Below, piece by piece: positions 1 through 64,000 of a stretch of 64,000 bases of DNA (its first letter is position 1; each line of letters begins with the position of its first letter). A program made the position numbers and the translations under genes. The notes beneath the pieces were generated by a model. The model did no database searches. It was not told the origin of the DNA and saw only the letters and a program-made list of their open reading frames with translations. Source of the DNA: Tubulanus polymorphus (Eukaryota > Nemertea > Palaeonemertea > Tubulaniformes > Tubulanidae); the NCBI RefSeq assembly GCF_964204645.1, contig NC_134027.1, positions 7,180,485 to 7,244,484 on the forward strand, read 5' to 3'.

Positions 1-3000
1 AGCGAAAATAACCACGATTCACTTTCGAAACAACCGGAAAATGACGCGGAAACAAATGTCAAAGATGCGGTTATCGACAGCGCGACAAATTCGGTTGCTG
101 TCACATCGGTGAATCCGAAGCGGGATCTAAACAGTTTTCGAAATTTACCAGGTTTGCAAGCGCGACTCGCTCGACAGAATCGCCACAGTGTCAATAATCA
201 ATCAACGGCGCTAGACGACGACGACGATGACGTCGTTTCGAAGGGTGATGATGGATTAGTCCCGCTTACGATGCCATCTGAGCATACGTTAGATCCGAGT
301 ATCAGTCCGGAGTCGGCCGGTAAACGACGCCGAATTTTACACGATTATCGTCGACTGTCAAGTTCGGGTTATTTGGACGACTACGAAGCCAGTCACTGCG
401 AACGCTTCAGCAGCAGTACTAACAATGAATCTGACGTGAAACACGCACTTGGTGGTGTAACTATTACATCTACATCGACAACAACAGTTTCAGCAACGGT
501 TGTTGTTGCTGCGACAACACCAACTCAACAACACCAAAGTTCTATCAATAACAACAATAATCCATCACTGTCGAAAATGAATCCTGTGAAAATTAAGTTA
601 CCGATGAAAGAAAATGAGCCTGATACTGCTAATGGCGAACCACCAAAGAAAGTTATTAAATGTAAGTAGCCTTTTTCAATTGTCCTGTACGTTTGTATTA
701 TAACTTTCATTTAGGCCCTACATGAGTGAAAAATCCCACAATAATTCAGCCAAAGATGCCAATAGTAAAGGAGTATCCAAGAGTTCCAATAGTAAAAGAG
801 TATAATTAAGCAACTTGTCGGCTATTAGCCATCATCAAAAACGTTGCTTAAATATACTCTTTTACTATTGAACTTTGTATCTTAGGCTGAATTATTGTGG
901 GATTCCTCTTGTATTCATCTTATACGGATATCATTTTGATTTATGACCCTCGTGTTTTCATTACAGTGAATGCAGTTAAACCTACAGAAACAAGACATAA
1001 GGAGAATGGAAATAAAGATCACAAATCTCATAAACATAAACATCACCATCATCACAAAGACAAAGAGAAGCCAAAACCAAAAATCAAAGATGATACATCT
1101 AGTGGTAATAGTGCGAAGAAGTCATCAACTACACATAAATCGAGTAGTGTTAGCCAATCAGTTACTGCAAGTTCGAAAAAGATCTCTCCAGTAGTCCCTA
1201 ACTTAAAGAAAGAACTTAAGCCAAAGGAGAGTACCAGTAATGCGGGTAAAGCTACGAATTCGACATCGGAAAAATGCAAAAGTGAACCGTCCACGCAGGA
1301 AAAACATTCAGTTTCGTCGAAAGTTGCATCGGATTCGAAAAAACTTCCTGGATCTAGTGAGAAATCGCATAAAACTAATTTGAAAAGTACTCCACCAGGT
1401 TCTAGTACTAAATCGTCAAGTTCGAAGACAAAAACCGTCGCTCATCACCACCATCACCATCATAGTGATGCGCAAAAACTTGTGAAATCAGACTCTCACA
1501 GTGTTTGTAAAGATAAAGGCAATGAAAAAACTAATAGGGATAAATCATTAGAACATAGTCAGACACCGTATAAAAAGTCGAGTAGTGCGACAAGCAGTAA
1601 AACTACGCCTTCACAATCGAGCAGTAAGAATTCCTCAGAGCACAGAAGCAGCTCCTCTTCATCATCAGCATCGAAAGACAATAAGCATAGGTCACACCGA
1701 AGTAGTTCTCACCATTCGGATAAAATATCATCGAGTGTGAAAAAAGATGGCAGCAGTAGTAGTAGTAGCAGCAGGGATAAAGATAGATCTCGTTCGTCTA
1801 GTAGTAAAAAGAGACGCAATATGGGCACACAAACCGATAGTACACGTCTAAGATCTCCTGCGGTCGCTGAACGTGTAAGCGTTTTTGAAAAGTTCCGTAT
1901 CGGTAGTTCATCGACCAATGGCACTTTTGCCGACGGAAAAAATGCTGTACGCAAGTTAGAATTCTCCCCGAATGTGAAATCGGAGGAAGGCGCTAACGAG
2001 TGTGCAAGTGCGTCTGCAAAAAATCTTGTATCACCGAAGAATCTTGAAATATCACCAAAGAAATGCTATCAGTTTGATAATATCGAAGCGTTTAATGTAT
2101 CACTGATAAATGGTGTATTGCCGAAAGAACTCAGTATATCAAGTAACCGAAAATACAAGGATCTCATGCACGTTGAGTTCAGCATTAATGGAGGCGCTTC
2201 TTTGGTTCATTCGTATCAACATGAACTGGTCAAGTTGAGTCCTTCTGAAATGGATGAATTTGTTGTTGAATATTTCGATGAAGTTTACGGTGAGATTTCT
2301 CCCGGCGTTACGAAACACGTTATGGGTATCGTTCACGGAGCAGCCTCTTACCTGCCTGATCTTGTTGACTATTTTTCTGAAAATCATCCGAATATGATCG
2401 TTAAAGCCGGAATTCTCGGCAAGTCGGATATAGAAACAATGACGATGTTGAAATATCGTGAGAACATGGTGAAATCGTTTGATTACGGGACATTCCGATT
2501 TGGCCCATTGCTTCAGATAAGTATCGTTGGAACCGTTCATGAAGAAGTTGGTGACTATTTCCCCGAATTTTTAATGGAATTGGAGCGAAATCCATTTTTG
2601 AAAGCGTCGCTACCCTGGGGTTACTTATCAAAATTGTCGGGTATGGCGCCGGATGAAAGCAATGATGGCCCAATTCTGTGGACACGACCCGGTGAGCAAA
2701 TGGTTCCGACTGCTGACATGCCAAAATCTCCTTTCAAACGAAAAAGGTATGTTTTTTCATTGTGTTTGAATAAAACACTTCATAAACAATTTGAGATTTA
2801 AAATATTCAAACTATGAAGTCTCAAGGATCATAATGAAATTATCAAAGTGAAATAGCATTGATAAGGTTTTTTTATATAATGAATAATGCGTGTGAAACT
2901 CATTAATAATGCCTATGTTTTCATCTTCGATATCGCAGAGGTGTGAATGAGTTACGAAATCTGCACTACCTGCCGAGAGCTTCGGGACCGAGAGAGACTC

Positions 3001-4201
3001 TTGTAGAAGATCGAACTAGAGCGCATGCTGATCATGTTGGCCAAGGGTTTGATCGACATACAACTGCCGCAGTTGGATTGCTCAAAGCGATCCATGCAGG
3101 AGCTCCGTACGTATTATTTGTAAATTCTAATAAAATGATAACACTTTATTTCATGAGATTTAGACAAAGCTTTAACCTAAATCTCACAATGAAGGCTATT
3201 TACGTTATAGGCATTTCCCTGGACGAATTGTCAAAGATGTCGTAGCATTTAACGCAGCTGATTTTCTCAAAGTGGTTGATAAGTTACAACTTGATCTCCA
3301 CGAGCCACCGGTCTCTCAGGTATAGTTCAACTGCGTTGCTATTGCTATAAATGCTTGTATGAAGTGAATCGATTGTTGATCAGAATTTTACGTTTTGTAG
3401 TGTATAGCCTGGTTGGATGACGCAAAATTGAATCAACTCAGACGCGAAGGCATACGTTACGCTCGGATTAAACTATACGATGATGATATTTATTTCATAC
3501 CGAGGAATATCGTTCACCAGTTCAAAACCGTCTCTGCTGTCAGTAGTGTCGCTTGGCATATACGCCTGAAAAACTATTACGATCACGATTTAGTAGTGTC
3601 TAACTCTGTGGAATCGATGCACAAGCCGTCGTCTGTAAGCGAAGAAAGACATTCGGCTGAAGACAAAATTCACACAGCGGTTTCCTCTCCTGGAAAGGCT
3701 GAAAACTCAGAAAAGAAGCCGAAAAAGGCAGCACCTGAAAATAGCGGCATTAAAGTCACTGTGAAATCGAAACATGACTCAAAAGATTCTGATTCGAGTC
3801 GGACTTTACACGGGAAAGAGTACGGAAATAAAATTGAGAAAAGTATTTCCGCGGAAAAATGTTCTTCGAGTAAAGACGATAAAACGTCGATAAAATTACA
3901 GATTAAAGACTCGAAAACTGTTGGCGTACAACATTCTCACTCGAAACCACCGTACAAAGCAGTTACTGTCACATCAAACCTGCCGGTGAAACCCCTAGCG
4001 CAAATTCCGATTAGAATATCGCCGATAAAAATCGAACCACAGCCCGTCGTGGGGAAATCGGAACTTACAAAGCCACCTGTAATAGTTACTGAAAAATCAA
4101 CAGCTGTTCTGTCATCAAATGTGAAACCCGATCCTGACAGTAAAACTCAGGAGGACATGACAGTCGATATTTGGGAGGATAGTAGCCGTAATATACAATA
4201 A
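1..4201 (+). CDS. RSBN1: RSBN1/KDM9-like protein (round spermatid basic protein 1), 5' end outside window
   Basis: Exons 1-661, 967-2746, 2939-3106, 3211-3319 and 3401-4201 join in frame; the reading frame is open to base 1, so the N-terminus lies to the left or at the edge. The N-terminal half is low-complexity: Asp run, Ser/Lys/His-rich stretches and two His runs (about 1041 and 1441). From about 2060 on it carries the conserved core with [48 protein letters not shown] and [20 protein letters not shown], which I recognise as the RSBN1/RSBN1L domain. Members are nuclear and have been described as JmjC-like H4K20me2 demethylases (KDM9, DPY-21 relatives). After the core a Lys/Ser-rich tail of about 200 residues runs to TAA at 4199. 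The exon 3 donor (3106 versus 3110) is the least certain junction; I chose 3106 because it keeps the frame. A palindromic MITE sits in intron 1. Confidence 0.88.
733..903. mobile_element. Palindromic MITE, family A, in RSBN1 intron 1
   Basis: Terminal inverted repeats ATCCCACAATAATTCAGCC (733-751) and its complement (885-903) bracket about 170 bp. Internal parts also pair (CCAATAGTAAAAGAGTATA against TATACTCTTTTACTATTG). The internal motif GGCTATTAGCCATCATC links it to the copy at 20246-20446. No transposase is encoded. Flanking duplications are unclear. Confidence 0.75.
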
Positions 4202-6737
4202 CCGATTTTCGTCGCTGTTAAAACTAACTTCGGTGAGTTTTGAAAGCTTCGATTATATAGATCTGCATACGGTTGAGATAAACTTTGCATGATCAAAATG
4301 AAAGTCATATGTTGGAAACCGTTGTTAAAAATGTACATATTATTAAGTTGAAAGATTAGCCATTCTTTCTTTCTGAATGGATTTGTTGTGCTATATTTAT
4401 TATTGTCTTATTTAAGCATTTTTTCGAAGACTTGATGTGTTTATATTTGTAATATAGATATCTGTATATATAGAATCTATTTTCAAAAGCAATTATTACA
4501 TTTGATGTTAACATTTCCATTTGTCCGGGAAAAAATCCAATCCAATCAATAATTTGTTAATGTTTTGGTTATGATTATAAGAAAGTGTGTGAAATATCAA
4601 TTATACGTGAATACTTTTTTCAGGGACATTCAACTTTGAATTACTGCTACCGTTAGTAAAATTAAGCCATATACATCTGGGCACGGTTTCATATACTGAG
4701 TATCAAAGTTATCCCTAGGGGTAACTCCTTAATCTGCGTAACAATAAGAAACCATCGTTATAATTGACAAATTTCAAGATGTTCCCTCAGGGACTATTTT
4801 GCTTCCACATCTATGAAACCCAGCCCTGGTAGACAAACCAAAATCTGACAACTGACTTATATACTGGGAGTGACGGCCAGAAAAAAAACTATTGAATTTT
4901 ATTACACATTGGTTGAAATATTTAGAGAATGATAGTGTTTTTTCCTTGTAATAGTAGAATTGTTGGCTTTTTCTAGAAGGGGCTCAAAAAACTGAATAGA
5001 GATGCTGCTAGTTTCTACTATGTGTGTATATGGCTTAAAAAAGAAATGTTAGATTTGTTGTTGTTAGTGTAAGCTACAAGCTTGTAGATAAATTTCCTCG
5101 TATTAGAATTACCTTTTAAATTCAGTACCGTGTTATTGTCAACTATGCATCTTCTAACTAGATCGCCGTATCATTGAATTTTTAAGTAGATTGTCTGACA
5201 GAATCAAGTGAATCATAGGTCATTTTATCAGAGAACCTATTTCAACTTAGAAAGGCGGTTTGAAAGTACAAATTTTACTGAAGAATTGAATATCATTGGT
5301 CTCTGCAATTTTAGTTTGATTGTATATGTACTTTTATTTCTATTTATTATAAGCATTTGTGTACTAATTGAATATGGCGTAACGACTCAGGCCAGTTTTG
5401 AAATTTAGTCAAATTAGACTGGAATCTCCTTAAGTGTACAAATTGTTGTGTTACTGTATTTCATCCTTATTATACAAGCCACGAAAAGTAACTGCTGTTG
5501 TGTTGTTTATCATTTTGGTCCCTAAAAAGTACATTTATTTTGAAACTCGTAAGTGTAACTTGGCTTCTTGCACTTGTCAAGGCTGTAACACCAATATAAT
5601 TTTTTACGGTATTTTCATCACCAAAATTTCGTTTGGTATTTGAATATTCTTTGAATACATCATAATTGGATTTAGTTGCCTGCATCATTCAAAGATGTTA
5701 TATTAATAGTTCAGTAAATGTGTAACCCATATCATTGATGACATTAGAAGTTCTACGTACGTCCTAAATGATTTTGTACTTCCAGCTATTTCCCTTGTCC
5801 TTGACCAGTGTGTTGATGTTACATATGCTTGGGCTCAGTAGACGTTATTCATCAAATATATCGTTAATGCTCATTTATTCAAATAAATGTTATATTTACA
5901 ACAAAATAGTACACGCCTATATATAGTTACTGATTATGTCTAACACTAAAGTGTATACATACCGGTATATGTATGGAAACTTAAAAGATTTACAATAAAA
6001 TTATCTTGCAGTAAACTTTTAGGTTGTTGATTATTTTTCTTCAATGGAGTGATGCAGTTGAACCTAATGCTGGATAGTGATAATACAGCTGAATGCCACG
6101 CTGGACCCAATTCTACAAGTTAAAAGAATCCTACAGATCAAATTTCAATAGAGTTACAACAGTGAAACTGGGATCTTATGTATTCTAACCTTGGACATTG
6201 ATTGGAAAAGAATGAGTGACGAAAAGATTCTTTCTAGTATAGGTACAAATCAGTTTATTCTATACTACATATGTAACAACAGAATATGATATACATAAAA
6301 AAGCATAGTTCGTGTAACACATATCTTGTTAACATTACCATGTATTTATCAATTGCATTTCAAAAATATATATTCTGTTAGGAGAAGTAATAACATATCA
6401 CTTAAAAAACTTAATAATAGAACTGAAATGGATAGATTCACCATTCATAAAATGTATCACAGTAAACATTACATATTGTTTGCAATAAATTTCACAAAAA
6501 TGTATTCAAAGAATCACAAAAACCTAAAAATAAGTAGATGAGAATGATAATGTGTTTAGAAATTAATTTGGCAAGAATAGATTATCACAGAAGAATGGGA
6601 CAGACACATACTACAATATTCCGGTACAAAAAATGATAAAATGCTGTTTACTAATGAACGTAACTAATATTGATTTTGATTCATTGAAGTCTAGAGACGT
6701 TTGATTATGAGTGAATACTGGTTGGTATGATGCCAAA
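4202..6737. other. RSBN1 3' UTR and convergent gap to kinesin
   Basis: AT-rich, no convincing coding exon. It probably holds the long RSBN1 3' UTR; a polyadenylation signal AATAAA lies at 5994-5999 and others occur near 5881. The open frames at 5208-5688 and 6326-6541 lack family features and splice context. The kinesin stop codon lies at 6738-6740 on the other strand, so the two genes converge here. Confidence 0.6.
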
Positions 6738-9700
6738 TTAAAGTTTGACAGCTTTCTTCGTAGCAGTTCCCAACTCAACTGTTCTCGCACGTTGACCAAA
6801 ATTCAAGCTACATAAAGTTTCATTGACGTTCTTTTCAACCGGGGCAATTTGAACGATCATCAGAGTTTTACTTTCTCCCCCTAGAAGGTATAATCAAATC
6901 AAAATTGGTGTATGATATTATTTCCCATTGTTCCATAAAGTAAATCTTACAATAGATTTACCCCGCTGAAAGAGAAGACTTTACCTAATGAATCCTGTAG
7001 AAGGTACGTCAGTTTTGAGTTTCTATAAGGAATGTGAGATTGTTTATTCTTCAGGGCATGGATCACATCGCCGAGACTGGAGAGACTTTTATTGATATTT
7101 TGGGCTTCTTTTAGACGGGCACCATCTGCTCCCGACTTCGATACTCTTTCACTACCAGCTAAATCGACCAAATTCAGTTTCCCTAAAAACAAAACAGCAA
7201 TGTGCAATGAAACTCATCCTTTCCTTACAAGTATTATTTGGATAAAAAATACCAGTATACAATTTACCTAATGTCCGGACACCAGTGGTTTTGTTAGTAC
7301 CAAGAACGTTTATAGTTAACAATGCATGAGACCTCGATGAATGTTCATTCATGTTTGTACTGGCTGTAACTCTATTCATACGACCAACAGTAAATGTCTG
7401 AATTGAATAGAATTCTCGGTGTTATCACAAAAATATTTTACCAATAGAAAACCGGCAAGACCTGTGACTGAGCTTTTTCCAGAGTTGAACAATCGTATTA
7501 GGAAGAAACGTACCTTGTTCACTTCAGAAACATTGCTAACTTCTATACTTGTTAATCCTGGTACGTACAATGAGCTATCCTGGTTCATTTTTACATCCAG
7601 TTTACGAAGGGGGTCATTACTAAGCAAATCTCTGTAAACATGATATGAGAATATGCTCCTAATACAGGCACTTATCTTTGTGGATAAAATAGTCATATTT
7701 GAAGAGGGTATGTTTCTCCAGATTCTATAAATTACCTGATCATTTCATTATAGATTTCCATAACACTGACATTGATGCTGTAAACCCAGTCAGTTGATCG
7801 TTCTTCCATTTCATTGAACAACTCAATCAATGCCCTCTGGTTTATGCCAGGATCATCATTTGGACCCTGTTTGATTAAAACATATAGTATTTTGAAAAAG
7901 ATGATAGCTACAGTTGCAGAGGAATACATGAGAATTGATTTGGTTTTTTGAACATACCTCCATGGTATAGGTCTTGCCCGATCCAGTTTGTCCATAAGCA
8001 AATATACAAACATTGTAACCATCAATTGCGCTAATCACTAGAGGTTTCACTTCTTCAAATACCTAGGTGCATAGAAAATGTGGTATGAAAATATATCACA
8101 TGACCATATAATTTGTCAGTCAAGTCAAGTGGTCAGTCTTTGTAGTGTCCCATACCTCTGGTTGCGAACTCTTATCGGTGAACACTCTGTCCATTTCAAA
8201 CACCTGCCTTCGTCCTTTGAACTGAACGTTTAACAGAGCATTATCATCTTCGTCATAGCTCAAACAATTCGTCGCCATGATACCTCCACCATCTTCTCTT
8301 ATTTTGGGACGGACTCGCGTAAAAACTCTGATATTTCCTTCAGATAAAATATTTACAATCAATACAAGTACTGAAGTGTACATGTGCATGAGAAACTCAG
8401 CATATCTAGCTAAATACCTTTTAATTCGACGAGTTGGTTATGGTACTTCTTGCGAAGTGCCATCTCCTTACGATATTTTTGAACCAATTCTTTATTTTTG
8501 TCATCAACTCCTGATATAAGACGGGTGATCTATGTATGAATATATGAGAAAGAAAAATATACAATCAACATAAACTTAACCACATCAAACTCTGACCATC
8601 GAATAAAACCAACTATGGGCTAAAAACATACATGTTGACTGGTGTTCTTCACTGCTGCTGAGACAAATTTCGGTAGAGCTTGACAATCATCTTTTAATTT
8701 CTTCTGTTCCATGAGAATTTCTCTTATAATTGGGTAAAGACAGGTAACTTTTTCTCTCATGACCGCTAGGTTATTGTAAGCAAAAATCAACTTCTTTTCT
8801 GCTTGTTGCTTGATAGCTTGAACAGTTGCCTGCTTTTGAGCTTCAACTTTGTGGAATTGGCGCTGCAACTGGGCTTCAGCAGATATACATTGTTCTTCAG
8901 CCTCTGTAACCTATAGGAAATATCAACAATTACTACATATCTACCATACCTAAACGAACATGAATGTGCAGATCTTAGATTAACCTTTTACCTTCAACTC
9001 TAGCTCTTTACATCTATTGACAGCATTCACTAGCTGTGATTTACTGGATACACACGCTTCTTGCATGTTTCTCAAACGTTTATTCATTTCAATGATTTCT
9101 TTTCTCGCTTCTGACAGTGCTTGTTTATCTGCAGTAGATTCAACTTCCACTCTCTCGATCTTTGTTATCACCTATATGCAATACGTGCAAGTAAGAATGA
9201 CTGCGAAAAATTGACGATATTTCGAATGCTGATTCTGAAATGATTGAATAACACTAACCTCAGGTTTTCTAGATTGTAAAGTGGTTAATTCAGTCATCAT
9301 GCTGTTCAGATTCATAGCGATTGCTTTGTTCTCTTCCTGCAATTTCTGAACCTTGAATTGATGTTCAGACTCCAGGTGAGATATCTTCTTTGATTTCACT
9401 TGCAGTTCTTCATCAAGTTGATCAACACGCGATTTCAGATCTTCTTTTACATCCAGGAGATGCTGACAAACGAAAAATAGATAATTATTACTCGCACATA
9501 TTTTCAGGATAAGTCAAGCCTATTATGTTCATGATTTACAAATTATGTAGATCTTGTTTCATAGACTGAGTAGGGAGCATGAATGATTCCATCACCTAAT
9601 TCTAAATCTATATTAGGATACAATAAGAATAACATGCCATGAAATGTTCCCAATATCATCTAGTCTGAAACCAGGCCTACTACAATGTACCCTGTGGTAC

Positions 9701-11875
9701 TTACCATGAACTGTTAAACCTTTAGGCTGCACACACTAAGGGTTAGTTGAAAGCCAATATTTTTAGAAATACAAGTAGTTCAAGTAAGATAGTTAGCCTA
9801 TACAAAGAGTAAGCATATACATGTAACAGTTAACAGGAGGGTCTTTGTACATTAGTAGGATGGCCAGTGAGTTTTCATAGAATGAACATTGCTCTAGTTA
9901 TGAGAATTATTTACAATAGGACTTGGTAGTATATTTGAAAATGCACACCATTCATGTATGTGTTAATACTAGTTTACTAGGGTAATTTCTACCTGGTGTT
10001 CATCAGACTTGATTGACTCTTGACAAATTTTTTGCAATCTATAATTCTCCATTTCAAGTCGATCATTTTCTTCTTCGAGTTTTTTCAGAGCCTTCTCCGT
10101 ATCAGTATTTGCAATTCCCTAATGCCGGTTGAAATCAAAAATATTCAACGATTCCTTATGAAAAGAAATTATCAAATACATGTAGTTATGAACTACCTAC
10201 CTGGACATTGCGCAAACTTATTATTTCTTCTTGCAGGTCGTTTTTCACTTTCTCCAATAGAGTGATTGATTCCCTCAATTTGACAATCTCATTGTTGTAT
10301 TCATTGCGTATGTACTCCGTCTGTGCTTGAGATGCCATCAGTTTACCAGTCATGTCAGCTTTCTCTTGTTGCAGTCTTTTGAGTTGCTGCAGTAACTGTG
10401 TGTGACCACTTGGTGTACGCACTATTGGACACTCTCTACCTGTAAACAACAGGTTGATAATTACCTATATGACCTGGGTTATGTAAGCTCTGAAGAAAAT
10501 TTCTCATCAACTGTTACCTGATTTTGATGACTGAGTTAGTTGTTTTTCTAGCTCCCCAATTTTTGTTTCTTGCTCTTCTAACAACTCCTCTAGATGGGCA
10601 ATCATGCCTTGTTTTTCTTCCAAATTCACCTCATGAGATTTCCTCATTATCTTGATCTGTTGTTTTTTGGTGAACTCCTCGCGAGTTAATTTTTGTTTGT
10701 ACTGCTTGCATTTATCTGTTAACGTCTAGAAAATGATCAAACACAGGTTGAGGGAGTGGTTTTTAGGTATGATCACACTTATGATTGGCTGCACATAAAA
10801 ACGATTGGCCTACCTTAATTCTGAAAAGGAGATCATCTCTTTGAGCATTTCTTTCAATTAGTTCTCTCTGTATAGCATGATATTCTATCATCGTCAATTC
10901 ATCTAAAAACATTGAAGACATTGAGCTACAGGCCAATGTTAATTTCAACTCGTATCTTCAAAACTGTCATTAAACTTAGGCCTACCTATCTTCTGAGGTT
11001 CTTCAGCTAGATCTTCTTTAGAACCATTTACATCTTCAATCAGTTCATCAGCTACAGATGATATAGACATGTAATATCAGCTGGGGTTCAGGGTTTAAAC
11101 ACGGACTTGACACAAAAGGATTTTGACCCCAGTATCCTAGGTACTATATATAAAAAGACTTTTTTAAATATAGTACCTAGGATACTGGGGTCAAAATCTT
11201 TTTGTGTCAAGTCCCTGTGGGTTTTAAGGTGATGAACCTGAATTAGTGTGAAAGCTTTATATCAAAGCCCAAATAAGATTTATTATAGGACAAACAATAG
11301 GCCTGGCCTAATTTCTTACCATCAAGACCCAGTTGTTCACGCCATATTTCAGCACGCGATGGTGAAGGTTTCGCACCTTCCCTCGGCGTAAAAACCATCG
11401 GAGTCTTAAATACAGCTTTGACCTATAATGAAAAATATTAGCTAGGTGTATTACTTTTTCATTCATTCATTTAAATACTCCAGCACACTCGCATTCGCGA
11501 GTATTTTTTGGAGCGTGCGCGTCTGTGTTAGAAGAGAAAGGAAAAGAGTGTGTTATGGAAAATTCGATTAATAATAATAATTTCGATTAATAATAATAAT
11601 TTCGATTAATAATAATAACTTTTCTTTCACTATCATCCAGTTCATTTCAATCAAAGTTTCTTATATCAATCCCATAAAAGAAGGCCTTTTTGGCGGGAGT
11701 CGCATCAACATCTTTCGGGATAGCAGGGCAAGTCTTCACCAAGAACCTTTTAGTGTCTGATGTAGCCCTACCACAGACAGAGATAAATTTGGGGAAAATG
11801 CTTAAATTATTTTAAGGCTTATTGCAATTTATGAAAAAAAGAGTGAATGCTAAAAGTAAGCAGTACCTTAGCCAT
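6738..11875 (-). CDS. KIFC3: KIFC3-like kinesin-14, C-terminal motor
   Basis: Eighteen exons join in frame to 873 aa: 11875-11867, 11422-11320, 11051-10986, 10902-10814, 10725-10518, 10439-10201, 10118-9993, 9462-9259, 9171-8992, 8910-8632, 8529-8418, 8337-8156, 8062-7958, 7866-7736, 7631-7514, 7397-7268, 7182-6985, 6880-6738. Residues about 90-530 are Glu/Lys/Gln-rich coiled coil. The neck [15 protein letters not shown] starts the motor near 535, typical of minus-end-directed kinesin-14. P-loop GQTGSGKT is at about 623-630, switch I NEHSSRSH at about 734-741, switch II DLAGSE at about 766-771, and the protein ends [13 protein letters not shown]3 proteins act at adherens junctions, Golgi and centrosomes; the role here is inferred from the family. 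The first coding exon holds only MAK. The start is 135 bp from that of THUMPD3 on the other strand. Confidence 0.92.
9463..9992 (-). other. Long kinesin intron, no feature seen
   Basis: This 530-bp intron separates two coiled-coil exons. I see no repeat, RNA gene or extra exon in it. Confidence 0.6.
11100..11219. mobile_element. hAT-type MITE, family B, copy 1
   Basis: A near-perfect palindrome of 120 bp. The ends are CACGGACTTGACACAAAAG and CTTTTTGTGTCAAGTCCCTGTG, and the arms share GACCCCAGTATCCTAGGTACT. It is flanked by GGTTTAAA (11092-11099) and GGTTTTAA (11220-11227), an 8-bp target duplication with one mismatch, as expected for hAT elements. It lies in a kinesin intron between exons 11422-11320 and 11051-10986. 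The second copy is at 41328-41458. Confidence 0.82.
11563..11618. repeat. Minisatellite, 19-bp unit x3
   Basis: Three head-to-tail copies of TTCGATTAATAATAATAAT, the last one base short, in the first intron of the kinesin gene. Copies look identical, suggesting recent expansion. Confidence 0.9.
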
Positions 11876-12010
11876 TCCTATTTAGTATATCAAATAGAAC
11901 CCCGGTGCTTCTAGGCCTATGTGATAAACTTTTAGAGGCACTTTCTCAAAGAAAAGCTTTTTTGACAGGTCTTGACATGTTTACATAGGTGGCAGCATCG
12001 TCGTAAAAAC
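11876..12010. promoter_or_regulatory. Divergent promoter between kinesin and THUMPD3
   Basis: Only 135 bp separate the ATG of the kinesin (-) from the ATG of THUMPD3 (+), so both 5' UTRs and the core promoter must fit here or overlap, unless there are further upstream untranslated exons. The interval contains TAGGTGGCAGCA at 11986-11997. No clear TATA box is seen. Confidence 0.65.
11986..11997 (+). promoter_or_regulatory. TAGGTGGCAGCA motif (CTCF-like), copy 1
   Basis: Lies 13 bp before the THUMPD3 ATG. The 15-mer ACATAGGTGGCAGCA (11983-11997) is identical to 21227-21241. The core AGGTGGC fits the AGRKGGC core of the bilaterian CTCF motif; binding is inferred only. Confidence 0.45.
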
Positions 12011-14299
12011 ATGGCGGCGCCCATAGAGAACGAGGAAGTGAAAAATTATCCCAGTATTTGTGAAATAGAAGCCTCCGTTGCGACTGGTTTCGAACGCGTC
12101 GCTAAAGAAGAGATAGAAGAAAAGTTAAAAGTTCCTGTGAAACCATTTAGAGGCAATGTCGTGTTTACAATTCCATTTGAACACGTGAAAAGGGTACGCA
12201 CTCGGTGCTAGCTTAGACCAAAAGTTGTACTAAGTAGCAAAATATACCACCAGAATGACTCCACAACTGACTTCTATATTTCAATGTATTTTCAACTTCT
12301 GTTATTTCATAGGTATATGAATTGCACGCTGTTGATAATGTGTATATCGTCTTGAACAGATTCAAAGATTTTCCATTTTCAAATGATCTGGTAAACTATT
12401 TCCCTCAATAAAAGATCTAAATAGATTTAGAAATCATTTACGCCATGGTGCTTATAATGGATTATTCTGTAATATTTCAGGAAGAAGCATTAACTCAGGT
12501 TGAGAAATTTGTTTCGAAAATCAACTGGAAGTTGGGACTTGATGTCTGGGGTCAGTTTTTCGAGTTTGCTCACCCAATTTCCCATTTACCTGCTGACGAA
12601 ACGCTGTGGAAAGCTGAAGAATACCAGGAACCTCCTGTCAAAATATCTAAAGTAGATGATGTTGTTCACTCTGATAATGAGACAGCAGAACAAGTTTCCC
12701 CATCTGCGAAACAAGAATCTAAAGCAACTGATCACAAAACACAAAGTGAACCCTGCGAACGTATTGAAAATGTTATGGATGCTGTCATTCATGCAGATGT
12801 AGTTGTGAAAACCAGCGAAAATGGAGCTGCAGGGGATGCCCCTGTCAGAAAAAGTACAATTCCTTATAATCCATCGTTGCCGGGTTTCCGAGCGACCTGT
12901 TATCGAACCGGTAAGAATCACGTGTTTCAATCGATGCAGGCAGCTGCACGGTTTGGTGGTTTAATTCAGGACTATTTCGGATGGAACGTGAATCTAAAGA
13001 ATTTCGATATCGAGGTCGTATTGAACATCAATGATAACGATGTATCGGTTATGATTCCCCTCACTAGAAAAAGCCTACATAGACGAAACATGAGCAACCT
13101 TGGCCCTACTACTCTGAGAGCTACAATTGCTTATAACATGCTCAGGTAAGTTTTCCTCTCATAACAGTATCCAAAGTAGGCCTACATATCACAGTCTTCT
13201 GATAATTTCATTTAATGTTATGTTTATTGGACTACGGTCCTGATGTTGTTCCACAGTGCTTCTAATATTTTCAATTCATTTTGTAGATTGTGTAAGATAA
13301 AGGCTGGGGATGTTGTTTGTGATCCAATGTGTGGCAGTGGAGGAATTCCTATTGAAGTAAGTACATCTACCACTGACAAGACAATGTGTGTCGATTTTTA
13401 TGACCTCACTGCTCAGACATAGGTCAAAAAATAGACTTATCTGGTAAGATCTTGCTTATTTTGAGAATGATTGTTTTATTGTTGTACTGTAGGCTGCAGT
13501 ATGTTGGCCTTCTAGTGTTCATTTAGCTGGTGATATTCATGAAATTGGATGTAATCGAACTGTTCAAAATGTGTGCGATTTGAATGTGCATCGCAAAAAT
13601 CTCAAGAAGTAAGTCAACTGTTGAGTTCCATAGCACTGTTGGCATTTGATTTATAAAAGATATCATAAATTTCAGTATACATTTATTTGCTCTTTAGGAG
13701 TCAAATAAAAGTTGATGTGATGCAATGGGATGTCACTGACCTTCCACTGAAAGATGATGCAGTTGACATATATGTGACAGACTTGGTAGGTAATAAATAG
13801 ATAATTCAGTGGCAGTGCCTGGATTATTGCTACTAGTTGCAAGAGTAGGAACAGACAAATAGAAAGACTTTCTCACTCATCTTTTTCAGCCATTTGGTAA
13901 AAGGCTCGGATCTAAATATGACAACCGTAAATTATACCCAAAAACGTTGAAAGAAATGGCAAGAACATGTAAACGTGAAACTGGAAGGGCTTGTTTCTTA
14001 ACCCAGGATTCTCGAAATTTAATGAAGGTATGGCAACTGAATCTGTAATAGGAATCATTCATTTATTACATACGCTTAAAATTTGAAATTTTCATGGCCT
14101 TATATAACTCTCTTATTGTGTTTAACAAAACAATATGTACATCTAATGAATATCGCATTCCTCTCTTCAGAGTCTTGGTGCTCTAGGACATTTATGGAGA
14201 CGTGTATTTATGACCGGCATCAATATTGGAGGACTAAGTGCAACTGTCACCGTTTTACAGCGGACTAAAAACTATTTCACAGCAACGGATAAAGACTAA
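12011..14299 (+). CDS. THUMPD3: THUMPD3-like tRNA (guanine-N2-)-methyltransferase
   Basis: Exons 12011-12193, 12313-12390, 12481-13145, 13287-13356, 13493-13608, 13698-13785, 13890-14027 and 14171-14299 give 488 aa, close to the family's usual 500 or so. The N-terminus (CEIEASVATGFERVAKEEIEEKL) and the following segment form the THUMP region that binds tRNA. The C-terminal half is a Rossmann-type methyltransferase: SAM motif I DVVCDPMCGSGGIPIE at about 317-332, an acidic loop GDIHEIG, and the catalytic motif TDLPFGKR at about 398-405. THUMPD3 with TRMT112 makes m2G at position 6 (and 7) of cytosolic tRNAs. The start MAAPIENEE is chosen over an upstream non-ATG extension because it is the first ATG with good context. 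An Asp/Glu/Lys-rich linker separates the two domains. A repeat fragment sits in the last intron. Confidence 0.92.
14051..14094. repeat. Fragment of the TCATTCATTTATTACGTACGC repeat
   Basis: About 44 bp in the last THUMPD3 intron match the end of the repeats at 22825-22986 and 28405-28565 (shared ATTCATTTATTACATACGC and AAAATTTGAA.TTTTCA). It is a truncated copy or solo end. Confidence 0.65.
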
Positions 14300-16116
14300 T
14301 CATAGTTGCATTAATGTGTAAAGTGAAATCATATGAATAGTGTAAGAATTTTGTATTAAAAGATTATAAACAATCTTTATGATAAAGAAACAATAGATGC
14401 CTTGTTATGCTTGGATTGGATATACATGTATCGATCATGAGGATAAGACATCCCTTCCATTATCCATAGATAAGTGATCATTATGCTATCATTATTCTCT
14501 TTGAAACAAAGACAAGAAAAGACGAGGTGTTATGGTGACAACCTGCAATAAATTTATTTACTTGCATCGAAGTGGAATGATATGACTACAAGTAGAAGGA
14601 ACAAGTCGTATAATATTAAATATAAATATTAGTATACAAATTTCAAAAAGATAACTTGTGCTGGAATGTGTTTTTAAGAATGATATCACGACATGTTGTA
14701 AACCTCAGCAGATGCGTAGCTGCGAATCTTATAAATAGCTAACTGGTACATTTGGTTAAATCGGTGCTTTAATTCTAAAAAGCAAGCTACTGATTAAACC
14801 AGTTTAATCCAAGAATTTCATCTGTAGACCTGTTTGGTTATAATTCTGATACCACTTCTAGTAAAAACTGTTTACAGCCTGAATTAATCTAAATTAAAAA
14901 GCTGATGAGAAAAGATTGTCATAACTTACGACTTTTTGCACCACACTTGACCAGTACTGTTTAATTCTTAAGAAATATAAGGCCCCTAAAGTCTTTCACT
15001 TAAGTTTGGTTATCCATGGAGGCTTTCCACTAATAGCGAGAATGATATTATTGTTTAATTTGCAAGATATATCATAAGTGAACTATTCATGAGCAGAGAT
15101 CAATTTAAATGAAAACATATCTACAAATTATTTTGGAATTATAGATAAAATAGGCCTCTACTTGTAAGGGAATGTTGTACCACCACATGCATACACGTAA
15201 ATGAATGTATATAATACTATGCTAAAAATCTGCACAATCAATTTGTAAAATCATGTATAATATTGATTACCAAACTACCGAAAAACCCATGAATACACAC
15301 GAATACAAAATAGAGACTACGCTGAAAAAATATTTACATCAGACAGGAGACATTACTGAATAAATATCAATTAAAAATATAAACATATACATAATCTGAT
15401 GAAAAGAAACGTAACTTATTCGTTATTCAAATCTTGAAAAATTAATTCATACAAACATCGGTACATTCACCTGCATACTTTGTCAATACTTTGGATTTGG
15501 ATCATTTAACTAGGAAAAGCCTTTTCCCATATTTATAATCTAACATCACTTTTATTTTTTCATATTCACACAATGAATTAATGTAACTAACATGAAAGAC
15601 ACACATTGCCTATAGGTAAATCATTATATCTTAGTACATGTAATAAAATTTAACAAATTCATTTGGTTGTAATTTTGATAAATAAAACACCCTGTCTACC
15701 ATCTTATCAAACGGACATGCCATGCGATGTCCATTTTGAATATAGCACGACTATTCTTCATTAAGAATTGTGGTGGGATTTACATAATTTTTGGCACAAC
15801 AACAAAATTAGGATGGATGCGTACAGTATATAAAAGTTATTTAGAACGAAAACATGCATTGTGTATAATTTTGGTTGGTGTAGATATATATAAGGATAAA
15901 TAGATGCACCATTATGTGGACGTATATATCAATGAATACTCATCATTCAGGCTAAACAATGCCTGAAGATCTTCATTAGTTTTTACAGTACAAGAATGAA
16001 TTAAGTATTTAAGTATTAAAGAACTCAAGCACTTTGATAACAATTACTTTCCTAAGTCTGACAATACTAGGTTTTTAAATACCGGTACTACTAATTACTA
16101 GAAACCTGATATTTCT
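14300..16116. other. Convergent gap: 3' UTRs of THUMPD3 and the PH-actin gene
   Basis: AT-rich with no coding exon. A THUMPD3 polyadenylation signal AATAAA is at 14547-14552, with an earlier ATTAAA near 14356. The PH-actin stop codon is at 16117-16119 on the minus strand. No RNA gene or transposon ends were seen. Confidence 0.55.
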
Positions 16117-19100
16117 CTAAACAATACTATTCAGAAGTCGGAGACAGTAGTTCCGATCATTAATCCAACTATCTCGTTTCATGGACAGTTCATCATAGTG
16201 ATCAGAATCTGCCTGTATACAAGCACCAATGTACGCCGCGTGATAACGGTTTGGCATCGCGTGAACTTCCACTACGCACGACTCTGGCGTCATCTTCTCT
16301 ATTTCATACTGAATACGATCAGCTAATCCCGGCAACATGCTTCCACCTCCACTCAGATAAATACTTCTGTAAACACAAAAACGACACTAAACAAATTGCC
16401 TTATCATCCAGTTGCATAAATATAATTAAACGTTCATTTTACCTGCACAGTTCTCGCCTTGTGTCCATAGGACATTCCTGTATGGCTTTATAAATCACTT
16501 TGTGCAAATATGGTAGATCTAGACCCCAAAGTTCAGTTTCAAATAGACCCTCCGTAGCAGTGAATCGACCAACATCAAGGGAAACATCACTAGTGTAGTA
16601 AAATTGACAAAGTTAAGGCATAAAGGATTCTGAAGTTTAGCTACTCGAATCAAGTCAACATACCTCCAAGTTTTATACGGAAGATCATATTCCGATAGAT
16701 CAACACTTCTTTCATATTGATCTTGATTTTTGCAACCATTTGACAATTCTTCCGCAAAGTTCTTGGACACAAAACATGTCTAGGTAAAATCAAAATATTA
16801 ATTACGGAACAAAAAGCATTTCTTCATCTAAAAAGTGACAAATAATCGCGCTGACCTTCTCCATCACAAGTCTGCTGAGCAACTGTTCAACTGGCACCAA
16901 AAATCTATATTTATTTTCAGCTAGGTTTTGGTTTAGAGACTCCATTATTTTTGCTCCTCCAATCGGTTGCCTTGTTAATCCACCAGCCATTAAGTATCCT
17001 GTAAGTAAGACATGAAGAACTAGTGTCATATAAAATATTTCTTTGTACTGCTCTTAGAAGCAGCAAGGGTAAATATATACATAAACCAAATATCAAGACC
17101 ATACACTACATGTGTATCGAAAACTTCCCAAGAAAACTAATTCTGTCAACAGATGGTTGGATGGACGTCGGACAAAAAGTGAACATAAAGGTCTACTGGG
17201 ACTGAAGTCCCAAGTTGGCAAAAGCAAAACGTTTTTCATAACCTACCATCAATTACAGGTAGGACATCATATCTATCACCGATGTCTACGACAATACCAG
17301 ATTTTGCTCTGTATGCATGTAGAGCCAGGACTGCTTGATGTGCAATTTGAACACTTTGAATATGGAACTTGTTGAATAGTGTGTCCATCATTATCTCAAG
17401 TGCTTTGGCATTCATCTGATGCGGAATACTTAGCATGACCTGAAATTCAAATTGTGAGTACCGATATCACAAAGAGAAAGGAAAAATACATTGCACATTA
17501 AATTGCAATTACAACAATTTCTCATTCTTACTTTATACTGAGAGGTTTCAATGTCCAATTGTTCAAACAGTAGATCAACAAATCCAGGTATAGTTTTAGC
17601 AGTGAGCTAAAATCACAAAAAATCTATGTTTACATGATATGACAATAAGAATTCTACCAGTACCCTATGTCATATGACATTTCAGTTGATATACCAGGTA
17701 ATGCAAAACTAAACAAATCTACCTCATTGAATTTCAATGATGGCCTTAGAGGATAAACCACATCAGCAAAACGCCTCGAATTTGGTTTAAATGCATCAAA
17801 TCCATACACGATACTGTTCGATTTTTTACTGATTGCCGCTACAGTTGGGAAGAACAAAGTTGGAAGAGAAGCTAAAAGAAAAATTGGAGGAATTGTAAAA
17901 ATTCATTCTTAAATTTCCATGGAGATATTTCATTAAGAAAGAGCTATTTTAACGTTTTTTGATTATCTCACGTACGTTGATCACCCAGCACACCAGCCCT
18001 TATTGACGCACTACCAATGTCAATAATGACAATCTTCTGAAACAATTAAAAGCTACAGCTTTCAGACTCTGGATTCAAACAGAGAGAGAAACATAAGCGG
18101 AACATATACTAACCTTACGTCCGTGAGACTTAGGATTTAATACTGGTCGTACGAACCTCATCTTCGCATTATCAACAGTTTGTGAATTCAGCGCGGTCAT
18201 CCATTGTTCTTGATCCTTTTCGGAGGCACATCTGACAACTAAGTAATGACCTCTCTGGAATAGAAAAAGATTTGGTGATATCCCAATAGCAAGGGTTCAG
18301 CTTTAGAGCCAAATCTAGCTAATAACTTTGAAACTGGCTTCAGATGAAAATAACCTAGATGAATGCAATATTGAAACCTGATACACCCAAGTGATGCTTG
18401 CTTACTAACCCGGTCGTCGATTCCGATAAGTTGATAACCATTATCTTCAATTACTCCACCCATAAGTTGTATATGTCCAACTTCAATATTACAATTACTA
18501 GACTAGAGTTTATACAAAATAATGTACACAGTGTTAGAACCAACTTGGACACAATAGAATTCATTAAGAACAATTAATAAACAAAATTGCTTACTTCAAA
18601 GAAATATAAGAAACCATCTTTCGCTCGGAAAAATTGCTTTCGCCATGTTTTCAAAAGTGTGGCCTTTTTTTTGTTCGCTGGAAGCCTCTCAAGTACGCCT
18701 TCTATATTTATATAATGCTTTGACACATCCACAATATTCTACAGAAAACAACAAATTAGTGGTCTCCTGTATATACCGGTAAATCATATAAATCTATTGA
18801 CTACAAAACCCTTACTATGAACATACCTCTTCAAAATGCTTTACTTCATACAGTTCCTTTAAAAGCTTAATCTAAAATACATCAATATGTTTCAATGATA
18901 AACTTTATGTATATCTGAAAATTGCAATGAATACTGTATCTGACAGGTGTAATGGTGTGGTGACTATAAACCAGAAATGGACCCCATCATTTAAAAGTGG
19001 AAATGGCATGCTTACTGGATCCCAGTTGATAACTGATGGTCTGTCTTCAACCTTTTCATCTTCATATTCATCGGTAGACAGAGTATCGACGGTAATTTCA

Positions 19101-20889
19101 GTGACATTCCTATCATCTGTATTGCTTTCACCAATTGGGGGATCTTTCAAGATATGATTCACTTCGAAATGTGAAGAGTTATCTACAACATCATCACCAA
19201 CTACAGCATTCATGACAGAACTATTTCCTGAATTGTCCACAACTGAAAATGGAAAATAGGAAAAGTGAATCAACTAAGATGAGTACGCTATTTATTAAAC
19301 TTCCAGATGTACACAGTTTGATACTCACTGCTAAGAGAGTTTAACTGTATTTCAACTTTGCATTGTGAATGAGAATCTGTGTCCTTTTTTTTCGAAGAGA
19401 CATCATTTCCCTCATCCACACCCTCTATATTCTTATTGGTTAAAGACTTATCCTCCTCCGATAATGACACATCACAGCTGGTTTTCGGTTGCGGAGTTTT
19501 CCTCAGATTTATCGTGAAGGTATTATCATCTTGAAATGTCAATTCCCTCGAAGATGGTTTCGTTGTTGCCCGCGGCGATGAAGCAGTTGCTGAATTGTTA
19601 ATACTATTGGATGACGCTTGAAAGACCACGTTTGGCGAATTTGAATTTGGTGTATCCGATTTTCTTCGCATTATCCCCCACGGTGTTTGGAATCCATTTT
19701 GATCAGACAGGTTGTTATCAGAGACATTTTTTGGGGTGAGCGACGTCACGGAAGAATTCAGTTTTGGCGTCAGGGAACTCTTACTAGTATTTTGCGTTTG
19801 AGATTGCGAAGGTAAGGAGGCCGTTGATGAACTTTTCTTAATCGATCCAGCTGAGGCATAACTCACCAAATTGTTATGGCTCTGAGTGCCTTTCAACGAA
19901 GCTTGTTGACTGCATTCAGCGTTTCTAACGATCCATGAATCAGAATTTTTCTTTCGAGTACCAGCTATACCAGCATTTCTATTTTCAAAATCACTTCGCT
20001 GAAGCAAGAATGTATAATAATAATAGTTTAAACCGGTAATATGTATAGAACCAACTACATAGAAAATTTATAACGAATTTATTTGACAAAAATTAAAATC
20101 AAAAGACATTTAGAACTCTCACTAGAGATCATCACTCAAGAGATCATTGTATTTAAGCAAACTCAAATGATGGCAAAAAACTATTAGCCTATTCTAACCA
20201 GGTGAGACGAGAAAATACACAATATCCATGTAAGATGATAATGAGAGAAATCCTACAATAGATACAGCCAAAACGAGAAACTTGAATAGAAGAGTATATA
20301 TATTTTCGCATCATTTCGGCTAAAGACTATTAGCCATCATCAGTATGCCTGATGATGGCTAATAGTCTTTAGCCGAAACGTTGCGCAAATATATATACTC
20401 ATCTATTCAAGCTTTTTGTTTTGGCTGAATTTACTGTGGGATTTCTCCTTTCGTTTTCTAACCAGGTCTATTCACATGAAATGTCAGCCTACCCGATTGA
20501 AACAAATTTGAGTTTTCTCCAGAAGATCCTTAATCTTGTCATGTAATTCTCCGATGGAATGATATTCGGGTGAATTCTCATCAGTTATTTGGTCATTCAT
20601 GCGCGCAAATTCCTCCTGATCTTTCGTGATTTCATCTTCCAACGTGGATATTATTGCAATCAGATCCTAAAAAAATGAAGGTCAATGGCTCTCAAATCAG
20701 TCTTGGCAACGATACTTCCATCGAAAAGTTTCAGTAATATCCATGTATATGCAAGCATAAAGCTGGAGTTCCTATACTTTCGATACCCCAATCAGGGTTC
20801 ATTTCACAGATTACCTGCATAGCCATATACTTGACCGACTTGGTGAAATCAGACAGATTGCATGTCAACAGTTCAGGTGGACAAGTCAT
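16117..20889 (-). CDS. Coiled-coil / PH domain / actin-related protein fusion
   Basis: Sixteen exons join in frame to 900 aa: 20889-20815, 20666-20493, 19998-19329, 19242-19016, 18871-18827, 18738-18595, 18502-18410, 18254-18114, 18036-17976, 17871-17723, 17606-17532, 17439-17247, 16998-16856, 16779-16664, 16589-16443, 16366-16117. Residues about 1-83 are helical; 84-385 are Ser/Thr/Asn-rich and probably disordered. A PH domain spans about 400-505 (GVLERLPANKKKATLLKTWRKQ, ending in the Trp helix SEKDQEQWMTALN). From 524 to the end (377 residues, the length of actin) is an actin fold: phosphate loop 1 DIGSASIRAG, Gln equivalent to actin Gln137 in HQAVLALHA, phosphate loop 2 DIGDRYDVLPVIDGY, and LSGGGSMLPGLADR with YIGA near the C-terminus. 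It may therefore bind ATP and membrane lipid. It is too divergent to assign to a standard Arp class. ATG follows an acceptor directly; a further upstream exon is possible. Confidence 0.85.
20246..20446. mobile_element. Palindromic MITE, family A, second copy
   Basis: Ends AGAAATCCTACA and TGTGGGATTTCT, inner ends CAGCCAAAAC and GTTTTGGCTG, and a long central palindrome (CGGCTAAAGACTATTAGCC against GGCTAATAGTCTTTAGCCG). It shares GGCTAATAG, GATGATGG and AACGTTGC with the element at 733-903. It lies in intron 2 of the PH-actin gene. Around 20349-20379 it reads CTGATGA, a hairpin, then GAAAC, which resembles a hammerhead-ribozyme core. Confidence 0.75.
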
Positions 20890-21882
20890 CTGAAACCAAG
20901 ATAGATTTATTCTCTATCATATAGTGGCATACATGAAATGATTGATTGTTGAACGAAATTCATATGACAAAAAAAAAATTTTTTTGTAAGATCAACTCAA
21001 GAAAAAGTTTTTTGTGACTGTCCTTTTTGAAACATTTTTATAAATTTGTCCTGATGAAGAGTTGTTAGGAACACACACGTCAATTTTCAATACCAAAGTA
21101 CCTTAATGTAATATCGGCTATGCCCTTCGTTCGATTGATTATTGATTCTGTATCAATACATGGGTCGATATTTCAACCAATTCGATCATTTTGATCGTCC
21201 GCCATTTTGACCGAGTATGTCATGTGACATAGGTGGCAGCAGCGGATGGACTTGAATTTGCGGACCGGGAAACGGACAGGTGAGCTTGAATGATTCGCTC
21301 CTTCGGTATCGCAACTTCGTAACGCCGGCCGCGACTCGTTGCACAATGCGGAGTTGAATGATTAAATATACATTTGATTTTTTTATAGAAAGTTAACCCC
21401 GGATCACATGAACGATATTTTCCTTAGATAGAAGTGGTTACATGCGCCCAATAATTCATAGAACAATTCCACCAACCGCGCGGAATTAGTGAATTCCAAT
21501 CCTCCGGGCCCGCACGTGTTCAATGTGTAGCAGATAATCATTTTCCATGTTAATTGAATAAAGACTAAATAACTGGATACACAAAACCACATACATGTAT
21601 ATATTTTCATAAATTTCATAATCAAAATTCAAAACATACAAAAATAGTGTAATTCTCTTAACCGAATAAATTGGGCCGTACATAATTTTGTCTTTTAAGA
21701 GAAATTTAAGAGGATTAAATATGTACATCACAAGTATTGTATATCAAAGCAATCAAACAATTGATTTTTCCTGGTGATGAAATCCCTTTCATCACAGTCG
21801 ATATTATCAATAACCGTAACAAGATATGTGATGAATTAGTCTCACACGGTGAGAATGTAATAACATGTCTTTGTAGTTATAG
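20890..21882. other. Gap between the PH-actin gene and the CDK20 3' end
   Basis: Both flanking genes are on the minus strand. The stretch should contain the 5' UTR and promoter of the PH-actin gene and the CDK20 3' UTR. 21160-21370 is more GC-rich than its surroundings and holds TAGGTGGCAGCA, a plausible promoter zone. A short frame beginning MADDQNDR near 21210-21180 (-) cannot be spliced in frame to the gene and is not called. Confidence 0.5.
21230..21241 (+). promoter_or_regulatory. TAGGTGGCAGCA motif (CTCF-like), copy 2
   Basis: Lies about 340 bp upstream of the PH-actin start codon. It is part of a 15-mer identical to the one at the THUMPD3 start. Core AGGTGGC fits the CTCF motif; function inferred only. 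Confidence 0.4.
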
Positions 21883-24800
21883 TTACAAAGCATTCACATA
21901 CGGTGATATTAAATCAGGATCTAATAATGAGTCTTGCAATGGAACATCTATATTAAAATCGTGTGCTTGTTGTATCTGCCGCAGTTTCTTACTTCTCTGT
22001 GGTATTGGTAATTCAGAATGATGTGCAGGCAGTGGTTCCGTAAAAAAGTAGGGGTGAAGCAGCGCCTGACAAAATAAATTCATTTCATTCAATTAGATTC
22101 AGATTTTCGATAGGAAAATCATCTATTCATATATAGAAAGCAGTTCTTCACTCAATGATGGACTCTGAAACAAAGTCCATGATTTAATGTTTTAATCGGC
22201 ACATCGCCTTTACTCCAAGGTTGGATTAAGAATTCAAATAATGTCCGCATAGATTTATGCATTTCTCAGATCTAAAACGAATTCTATCCTAATTAGCCGT
22301 GCCAAATCTATGATTTTATGATATTCCTTGCTTATAATATAAAAACAGCTTTACACCTATTGTTATTCATTGTCATAAACAGTAAACAGCCATAAACAGC
22401 CTTAGTGAAGTCCAGGTTATGAGATATTATGAATAGTAGCAGTCATTCATTCCTAACCCAATTTTGAGCCAAGAGAGTGTTCAAATGGACCTTATATCAA
22501 GCTTGTGAAGTACTGAAAAGGTAGGTAGGAAACTTGGAATATCCGATAGTGAACATGTGAATGTTTGAAAGTTCTTCTGCGCATTAGTAACCACAATTCA
22601 TAATCTTATTACCATAACAAGTTAGATTTTGATCTGTGAACACCAGATAATATAATGTATTCTACCTAATATACGTAGCAGGCAGTACTATGGTACTTTA
22701 TTAATTATATACACAATCAGAAAACACTGCAGGAACAATTTTCAATAATTTTCAGCCACATTCGAGACACACGCCAAGTCTCCATGGAAACTCATTAAGT
22801 GTAAATCAGATATATAATATACACGGGGGTCATTCATTTATAACGTATGCACTAGGGGAGAGGGAAGGGTCAGTGCAATTGTGTACTGTTATGCTTAATG
22901 TATATGAAAAAATTACCGATTTTGCGTACAGAGGGGGAGGGGGGTTGAAAAATTCAAATTTTATGCATCCGTAATAAATGAATGATCTCACACAGCTATA
23001 CACTGATTCATTATTTTTCATTGTTCATTGAACTAACATCGATGTCATATACCAAATACAAAGTAGATTTATGGTGAATATAGTGCCAGGAAGTTAAATG
23101 TTTCAATGCTTTGCTTTGAACAGTTTATCTTTGGTGAATGATTCAGATGCACCATTTTAGACGTCTATGCTTGACATCGATATCGCTGGGGAGCATATTG
23201 ATCTTACCTCGTTAGCAGAAATTCTCTGTTTGGAAGGATACACTAGAAATCGTTTTAGTAAGTCTAATGCAACTGGTGACGCGTCCGGGACAACCTCCTC
23301 AAATGGTATCGGTGGTTTCTCTGTGTAACCTATCTTATGATAGTCTGGTAGTTCTGACAATCCCTAGAAAATGAAGTCTGAATGTAGGGTCTAGGTTTAT
23401 AAATCTGTACTTGGGATTGATTCTGAGAACATTTCCTAAGGACAGCTTTTTTGCTAAAGGTTATCGTTATCTGCAGTATGATGATTTAAAGATATGATTC
23501 CGATATCATCCGGTGTGGGTAGTGATCTAATACTGTTAACATGTCAAGATGTACATCATGCATATCTAATTAAGTTCACACAAACAATAACTGTACGCTG
23601 TTATAATAAATAAACGACTGGTGAAACTAATGAATATTTGAAATACTTGATGTATTTCACATTGTGCAAACACTACTTCATACATTATTCATACAAATCA
23701 CTGATGAGAAATCATTGTTCAAACAGTCAATCCCTAAAGATTATATAATATTAGTTAAAGGGTAAAACAACAGAGAAAGTGGCTGAAAACATACCAATGA
23801 AATTGAAAGTTCTTACATGTATTACGAATTTTTCAAATTTTAGATAGGCTCTGATGTTTGCAGCATCGTATCATTCATCATTCAATTTTTTCAATAATAT
23901 TTCCACTCCAGATACTCACTGGCCATATTTTTTCATTTGGAGTGCCCAATACCCGTAATACACAACCAAGCTGATCAATATCTGTTTCACCCTGAAAAGG
24001 AAAAGATCCTGTACATAGATTCACATCAGTCAACCTGACGACAGATGACAGTACTTTGTAGGTTCACTTGAATTTATTAATAATAATAATACCAGGCATC
24101 GGGTAAAGCTGGTTTAGTTACTATACAGTAGTATTAACAAAAGCTCATATTTTAATAAAATTTGGTATATATCTGTCTTTATATTTACTGAGTTGATATC
24201 AGGTTAATGTGGCTCCTCCATGACTGTTCACACCAGTTCACCTAATATTATACTGGATACTCGATCTAGATCTGTATACTACTGTTACCATGATCGGCAC
24301 CAGGAATCGAGTACGTAATATTTAACTAAAATTGCCGAAGGGCGGAGCCTGCTCGGGTGTGGAACGCATAAAAATTGCTGGCCGAGGCTGGATTGTGACT
24401 GCTGACGACACATTGACGTACCCCCCTCTGGTGTCGCCCATGGTTACTTGTATATTACAGGTCAACAATGATCATAGAACCACCCCTTCATCTAAAACCG
24501 TTTTTTTGTTGTCATATCATGTCAAACTACACTAGAACTGATGTCCACTTGGTTTTATACAAAATAATGCTAGGATTTCCATACACCATTTCCTTGAGCT
24601 TTCTTGTTATAGCTAGAAAACACCAGAACACACCAGCGGTGAAAAACTATCTGCGTTTTAACTCTTATCAGAGAAAGGAGTAAGGTTTTTCAAGTTTGAG
24701 CCGTGGAAAACTGCTTATCTCAAAGATACTCTTTATCTGGTGTAACGAGATAGTTTTTTACATCATTGTAGTATTTGTAGCAGAAAACTCCTCGAACAAC

Positions 24801-27800
24801 AGTATCGACAGATTTACATCTTTCAAAAGAGGAGCTATGGTTCAAGTCTGTAAAACTGCGTAGAAATTTACAATCGTTGTTAAGCTCTTCTATACCACAA
24901 GGAACATATACCCGGTAATCGGAGATTCTCTAAACTGAACAAAAGCGCGAAGCAATGAATCCTCAGTGAGCCTCAGACAGAGCATTGCTCCAATCGCCTG
25001 AATCTGATAAAGGGAATTGTCCTCAATGAAGTCTACATGTGAAGAAGAAAAGGACAAATTCTAATTTCTTGGACTAATAAATCCAGTCATGTTTTCTGTA
25101 CATTTATGGAATATGATTGAAAATAGAAGTAAGATTTAAGCATATTTCTCCATATACTTTATTGACATTCAAACTAGTGAGTTTGTGTTAATCTGTGTTA
25201 TTCAATTTTTACGTGACTTAATAGCCAAATAGTTCAGATAGTCTTAGCCTAGGCATGTACTTGTGAACAATTTGTTTTGGTTACAAGGATTTTTGAAATC
25301 ATATCTTATAACTAAAGCATTTCGTGTTTGAGTTGGAGACATATATAGTGATAAAACTTACCGGAAAAAGGGGTGAATTGTTCAACAGTTCCCCAAATAT
25401 GCATCCGACTGCCCTAGAAATATTAGAAAAATAGAAAAATGTCATAAAAATCTTCATAAGTTGTTCAAATAATCGTAAAGATGAAGTGGAACATTTATTC
25501 ATGTGTATTTTTTTTATGTTACTTAAATGTTAACTCATTCCTGAAGTGATATAACATTTGTACCGTCTACAAAATGAAAGTACCTGGGGGTGATTTGTAC
25601 AAAATCTGAGAACAAAACCATATTGTTCTAAACAGGTTTAGGAATGACCTAGTTACTTATACAAATTGAATGAACTATTTATAGCTAAGAATTTATGTCT
25701 TGTCCATAATGCCATTATAAATGTGAATGGTGATCGGTGTAGTTTTCTGACTTGTAGACCGACGACACTAGTTCAACTCGAATCCGTATGAAGGCAGTGC
25801 CTCTGAGTGTCGCACTGAGATAATGTATTCCTGCTGCTGATGTTGTGCTGCAGTTGCTGAGGTAACGGTGCGAGATGCATCATATTTACACACCATCATC
25901 AAACATGACAACATTTTTGTTCAATGGATTCACTATACACTCAGATATGCACAGCGGATCTATAACCATGGACTCAATCAGTCGGAATAATTATTCCAAA
26001 ATTCACTCACCAGCTTAAATTCTGGGTAAGCTATGGCAGCAGTTTTTGTGTTGAATAATCTAAGACAAGACTAAGACTGCTTAAGAAAATCATTTGAAAC
26101 TTGATTAATTGTGTGTTTGAAGAATCAATGAACAATATGCAATAGAACTTGGCATTGAATTATTTTCATATTTACAAATAGTATTATGATCCCATGTAAT
26201 AATGTCTCGCGGTTAACTTATTTGGATGCAAATCATCTTCAAGTTCACATGTTCTACATACATGAATAGTGCAGAACTCAACTTATATATACCGATAGAC
26301 TATCAAATCAATAATTTCATTATCATACTTAAGTCTAATCAACTTTTTTTGGGGATTTAGATAATTAACTGCAGCAAGGCCTGTCAATTCGGCCTGAAAT
26401 GAAAAACTATCCAGTATTATTGTCAGCCCATCAGCAGAACTTCAAGAATATCTAAAATTGTCATGTTGTACCGGTTGCATGCTGAGGGGAGAGGGTAGGC
26501 GGATGATATTATCATTCAGCGTCCCCTGGTGAACAGTAAGCAATGACATTGAAACTCTGAACCCCCTAAATACAGGCCTGGGCCTACTGATCAGGGGAAT
26601 CAGGGATCTGGATATGGCGTGTTCAAAAATTACATAATGCATCAGGGGGTGAGGGGTCGTGTCTTACACATTTTGTTACAGCTTGTTACAGGGGGAGGGG
26701 GGTGTCAGTACATCTGTTACATAACAAAACACATGGAAATCTCAGAAGGATGAAATTCTTCATAATACCCTTTGAACTATAGAATATGCTTGAAACAATA
26801 GCTGAACTATATATTGAACTTAAACCTTCTGACAATAACTTACTTATTTACAACAACACTAAGAGTCCTGACCACTGACGGCAACATGAACTTTAAACAT
26901 TTATTTAAACGACCAGAAACTAATCCTCATCTTCCCATTGAGGTAATCCATCATTAATCATTAATCGCGTACAGGGCCTCCTGCTTCAACTCGTAATGGC
27001 TGGGGCTCCTATGGGAGGGGGGGGGGGGTATTTGATTTTGTTACATAATATTTAGGGGGGTGACGGGGGTGTCTAAATTTCCCCAAAAATGTGTTACGTA
27101 ATTTTTGAACAGCCCCTAATAAATAGACCTAAATCATTTTTACCAGCTTGAAAAAGATAAAGATTTCTGACTCTTTTCTTGGAACTTTTTGGTGCCCTTC
27201 TTGATGTTCTTGTTATTCATGAGTGACTGATAAGTAAGGCTTTGATACACAAACACGTAACAGATATTGGTAAGAAACCTGTTTGTACGTGATAATCTTT
27301 CTGTCCCTACGATCCTTTTACAAACAAGTGCTTTGTATGCAGCCAGTGAAAATGACCCTTTTTAAAATATCTAAGTCTTTCTTCTCAAAAGTAAAACTTA
27401 TTCTACAATTTCTGCTGCGTAGATCATATCTAATATTCAAACCTTTTTCTGCAATTTCTGGAATACAGATTCGCCCTTAATCGTAAGTGCCCCCTGGCTC
27501 CTGAATCAGGCTATTTATTAGTGCAATAGGTTTTCGCATAAAATTGTTCTCCTAGATCAATAATAAATATGAAATATTTTACCTAAAATCAATAAAATTT
27601 ATCAATTAGTGCCAATGATCACAATAGGTTGTGTCTACCATGCAGTAATCTCTAATTAATTGCTCCTCTGACAGTGTCTACCATCTGTAGTTTCTTATCT
27701 GAATATTAACCTATAAGGGCTTGTCTTACTCTTATCATCTTATCCAGAGAAAAAGAAGATTGTGTTAGGTATGGAAATCAAATCATCTTTTATCCTCTAT

Positions 27801-30800
27801 GTAAGCTGATTATCCAGTACTGTATATCATAAGAAGGCCTCGCAAAAAGCTGATTTCTTTTTCCATTTAGTCTATTGTATTCACTTATATCATTGATTGA
27901 TAATATCAAAATTCTATGGGCGTAAGCATGTAAGGGTGTGGTCAGACAGCAGAAGATTAAAGCATTCAAAGAGATTCAGCATTCATAGTTTTTTGCACTC
28001 ACACAACAGGGTTTGACAAAGATTACCTTTCAATATCATAAGCTCTAGAGTAGAGTATTACTGGCAGCTCTTATTGCGGTTTTAATCCACTAAGGTTGCC
28101 TTGCCGCAAACAGATGGCTATTGCGGTTTGTTTGTGCGAAGTAGTTGTTACCACCCGGATTATCTAGTTTTACAGTAGACATTTACAAAAATCAAAGCCT
28201 AACCATCTCAGGTAGGTGATATGGTTGCTCTTAAAATCATGTGTCAAATAATTTGTTTTCTTAATATTAAGTTAGAATGAATAACCATTTACCAAACATT
28301 GCTAAAATCGAGGCTTCAACTTGATAACTCAATAAATTTTTTTATTGTGGGTTTGATTCGTGACCAAAACATGAATGAAATGTCATAAATACACTATTAG
28401 GTATCGATCATTTATTACGTACGCATAAAATTTGAATTTTTCAACCCCCCTCCCCCTCTGTACGTTAAATCGGCAATTTTTTCATATACACTAAGCATAA
28501 CAGTGCGCAATTGCACTGACAACTCCCTCCTCCCCTAATGGGTACGTAAATAAATGAATGACCCCTTATGCAAAATTATCAACTCTCATGATCTTACATG
28601 ATTAGAGCATATCTTACTCAAATGCATCACTTGTCAACTGATCCATGAGAATCTAAATGATACTGTACATGTGTGGCTATCAGACAATTTTCTTGCAAAA
28701 ACTTTTTTTTTGATTGAAAGGAATACTGGCCAGGCCTGTGCTGAGCTCTTTTGAGGGGCAGTTCTATTTCAAGAAAAATGGCACTTTTTACCACGAAAAG
28801 GGGCACTCCAGTTGAAAAAGGACAGAGAGAAGGGGCGGGTAACTGAATAAATCATTTGAGAATGGATAATTTTCAATTTCCATTTAAAAAACATGGGAAT
28901 TGTATCTAAATTCTGAAAAAAATCTTCACCCAAATTTGTGGACACTGACTTTTTGACAGGCCTTTTAGGGGGTTTGTTCACTACCCCCGAACCCCCCCCC
29001 CTCGGCACGGGCCTGCAGGCATACAGTGTTAGTATTTTTCTACTGTTTGAATTTTCAGAAATCATACGTGAAATTATTACATCAATAGTACACGTTATAT
29101 TTCAATATATACATATCAATATGATACGTGAAACTTCACCTACAACAACGCACAGCTGGAAATGCAGGTGCTTTTATTAAAAGCACTGACACATATGTTT
29201 CATTTCAAATCTCATTAAACCTACAAGTTTTCTATCATAAATATACAAGCTTAACAGTAAATCCCAGCATGTATGAAATATTTTATTTTCTTATTTTTGA
29301 ATCAGCGGCTTCACATGTAAGTTTGTCAAGTGCGGAAATTAAACGGAAGTTTATATTTTCACTTTTGAAATTTATAAATTCCTCATTGGGGCGAGATAAG
29401 CTGCTAAATTTGGTAGAATATGGCGGCTCTCTGGGAAATTTGATTAATTCAGATTTCAAAGGAGGATCAAGTTAGTGATGTAGGTACATGCTACGAGCAA
29501 TCATCTCAATTGCTCGTAGGTACATGCAAATATCATTCTCTTGTATGTTAATTTGGCACTTGGACACAGTAGTTCCCTGAATTCTACTCGAATTTAACAG
29601 GAAAAAACATTCAATCTCACTGATTTTTTACTTGGTTCATCCGACGAAATATTTACAGCCACACCATTACCAAATAAGGCAGAGTATACTTAATACTAAT
29701 CAGAGACAGAGCGAATGAAATGAATGTATAATGACACGCCCAAACTCAGAAAACAAAGCATTTTTGATTGTATCACCATTTCAGATTAAATGGTTTTACT
29801 AAAATCGTCACTGTGGAACTGCTTCGAGCTCTTCATCAAATCAGTAATGAATTATACTTTTTTTTTCCAGGATGAGGACGATTTGTGGCACGATGTTGTC
29901 CTGTTTGACGAGGAAGCTGAAGTCACGTTACAAAACGTTGATCGGGTTGATCACGATGTTGCTGATCACCTGGGTCACCCTGTCATCGCTGATCATGGTA
30001 AACCAACAGGTCGTCGTCAACCAAAGGTCTCCATTCGGCATGGATGATATCGTGCAAAAGCAAATCATACAACAGAGGAGACGGTCGTCGAAGTTTCAGT
30101 TGAAAGACGAGCCGCAGCGAGTGCGTTTAAAATTGAATGTGGCAGAGGATAAAAATGATAATACAGTGCATCTTATATTTAACGACGATAATGAACTCGC
30201 CGAATTGTCTTTACCGAAAGATGTTATCTCACGTATGAGTTTGAATTTAACCCTCGAGTTTTCCGTCCACCACAATTTGCCGCGAGGAATAACCATCGAC
30301 GCGATAGTTCCTGAATTCGCCGTGTGGAAGATGCGTAACAACACGTTTTGTCGAAACAAGTTGGTCGCATTCGCCAACGAATTCGCGTTTTTGGAAAACG
30401 TAGTCGTTGACCGGACGAGAGCGCATGGTCGGCGAGGCGGTGAGGAATTACAGTCAGTCATCAATCAACCGGAAAAAAAAGAATACTTCAAATTCGATAA
30501 AGGGTTTTTCCGTTTACCGTGCAAAGCTGACCCTTCGTACAAGTTTGCGAATAAAAATCACCTCAATCAATGGATATCTGTCGTCGACGGCAACGACGAT
30601 TACTACAATAAATCGAAGATTGCAGAAACGAAAAAGAAATTTACGCTTGCCATCACACGCTACGAGTTCGCCAATCTTTACCACACGATGACTGATTTCT
30701 ACAATGCATTTCTCATGATAAGGTTCTTCAATAAAAAGCCAGATGATACGACCATTCTGTTCGTTGACGGTCACCCGAAAGGATCATTAGATAGCATTTG

Positions 30801-33800
30801 GTCTAAATTATTTAATGAGGTGCAACGTTTAGGACACATGTCTAACTTAACTAAGTATAGCGAGTTAGTCTGGGCGGCACAAGGTTATAATAGTCCGATG
30901 AATCATCATAAATTAAAAAGCATACCCCTCGTCGAGGACTTTCGTGAATTTTTTCTCGCCCGCCACAATGTCACGGCAAGAATTCGGCCATTGAACTGTT
31001 CAAATGTACAGCTGCTTTTCATATGGCGACATGATTATGTTGCACACCCACGAAACCCGTCCGGTTCAGTATCGAGAAAGATAAAAAATGAACAAGAACT
31101 TGTCAATTCTATCACAAACAAATATCACAACATCCGCATAAAGGCTATTCAGATTGATAAATTTGATATGGCTTCTCAGCTTAAAATGGTGAACGAGGCT
31201 GATATTCTTGTCGGCATGCATGGAGCTGGCTTGTCACATACTTTGTTTCTCCCGAAACATGCTGGAGTTATTGAGTTTTATCCCGCCTACTGGGCCTCAA
31301 GTAACATTCATTTCAAAGCGATGGCGCACTGGCGCAAACTACACTACGAGCGTTGGGTGAACCGAGACCGTCATAATGAAAGCCCAAATCATTATACCAG
31401 AATTCCACCCGGAGTCATGACGTCCCTTCTACAAAATATACTGAACAAACTCAAATGTCAAGCAATGTTTTGGTGATAAAACTGCTCGTCATGAGTCACC
31501 TTTTACAATAGACTGTTCTATCAAACGAGGAAGTGTAAAATAACAAATGATCTTCCTGTTTTGAAATTTGTATAAATCGATGGAAGATGATGAATGGAAG
31601 ATGGATTTTCTTCCTAGGTTCAACATATTTTGTTTGTTCGAACAAGCAACTGCAAGATACATATATCGGTAGCATAACCATAGCAACAGCCAATTGAAAT
31701 ACCACCATGATGTAATATGACATTTTCAATTATATAGTTTTTGCAGAAGCTTATTTTCGGGGTGGGAAATTATTGTTTGGCTTAAGTCGATATCCTGTTT
31801 AGTTTCATGATCAAGTATTTTCACCTTAACACCAATGATTAGGTAACTTTCTTACTAGGTTGGTTTAAATTTCATCAATCTTATACTGTATAGATTTGGT
31901 TTGCAAATTGTTATCATGTTATACGTTTTTTAACATTCTTGTCCTAGGTGGCTGTGTTATTCAAGACAATCCTAATTTCTTATGCTTGGTAATTGATCAT
32001 TGATTTGATAATGTTTCTACCGGAGATAATCTTAATCAATTCATGGGAAAAGTTACTTTGTGGTGCCACACTCACTTACATATGAAAACATAACCGGTAT
32101 TATACTAGCATTTATATTCTAGGGTTACTGAATTTGAATATCAGCAAACGTTACTTTATGAAGAAGCCCTTGAAGTTCATTTTCGCAATCAGAAAATCAA
32201 CCTTTATGTATTCACAAAAAAATTAATGTCCCCTGAATGAAGCTATTTGATGCAACTGGTAGATGTGAAGACCTTTGTAATTATGGTCTCTTCAAATTAG
32301 TTATCCCAGAATGTAAGAATGTAATCTATTTTCGGCCCGGGTTATACTAAGATTTTCAGAAAGTGGTATTGCTTATATTCAAAATCATATACATGTATCT
32401 CTATGCTGTAACAGACTAATTCTAATCAAGTAACGATACCTATTTTTTCTAAAGTGTTGGGGAAAGAGAATTTCTTAACCCTCTTGTTATATTCACTATT
32501 TGTGATATGTTATTCAATCTACAATAAATACACAGATACATGCTTTGACATCATTATCACTGATTGAATGGACTTTTTATTCCGTCTGAAATATCACTCA
32601 AAATGTGTGCACACTGTGTGCAAACTACTCTAAATTTCCATGTATGGTGGCTCGAATCATCAAGACAACACTTTCCCAGCCGAGATATAGAGTACCAATG
32701 AGTTTTTTTGTGAATAAAATTATGCTTATTCAGTCATTTTTGTTTACATGATGTTTGGGATGTGGTGGTGGTGGGGAATATTTGATTGCCATTTAATCGC
32801 ACCCTAAAGGAAGAGCTATACATCATAGTGCATGGCATCAGGGACTGCCAGATTAAGCGCAACATGCAGTGAAAATTAATCATGGGAAAGTAAACCTACT
32901 GATGACACGATAGTGGTGACATCTCTCTTTAACAAATGCACATTAAAAAGAGTTTTAAAGTAAGATATGGCATGTGAACATGTTTATGTCTATCAGGGTG
33001 ATCATTTTCTTACCACAAATCAACTCCTTCGTCATACTTTCTTGCACTGTACAATAGTTCAGGTGCGCGGTACCACCTAAAAGTGAATTATGTATATTTT
33101 GTCTAAAACAATGATTTTTTCTGATTTTTTTCTAAAGATGAAATAAATTCTTTTCAAGATTTTGCTCACCGCGTGGCCACTTGATGACTGTACAAACGAT
33201 TTCCTTCATTTTGGAATAATCTCGCTAATCCAAAATCTGCTATTTTCAAATGTCCGGTTGAACTAATCAGTAAATTGGCTGGTTTCAAATCCTAGAAAGG
33301 AGAATATTAGCTATATTTTTCATGTTCCTTATTGCCAAAAGATATGAAAACCGATACAGTTTACGAAGAATTTCCAATCTCACCCTATGCATTATATTAT
33401 TTTCATGGCAAAATGCTACTCCTTTCAGTAACATAAGCATGTAACTTTTGATCTGGGCTTCTGTCAACGGTTTTCCTGAATTGTGGACAACTTCGGATAG
33501 ATCCGTCAGCATGTACTCAAACACTAACACAAATCCAGGACCATGAGGAAAAACTTCACGTAATTTCACCACCTGAAACAGAAATGAGTGATCAGCCACA
33601 TCTTCTCAATAATAATCATACAATGTTTGTCACACAAAAATTTCTGTTGCATCAAACGATGTAAATTATAGAACTTAAAAATATCTTCTTACATATTGAT
33701 TGTCCTCAATTTCCTGCAGAGCTTTTATTTCTCTGTAAAATACAAGCATTAAAAACTAATTAATGTACAAATTATAAGCTTTATTACCTCCCATCACAGA

Positions 33801-36737
33801 AAAAGAAAAGAAAAATTTCCCAATTAGCAAATCTGGTTTCAGTTGTCCCGTAACAAAAATTAGAAATACGTAAATATTGCATTGAATAAACAATGTCTTG
33901 GGAGGGTGTTCATAAATGTAATTAATAAAACCAAAAATATTCTATACCATACATAATACATTGCTATTCAAGTTCATGATTGAGAAACATGAATACCTCA
34001 ATGCTGTGTTGGGAATGCCTTCGTCAAGTTTTCTTTGATCCAAAGGAACCTTTTTCAAAGCCACGACTTCGCCACTCTACAATATGTATGAATTAATACG
34101 TCATGCATGAATCATATTCTGTTTACTGAGAACCAAATAGTATATCAGTATACATATCCAAGGTAAGAACTTCTGTCAATAATTAACTGTACTTAAGAAT
34201 TAATCACCCTTTGACTGATAAAGTATAATTTTGTAATCTTCTCGATTTGATACTTTATTTCATCAAATTGTTGTTATTTAATTATGATTCTTCAGGTGCT
34301 ATATATTTGCTGATTATTTTTGTTGACGAACCTCTGATAATTCATCTTAAACTGTAATTTATGCTGTAGAATTCAATTCACAACACTATCATCCATACTG
34401 AATAGTGGCTTAGAAATAATTTTGTTTTAATTTCTCGGGAGCCCCGTTGACACAGGATACATTTGTGTTTTATATCATCTAATTAATACATTTAGATGTC
34501 TTAAGCTTGTAACGTCCATCCAACTGAGAAATCTAATATTATAGGCTATTTGCCTTGTTATTTAAATTGCCTTATGTATTATTTTCAGTCATGGTCATGC
34601 TTTGAATGCCATATATACGTATTTGGTCAGTGTAATACATTACTCAATATAACAGTCACAGGATACTCTCATAACAGATTTATCTAGCATAAGTTTTTTT
34701 TTTCTTTTTCACCCAATATCAGGGGAATCAGTGATTACCAGGAATAAACATGGATTCATAATATAAGAAATACTCAATCAGTAAATCTAGCAAATTGTTC
34801 AATATATGTTAAAACAATAAAATTTCATAAGCAAAGGGAAAACACCACACATTCAGAACCAGTTCCAGTCCAATTGTTTCTGAACTTGTATCGAGGATGT
34901 GATTTTAATACCATTTTTTTTCCAGATGAACAAAGTCGATGTAGAAAGGACAAAATCAACTAAAAAGATCGACACAACAGAAGAAAAGATGAAGAAGATA
35001 TTGTTTATAGCGGCAAGTTTGGAAGTCGCGTTCGCTGTGCTTGGTTTTGGGATTGAGGTTTTGTTGTATGCACTGGACCTAAATTTGTGTCATCAGATCA
35101 TAGTCCCTTTGCTATGTATCGCTTATTCGGGTATGATCATCGTCGGTGCTTACGTAGATAAAAGATGGCTATACATCGCCTATGGCTATGGAATATCCTT
35201 GATAGTGCTCAACTGTTTTCTGCTGATAATCTACACCACACAAATTACACTGTTTCACCAAACATTTACTGATCCCCAAAACTGGTTCACGAAACGCAAA
35301 ACCCCCGACATACTGAAACTTGTCAATCCAGTTCTGGGTATGGCTATTATGACAAGCGTAGCGCAAATCGTGCTAATGAGCGTTCAAGTCCATTTTGGCA
35401 GAGCATTTCACGGTCATCGATGAGATTTCGACTAAGATTCGTTAATAACGAGACAATGGATGAGCCAGGAAACTCACCTAAAAACAGTTTTGAGAAATCT
35501 GGGGCTGGTCTTGCTCAAAAGATGGTTAGAGTTAACTAGCGGATAGATGAAATAGTAACAATTAAGAGTTCATTGTAACTATGGTATTTATCCGCCGGTT
35601 ATCTTCAACCAACTTCTGAGCAACAAGCCCCTGGAAAATTTTCTCTGCCTGCCTTGTTCGTAAAATAAAATTTTGTTGTTTACGCTTAACGAAATCTTTA
35701 TGAGGACGTCTTTAAATCACCCTAGTCTTCTGTTAGAATGTTTTTCACAATTTATTGCCCTACCACATTTATGATGTCATTACTTACTGTGCACGTTATT
35801 TTTTGAATAAAAATGAACTTGTATGAAGCAAGCTTTTTTCTTTTGAATGTCGAGTACGGTATTACTAATGTCATCTTTATGAGTAATTACTGTGTGCTAT
35901 TTTTTGAAAAGTGATAGTGTTAAGGAGCGACTTCAATGGAAACTACCAATACAGTGATCATTGATCCCACAATGTTTCTTGCTAAAGCATCATATATAGC
36001 TCTATGAATGTTGAATGCGAACAACTACAGTCAACCTCGCATAAATCGCCTCGCTGCAACTAGGACACTAGTCCCAGTCGCACAAATTTCAAAATCCTGT
36101 TTTATTTCACGCACCAAATACCATAAAAATATGTCTATAAGTTGTACATCGTAAGTCATCTCAGAGCACGAAAATATGTGGTACCATTTCTCTATTTTAC
36201 TTCAAATTTAATAGTCTTAGTCGCAGCTCTAGAATGAATGTATCATACCGATTTTCTACAGCATGAATATAGATGACACGAAATGAACCTGAAAGTCGCG
36301 TAGTCTGTGTATTGATTTTTCATACGGCTCATTAACCTATATCGGATACGCAACAGTCGATGTCAATATTGAAGGATAATAACTTCTAAGTTGTACATTT
36401 CATTAAAATTTCTAGATATTCGACTTATTCACAAGTCGTACATCGTGTAAGTCGAATAAATCTGATTGGGCCCAACTTGTACGACTTATGCGAGGTTGAC
36501 TGTATTTACTGAACAGAGTTATCACAGTGAATTTAAATGTAGACATGTATATAAATTGAAAGTGTCACATGATAAAAAAGAAATTCATTGTTCCACTAAG
36601 TTCTGGATTTAAATAATATGAAGAACATTATCGGATTGGCCGAGTATGCATGAAAATCCTACCTCAACATGTTTAGCTTTAAACACGATTCCGTGAGCTC
36701 CTTCTCCAATATTGCCAAGAATAGTATATTGCTCCAT
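21883..36737 (-). CDS. CDK20: Cyclin-dependent kinase 20 (CCRK)
   Basis: Ten exons join in frame to 343 aa (vertebrate CDK20 is about 346): 36737-36663, 34076-33997, 33732-33693, 33572-33384, 33291-33170, 33076-33014, 25413-25362, 23991-23920, 23363-23208, 22065-21883. The start is [20 protein letters not shown] with the glycine-rich loop; VALKK holds the ATP-binding Lys; [11 protein letters not shown] is the PSTAIRE-like helix; [10 protein letters not shown] and DFGLAR are the catalytic and Mg sites; WYRAPELL follows the T-loop. The tail [13 protein letters not shown] is typical of CDK20. The kinase acts on cilium length and Hedgehog output via ICK/MAK and also promotes the cell cycle. The gene is very long because of intron 6 (25414-33013) and intron 1 (34077-36662); each holds a gene on the opposite strand. 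Confidence 0.94.
22066..23207 (-). other. CDK20 intron 9
   Basis: Holds one copy of the dispersed repeat at 22825-22986; otherwise nothing supported. Confidence 0.6.
22825..22986 (+). repeat. Dispersed repeat C, copy 1 (about 160 bp)
   Basis: Begins GGGTCATTCATTTATAACGT and ends ACGGATGC...AATAAATGAATGATC, so its ends are inverted repeats of each other. The inside has G-rich runs (GAGGGGGAGGGGGGTTGAAAAA). It matches 28405-28565 in reverse orientation and a fragment at 14051-14094. It looks like a non-autonomous DNA transposon. Confidence 0.7.
23992..25361 (-). other. CDK20 intron 7
   Basis: Contains a short (AAT)n tract near 24079-24093. The open frames near 24332-24683 show no protein-family features. 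No other element recognised. Confidence 0.55.
26616..26722 (+). repeat. Dispersed repeat D, copy 1
   Basis: Contains TGTTCAAAAATTACATAA followed by G-rich tracts and ends near GTTACATAAC. It shares end sequence and G-rich layout with the reversed copy at 27017-27113. Limits are approximate. Confidence 0.5.
27017..27113 (-). repeat. Dispersed repeat D, copy 2
   Basis: On the minus strand it reads GGGGCTGTTCAAAAATTACG, then G/C-rich runs and TTATGTAACAAAATC. It includes a run of 12 or more G. Limits are approximate. Confidence 0.5.
28405..28565 (-). repeat. Dispersed repeat C, copy 2
   Basis: Reverse-orientation match of 22825-22986, with the same terminal TCATTCATTTA/ACGTACG sequence and the C-rich mirror of its G-runs. 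Confidence 0.7.
29872..31476 (+). CDS. GT61-family glycosyltransferase, type II membrane protein, nested in CDK20 intron 6
   Basis: Single coding exon, 534 aa. A short basic N-terminus (KLKSRYK) and one hydrophobic segment at about 23-44 make a Golgi type II anchor. The lumenal part carries GT61/DUF563 hallmarks: [12 protein letters not shown] near 275, [20 protein letters not shown] and the signature [15 protein letters not shown] from about residue 447. Animal GT61 proteins include EOGT and POMGNT2, which add GlcNAc; plant members add xylose or arabinose. This one differs from both animal types in its N-terminus (EOGT has a signal peptide, POMGNT2 an FN3 domain), so donor and acceptor are unknown. 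The ATG lies one base after a good acceptor (TTTTTTTTTCCAG), so a 5' UTR exon should lie upstream. A poly-A signal candidate is at 32523-32528. Confidence 0.88.
   Translation: MRTICGTMLSCLTRKLKSRYKTLIGLITMLLITWVTLSSLIMVNQQVVVNQRSPFGMDDIVQKQIIQQRRRSSKFQLKDEPQRVRLKLNVAEDKNDNTVHLIFNDDNELAELSLPKDVISRMSLNLTLEFSVHHNLPRGITIDAIVPEFAVWKMRNNTFCRNKLVAFANEFAFLENVVVDRTRAHGRRGGEELQSVINQPEKKEYFKFDKGFFRLPCKADPSYKFANKNHLNQWISVVDGNDDYYNKSKIAETKKKFTLAITRYEFANLYHTMTDFYNAFLMIRFFNKKPDDTTILFVDGHPKGSLDSIWSKLFNEVQRLGHMSNLTKYSELVWAAQGYNSPMNHHKLKSIPLVEDFREFFLARHNVTARIRPLNCSNVQLLFIWRHDYVAHPRNPSGSVSRKIKNEQELVNSITNKYHNIRIKAIQIDKFDMASQLKMVNEADILVGMHGAGLSHTLFLPKHAGVIEFYPAYWASSNIHFKAMAHWRKLHYERWVNRDRHNESPNHYTRIPPGVMTSLLQNILNKLKCQAMFW
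31477..32560 (+). other. Probable 3' UTR of the nested GT61 gene
   Basis: AT-rich sequence without supported exons on either strand; AATAAA at 32523-32528 is the likely poly-A signal. The remainder up to 33013 is CDK20 intron. Confidence 0.45.
34926..35423 (+). CDS. Small four-helix membrane protein nested in CDK20 intron 1
   Basis: Single coding exon, 165 aa, family not recognised. After a charged N-terminus ([20 protein letters not shown]) there are four hydrophobic segments at about 25-46, 56-76, 82-103 and 136-157, with a longer loop (about 104-135) between helices 3 and 4, and a short His/Arg tail. The layout recalls tetraspan proteins such as MARVEL or LAPTM-like families, but no signature motif is present. 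The ATG falls directly after the acceptor TTTTTTTTCCAG, so I chose it over the in-frame ATG at 34899, which would be inside the intron; a 5' UTR exon should exist. AATAAA follows at 35664-35669 and 35806-35811. It lies on the strand opposite to CDK20. Confidence 0.7.
   Translation: MNKVDVERTKSTKKIDTTEEKMKKILFIAASLEVAFAVLGFGIEVLLYALDLNLCHQIIVPLLCIAYSGMIIVGAYVDKRWLYIAYGYGISLIVLNCFLLIIYTTQITLFHQTFTDPQNWFTKRKTPDILKLVNPVLGMAIMTSVAQIVLMSVQVHFGRAFHGHR
35664..35669 (+). terminator. Poly-A signal of the four-helix membrane protein gene
   Basis: AATAAA 240 bp after the stop codon; a second one at 35806-35811. Confidence 0.5.
36028..36502. mobile_element. Tigger/pogo-like MITE, 475 bp
   Basis: Terminal inverted repeats CAGTCAACCTCGCATAAATC and the complement of CGACTTATGCGAGGTTGACTG, each flanked by TA (36026-36027 and 36503-36504), the Tc1/mariner-superfamily target. 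CAGT-starting ends with CTCG are typical of Tigger/pogo derivatives. No transposase frame is present. It lies in CDK20 intron 1. Confidence 0.82.
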
Positions 36738-37052
36738 TTATTACAGAAGTCTGCAAAAAATATATTCAAAAATCTATGAGAATAACTGTAGTGAGCCTTC
36801 ATGCTAAAGCACGGCTGCCAACCTCTGAAAATAACATGTTGCATCCTTTAATTGTGAAATTGTCCAAATCAATCCAAATGTCCAAATCAATCAGTAATCT
36901 ATGATAGGGCCCTCGCTAACATCTTTAACATCTTTAACATCAATCAAACAAATGAAATCAGTATTTCTTGGGACAAAGATAGTGACGAAGTACTGAAAAG
37001 GTGGTTGATCTAGCTAGATTGGGGTAGGCCTAGTAGAGGGTATAGGTTCCTT

Positions 37053-37083
37053 TTTAGGGCTAGGGTTTAGGTTTAGGGTTAGT
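37053..37083 (+). repeat. Short telomere-like tract
   Basis: Degenerate TTAGGG/TTTAGG units: TTTAGGGCTAGGG then TTTAGG, TTTAGGG, TTAG. About 30 bp only. Confidence 0.5.
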
Positions 37084-37796
37084 GCTATACACTCTAAACA
37101 TTCTGGGATGCAATGAGTCTCCACCCAGGTTCGGATACTAAATCTTCTATGTTTCAAGTCACGCACGGCCTATAGACCACAATGTGAATAAGCCAAACAG
37201 AATGAAATGGGTTATCTAGCTAGTATAGTTCGTTGAATACAGCGGCGTAAACATAATTGGCCTAGTGTTTCTAAAAAATGTATGTTTACAACAACAGGCA
37301 CTTGAAAATGGGCTTTGATAACAGATAAATATTTTGTCACCAGTGATATGTTATTCCTATTTCGATCATCTGCCAGGTTTCATAATGAATTTTCCCATGA
37401 TACAACAGGCTTCCCTTGCTCGTCTATAGTTGCTCGTCTATTTAAGCATTAAAGAGATAATTTCACATCAACCAGTGTCTACATGCAGCTGTTCGGTGTG
37501 TATACACTATATCTGAATACGAGGCTGGAATAACAGGCTCACTTCATGTAGGTGAGCATTGCCTGATTTATCTGTAAAGTAAGCCTATAGATAAACGAAG
37601 GTCGCGCATTGATTGGCATTAGATCTGATGGGTGAAACAGTTGCATCATATGGATGATTCAGATGGCGAACAAGGTGGATTTCATATCGTAGATAACGGT
37701 AAATTTAATCATCTTCAACACACCAACAAGGACAAAGCCCATATTCAAGTGCCTGTGTTACGTCAACATACAAAAAAATAGTCAGTAACCTGACTG

Positions 37797-37890
37797 TGGT
37801 TTAGTTTCACGATCGGATATTTTGACAAACCACATGTTGGTAAGCCCATCCGATTATAAAACACTTACCACCAACGATTAGGTAACTAAC
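37797..37890 (+). repeat. Dispersed repeat E, uninterrupted relative
   Basis: Shares GGATATTTT, CATCCGAT.ATAAAAC and CTTACCACC in the same order with the sequence on either side of the MITE at 39742-39887. A weaker relative is at about 31799-31855 (TTTAGTTTCATGATC, GATTAGGTAAC). Confidence 0.5.
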
Positions 37891-38592
37891 TAACTAACAA
37901 AAAAAGTGAATGAGCGATCTATAAAAAACGCATGAATCACCACCACAAACACAGGCACAATAGTTTTCTTACCAAACGGTCAAAGCGGTATTGGGGTCAA
38001 AACCCAGCGGTATCACGTAACTTTGTAACTACGCGTAGCAGCAAAATAAGTGTTGATCAATATACAAGTGAAAAATGTAGGAAATGTCAGGCCAAAATGT
38101 AAATAATGTTTAATTTAACAAAATTGTTTAGTTGTCGCTATACTACTATGCAGTTAAGCTAAGTATCGATGTAATCCATTAAGAACCTTGCTGGCGGTGC
38201 GGCCGGAGAACGAAGCCGGGAGACTTGTTCATAAGAATTCTTGAAATTATCATTTCTTCTTTATGCAATTGGTTTTTTTCCCGAAAACAACTTGTGTTCG
38301 GATAAAATTTACTTCTCTGCTATTAACTAGTCTTTTTCTAACTGGTTGCGGGAATCTTTTCTGATAGATTTGTTACACAGGGAGTGCTGAATATCATAAG
38401 TAAAATAATCTTTTTAAAGTAACAATTTCCAGAGTACCATCCACCTTGTAAATGCAAAAACAACAACACTGAACACATTTTGCAAAAAATAGGGTCAATA
38501 TTTAATCATGGTTTAAAACTTCATAATCTTTGTAATAATATCACCGTCTATTGCACCATTTATAAACATGAAGACACAGTGAGGTGCCTTAG

Positions 38593-40829
38593 TTACTCAT
38601 TATATACGAAGAAGTTCCATATATTTGTCCAATAATTACTGTCTGAATAGATATAAGTCATCGATGAGAGTAGAGATGATTGCAAAGTTTCCTTTTCATT
38701 TTCAAACAACCACAAAACAATTCCCCAAACGAAGGCGGCAAACCATGGAAATACAGGACGTTCAGTTTGTGGAAAATAGCCGCGTTTCTGCATGACTTTA
38801 ACGCCTGCGTATAAGATCCGAGATAAAAGATAAAGATTTACCTGAAACGAAAAAATAGTAAAAAATCAGAGAGAGTTGATGAGTAGATTTTCATATTTCC
38901 TTATGTAGATAGGATGTCATGCTGATAGTAATACAGTAATCAAGAATCTGGTAATAATCTCAGTGTAGCAGCCAACAAAGGGAATCACTTACTTGTTCGT
39001 TTACTTTGTTATATTTACCAAACACAAGATATCCAGAAATTGACGCTGCTACTAATGTATGCACTTGTGTTTTCTCTGATTGTAACCATTCAAATATACC
39101 GCTCAGACCTTTATAGCTAGTTGTTAAAAGCGCCAAATTCTTAGCATGTGTCAACGTGGCTTCCAAGATGAATTTGAATTTTGAAGCTAGGCTGAATATA
39201 ATAATAAAAATATCAGAATCAATGAACTGAGAAAATTCGGCTGTTCTAGATTTTGAATTTCAGTTTGTTATATTACCTGCCATTTTTAAAGAGGAATGCC
39301 ATCACTAAAGCATGTGGGAATCTGATTTTACATCCATACCTTCAAAGAAAAATCATTTGAATATTAGATTTTTGAACAAGATTGAAAAAAAATTGGCTGA
39401 AAAGCCTTCAAAAGATCCGTCAATTGATGATATGATGATGATGATAATGGAAGCGGACTTAGGCTATCTCTCAGGGATCTGGTTGAGTGCATCTGTGTGG
39501 TACATTGCTGCATCCAAATGTGGCGATACACATGACAAGAGAGAGAGAGAGAGATAAATAAGTGAAGGGGGCTGGTCTGTGACTGTGTAGCACAGAGGGC
39601 GGCTCGGATTGAAATATTGAGTGATAAAACATTTCACTTTGCAGCCATTTGATTCTATCATCTTGACGACTTTGTTTAATGTTGAGTTGGGCAAAATGAA
39701 GTCAGTGTGGTTGATTTTCGATCACGAACGGATATTTTCACCACAGGGGCTCGTATCAGAGTTGTAGGTAATGTAAAAACGATAATCTGTTAATCCAATG
39801 TATATAGTTATTTCATATACACTATATACATTGGATTAACAGATTATCGTTTTTACATTACCTACAACTCTGATACGAGCCCCTGTGATTTTCACAGGAT
39901 GCATCCGATAATAAAACCTTTAATCTTACCACCCCCTGACACCAAACTTGTTACTTACAACTACTAATATATAAAATGTTCATTAACAGGGCCATACATT
40001 ATATCTTGCCCCTCCACTGAAATTTTGGGAAAGTACCCTTTTTGCAGCCGCTTTTTATTTGCTAATGTCTATTTATTAATGAATGAGACCTGTTTTTCTG
40101 GGATATTTTGCTTACTTTTTGGGGTACATACCTCATTTATGTCTTAACAGAATGCCAAAAATCGCGGACAACACCTGAATATCCGATATTATTCCAGTTC
40201 TGTACCGATAAGATGGATTGGCAAAAAGACTCCTTAAGTCCAGTTGAATGAGAGAGAAAATCCTCCATTTTGTGAAATTTCTTGGATTTGAACATTGTTA
40301 CCATGCCTACGCCACCCTGATTTAGTTGTTGAGACCCCTCAACAGAAATAACTTCATTTTGTAGGCATGGTAACAATGTAAAAATTCAAGAAATTTCACA
40401 AAATGGAGGATTTTCTCTCTCATTCAACTGGACTTAAGGAGTCTTTTTGCCAATCCATCTAATCGGTACAGAACTGGAAATATATCGGATATTCAGTTGT
40501 TGTCCGCGACTTTTGGCATTCTGTTAAGACATAAATGAGGTATTTATCCCAAAAAGTAAGCAAAATATCCCAGAAAAACAGGTCTCATCCATTAATAAAT
40601 AGACATTAGTCGAGTTCTGACTTTCTCCGCCCCCACCCAAAAAAAAATCCAAAATGGAATACGGCCCTGATTAAGTTAAGAGATTAAATTAAGTAGATAC
40701 AGGCATAACGAAAATAGATTTATGCATTCCTTACACTGCCCCATTTCGAAAACCCTTGATCATGGAAAGAATAACACGATATTTTCCGGATGCCAAAAGG
40801 TGGTTGATGTATTCCACGGGCGCCGCCAT
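38593..40829 (-). CDS. PXMP4: Peroxisomal membrane protein 4 (PMP24)
   Basis: Exons 40829-40735, 39339-39277, 39191-38993 and 38841-38593 give 201 aa (human about 212). The family pattern is clear along the whole length: MIKGFRNGAVYG, KIRFPHALVMAFLFKNGS, LEATLTHAKNLALLTTSYKGL, VAASISGYLVFGKYNKVNEQ, LYLLSRILYAGVKV, VWGIVLWLFE and the ending SSMTYIYSDSNYW...FFVYNE. PXMP4 is a multi-pass peroxisomal membrane protein of the Tim17/Tim22/PMP24-like group whose transport role is not settled. I chose MAAPVEYINHLL as start; the frame runs 29 codons further upstream to another Met but the family begins here. Intron 1 is packed with transposons (hAT MITE and a foldback element). Head to head with the RING-protein gene. 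Confidence 0.92.
39430..39449. repeat. (GAT)n microsatellite
   Basis: TGATGATATGATGATGATGA tract in PXMP4 intron 1. Confidence 0.7.
39538..39556. repeat. (GA)n microsatellite
   Basis: About nine GA units in PXMP4 intron 1. Confidence 0.85.
39742..39887. mobile_element. hAT-type MITE, family F, copy 1
   Basis: A 146-bp almost perfect palindrome with ends CACAGGGGCTCGTATCAGAG and complement. It is flanked by an exact 8-bp target duplication ATTTTCAC (39734-39741 and 39888-39895). It sits inside a copy of repeat E. No coding capacity. Confidence 0.92.
39987..40669. mobile_element. Foldback element, 683 bp, 249-bp arms
   Basis: Outer ends CAGGGCCATA and complement of TACGGCCCTG, flanked by ATTAA on both sides (39982-39986 and 40670-40674). 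Inside, 40062-40310 and 40361-40609 are inverted copies of equal length with few mismatches, separated by a 50-bp spacer. No transposase frame is convincing. It is inside PXMP4 intron 1 and would be transcribed with it. Confidence 0.85.
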
Positions 40830-41327
40830 TTTGTAACTGAAATTGGTCACATGATCAACAGCGCGCGGTTTGCGAATTCGATCATCGCTCGCACGTGTTG
40901 CGTTACGCATGGACAACGCGGGTTCGAATCCTTTATTCTCAGTGTGAGTAGCTCTATCGATAGATAACTTAGAAGGAAAACTGATGGATTCGATGCGATT
41001 ATTTAATTAAAATGACGTTTCACGTGTTGTATGGGAGGCTTGTGGCTAAATTTAGCACCCTGATAAATAAAGAGTAGTGTAACACACAGCGCACGTCCTC
41101 GTACACACAGCGCAATGCAACCAACCAGGGGCCAAATCTGCTGCAGTGTTTTGCATGTAGTGCGAACAAGCGTTGGGTAGAATTTCTTCTCATCACGCCG
41201 CTCTATTTACATTTGTAAGCTACTTCATCTTCATGTCCTGTCTTTTTCACGATGTGGAGTTCACGTGGTGGAGTTTAAGGGGAAAAGTTCCCTAGAGCGG
41301 ATCCAGCGGCATTTTTGAGTATAAAGC

Positions 41328-41458
41328 CCAGGGACCTGACAAAAAAAAATTTTGACCCCAGTATCCTAGGTAGGCCTACTATATATAAAAAAGTCTTTTT
41401 ATATCATGTAGTACCTGTAGATACTGGGGTCAAAAGTTATTTTGTAAGGTCCCTCTGG
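41328..41458. mobile_element. hAT-type MITE, family B, copy 2
   Basis: Ends CCAGGGACCTGAC and GTAAGGTCCCTCTGG, arms sharing TTTTGACCCCAGTATCCTAG with the copy at 11100-11219. Flanks TATAAAGC (41320-41327) and TATAAAGG (41459-41466) form an 8-bp duplication with one mismatch. It has diverged more than copy 1. Confidence 0.82.
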
Positions 41459-41681
41459 TATAAAGGTATACTTACTACGTTGTTCGCCTTATCACACCTG
41501 CAGAAGTCGGCAGAAAACTAACGTCAAAAAAGATGTTAACTTTTTGTCATTTGAGGGTTCTCCCCAAGGAAATTTTGGAAAAAATAGATTGATTCGAATC
41601 CTGGTCTGAGAGACATTTTTGTGTACGCCACGATATGATGTTGAGTACATGTACGAACTTGCATTTTGGTAGTGCTGGAAC

Positions 41682-41834
41682 CACGGGGGCCTGTATCAGA
41701 AGAGTTTTAGATTAATGTAAAAACGATAATCTGTTAATCCAATGTCAATAGTATTATATTTTATATACTATAGACATTGGATTAACAGATTATCGTTTTT
41801 ACATTAATCTACAACTCTGATACGAGCCCCTGTG
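41682..41834. mobile_element. hAT-type MITE, family F, copy 2
   Basis: A 153-bp palindrome sharing AAAAACGATAATCTGTTAAT and the TGATACGAGCCCCTGTG end with copy 1. Exact 8-bp target duplication GCTGGAAC (41674-41681 and 41835-41842). Confidence 0.92.
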
Positions 41835-42046
41835 GCTGGAACGGAAGAAGGGTCAAAATTGTAACTCACAGAAAAACATACAGTACATTTTAGACAGTGT
41901 CTTCTTGGCTATTCTGGAATACAATGGATCGGGTGAAACTCACCTGTGGCCTGCATTTTGGCTACAAACTATTCTGATAATTTTTCAGATATTCTGCCCT
42001 GGCTCGCTGACCGTTGAAAAAAACTAACAGTAGTGAGAAGAATAGA

Positions 42047-45000
42047 ATGTTTCCAACTAAGTCACCAGCCAAGGCTGCTGGTGGTTGGCCCGCTGATGGT
42101 AGCTCCGCTTCTGCAAATATTGAGAGTCCTGGTCTTTCTCCAGGTTCATATCCATGGAATGATAAATCACCTGTGGCTAAGATTGAACAATTTTCACCTT
42201 CAAGTGGTTCTGCATTACGCAATCCCAGGCAACCGGCGAGACCCATTGGTATTTATCAACATCCAAATATGCCCAGTCGTAAGGGTTCTTCTTCATCGAA
42301 ACCTACTCAAAATGAATTAATTGCCATTTACAGGTGAGTAGATTCTTAGTAGTGTTGAGTTAATGATTGTGATTCAGTGATTCATCAAATATTATCATTT
42401 ATTAAGATGCCCAGACCCTATTCATCAAAGTACAGGATGCAGGGTTCTTGCGGATTTTGAAGAAATTTTCTTTCTGTTTTGAATTTAATTTTTATGCACC
42501 TAAATGTCTGTCTACACATTTGATATTTAGATTTTACGAAAATGCTGTCGGATGGAATTGATAATTGGCCCTATTAGAATGGGCCTATACATTGCCTGTT
42601 CTAGGTTAGCAATATGCAACTTTAGGGGTAATTTAAAATTTATAATCTAGGTATGGAAAAGTGATGGAAAATGAAATTGGGAAACCCGTAAAGAACCCTG
42701 GAAATGAGATATTTAAGGATATCTACAAGTATACTTATTTGGAATCAATAGATGCACCTCATAAATTGACTCAACAATGATAATGTGGCTTGCTTGTAAT
42801 CAATTTAAATTCTATTGTCTATGATTACGGGCTCTCACCAGTTAACTCTCTATCTTTTAAAGATTTATTATTATGCAAATCTATAATGCATTTTTTCCTG
42901 CTCATGTATATTGTAGGAAATTTGGGCGTGTATTGGAACAGGAAGGCTCGTTAGAAGTGACGAGTCGACCGATATTAGATGTGTTCATAAAACTCGAGGC
43001 TTCGCAAAGGAATTACATAATGAAGCAGAATGGCGGAATTGCTAATTTCCTATCAAAGTGTACATACATTGAACAGCGCTTTAACCGTGTCTCGTTAAAC
43101 CCTTCTCATCCTCCACTCGATATAGACAATGAATCAACTGAACTTGACTCGTAAGATGTTTCCCTAAATCATTGTTGTTACTGATTGCTGCATTTTACGA
43201 TTTTTAGGCTAAGAAATGATACCTTCTTACCACAATCAGTTGCAAAATTGTAGCACATTACATGTTCTATGATTGTGGTAAGTTTCAAGGTCATTGGTTT
43301 TAGTATAAGTTCACCAGGGGGCATTGAATATTGAAACTGAGCATTTCAAACCACTTCCCAATCAGTCCCTGGACCTAGTTTTTAGCCTAATGTCTGTTTG
43401 ATGTCTATTTTAGGAATCCAGATGAAGTTTTCCCAGGATACACTGGCGGTTATATATCCGGTTTAACGGACGCTGAGGATGACTCTGAGAGTAAGTTGCA
43501 CCTACCCACCATGATGTTTACAATTCACTAGTTGTTATTAGCTGTTCTTAGCTGTTATTCTACAAAAGATTAATTGGATAAAATTATCATACATATTTGC
43601 ACTACTAAAACTATCGCTGAAAAACACTATAATCAAATACCTTTGGGATACTGCGATACTGCCAAAATCGACCCCTGAACAATAACCCCTGTATAGTTAT
43701 AGTAATGCTTGTACATGTATTTTCAGAAGACATTGAGGAATTTGAGGATCGAGCTTTACAGCACGGTATTCGCGTTGAAAAACCATCAAGGCATAGCTCG
43801 GTCAGTAGCAACTCGAACTCGGATGTGTTGGAGAATTGGGATGATACTGGACCGAAGACATCATCCAACATCGTGAATCCACCATCAGAAGTCAATATCG
43901 GTAGCCATGATAGGAGTTTTGAGGAACGGGCAATGGAGCATGGCATTTTTATCGGTGTGGTCGGCCGCAAAGATGCAAAAGATTTAGAAAAGCAGCGACG
44001 AGAATTAACCTTTAGACGAGCAGCAAGTTTTCATGGTATTAGTGTTAAGCAACCACCAGGCGACTCCGGCGAAATTACGCAAACAATGAAAGTTCCTGGC
44101 AATACTAGTATCACCAGCAACAGTAACAAAATCATTGTTGAAATCGGTGGTGATAGTTCTCAGGATGAAGGAAGTGTGGCAGATGACGAAACGTCTTCAT
44201 ATTCTATAGAACAGTCAAATATGTCCGATATTTTTAGTGCAACAATTGATCCAAATAATAATGATAGTAGGTCAGAGCAAGTAAAAGCGACAATAATCGA
44301 TGAATGTGCTGATAATTCCCTTCGAAAAACATCTATGAACGGAGCTGAGTCGTCATCAGAAACATCTCGAATGAAAAGTGACTTCAATACCTCTGTGGCT
44401 TCGATAATCGATCTTCATTTGAACAAAGAAAATGTTGGTAGAATTCGCCAGCGGTCTTACTCTTTTCATGAAGAGAAATCTTCTGTCAGTGAATTGAAAC
44501 CCTTAAAACGTAGTAGTAGCATCAGCAAAATACTGATTACCGAAGATTTTGGTGGAAATTCAAACAACAATGCTTCATCATCTTGTTCAATTTCAACGCC
44601 TGCCACGACATTTAATTTCAACGTGAATTCACCTGAATTCCATTCTTACTCTATGACTGAATCTTCTAATATGTGTACACCAAATCGCACAATGGTTTTA
44701 AAGCAAATGCAGCATAGGTTCAGTGCTCCTGCACCTGGATTGAATTCCCTACTTCCATCATTCCCTCCTAAATCGGTTCCAACATTCAGTACACCAGCAC
44801 CTATTTTCGCTCATCATCAGGTTACGAAATTCACTTCCCAGTCAATGCCAATGTTTGCTCCTCAACAACACTCTCAGTTGATGTCGTCATTCCATCCACA
44901 GATGCATACAACATTAAGTCCACAAATGCCATCCGCGTTTAACTTCTCTTCTCATTCGGTACAGTCACCATTTACCATGCAAGCAAATACTTCATTTACG

Positions 45001-48000
45001 CCGCACTCAAATCTTGCATTTACTCCACAGGCCAACCATTCATTTGTACCACATTCAAATCCTACTCTCATTCCACAATCAAAAACCACATGTAATCCAC
45101 ATGAGAACTGTTTCTGTAGATTGAATCAACAGGTGAACCCAACATTTCCCCCACATCCAGCTCCAAAGTTTAATGCACAGACTCTACCTGTATTAAATCC
45201 ATCAGCGTTTAATTCATTACCAGTATCATCACATTTTCCCATTCTCCCTTCTACGCTTCCAAAGACAGCCACACCCATGCCAAATGTCACAGCTAATCGC
45301 CCGAATTCATTGACATCTGTGGCAGCAATCACACCTTACATTTCTACACGTCCTGCTTCTGCTTCCTCGGAGACCAGTTTTAATTTCCCAGCATCTGAAG
45401 CATTTGAATTTGGCAATCATCAAAACCAGTCGTATAAGGAAGTTGGTTCGAATGAAAAATTGAGAGATGAAAAGCGATGTAAGGATGGAACATCCTTTAC
45501 AACTACATTCACGTCTCCTAATGACGTATCTTCATTTGCGATAGGTCCGGGACTGATGAAGGTGTCTCGAGGGACTACAACAAATAATATTTCCTACGAT
45601 GATGCGTCGTGCAATACAATTAGTATACGAAAGAAAGATTTCTCTACACAAGTTTCGAATATCAAGCCATCAATGTCCACCGTTACTGTCAATACTGTGG
45701 AGAGTGTATTTGATGAAGAATCAGATTACTACTTGTTCACCACTGAGAAGTCGAAGACCGTCGAAACATGCGACATCGGCACAAATACTCGAATCATAAA
45801 AACAAAATCTCGTGCAGTAATGACTCGAGAAATGAAACGAGACCATCACAGATCCACTCAAACCAAACCGACGATGGATTATGATAAACTAGTGCAAAGA
45901 TCCATAAAAGCAGAGGTTAGTATCGTGTGAATGGTAGCTAATAAGCTTTGAGCAGTTTTGCTTTATTAATGTCAAATGTACATTTTATTTGTGTTATTAT
46001 TTTTGTAGATGAAGGTTTTAGAACTTCAGGCTGAGAAGTGTATCGCTGATCATCTCCGTACGAAATGTGATTTGAATCTTGAATTCAACAAAAGAAAACA
46101 ACTTCACAGTATCGATATCAGGTAATTGTCCTCGTATTGTCACTGGCTTAACGCATTCTGTTCATTATAATGTCAAAAACGTAGTTTACGACATTGTTTT
46201 TTCAGCAATGAACAATTGACTAAAATCGAGGCAAAATTTTCTACAATGATATCCAATATTGAAGTAGAAATCAATCGAATCAATGATGCCTATTTCTGTA
46301 ACAAGAAGAAGCTCACCGCAAGCATTTGTTTGGCTGATTTACCATTGATATCCTCAAACTATGTCAAACCTGATATTGAAGAATTATTCAAGGTACAACA
46401 GCATGAGGCTCAATAACTTCATGTGCCATAATCGCACTTGTGAAACTTGATAATCCACTAATGGAGATTTTTTGATTTAACAGGCTGTTGGTGAAAAGAA
46501 ATCGTCTGATATTTCCAATGTCAAAGTAGTAACTCAAGGTGAAATTCAGTCGGAGAAAAATAAGAGGAATTCACTACAAAGTACTTTGGATAAAGAAGTG
46601 GAGCATGCATTATCTGATATTGCTATCCCTGACTTGGATAACGGTGCAGCAGCAGCACGCTGCTTAGATGAACCAAAATTGACTACAGGTCAAAAGCAAC
46701 CAAAACGTCCAAGCCCTCCCCCGGGCCTATCATGCAGCCTTGCTGTAAGTTCCATTGATTTTCAAGCTCTAGACAAAAATGAATCATGGTCAAAGTTTTA
46801 ATGCAAATAATCAGTATAATTGCATTGTAGGAATCATTTGATGAACTTCAGATTAACAATCCAATCAGTAGCGTGCTACAAGATCCAGTTGGTAACATGC
46901 TTCAAGATCCAGTTGGTATGCAGAAAGCTGTTATGGCGAGGCTACTTCAACAGAACCCGTTGTTGGCCACAAATCCGCAATTGTTGCAGATGCTCGTATT
47001 GCAGGAAGTGATGGGTACACTGGCAAAAGCTAATGTGTTCAATGCCGTTCCCGTATCACAAACATCGTCTACCAGTAGCTGTGCGAGTTTAGGAGCACCT
47101 TCTGTGGTACAGTTCTCTGCAAATCAAGCAGAATATCAGTCAAGTGCGAGTGCCAGTTTGAAATCAACTAGACGCACGAAACAATTGCGACGTCCAAAAC
47201 CGTCTACCATAGCAGCTATGTTACACAGTCGTGTACAGAAACCTAAACAGCAAGAATTGGAAAAAGCCTCTACCGAGACAGAATTAACACAAGTAAATTA
47301 GAATACCTTTATTTATGTACGATTCCTACATGTGAATAAGATGAGAACTGAAGTAAGTTTATTTTTTCAGCCATCGCCCAGTGTTGACAAAAGTTTGCCT
47401 GCAGTGGACGATGAACTTGAATCTCATGGGATTCGTTCATCCGAACCGACTGCTAAACGATATCGCTCAGGATCTGTGAATAGAGTTCGATTTCGAACAC
47501 TTTCGTCAAGTTGCCCAGAAAATCAACCCCCTTCGTCGACCACTTCTTCTCGATCTCACAGTCCTATCAACTCGGACATATTTCTGCCCGAATACTGGCA
47601 GCGTAAAGAACGCAGTAATTCACGAACTCCGAGTCCGTCGTTGATGCGTAGTGAGCTTGACTCGAATTGGCGCTCACCGTCGAAATCTTGTAACGTAACG
47701 AATTGGCGTTCACCGCAGAAACGGGACGTGATGAACTATCGTGATGTGATGACTGCATCCGGCGATAACAATAATACTCAGTCGAAATCAGTGATGGAGC
47801 GAAAATCTCCGGTACAAGCATTGCATGAGGTGATGATGATTCAATATCAGTTTGTCTGCTGTGGTAGATACCTTCCAGTTTCAAATCAACGCTGAGGGAG
47901 GAGAGCAATTCATTTTTAACCCTTAAGTATTATGCGCCTTATCTGAACTTATTCCTATTTGTAGGAAGAGAAAGAAAAAAGTTGTAATGGTGTTAAAGAA

Positions 48001-49439
48001 GCTGTTTCTAGATCTGTGAATAATCAATCAAAACCAGCCAAAGATGACGGCGGCTGGGAAAAGGTTTGATAATTTGAAAAACCATAACTGCCTCATGATC
48101 CCGGATAATCAATGGTGTATTTCAGCTCAAAATCTGCAAATTGTATTTTCTAGGTCACTAAGAGAAAGCGAAATGATTCGAAAAGTCAGTCCGAAAGTGG
48201 AGGCACACTGCCGCCATCTCGGACAGCACGTGAATCTGTGCCATCCGTTAGTAAAACTAACTTCGATAAACTTGTTGGAAAGCTTGCTACTAAATTTCCT
48301 ACACTGAAGAGGTATGAAGTCACATTGTACTTGTGACAAACTAAAACTCTTCCTACACGCTTTAATTTCCATGATTTCTCTTTTTCAGAAACGAAGCCGT
48401 TGATCTGATAAAAGAAGTTCGGAAACGTCGCAAAGGAACACTCGTTGGAATGACCATGTCCGACATTCTTAAAGAAGCTGATTCTGTTTTTGCCACTATG
48501 AGTACAGTCAGTATTGGGCATTCAATTTATGTACCGGTATATCTTTATATCTTGTGCATGGTTGAATATAGTTGTCTTATTAAAACTGTTAACATTTATA
48601 GAAACCTGGAGCGGCTAAAGTGACAAATTTGGCACCTGCTAAGTCTAGCACAAGTCCTATGATGCAGCCATCAAAACGAGCTCATCCTTTAGCTGTGAAT
48701 CAATCTTCTGCACAGGTGGTATCGAGCAAGTCAAAACTCGACATCAACTTTGAGCAAAATGAATGCACGATATGTTTTGAAACCCTTTCATCAGCTCCAC
48801 TGCGAATATTAGACTGCGGCCATACATATCATGAGTTGGTACGATTTTTCATGTGTCTAGATTACCACTCCTTGATTCCTTAAAAACTCTTAAACTGAAA
48901 ATGCTTTTAAAGGTTCTTGAAACTCCTTTCATTTGAGCAAAATGTCTGAAACTCCTTTAAAACTCCTTATTTGGAGAAATAGGCATTTAGACATGTTTGT
49001 AGTTGTACAGAAAATTACGCCTAAATTGGTTCTTCACCCAATTAGGTTACCGAATTTGGATTTGAAACCGAGTTAAGTTGGTGCAATGGATAGAAATTCA
49101 TTGACAAATCCACCAAATTAATGGTTTACTGAGAATTGACAGTACCAATTAAGGAGGTAGTTTACATTTGGATATGAAAGTGATGCAAAAACATCCTTGA
49201 GATTTGATATTTTCTCCTCGAAAGCTCCATCTAGGAATGACTGATCAGTAGGGACCCTGTATCCGTAATTCACTAGATCTAGTATGTGTGTGCTTGAAGT
49301 GCTAGTAAAAGATTTTGACCTAATGAGCTTAATTTCTTTATTTCAGTGCATAAAGCAATGGATATATGGGGAAGATGCAACCTGTCCAGTATGTCGTAAT
49401 CATACCCTCTTGCCGGAAGACTTTCCAAAACTTTCCTAA
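42047..49439 (+). CDS. TTC3/DZIP3-like RING-H2 E3 ubiquitin ligase
   Basis: Fourteen exons join to 1657 aa: 42047-42333, 42917-43150, 43414-43490, 43727-45915, 46009-46121, 46206-46392, 46484-46744, 46831-47292, 47371-47829, 47965-48063, 48154-48311, 48389-48506, 48602-48838, 49347-49439. The RING-H2 finger is at the very C-terminus (CTICFETL..., CGHTYHELCIKQW, CPVC, residues about 1603-1645), followed by LLPEDFPKLS, as in TTC3 and DZIP3. A domain with KQNGGIANFLSKC near 120-140 and a helical segment before the RING (KLATKFPTLKRNEAVDLIKEVRKRRKGTLVGMT) also recall that family. No TPR repeats are seen, unlike TTC3. The big exon 4 encodes a disordered Ser/Asn region with FTPQ/FxPHSN-type Pro repeats (44700-45200). 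Exons 5-6 look coiled coil. Substrates unknown. Further 5' exons cannot be excluded. Confidence 0.8.
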
Positions 49440-50278
49440 TTATTTGATGTAAAGGTTTGTTTGTTGCAATCCTCGTGATGTGCATTTGGTAAAATTTTCA
49501 TATTTTGAAATGCTTAATTTGTCTAAACAGGAGATATTTTTAACCTCATGTAATTTGATTTTCTCAACATATCTTTATTTTTTATTGCAATCAGAAACTT
49601 TTTTATTTTTCATGTACGCAACAATATTAGTTAGGCCTATTTATATTGAGAGTTCGTATTTAAGGCAACAGTTATATTAGTTAATCCAATTATTCATAAA
49701 TTTGTTCTATTAGGCAAGTTTCCTCGACACTTTTCCGTACCTTCTGAGGTTTTAAACATGCAATAATATGCTTAGTTATTCGTTTTGTTACGTAGTGAAA
49801 AGTGGTACATGATAGTGATTTTTTTGTAACATTTGGTTAACTTGTATATACAGGTTTGGTAATTGTACCAAAATGCTTGAATTAAAGTAATTCTGTATTA
49901 GTCGTACTACTTCAAGATTCTGTGCCACATTGAACATTTCAAGAGATTTGAAATGCATGACTTTTTGTTATTAGGCCATATTTTTGTAGTATCATTAAAA
50001 GAAATAAATGTATTGAAATATATATTTAGATCTTTTTCATTGATTATTGTTCCTTTTATAGTCCGGGCACCAACTTTTCCGAAAACTGTCCGGTTATGCA
50101 CCGCGAATTGCTCTAGTAATGCGTCGGTTTTAGGTGGTAAATAGTACACCCGGAAATAAACTCACAAATGTCAAAATGCTGTCAAAATAATTTCAAATTA
50201 TGGCAAAACATCCAAAATGTATAGATATTTCCCGTGCTGAGCAAAAAAGAAATATACAATTAAATAAAAGAACCTGCA
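49440..50278 (+). other. 3' UTR of the RING gene and HDAC11 promoter
   Basis: AT-rich; ATTAAA at 49881-49886 is a possible poly-A signal. A GC-richer piece at 50060-50140 just precedes HDAC11 and may be its promoter. No exon seen. Confidence 0.5.
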
Positions 50279-53200
50279 ATGGCTGGGAGTAATAAAAGAA
50301 TGGTAGAAGATGAGCAAATTCAAAACCAGCGAAGTAATAGGTACGTATTGAATTTGAAGTTAGTTAATGAGGCTACAATGACAATGTAGTAGATAGAAAC
50401 TACACGTTTACATTATGTTAATTTCTCATATTTTGGCTCTGTAATTGAACTGTTGGATGATGTGTATCTTACAGTTCATCATTGGGTACACAATTATGGA
50501 ACAATGTTGAAAGTTGGAAATGGCCAATTATTTACTGTATGGAATACAATATCGGATTCCTTGGACTTGAAAAGTTACACCCATTTGACGCTGGCAAATG
50601 GGGAAAAGTGCATGCCTTCCTGAAAGGTAAGCAGTAATGTTCCTGGTTACATGAATATGCAATAACAAAACCATTGGCTAGTTAGAATCCACAACTTAAA
50701 TCCAAAGTAGGTCCTACCTTTAGATCTCCAACTGATAAAAGTATGATGAAATAGGCTTTAACAGTTAAGCTGTCCAACCATTTATGAATGAAGTTTTGTG
50801 TTTTGTACAGAACACTCTAGTTGTGTGCATCTCTTCAGGACTAACACTTTCTGGATGAGCGCATTATCATTATGTTATCATCATTATTATAGAAGTCAGC
50901 ATGCTGAGGGATGATACGACAACCACTCCTATTGAAGCCACCGTCAATGATTTATTAGTGGTTCATACAAAGCGTTATATCAACAGTTTAAAGGTAAGTT
51001 GATGGTATCATTTAGAATTCTGGACTAATTTCCATAGATCTAAGTTCAGTTTGACTATCAGTTCATATCCAAAGATTTCACCCAACTGGGTCCTAGGTCA
51101 ATACCGTGGAACTGCTAATTTTGATACAAATCTTGTGTGAAAGGATTTAAGCATGGAAAGACCTATACTTGATGAAGACTTGAGAGATTTACTTTTTTTC
51201 TGAATCACTGATTTACTGTCGGTATAAATTCTTTGTTCTTGCTATTGAATTTCTATGCCGAATTTTTCACTAATTGATTTGCATGCAGCATGCTCTGTCT
51301 GAAACTTTTTTTCATATTTGTTTTACTTACCAGAGCTTTGCTTTACAAAATACATAAGCTATAGATGATGAAATCCCACAATTAAACTTGCAAGTTACTG
51401 AAGAATTCGCTTAATTCAGATTTTTCAATCCGGATTTTCATTTAATTTGGATGAAATATTTGTTCCATTTAACCTGGAACCATGTAAACTTTTATTCATA
51501 ATTAGGATTTTACTTAATTCTGAGAAATCTGGGCAGTCGCTAGTCTTCTGAATTATGTGAGTGAAAATTATGTGAGTGAAAAAATATGAATTGTGGCATA
51601 TTTCAATCTCTATTGTCTTTCTATCTACCGGTAGTACACTATTGTATGCAATGGCAAGGGGTGATGGTAGACAATTATTCACTAATGCGGCTTTATCTCT
51701 GTATATGTTATCTCTTTGAATAAATGAAGTGCGCTTTTGGCCGAAGAATTTTAAAAACTAACGAATCGCTTTGTTTCTTTCTTTTGAAGCTCACAAGTAT
51801 TTTGGAAGGCACAATGATCAAAGAGGTATAAGTGATTGATTAAAGACGGTCTTCATCTGAGCTAGAAAGATGACTGAGTATTTTACGGAAGGCTGCCTTT
51901 AATTGCATGTGTAATTTAATTCCCAAAGCAACCAAATTGGCATTTATAAAATCAGCCCTTTAGCCTGATTCGACTACTTTTCATAGCGTTTTAAGAAAAT
52001 TTTTAACTTCTTGGCATTTCATTGATGGGTGTTTATTGATGGTGTATAAATCTACTTGTATCTCATTTCTAATGTGGGTGCATACGTAAGACCTTTACTC
52101 TGTGAACTACAAGAATTTTATAAATGGTCGAAATAGCACTTCAAACTGTTTCAACATTCATGATTGATTATTTCTTTTGCCTATAATGGGTTGATGCTGT
52201 GCTTTCAGACTTTCACAATGTATAATATACCCACCATGATTTATGTTGTGTATTTCGTTCTTCTGTTTAAGTCGGTGACAAAACGTATTGACTTGAAACT
52301 TAATTTCATTGCGATAATTTTATTCTGCAGTGGAGCGTGAATGTTGCAGGTATAACTGAAGTACCACCAGTGGCTTTGGTGCCAAATTTCATTGTACAGC
52401 GCAAGGTCCTGCGACCGTTCCGCTTTCAAACCGGTGGAACGATTATGGTGAGCGCTGCTTCGCTTGTATTTTTCGGTGAAATCATGTACATTCTTAACTT
52501 CAAAGCAAAATTTTCATTTTTTTTCAGGGAGCGAAACTTGCTATGGAAAGAGGTTGGGCTATCAACATAGGAGGTGGATTTCATCATTGTTCCGCGAATC
52601 GTGGTGGTGGATTTTGTGCGTACGCTGATATCACATTGGCGATTAAGTTCCTCCTGGAACGAGATAAGAACGTGAAAAATATAATGATTATCGATTTAGA
52701 TGCTCATCAGGTAAATGCAGTTTAAATTTTATCCAAAGCTACAAAACCTCTCCCATAAAGAAAACCTCTGCCATACGGTACATTATTCAACTTTTTTTTA
52801 AAATTTTTTGTATCTTTAGGGTAATGGCCACGAAAGAGATTTTATGGGAGATCAAAATGTTTATATATTAGATATTTATAACAGAGGCATTTATCCTCAT
52901 GATGGTTTTGCAAAACGTAAGTCTTATAATGGTTATATTATTCTGACTGAAGTTTCAACGTATCACCTTGAAATATGAATTGAATTCAGCTACATCAGAA
53001 AATTAAGAAAACATCGTGAAACAGACTGAATATTTTCTCATGTATGGTGGAAATTTCGAAAGACATTTCTCGAGGCTGACATCTGATATTTTATCATTTT
53101 GTGGGGGGTTTTACATATAGGTGCAATCAAAAGAAAAGTTGAATTAGGTCTTTTCACTGAGGATGAAGAATATCTAAGACTAGTTAAAACGTAAGTGACA

Positions 53201-54314
53201 TTAATTTTAGGATTGATTTACACTCCATTAAAGCATTGACTGGAGTCTATTATTTTGATATTTGTTGAGTACTCTCTTGCAGACACGTAGATGGTGCTTT
53301 GAATGAATTTACTCCTGATATAGTTATATACAATGCCGGCACAGATATCCTGGATGGAGATCCACTCGGTTGTTTGTCAATTTCACCCGAAGTAAGTAGA
53401 TTTTGTTTGTAGTACCTAAATTCCTAATTTCATTGACATGATAGTTGAAGATCAGGTGGAACTTGTTACCTCAAAGTTAATCATACTGAATGAATTTTTG
53501 TAGGGTATAATAGAACGAGATCAGATAGTGTTTCAGCGCGTACGAACGAGGGGTATTCCGTTATTGATGGTAACTAGCGGTGGATATCAACGAGCAACTG
53601 CGCGCATTATAGCCGATTCCATACTCAACCTTAAAACGTTAGGACTCATCTACTGTGAGGAAGCTGAAAACCGTCCTCCACCACCCCCACCTGGTAAATG
53701 AAACTTGATTAAAGCAATGTATGGTTAGTTTGATTTTGTTTCTAGATAATTAAGTAAATAATCTACTTCTATTTCCAGAACTTGAACCGCCAAAAGTAAC
53801 TGAAAATGAAGGGTTTTGGGCTCGGTTTCGTCGATCGACCAATTGTGCTATGTTCACACGGTCGGCAACATCGAGTAATGTCTCCGAGCTTGGCAAATTC
53901 TCAGAGCAGGATAACAGTCATGGTATCGTGCGAGCTAAATCGACGAATGCCATTGACATCGATGGATCAGAGACAAATGATATTCGCGTTTCTGCTGAAA
54001 TAGTGCAAAATTGCCCACAACAAACTGGAAATGCTGATGCACACCTAAACTGTAGAATAGGAACAGTCAAAACGTTACCGGCGAATAGTGAAAATAGTGA
54101 AAATGCTCAGAACTCTTCTAGCGTTCTCAGTGCTCAGATTGACACATCGCAATCAAAATGTGATGTCGACGAATTTGTGGCAGCTACACGAAAGGAAACT
54201 GTTTCAGATTATGCCAGCACAGGTGCTGCTGATGCACCTGGTGATACGCCTCATAATCTAACTGAAGACGACCAGCCCATGAATCTAAAAGAAATGCTTA
54301 AAACCAACACTTAA
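50279..54314 (+). CDS. HDAC11: Histone deacetylase 11 with long C-terminal extension
   Basis: Ten exons join to 538 aa: 50279-50340, 50475-50626, 50893-50993, 52331-52447, 52528-52710, 52820-52916, 53121-53190, 53283-53391, 53504-53693, 53779-54314. The first 350 residues match class IV HDAC11 (human 347 aa): YNIGFLGLEKLHPFDAGKW, INIGGGFHHCSANRGGGF with the charge-relay His pair (about 163-164), zinc ligands Asp202 and His204 in IDLDAHQGNGHERDF, Asp282 in NAGTDILDGDPLG, and the catalytic Tyr325 in TSGGYQ. HDAC11 is chiefly a lysine defatty-acylase. After a Pro run (NRPPPPPPELEPP) the last exon adds about 185 residues rich in Ser/Asn/Asp, starting FWARFRRSTNCAMF; this is absent from vertebrate HDAC11. 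Poly-A signal 55009-55014. Confidence 0.94.
50994..52330 (+). other. HDAC11 intron 3
   Basis: A 1.3-kb intron. The only feature seen is a tandem duplication of ATTATGTGAGTGAAAA around 51553-51585. Confidence 0.6.
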
Positions 54315-55584
54315 TGTTGCAATAGAAAAATACTAGTCTCCATCTTTGGTTGTACTGTATATAGTTAAGCAGTAGACTGACTGTGATGGGTTTACCAGTA
54401 AACAGATGTCTCGTTTCCCCATTATTGAATATATTATAATACATTTTGGACCAATGAATTTATGTTGTTATTGATGAGTTTATTGTACTTAAGAAATCAA
54501 AGTATTGTTTTTCATCACCTGCATTATCTATTACTTCGATAAGTGTTCATCCTAACTTGCTCAACCCGAATCAGTTCAATCAGGAGTTTAATCCAATCTG
54601 GATGTTTTTCCACCTATATCACATCAATGTATGTAAAACATGTTTATTTCTCTGAAACCTGACTAATTTCATTGTTCCCAAATGATCCAAATCAAGTGGG
54701 TTTGACTTTTACTTGGTTTTCAGGATTTCTTCATTAGATTATTACATGCTACGTGAATCAATGAATGTATGGGGACTAATAATATCGTATCATGTTGAGT
54801 ATATCTTCGTTCTGCTTTTTATTCTGTTGTTAATCTTATACATAAGGATCTGTGATATGTTGTACTAAAAGAAAATAATTTTCACTTAATTCCTAGATTC
54901 TGATTTACCTTTGAATGTTCATACCGATACGATCGTTGTCTGTGTATCGTAGGAATATCTACAATATTGATAAAGGTTCTGTAAAACTTATTTATATGTG
55001 TTCATTTTAATAAAAAAATTTACCAATGGAATTTTGTCTGAATGAAGTTAGTTATTGTGGAACTGTGCAGAATTAGCCAGATTTTGAGTCGATTAAGGGA
55101 TTCGAAGTCAATTTCATTTTAAAAAATTTGTCAGATGTAGTCCTCACAGGTGCATGTAATAACGAAACAATTAACGAGCCATGATTTTAACAGAATAACA
55201 TAGTAATGTAATTTATTCGTTTTCTTTCACAATCATAAAAAGTAAAACATTTTTAAATTTAAATATAACATAATTTCTAACATCATTTATATTATCTTGG
55301 GCAATGAACAAGATCATTACACTCGAGCTTTCTTTTAACAAGTACAATGTATATCTTATTACCTCGGATAATACACGTTTAGAAATTTTCTAGTATCGTA
55401 CAAGTAGGTAAATTTACGAGTCCATGCGGATGGATACACAAGGAGTGGATAGTCTTACTAAGACAAACCAATTCATTCGAAAGTATCATCTCATTGTCTG
55501 CATGGGAAATCTTGATATTGTCAAGAAAAGTTGACATTGAAAAAGCAAAAATGAATCCAGTTTCGAAATAACATGCAGTGAAAT
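54315..55584. other. Convergent gap: HDAC11 and RIBC2 3' UTRs
   Basis: AT-rich, without coding exon. HDAC11 signal AATAAA at 55009-55014. The RIBC2 stop is at 55585-55587 on the minus strand. Nothing else recognised. Confidence 0.55.
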
Positions 55585-57196
55585 TTATCGCGAAGTTTTG
55601 TTGAATTGCATGAAATAAGCGGCTGATGGTTGATTCGTGTAAACTTCTTTATCCATATAGTCGAGATTAGCTTTCTGTTCGGCGGCTAATCGTTGATTTT
55701 CATCAGCTAGTTGTTTTTGAAGCTCCTTCAAGGTTCGATCTTGTTCTCGTTCCATTAAAATTCCAGCTCTGGCATTTACCATTTGCTGTCGTTCCCATTC
55801 TTTATTGCGCAGTTCTTCCTCTTGACGTAATCGCTATAAAACATAATACATGCTCAGTATTAGCATAAATACCAATGATTTTTTCCATGGCTAAAATTAG
55901 CAAAAATATTTCGTGTCCTTTTCACATGATTTTTTTTCAAAATAATCAGTTGAATCAAATAATGAACCTCTTTTTCTTTCATTTGATCCTCTTGAATCTT
56001 TTTGATATCTTCAATTTGCTGCGGGCTCATGCCTTTCCATCTGTCTGGAATAACACGATGTGCACCAAATGCGCTTTGAGCTTGTCCCGGGTTTTCAGTG
56101 AGAAGATCACCGAAAATACTGTTTGATATTTCGGTCGCGTTGTCATCCTCCTCCTGTTGTTTGTGGAGACGCTCTTTTTCTGCTGCTTCCCTGGCCTGAA
56201 AGAGTATATATTCATTTCAATAATCTCATTGTAGGAAGCCATGGACTCATCAAGACTAACAATCATTGGGTATCTCAGTACATATACCATATAGGCCCCA
56301 GGGTCTGGATTATGCATAAAATCTTAGTAATAGCAATTAACATTCTTCTAACACTTACCAATGCAGCATTGAAATCCGTGGTAGCAAAATTTATTGCCCT
56401 TCGACATTTATCTTCGGCATCCTTCAGCTGCATCGCTCGTTGGTCCAGCTCTCGCATTTTCAATTCGTGAAGACGCTCGGCCTTTTTCTGTGCTTGCTCT
56501 GCCTCCATTTTCTCTTTCGTCTGTGCTTCCGACCATGCGCGTCGTTGCTCGGATATGAATTTATTACGCGCCTTATTGTTGAGGTCTTCACCTTCGAACT
56601 TCTGCATGCCGGAAATACCGCATCTTGGATCGTCGTCCGTAACACGCGCTGGTTTGTCTTTCTTCAGGGCGTCAGGGTCGTTCATATCCCATTCGCGACG
56701 ACTGTCGTTTTGTTGATGCAGAGCTCTGAATTCATTTAGTGCTTGATTCAGTTCTCGAATATCGTGCTCCTGGCGCTTTTGTAGTAACATGGCAATCTTA
56801 TCATACCTCACCGCATCAGCAGCTGTGGAAGAAACCAAGTTGGCTTAGATTAAGTATCATTTAGTTTTTCTAATTTGAAGATATTACTATAATTTGGCCT
56901 TGAACGTACCGAAAGCTTCCTCACGTCTCTTCTCATAATCTTCCATCTGTTGCTTATCGGCAACTTGCTGACCGATGGCATCCAAGTCAACCTACCAATA
57001 CAAACAAATCCGAATTTATTTATAATATTAGCAGTTCACTAAGTGAGAATACATATCATGAGTGAAATATTATTCTTACCCCGATTGTGCGAACTCTTGC
57101 ATTGAAAATTCTGCTCTGTCTTTGAGCTTCCATGTTCCTACGACGCTCAATAGCGGCATATTCTTTGTGGTCGATGGGAAGATCTAACTTATACAT
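55585..57196 (-). CDS. RIBC2: RIB43A-like with coiled-coils protein 2, ciliary microtubule inner protein
   Basis: Exons 57196-57080, 56991-56910, 56822-56359, 56195-55968 and 55833-55585 give 379 aa (human 377). Nearly the whole protein is charged coiled coil. RIB43A signatures: [20 protein letters not shown] at the start, [17 protein letters not shown] near 135-150, and [18 protein letters not shown] near 265. The end is [28 protein letters not shown]2 lies in the lumen of axonemal doublet microtubules at the A-tubule protofilament ribbon. The chosen ATG matches the family start. One donor is GTTCAT (55967), which is weak but keeps the frame. It shares a divergent promoter with POC1. Confidence 0.94.
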
Positions 57197-57657
57197 AATG
57201 AACGTAGTAGATTTTTTTTTTATGAACAAACTTGGCGTAAATTTGAACAGAAACACTGCGACAACGAGTACTGGACACACTTCAAGTTGTGGATGCTCGC
57301 GCTCACACTTCTTCCTGGTTCGTGTCAATAGTTGCTATAGCGCTATGACAACAAATCCCTACACTAGAACACGATCGCTGATTGGTCTAAATATTCATAT
57401 CAATTGAATATCTAAATCTATTTTTCAATGTCATACGTATTTTTTTTTAAATAGATTCCTTTTTCTAAGTTCATAAACATTTGCTTTTCAATATCCATTG
57501 AAAAATATATTTAAATAGCCAAATATTTGATATTTTATTTGAAATCGCGCATGCGTACAAGTGCTATTACCGCCATATACAAAAGTGTTTGCGAGTTCTG
57601 AACAGATTTTATTCCGAAATTTTACTGATTTTCAATTGTTTTAGACGTTTTTACAGA
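57197..57657. promoter_or_regulatory. Divergent promoter RIBC2/POC1
   Basis: A 461-bp interval between the two start codons. It contains an X-box-like palindrome at 57331-57352 and a cluster of A/T runs. Both flanking genes encode ciliary or centriolar proteins. Confidence 0.6.
57331..57352. promoter_or_regulatory. X-box-like palindrome
   Basis: GTTGCTATAGC followed directly by GCTATGACAAC; each half has an RFX-type half-site (GTTGCTAT, and GTTGTCAT on the other strand). The halves match at 9 of 11 positions. Spacing between half-sites is 6 bp, wider than the usual 1-3, so RFX binding is a hypothesis. Confidence 0.45.
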
Positions 57658-60600
57658 ATGGCTACAAGTGTGGTAATGTATTTTACTATATTATTCTCGT
57701 TCGATATCAAATTTAGACTTTTAATTTCGAAATAACAGCCGTTTTAAAGCTTTTTCAAATTAAGGCAAGTTGAAAAAAGTGCTGCCACCTAGCGGTTTTA
57801 GGGGGTTAATTATTACTGTTAATTTAATTGGTAATGCTACAACACATTTATCAGTATGCTCTGAAAATCTGTTAGTCCGGTCACAAACACGTCCTCTGCC
57901 CAGATTTTTCCTGAGACCGAGTCTCAACTTCCATTCCAGTTTCTACCATTGGCATTATTAATTGATTAATTTTCTTTTCACTCGATCTCAGGGCGATCCA
58001 ACATTAGAGCGGCATTTCAAAGGCCACCGTGATACTATCACCAGCTTGGACTTCAGTCCGACTATGAAGCAACTTGGTAAGAACGATATGTCAGTCATTT
58101 TGTGACATTTCTTTTTTATTTCAATCACACTTTTTTCATTATCCGCTGTATAGCTTCTGGATCAATGGACTCAACGTTAATGGTGTGGAATTTCAAGCCG
58201 CAAATGAGGGCCTATCGATTTGTTGGCCACAAGGTAAAACCTTTACTTTGGCCGCCTCAAAATACAATACAAGACAAGTGAAATGTTATACCGATAGTTG
58301 AATTGAAAAGTACTTTTATTGATAGCTTTTTCTAGTCAGAATTAACCTAAAATCTATCATGAAAATGTTCCTCTAAATTTGATTTTTTTATAGGACGCTG
58401 TTATGTCAGTTTGTTTCTCTCCATCTGGTCACCTGATAGCTTCTTCATCTCGTGATAAAACCGTTCGATTATGGGTTCCCAGCGTGTAAGTTTAATTTCA
58501 ATTAGTATTATACATTAATCTTAATCAATTGATTAATCTAACCTATTGACTTAATTACAGGAAAGGAGAGTCAACCGTGTATAAAGCTCATACCGCTACT
58601 GTACGCAGCGTAGACTTTTCAAGCGACGGACAGTATCTATGTACGGCTTCCGATGATAAAACGGTGAAGGTTTGGACGGTGCATCGTCAGAAGTTTCTAT
58701 TTTCATTAACGCAGCACATGAACTGGGTGCGATGCGCTAAATTCTCGCCTGACGGAAGATTGATCGTCTCCGGTAGCGATGACAAAACGGTGAAATTGTG
58801 GGATCGACAAAGCAAAGATTGCGTTCATACGTTTTTTGAACACGGAGGGTAAGTCGTAGATCAATTTAGTAAATTTCATAGATAGTGTTTTTGAGTTTGT
58901 ATCGATGATAGTTCGATTGTAGTTTCGTAAACGAAGTTGCATTCCATCCGAGCGGCACGTGTATAGCTGCAGCCAGTACTGATTCAACGGTGAAAGTTTG
59001 GGACGTTAGAATGAACAAGTTACTCCAACATTACACAGGTATGCAGTTGAGATGATCATAGTTATAGAAAAATCTATCTCAAATCAATTTTTCACAGCTG
59101 TGAATTTGGATTTTACATGAATTATTTCAGTGCACTCGGCTCCAGTAAATAGTCTTTCATTCCACGCAAGTGGGAACTATTTGATATCTTCATCCGATGA
59201 TTCCACGTTGAAGATTTTAGATTTGTTAGAGGGTCGTTTATTCTACACTTTACACGGTCACCAGGTACGATTATTTGAATGCTTTTGATTATAAAAATTT
59301 ACTGTTTTTAGGGCTTACTTTCTTAATGTCTCCATGTCCCATGAACTGCTAAGCACGAAACAAGTTGTTTGATAGTGTAAATGATGAAAAACATTGCGTA
59401 CTGTGATGGTTGCCTCGTTTTGGCTAAGTCACCTGAATTATTTTGATGATTCTGCAGTGGCCATCTGATACACTTCCTTCGTTTCATTTGGAGATGTGTT
59501 CATGACCAAGTTACAAATTTACTACTTTCTTTTTTGTCCTGGGGATCGAGAATTGGGGGAAGGCCTGTCAGGTTTTAAGCGTTAGTTGTATGATATGCCA
59601 TTTGATGATTTTTGACTAGTATCCCTGTCACTTGACCAATACGCTTCTTGTAGAAATTTGAATATCAGATCCGGGAATTTGATATCTCGATCAGGAAATT
59701 TGGGATGAAAAAATGTGCGGGAACCCAGATTTTTATTCTATTTAACGTTTTATCTGTCTTGTGTTTAAGGGGCCTGTGACGTCTATTGCATTCTCGCGGA
59801 CTGGTGAATATTTTGCATCAGGTGGTTCGGATGAACAGGTCAGTGAGTCTAAAACGCCAAATGACTCCAGGTTGAGAACTAGAGCATGAATTGTGATTAT
59901 TTACTTTCAGGTTTTAGTTTGGAAGACGAATTTTGATCAACAAGAATATAACGAGGTTTTGCAAATGCACCAGGCTCGTAGTCAAAACGAAGCAATTCCA
60001 ACAATACGCGATATTCCTCCGAGATCTAAATCCCCTCACAAGTCTCCAAGTGGACGTTCTCCTCAGGTAAAATCACTTATTGATAAATACTCCACTGATT
60101 AGTTCCAGGGGTTCCATTTCATTTGTGTTGTTTTTACCAAGTGGGCATGACCCTGGACCCCTAGATCCAGTTCCAAAGTTGTGAGCTAAGATTTGACTCG
60201 CAACTTTAAAACTGTACCCCTAGTTTAATTCAAAATATATTCATGTCATCATCCATCATTTGGAGAAATCGCAACTTAGATTTATGTGGGGCCTTTGACT
60301 TATTTACAGCCAGGTCGTCCTGCGCTTAAAAATATGGCTGATGTTCAACCTTCTGTCACTGATGTTGGCCCTGCTTTATTTTCACACCCAATGGTGAGTT
60401 CATTTAATGGTTTCGGTGCCGGCTCTTAATCTATCCATTCAATCTAGGCTAAACAAAAATGATACCTTGTTTCTCCGCAGCGGCCGGGTCATTTTTGTAA
60501 AATATGATAGAAATTTATAAACAGTTCATTTCTATAGCGGCCAGGTCTGTTATGGTAAAATTGATCATGATTTAAAAAAAAGTAATGTATAGGGTAGATA

Positions 60601-61454
60601 GGCGGCCGGCCGGGTCAACATTTAAGCTCAGCCGAGCGGAGAAACAAGGTATCAATTTTTTTTAGCCCTAACCTTGATTTTACCTTACAGATCTTTTTCT
60701 AACCTTTGGACAAGAATGGGGGTTTTAGTCCAGTCATGATTTTAGGCTTTAGAACTTGAATTATGTCTGCGCAGCAGGGCCCAAAAATTGTTTTTTTCAA
60801 TTGAATATTATCGAGTGTCTAGTTGTGTGGATGATGATGTTAATGCATTTCGGTGATGGTTGCCTCGTTTTGGCGATAGTCACCTGATCTTGATTGATGA
60901 ATCAGCAGTGGCCATCTGACACGCACACACACGTATATACAGGACAGATTGAGATTTCTTACCGATATAGATGCAGAAATTTAAGAAAATCATTCAGTTT
61001 CTGTTATTATTCACTTTACATAGCCACATAGTACGTTGATGAATGATGATCGTCAAGAATCAATGAATATGTGTTCAGAGAAAGTCTACGGCCGGGAACA
61101 GCAAGCAGCAACCACAGAATTGAAATCCGATGATAACGGATGCCACCAGGCAATGACTCAACCGTTAGAGAAACGAACCATACCACCAGCATTAGCGACT
61201 ACTTTAGAACAACTCGTCGGTCAAATGGATATTCTCACTCAGGTATGTTGATGAAAACTGATGACTTTGTGGTTATAGATTAGATCAACTTTCATTCAAA
61301 GTATGTTGGTATATTTCTTGACTTTGATGTGTGTCTTGTGGCTTTGTAGACAATTTCAATTTTGGAGCAACGCCTGACGCTTACGGAAAACAAGTTGAGG
61401 GAATGTCTTGACAACCAGCAGAAGATAACACTTCAAATCAAACCGACTGTATAG
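57658..61454 (+). CDS. POC1B: POC1 centriolar WD40 protein
   Basis: Exons 57658-57672, 57992-58076, 58154-58233, 58394-58485, 58561-58848, 58923-59038, 59131-59264, 59770-59838, 59911-60066, 60310-60393, 61024-61242 and 61350-61454 give 480 aa (human POC1B 478). Residues about 6-300 hold seven WD40 repeats ([61 protein letters not shown] blocks, each ending in a VW, LW or comparable dipeptide). A Pro/Ser linker ([16 protein letters not shown]) leads to the conserved C-terminal POC1 helix ([39 protein letters not shown]). POC1 stabilises triplet microtubules in the centriole and basal body. Vertebrates have POC1A and POC1B; a single ancestral-type gene is likely here, so the B suffix is only by resemblance of length. 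Poly-A signal 61955-61960. Confidence 0.94.
57780..57791 (-). promoter_or_regulatory. TAGGTGGCAGCA motif (CTCF-like), copy 3
   Basis: On the minus strand CCGCTAGGTGGCAGCA (57780-57795), in POC1 intron 1, 120 bp after the start codon. With its CCGC flank this copy matches the CTCF consensus best of the three. Confidence 0.5.
59403..59473 (+). repeat. Dispersed repeat G, copy 1
   Basis: GTGATGGTTGCCTCGTTTTG ... GCAGTGGCCATCTGA.AC. Matches 60852-60923 over about 70 bp in the same orientation; both are in POC1 introns. Confidence 0.75.
60447..60668. mobile_element. MITE with GGCTAAA ends, 222 bp
   Basis: Inverted ends GGCTAAACAAAAATGATACC and complement of GGTATCAATTTTTTTTAGCC, continuing into CTTGTTTCTCCGC on both sides, and flanked by TA (60445-60446 and 60669-60670), as in Tc1/mariner derivatives. 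The inside has repeated GCGGCC(G/A)GGTC blocks. Located in POC1 intron 10. Confidence 0.7.
60852..60923 (+). repeat. Dispersed repeat G, copy 2
   Basis: Second copy of the 70-bp repeat at 59403-59473, in POC1 intron 10. Confidence 0.75.
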
Positions 61455-62960
61455 ACTCTGTATTCATCTACACATTAGCGTAGACGCTATTGTTTTTGTG
61501 TGAAGACACCTGCTGGATTCAGGTGTCCTTAGATTTCATAGAATTTAGATACAAATTCTCAATTGACTTTTATTAGAGATGATTGATTTGAGTGATTTGG
61601 GTGGAAACTTGCTGAAATTGATTGTGTAGCTTTTTACTTCTAACGATTTCATTTCTCAATAATTTTAGATTTTACAATCCTGAACAAGGTACCGGTATGT
61701 TATATCTGAGATCATCAGTACTGCGTGTACTAATATGAATACTGCATTTATATATAAGAATTAGTTCGTTGTATGTATAGTGATTAGTTTAGTATGAAAA
61801 TACAGAAATTATTCCTCTGGAATATCTTAATGATTTTGATTATAATTATTCAACCAATTGATAACATGTATAAATATAATAAATATCTATTCTTTAAGTT
61901 CATTAGTTCATGTTAAATTCCTTGTGTGAGAGGTCGTGTGGTTCTTATCTTAACAATAAACATACTGGCACTGAAGTACAGACTGGTGAATAATGCCCCT
62001 CGTGCAGGATTTTAACCTACCAATTATTAGTATAGTTTGTAGCTAGTCTCGGTGCTACTTTTTGGGGAAAAAGAATATGTCCCTGATTCGTGCTCTTTGA
62101 CTTGGAAGATCAAATAATCCAAAAAGCCAAACTTCATTTCTGGCCAATTACCAGTTGTCCATACAAGGACATGAGTGAGGTTTATTGGTCCCGTGGAATC
62201 AAAGTAAAGTGCAAACTAGAGTTATACAGTAAACCTCGCGACAAACTGGGACCGGCAAAATTGATCTGAGGTTAGGTAAGCTAATTGTCCGAGGATAGGA
62301 AATACATTAGACTACTGATTATTATAATCCAAGATCTGAAAATCTTGGAGAATAATTAATATTGCTTTAAATTCTTCCTGTGGTATGCGAGTCATCACTA
62401 CCTGCTGCTTTACCCGATAAATAGAGTCGCTTAGCAGAGGAGTTCTTTTAAAAATGGCTTGATAATCGATGTCCAAAGCAGATCAAACTTAGATGGAAAC
62501 CCAAATATTTTTACTTCCGCTACTTGAATGCTCCATGGATGTTTTTCATTATACCCGGTAATTAGTAGCATTCCTTCCTCTGAAGAGACAAACACGAAAC
62601 GCTAACAGAAAATTACGGCTGTATTTTCAATTGCAACATAACTAATATAGTTCTTTTATTCAATTCATAACAAACAAAATACATCACATTTAGCTTCTGG
62701 TAATATATGGCTACATTGCTATTCATCATCTGTTCAGAAAAGTCGATGAGCGAGAAATTCAATTACATTCAGATTTTCAATGTAATAAATAACAAAAAAA
62801 CACATAGTATGCTCAATATCAATAGCTTAACATTTTGCGTAAAAATGATTCATCGAGTTGAGGATCAGAAGAGGCGATCAATAACCGTAATTGATTAATC
62901 GTATTAATCAATAACCATAACGAGTGAGAGACATTTTGAAACTGTCACTTTCCCGGTGAA
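61455..62960. other. Convergent gap: POC1 3' UTR and downstream
   Basis: POC1 3' UTR with AATAAA at 61955-61960. The rest is AT-rich without a supported exon. At 62225-62239 ACAGTAAACCTCGCG resembles one end of a Tigger-like element but no partner end was found. Confidence 0.5.
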
Positions 62961-64000
62961 TTACAGACTGCACATGTATTTATTCTTTGAGGAACGCGTT
63001 TTTATCGTACGTCCTTCGCTTAAAGTCTGCCGCCTGCGTTTACCGTAATTCTTTATATCCGCGATCTGCGAAAAACAAGAAAAAATGAAAAAGTTTTTTT
63101 TTCTAAAGATAATTAATTTCTGGGTGTATCAATTAATCAAGGTTACCTCAACATCATTCTGTCCAGTTAATTCGTTGTCATAACTGGAGAAAATGTTACA
63201 TCCGCCTTGATTTTCTACCTGATCTGAAATGGGAAAGCATGCATTATTCAGTCTGGGAATCCAGTTTCCAGCAGTAACGCGTTCGAGCAGCTCGAATCCA
63301 AATACCAAGTAGGCTTCCTACTGTAGACACTAGACGACTAAACTTAAATCTCTTAACACGAAACAACAGTTTATTTTAAGATATATGTATCATATGTCAT
63401 ACAATATCCCTTCAGATTGATCGCCATTTAAAACTGCAATCAAGAATAGGTTGATATACTTACTGGCAGGTGTAGTATTTCTGGTGTTGGCCTGGGGAGG
63501 AATTTTCAGTTGAACGGAAGAGGAATTTTTTAATCTACGTTTTACGCTCATGACATCATCTAGAGACATACACGGTGAAGACTTGTTACTCGACCAGTCA
63601 TCATCTTCATCATCGTCATTAGCTCCTGTTATCCTCACCGGCGACACCGGGAAGCAATGAACTACATAAATACATAATATTTAGAAGCCTATGCATGTAC
63701 ATGTACTGTGTATCATTATTAAAGTCAGATTGAACAAATTTCTATTTCATGTCTTGTTAGCATTTAACGGCTGCGGACACAGTACAACCCTGTTTAAAAT
63801 TATGCTATGTTGACTTACCAGTTCTTTCTGCTGTTGGTAATTGGCGACCACTTATATCATGACCTCCATCATTAATTGACCGCGAATTTTGGGTATCTTT
63901 GTTATCCTGAATTCGGGGATACACCGTTGCGACGGGCGAAGGCTTCACCATATTCGTCAGCTTACTCGAAAACCAGGGCGACTTTTTACGCATCGATGGA
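62961..64000 (-). CDS. Unrecognised protein, 3' exons only (gene runs off the right edge)
   Basis: Four exons join in frame: 64000-63819, 63661-63464, 63223-63147 and 63065-62961, about 187 residues. The frame is open to the edge (an ATG at 63993 reads MRKKSPWFSSKL but need not be the start). The sequence is polar: a Pro/Ser part (MVKPSPVATVYPRIQDNKDT), an acidic run (GANDDDEDDDWSSNKSSP), MSLDDVMSVKRRLKN, and a basic C-terminus (YGKRRRQTLSEGRTIKTRSS) ending KYMCSL. The basic tail could be a nuclear localisation signal. I recognise no family; it is likely the disordered tail of a larger protein. Confidence 0.7.

Follow-up and report, generated by a model that had tools for sequence, protein, structure and literature searches.

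A census of 32 human actin-domain proteins distributes them among conventional actins, centractins, actin-related proteins (Arps), actin-like proteins and POTE ankyrins, without naming any that bears a PH domain (PMC10175787), which agrees with the statement of an earlier note on the present DNA that no characterised Arp has a PH domain. Extra modules on actin-family proteins have precedents in POTE, where another folded domain is fused to the actin fold, and in filactin of Dictyostelium, where a long N-terminal extension precedes an actin domain highly similar to actin and a PH domain is not mentioned (PMC10175787, PMC2441452). Divergent animal Arps outside the canonical classes with localising N-terminal tails are also known, such as Arp53D, whose 40-aa tail carries no extra folded domain (PMC8291977). 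The gene presented here lies in a window of 64,000 nucleotides (the whole stretch of DNA analysed) on contig NC_134027.1 of the nemertean Tubulanus polymorphus. It shares the fusion with POTE, the long extension with filactin and the divergence with Arp53D, but the added fold is a PH domain and not the ankyrin repeats of POTE. PH domains are often membrane- or protein-binding modules, canonical Arps are brought to their site by partners, and the actin part of POTE is near-conventional. With PH and actin fold joined covalently in a single chain, an actin-fold module would come under the direct control of a membrane or a partner.

The gene model was rebuilt independently by re-splicing the minus strand from 20889 to 16117 from the raw sequence. 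Each of the 16 exons is bounded by an AG acceptor and a GT donor, phase is maintained from end to end, and the product is 900 aa plus stop, as the earlier note had read it. The features are the following:
16117-20889, minus strand: complete coding gene of 16 exons and 900 aa plus stop, with GT-AG junctions and consistent phases
20815-20889, minus strand: exon 1, aa 1-25, with a tentatively assigned start codon
20493-20666, minus strand: exon 2, aa 26-83, charged, placed by splice and phase
19329-19998, minus strand: exon 3, aa 84-306, Ser/Asn/Thr-rich, open frame
19016-19242, minus strand: exon 4, aa 307-382, acidic, placed by splice and phase
18827-18871, minus strand: exon 5, aa 383-397, placed by splice and phase
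18738-18595, 18502-18410 and 18254-18114, minus strand: exons 6, 7 and 8, encoding the PH domain, all phase 0
18180-18705, minus strand: PH domain (PF00169), aa 409-501, in exons 6-8
18037-18113, minus strand: intron of 77 bp between PH exon 8 and actin exon 9, donor GTTAGT, acceptor TTTCAG
16120-18036, minus strand: actin fold, aa 524-900, exons 9-16 (PF00022, E-value = 1.8e-44; PDB actins, E-value ~1e-38)
17998-18021, minus strand: P-loop 1, DIGSASIR (actin 11-18), from alignment
17266-17286, minus strand: P-loop 2, DIGDRYD (actin 154-160), from alignment, H161 missing
16342-16356, minus strand: LSGGG motif (actin 299-303), from alignment

Exactly two Pfam families, PH and Actin, exceed their cut-offs in the 900-aa protein, and none does so in the N-terminal 395 residues, the exon 2 segment included. 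Exons 1, 2, 4 and 5 were placed by splice and phase logic only. The ATG of exon 1 directly follows an AG acceptor, which implies that a trans-spliced leader or an exon without coding sequence precedes it. Exon 3 is open for 223 codons (chance p ~2e-7 at the local stop density), and this length supports the N-terminal part of the model. Residues 26-83 are probably helical or coiled, while the segments of exons 3 and 4 (aa 84-306 and 307-382) are both probably disordered, Ser and Asn being abundant over residues 84-382. Inside intron 2, at 20260-20430 on the minus strand, there is a near-palindromic inverted repeat, TTTCGGCTAAAGACTATTAGCCATCATCAG paired with its reverse complement, which is likely to be a small mobile element.

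The claim that PH and actin parts belong to one gene held up well and is strongly indicated by the structure of the junction. The joining intron falls in the ordinary small class, as the gene's other small introns measure 74, 76, 76, 86, 88, 92 and 92 bp, its donor and acceptor follow the consensus, and no AATAAA lies between the two parts. Exon 9 starts within the first beta strand of the actin fold, and the genomic sequence before it contains an in-frame stop and no in-frame ATG; no in-frame start codon lies ahead of P-loop 1. The earliest in-frame Met of the actin part is M620 in exon 12, so that a separate actin gene could begin there at the earliest and would lose P-loop 1. A wrongly merged pair of adjacent genes, one for a PH protein and one for an orphan Arp, would fit the phase-0 intron at the exon 8/9 junction and the fact that the fusion rests on genomic sequence, but we rejected it as very improbable in view of the small joining intron, the missing start codon of the actin part and the missing AATAAA. 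As far as the gene model goes, the PH-actin fusion is real, and it is unusual.

The PH profile matches residues 409-501 (E-value = 2.4e-6, 28.4 bits against a gathering threshold of 25.1) over positions 3-103 of 105, a full-length match above the curated cut-off that places the segment in the PH superfamily. The actin fold follows in the order first described, although not at once, since a 22-residue linker separates the two. Compared alone with solved structures, the PH part gave weak matches, the best being the GRP1/cytohesin PH domains (E-value = 0.07). It shares with them the KTW-K/R-x-x-[WF]F strand, which reads KTWRKQFF here and KTWKRRWF in GRP1/cytohesin, but there is no Sec7 domain in this protein. 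The beta1-beta2 segment IEGVLERLPANKKKATLLKTWRKQFF is basic, with a net charge of +5 over a 40-residue stretch, and the domain is neutral overall. In that segment, the phosphoinositide-binding class carries the consensus K-Xn-[K/R]-X-R, whereas the motif here reads R-Xn-R-K-Q, with Gln at the third basic position where GRP1 has Arg; compared by eye with GRP1, this mismatch lowers the likelihood of lipid binding without excluding it. Phosphoinositide targeting, proposed earlier as a specific property, is thus not borne out by the motif. Lipid binding is absent from many PH domains, and with its neutral overall charge and one motif arginine missing this one may bind protein only. Membrane tethering by the PH domain is plausible, and so is binding of a protein partner.

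The actin profile covers residues 524-885 (E-value = 1.8e-44, 152.4 bits against a cut-off of 27) at positions 5-397 of 410, and phmmer against the PDB matched actins at ~1e-38 over residues 526-881. This full-length match above the curated cut-off places the segment in the actin superfamily, and the PH domain and full-length actin fold first reported from this DNA are both recovered. The nucleotide site retains D11, G13, S14, Q137, D154, G156, D157, R210, E214 and the SGG of 300-302 (including G302). DIGSAS is located at 529-534, Gln653 corresponds to Q137, DIGD occupies 670-673 and LSGGG 822-826, so the active-site Gln and the LSGGG motif are where they had been said to be. The statement that both phosphate loops are kept stands for DIGSAS and DIGD but needs qualification for G15A, K18R, G158R and the absence of H161; K213M and K336Y are further changes at the site. 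Of the residues that mark an ATP-hydrolysing actin (D11, Q137, D154 and H161), the first three are present and H161 is gapped, its loss resting on a single alignment gap. Retention of Q137 with loss of H161 suggests, from actin enzymology, that the actin part may bind nucleotide with slow or absent turnover.

The surfaces used for polymerisation are another matter. Residues identical to actin amount to 2 of 15 in the D-loop, 3 of 12 in the barbed-end cleft and 2 of 13 in the plug, compared with 5, 11 and 7, respectively, in this genome's Arp1, which forms filaments, although low interface identity is no proof of lost polymerisation and partial Arp models of this genome score low too. The D-loop region is shorter than that of actin and the C-terminal end is replaced. 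Bacterial actins polymerise via other contacts. With D-loop, plug and barbed-end cleft not conserved, self-polymerisation or nucleation by this protein appears unlikely, and the label of nucleator was accordingly dropped.

We searched the genome (268 Mb, 77 contigs) with the PH-actin part, which recovered the exons of the gene itself and, less strongly, actins and Arps. No second PH-actin gene and no other match to the PH part were found in that search, so the locus is single copy. Several conventional actins are also present in this genome, together with apparent Arp1, 2, 3, 4, 5, 6, 8 and 10; the Arp10 candidate matches Arp10 chains in the PDB (E-value = 8e-58), and the remaining candidates were identified by eye on their motifs. 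In pairwise comparison the actin part scores highest with the conventional actins and with L034a, an actin-like gene (134-137 bits, 27-29% identity), followed by Arp2 (100 bits) and Arp1 (89 bits), while Arp3, 4, 5, 6, 8 and 10 give 15-58 bits, some of their models being partial. Conventional actin is therefore the best pairwise match and shares with this protein the complete fold, Q137, D11, D154, D157, E214 and SGG; it differs in having neither the 523-aa extension with its PH domain nor G158R, in keeping H161, and in its longer D-loop, its barbed-end cleft and its C-terminus, both of which are replaced here. At 27% identity and with its polymerisation contacts altered, the protein does not group with conventional actins. 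Nor does it belong to Arp1, 2, 3, 4, 5, 6, 8 or 10/11, each of which has a candidate at another locus and scores 15-100 bits against 134-137 for the actins, and the pairwise scores within its own genome agree with the earlier placement outside the characterised classes. Arp10/Arp11 (ACTR10) is likewise divergent with a weak second phosphate loop and was its neighbour in one low-power tree, but a separate ACTR10 orthologue exists in the genome and scores 31 bits against 134 for actin. Two maximum-likelihood trees, built from partial models with long branches, gave Arp10 as neighbour in one and Arp8 in the other; since the trees contradict each other, we took both affinities as long-branch attraction. 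The actin part is thus best described on sequence grounds as an orphan Arp, very divergent and fitting no class tested. A phase-1 intron in the Gly168 codon is common to the PH-actin gene and three actin-like genes of the genome, a weak hint of shared ancestry with actin genes. The L034 locus (G000:C2:22191500-22200500) contains a tandem pair of intron-rich actin-like genes, of which L034b evolves clearly faster (74% identity to actin vs 87%).

Our preferred reading, to which we give a probability of about 0.5, is that the protein would act as a tethered scaffold or cap whose actin fold does not polymerise. Tethering, either to a membrane or to a partner associated with one, would be the task of the PH domain, through the basic loop between beta1 and beta2, together with the long, flexible stretch at the N-terminus. 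The actin fold would bind ATP or ADP with slow turnover or none and would form no filaments of its own; anchored in this way, it could offer actin, or other partners with an actin fold, a docking surface, a cap or an adaptor, much like Arp4, Arp10/11 and other Arps that do not polymerise. The earlier note had proposed a membrane- or phosphoinositide-targeted actin-like ATPase or nucleator, possibly specific to a lineage, which we took to mean that phosphoinositides would recruit an actin-like ATPase to membranes, where it would form filaments or nucleate actin. The complete fold and the partly kept ATP site, which retains the catalytic aspartates and Q137, speak for that proposal, as do the basic loop and the GRP1-like strand of the PH domain; we nevertheless hold it to be improbable, as the shortened D-loop, the unconserved cleft and plug, the replaced C-terminal end, the absent H161 and the Gln at the third basic motif position all tell against it. 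Somewhat less improbable, though still unlikely, is a pseudo-enzyme actin joined to a PH domain that binds a protein (e.g., a small GTPase or a cytoskeletal protein), a pure protein-protein scaffold with no membrane role. The neutral PH domain with its missing arginine, the degraded nucleotide loops and the general failure of many PH domains to bind lipid would suit it, but key adenosine and phosphate contacts remain and suggest that nucleotide binding is retained.

Compatible with the tethered scaffold and with these alternatives is a widespread but uncharacterised animal PH-actin family, for which we see the chances as evenly balanced. An unbroken frame of 2.7 kb with an actin identity of only ~27% suggests long-standing constraint, and the shared Gly168 intron fits an old split; on the other side, a full-text literature search of partial coverage returned no paper on a PH-actin fusion, and the one zebrafish gene name tried there gave no domain information. 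With the comparison confined to literature of that coverage and to viral, bacterial and archaeal sequence collections, novelty is provisional, and the architecture may already be in databases unnamed. Some unnamed predicted proteins of fish or invertebrates may bear PH and Actin annotations, a point given no weight here. No relatives were found in viral contigs or in bacterial and archaeal genome contigs, collections without animals whose silence says nothing on distribution. A distinct, undescribed Arp class present in some animals and absent from humans, in which PH tethers an actin-fold ATPase to membranes, is a tentative idea that we consider doubtful. Standing apart from the canonical classes, the protein would represent an additional kind of Arp that humans lack, and it would offer a simple test of whether nucleotide switching is kept in divergent Arps after polymerisation surfaces are lost.

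Other genes were also recognised in the window. A kinesin gene at 6950-10725 on the minus strand has its coiled coil first and its motor last (PF00225, E-value = 5.2e-32 in one exon), and a 541-codon open frame at 29851-31473 on the plus strand contains a glycosyltransferase 61 domain (PF04577, E-value = 1.4e-17). A RIB43A-type gene, RIB43A being a ciliary microtubule protein, is located at 55588-57334 on the minus strand (PF05914, E-value = 1.7e-53 in 56278-56844), and WD40 exons of a POC1-like protein were read by eye at 58550-58849 on the opposite strand. Finally, an exon at 52498-52722 on the plus strand (GWAINIGGGFHHCSANRGGGFCAYADITLAIKFL) resembles histone deacetylase 11, by eye only.
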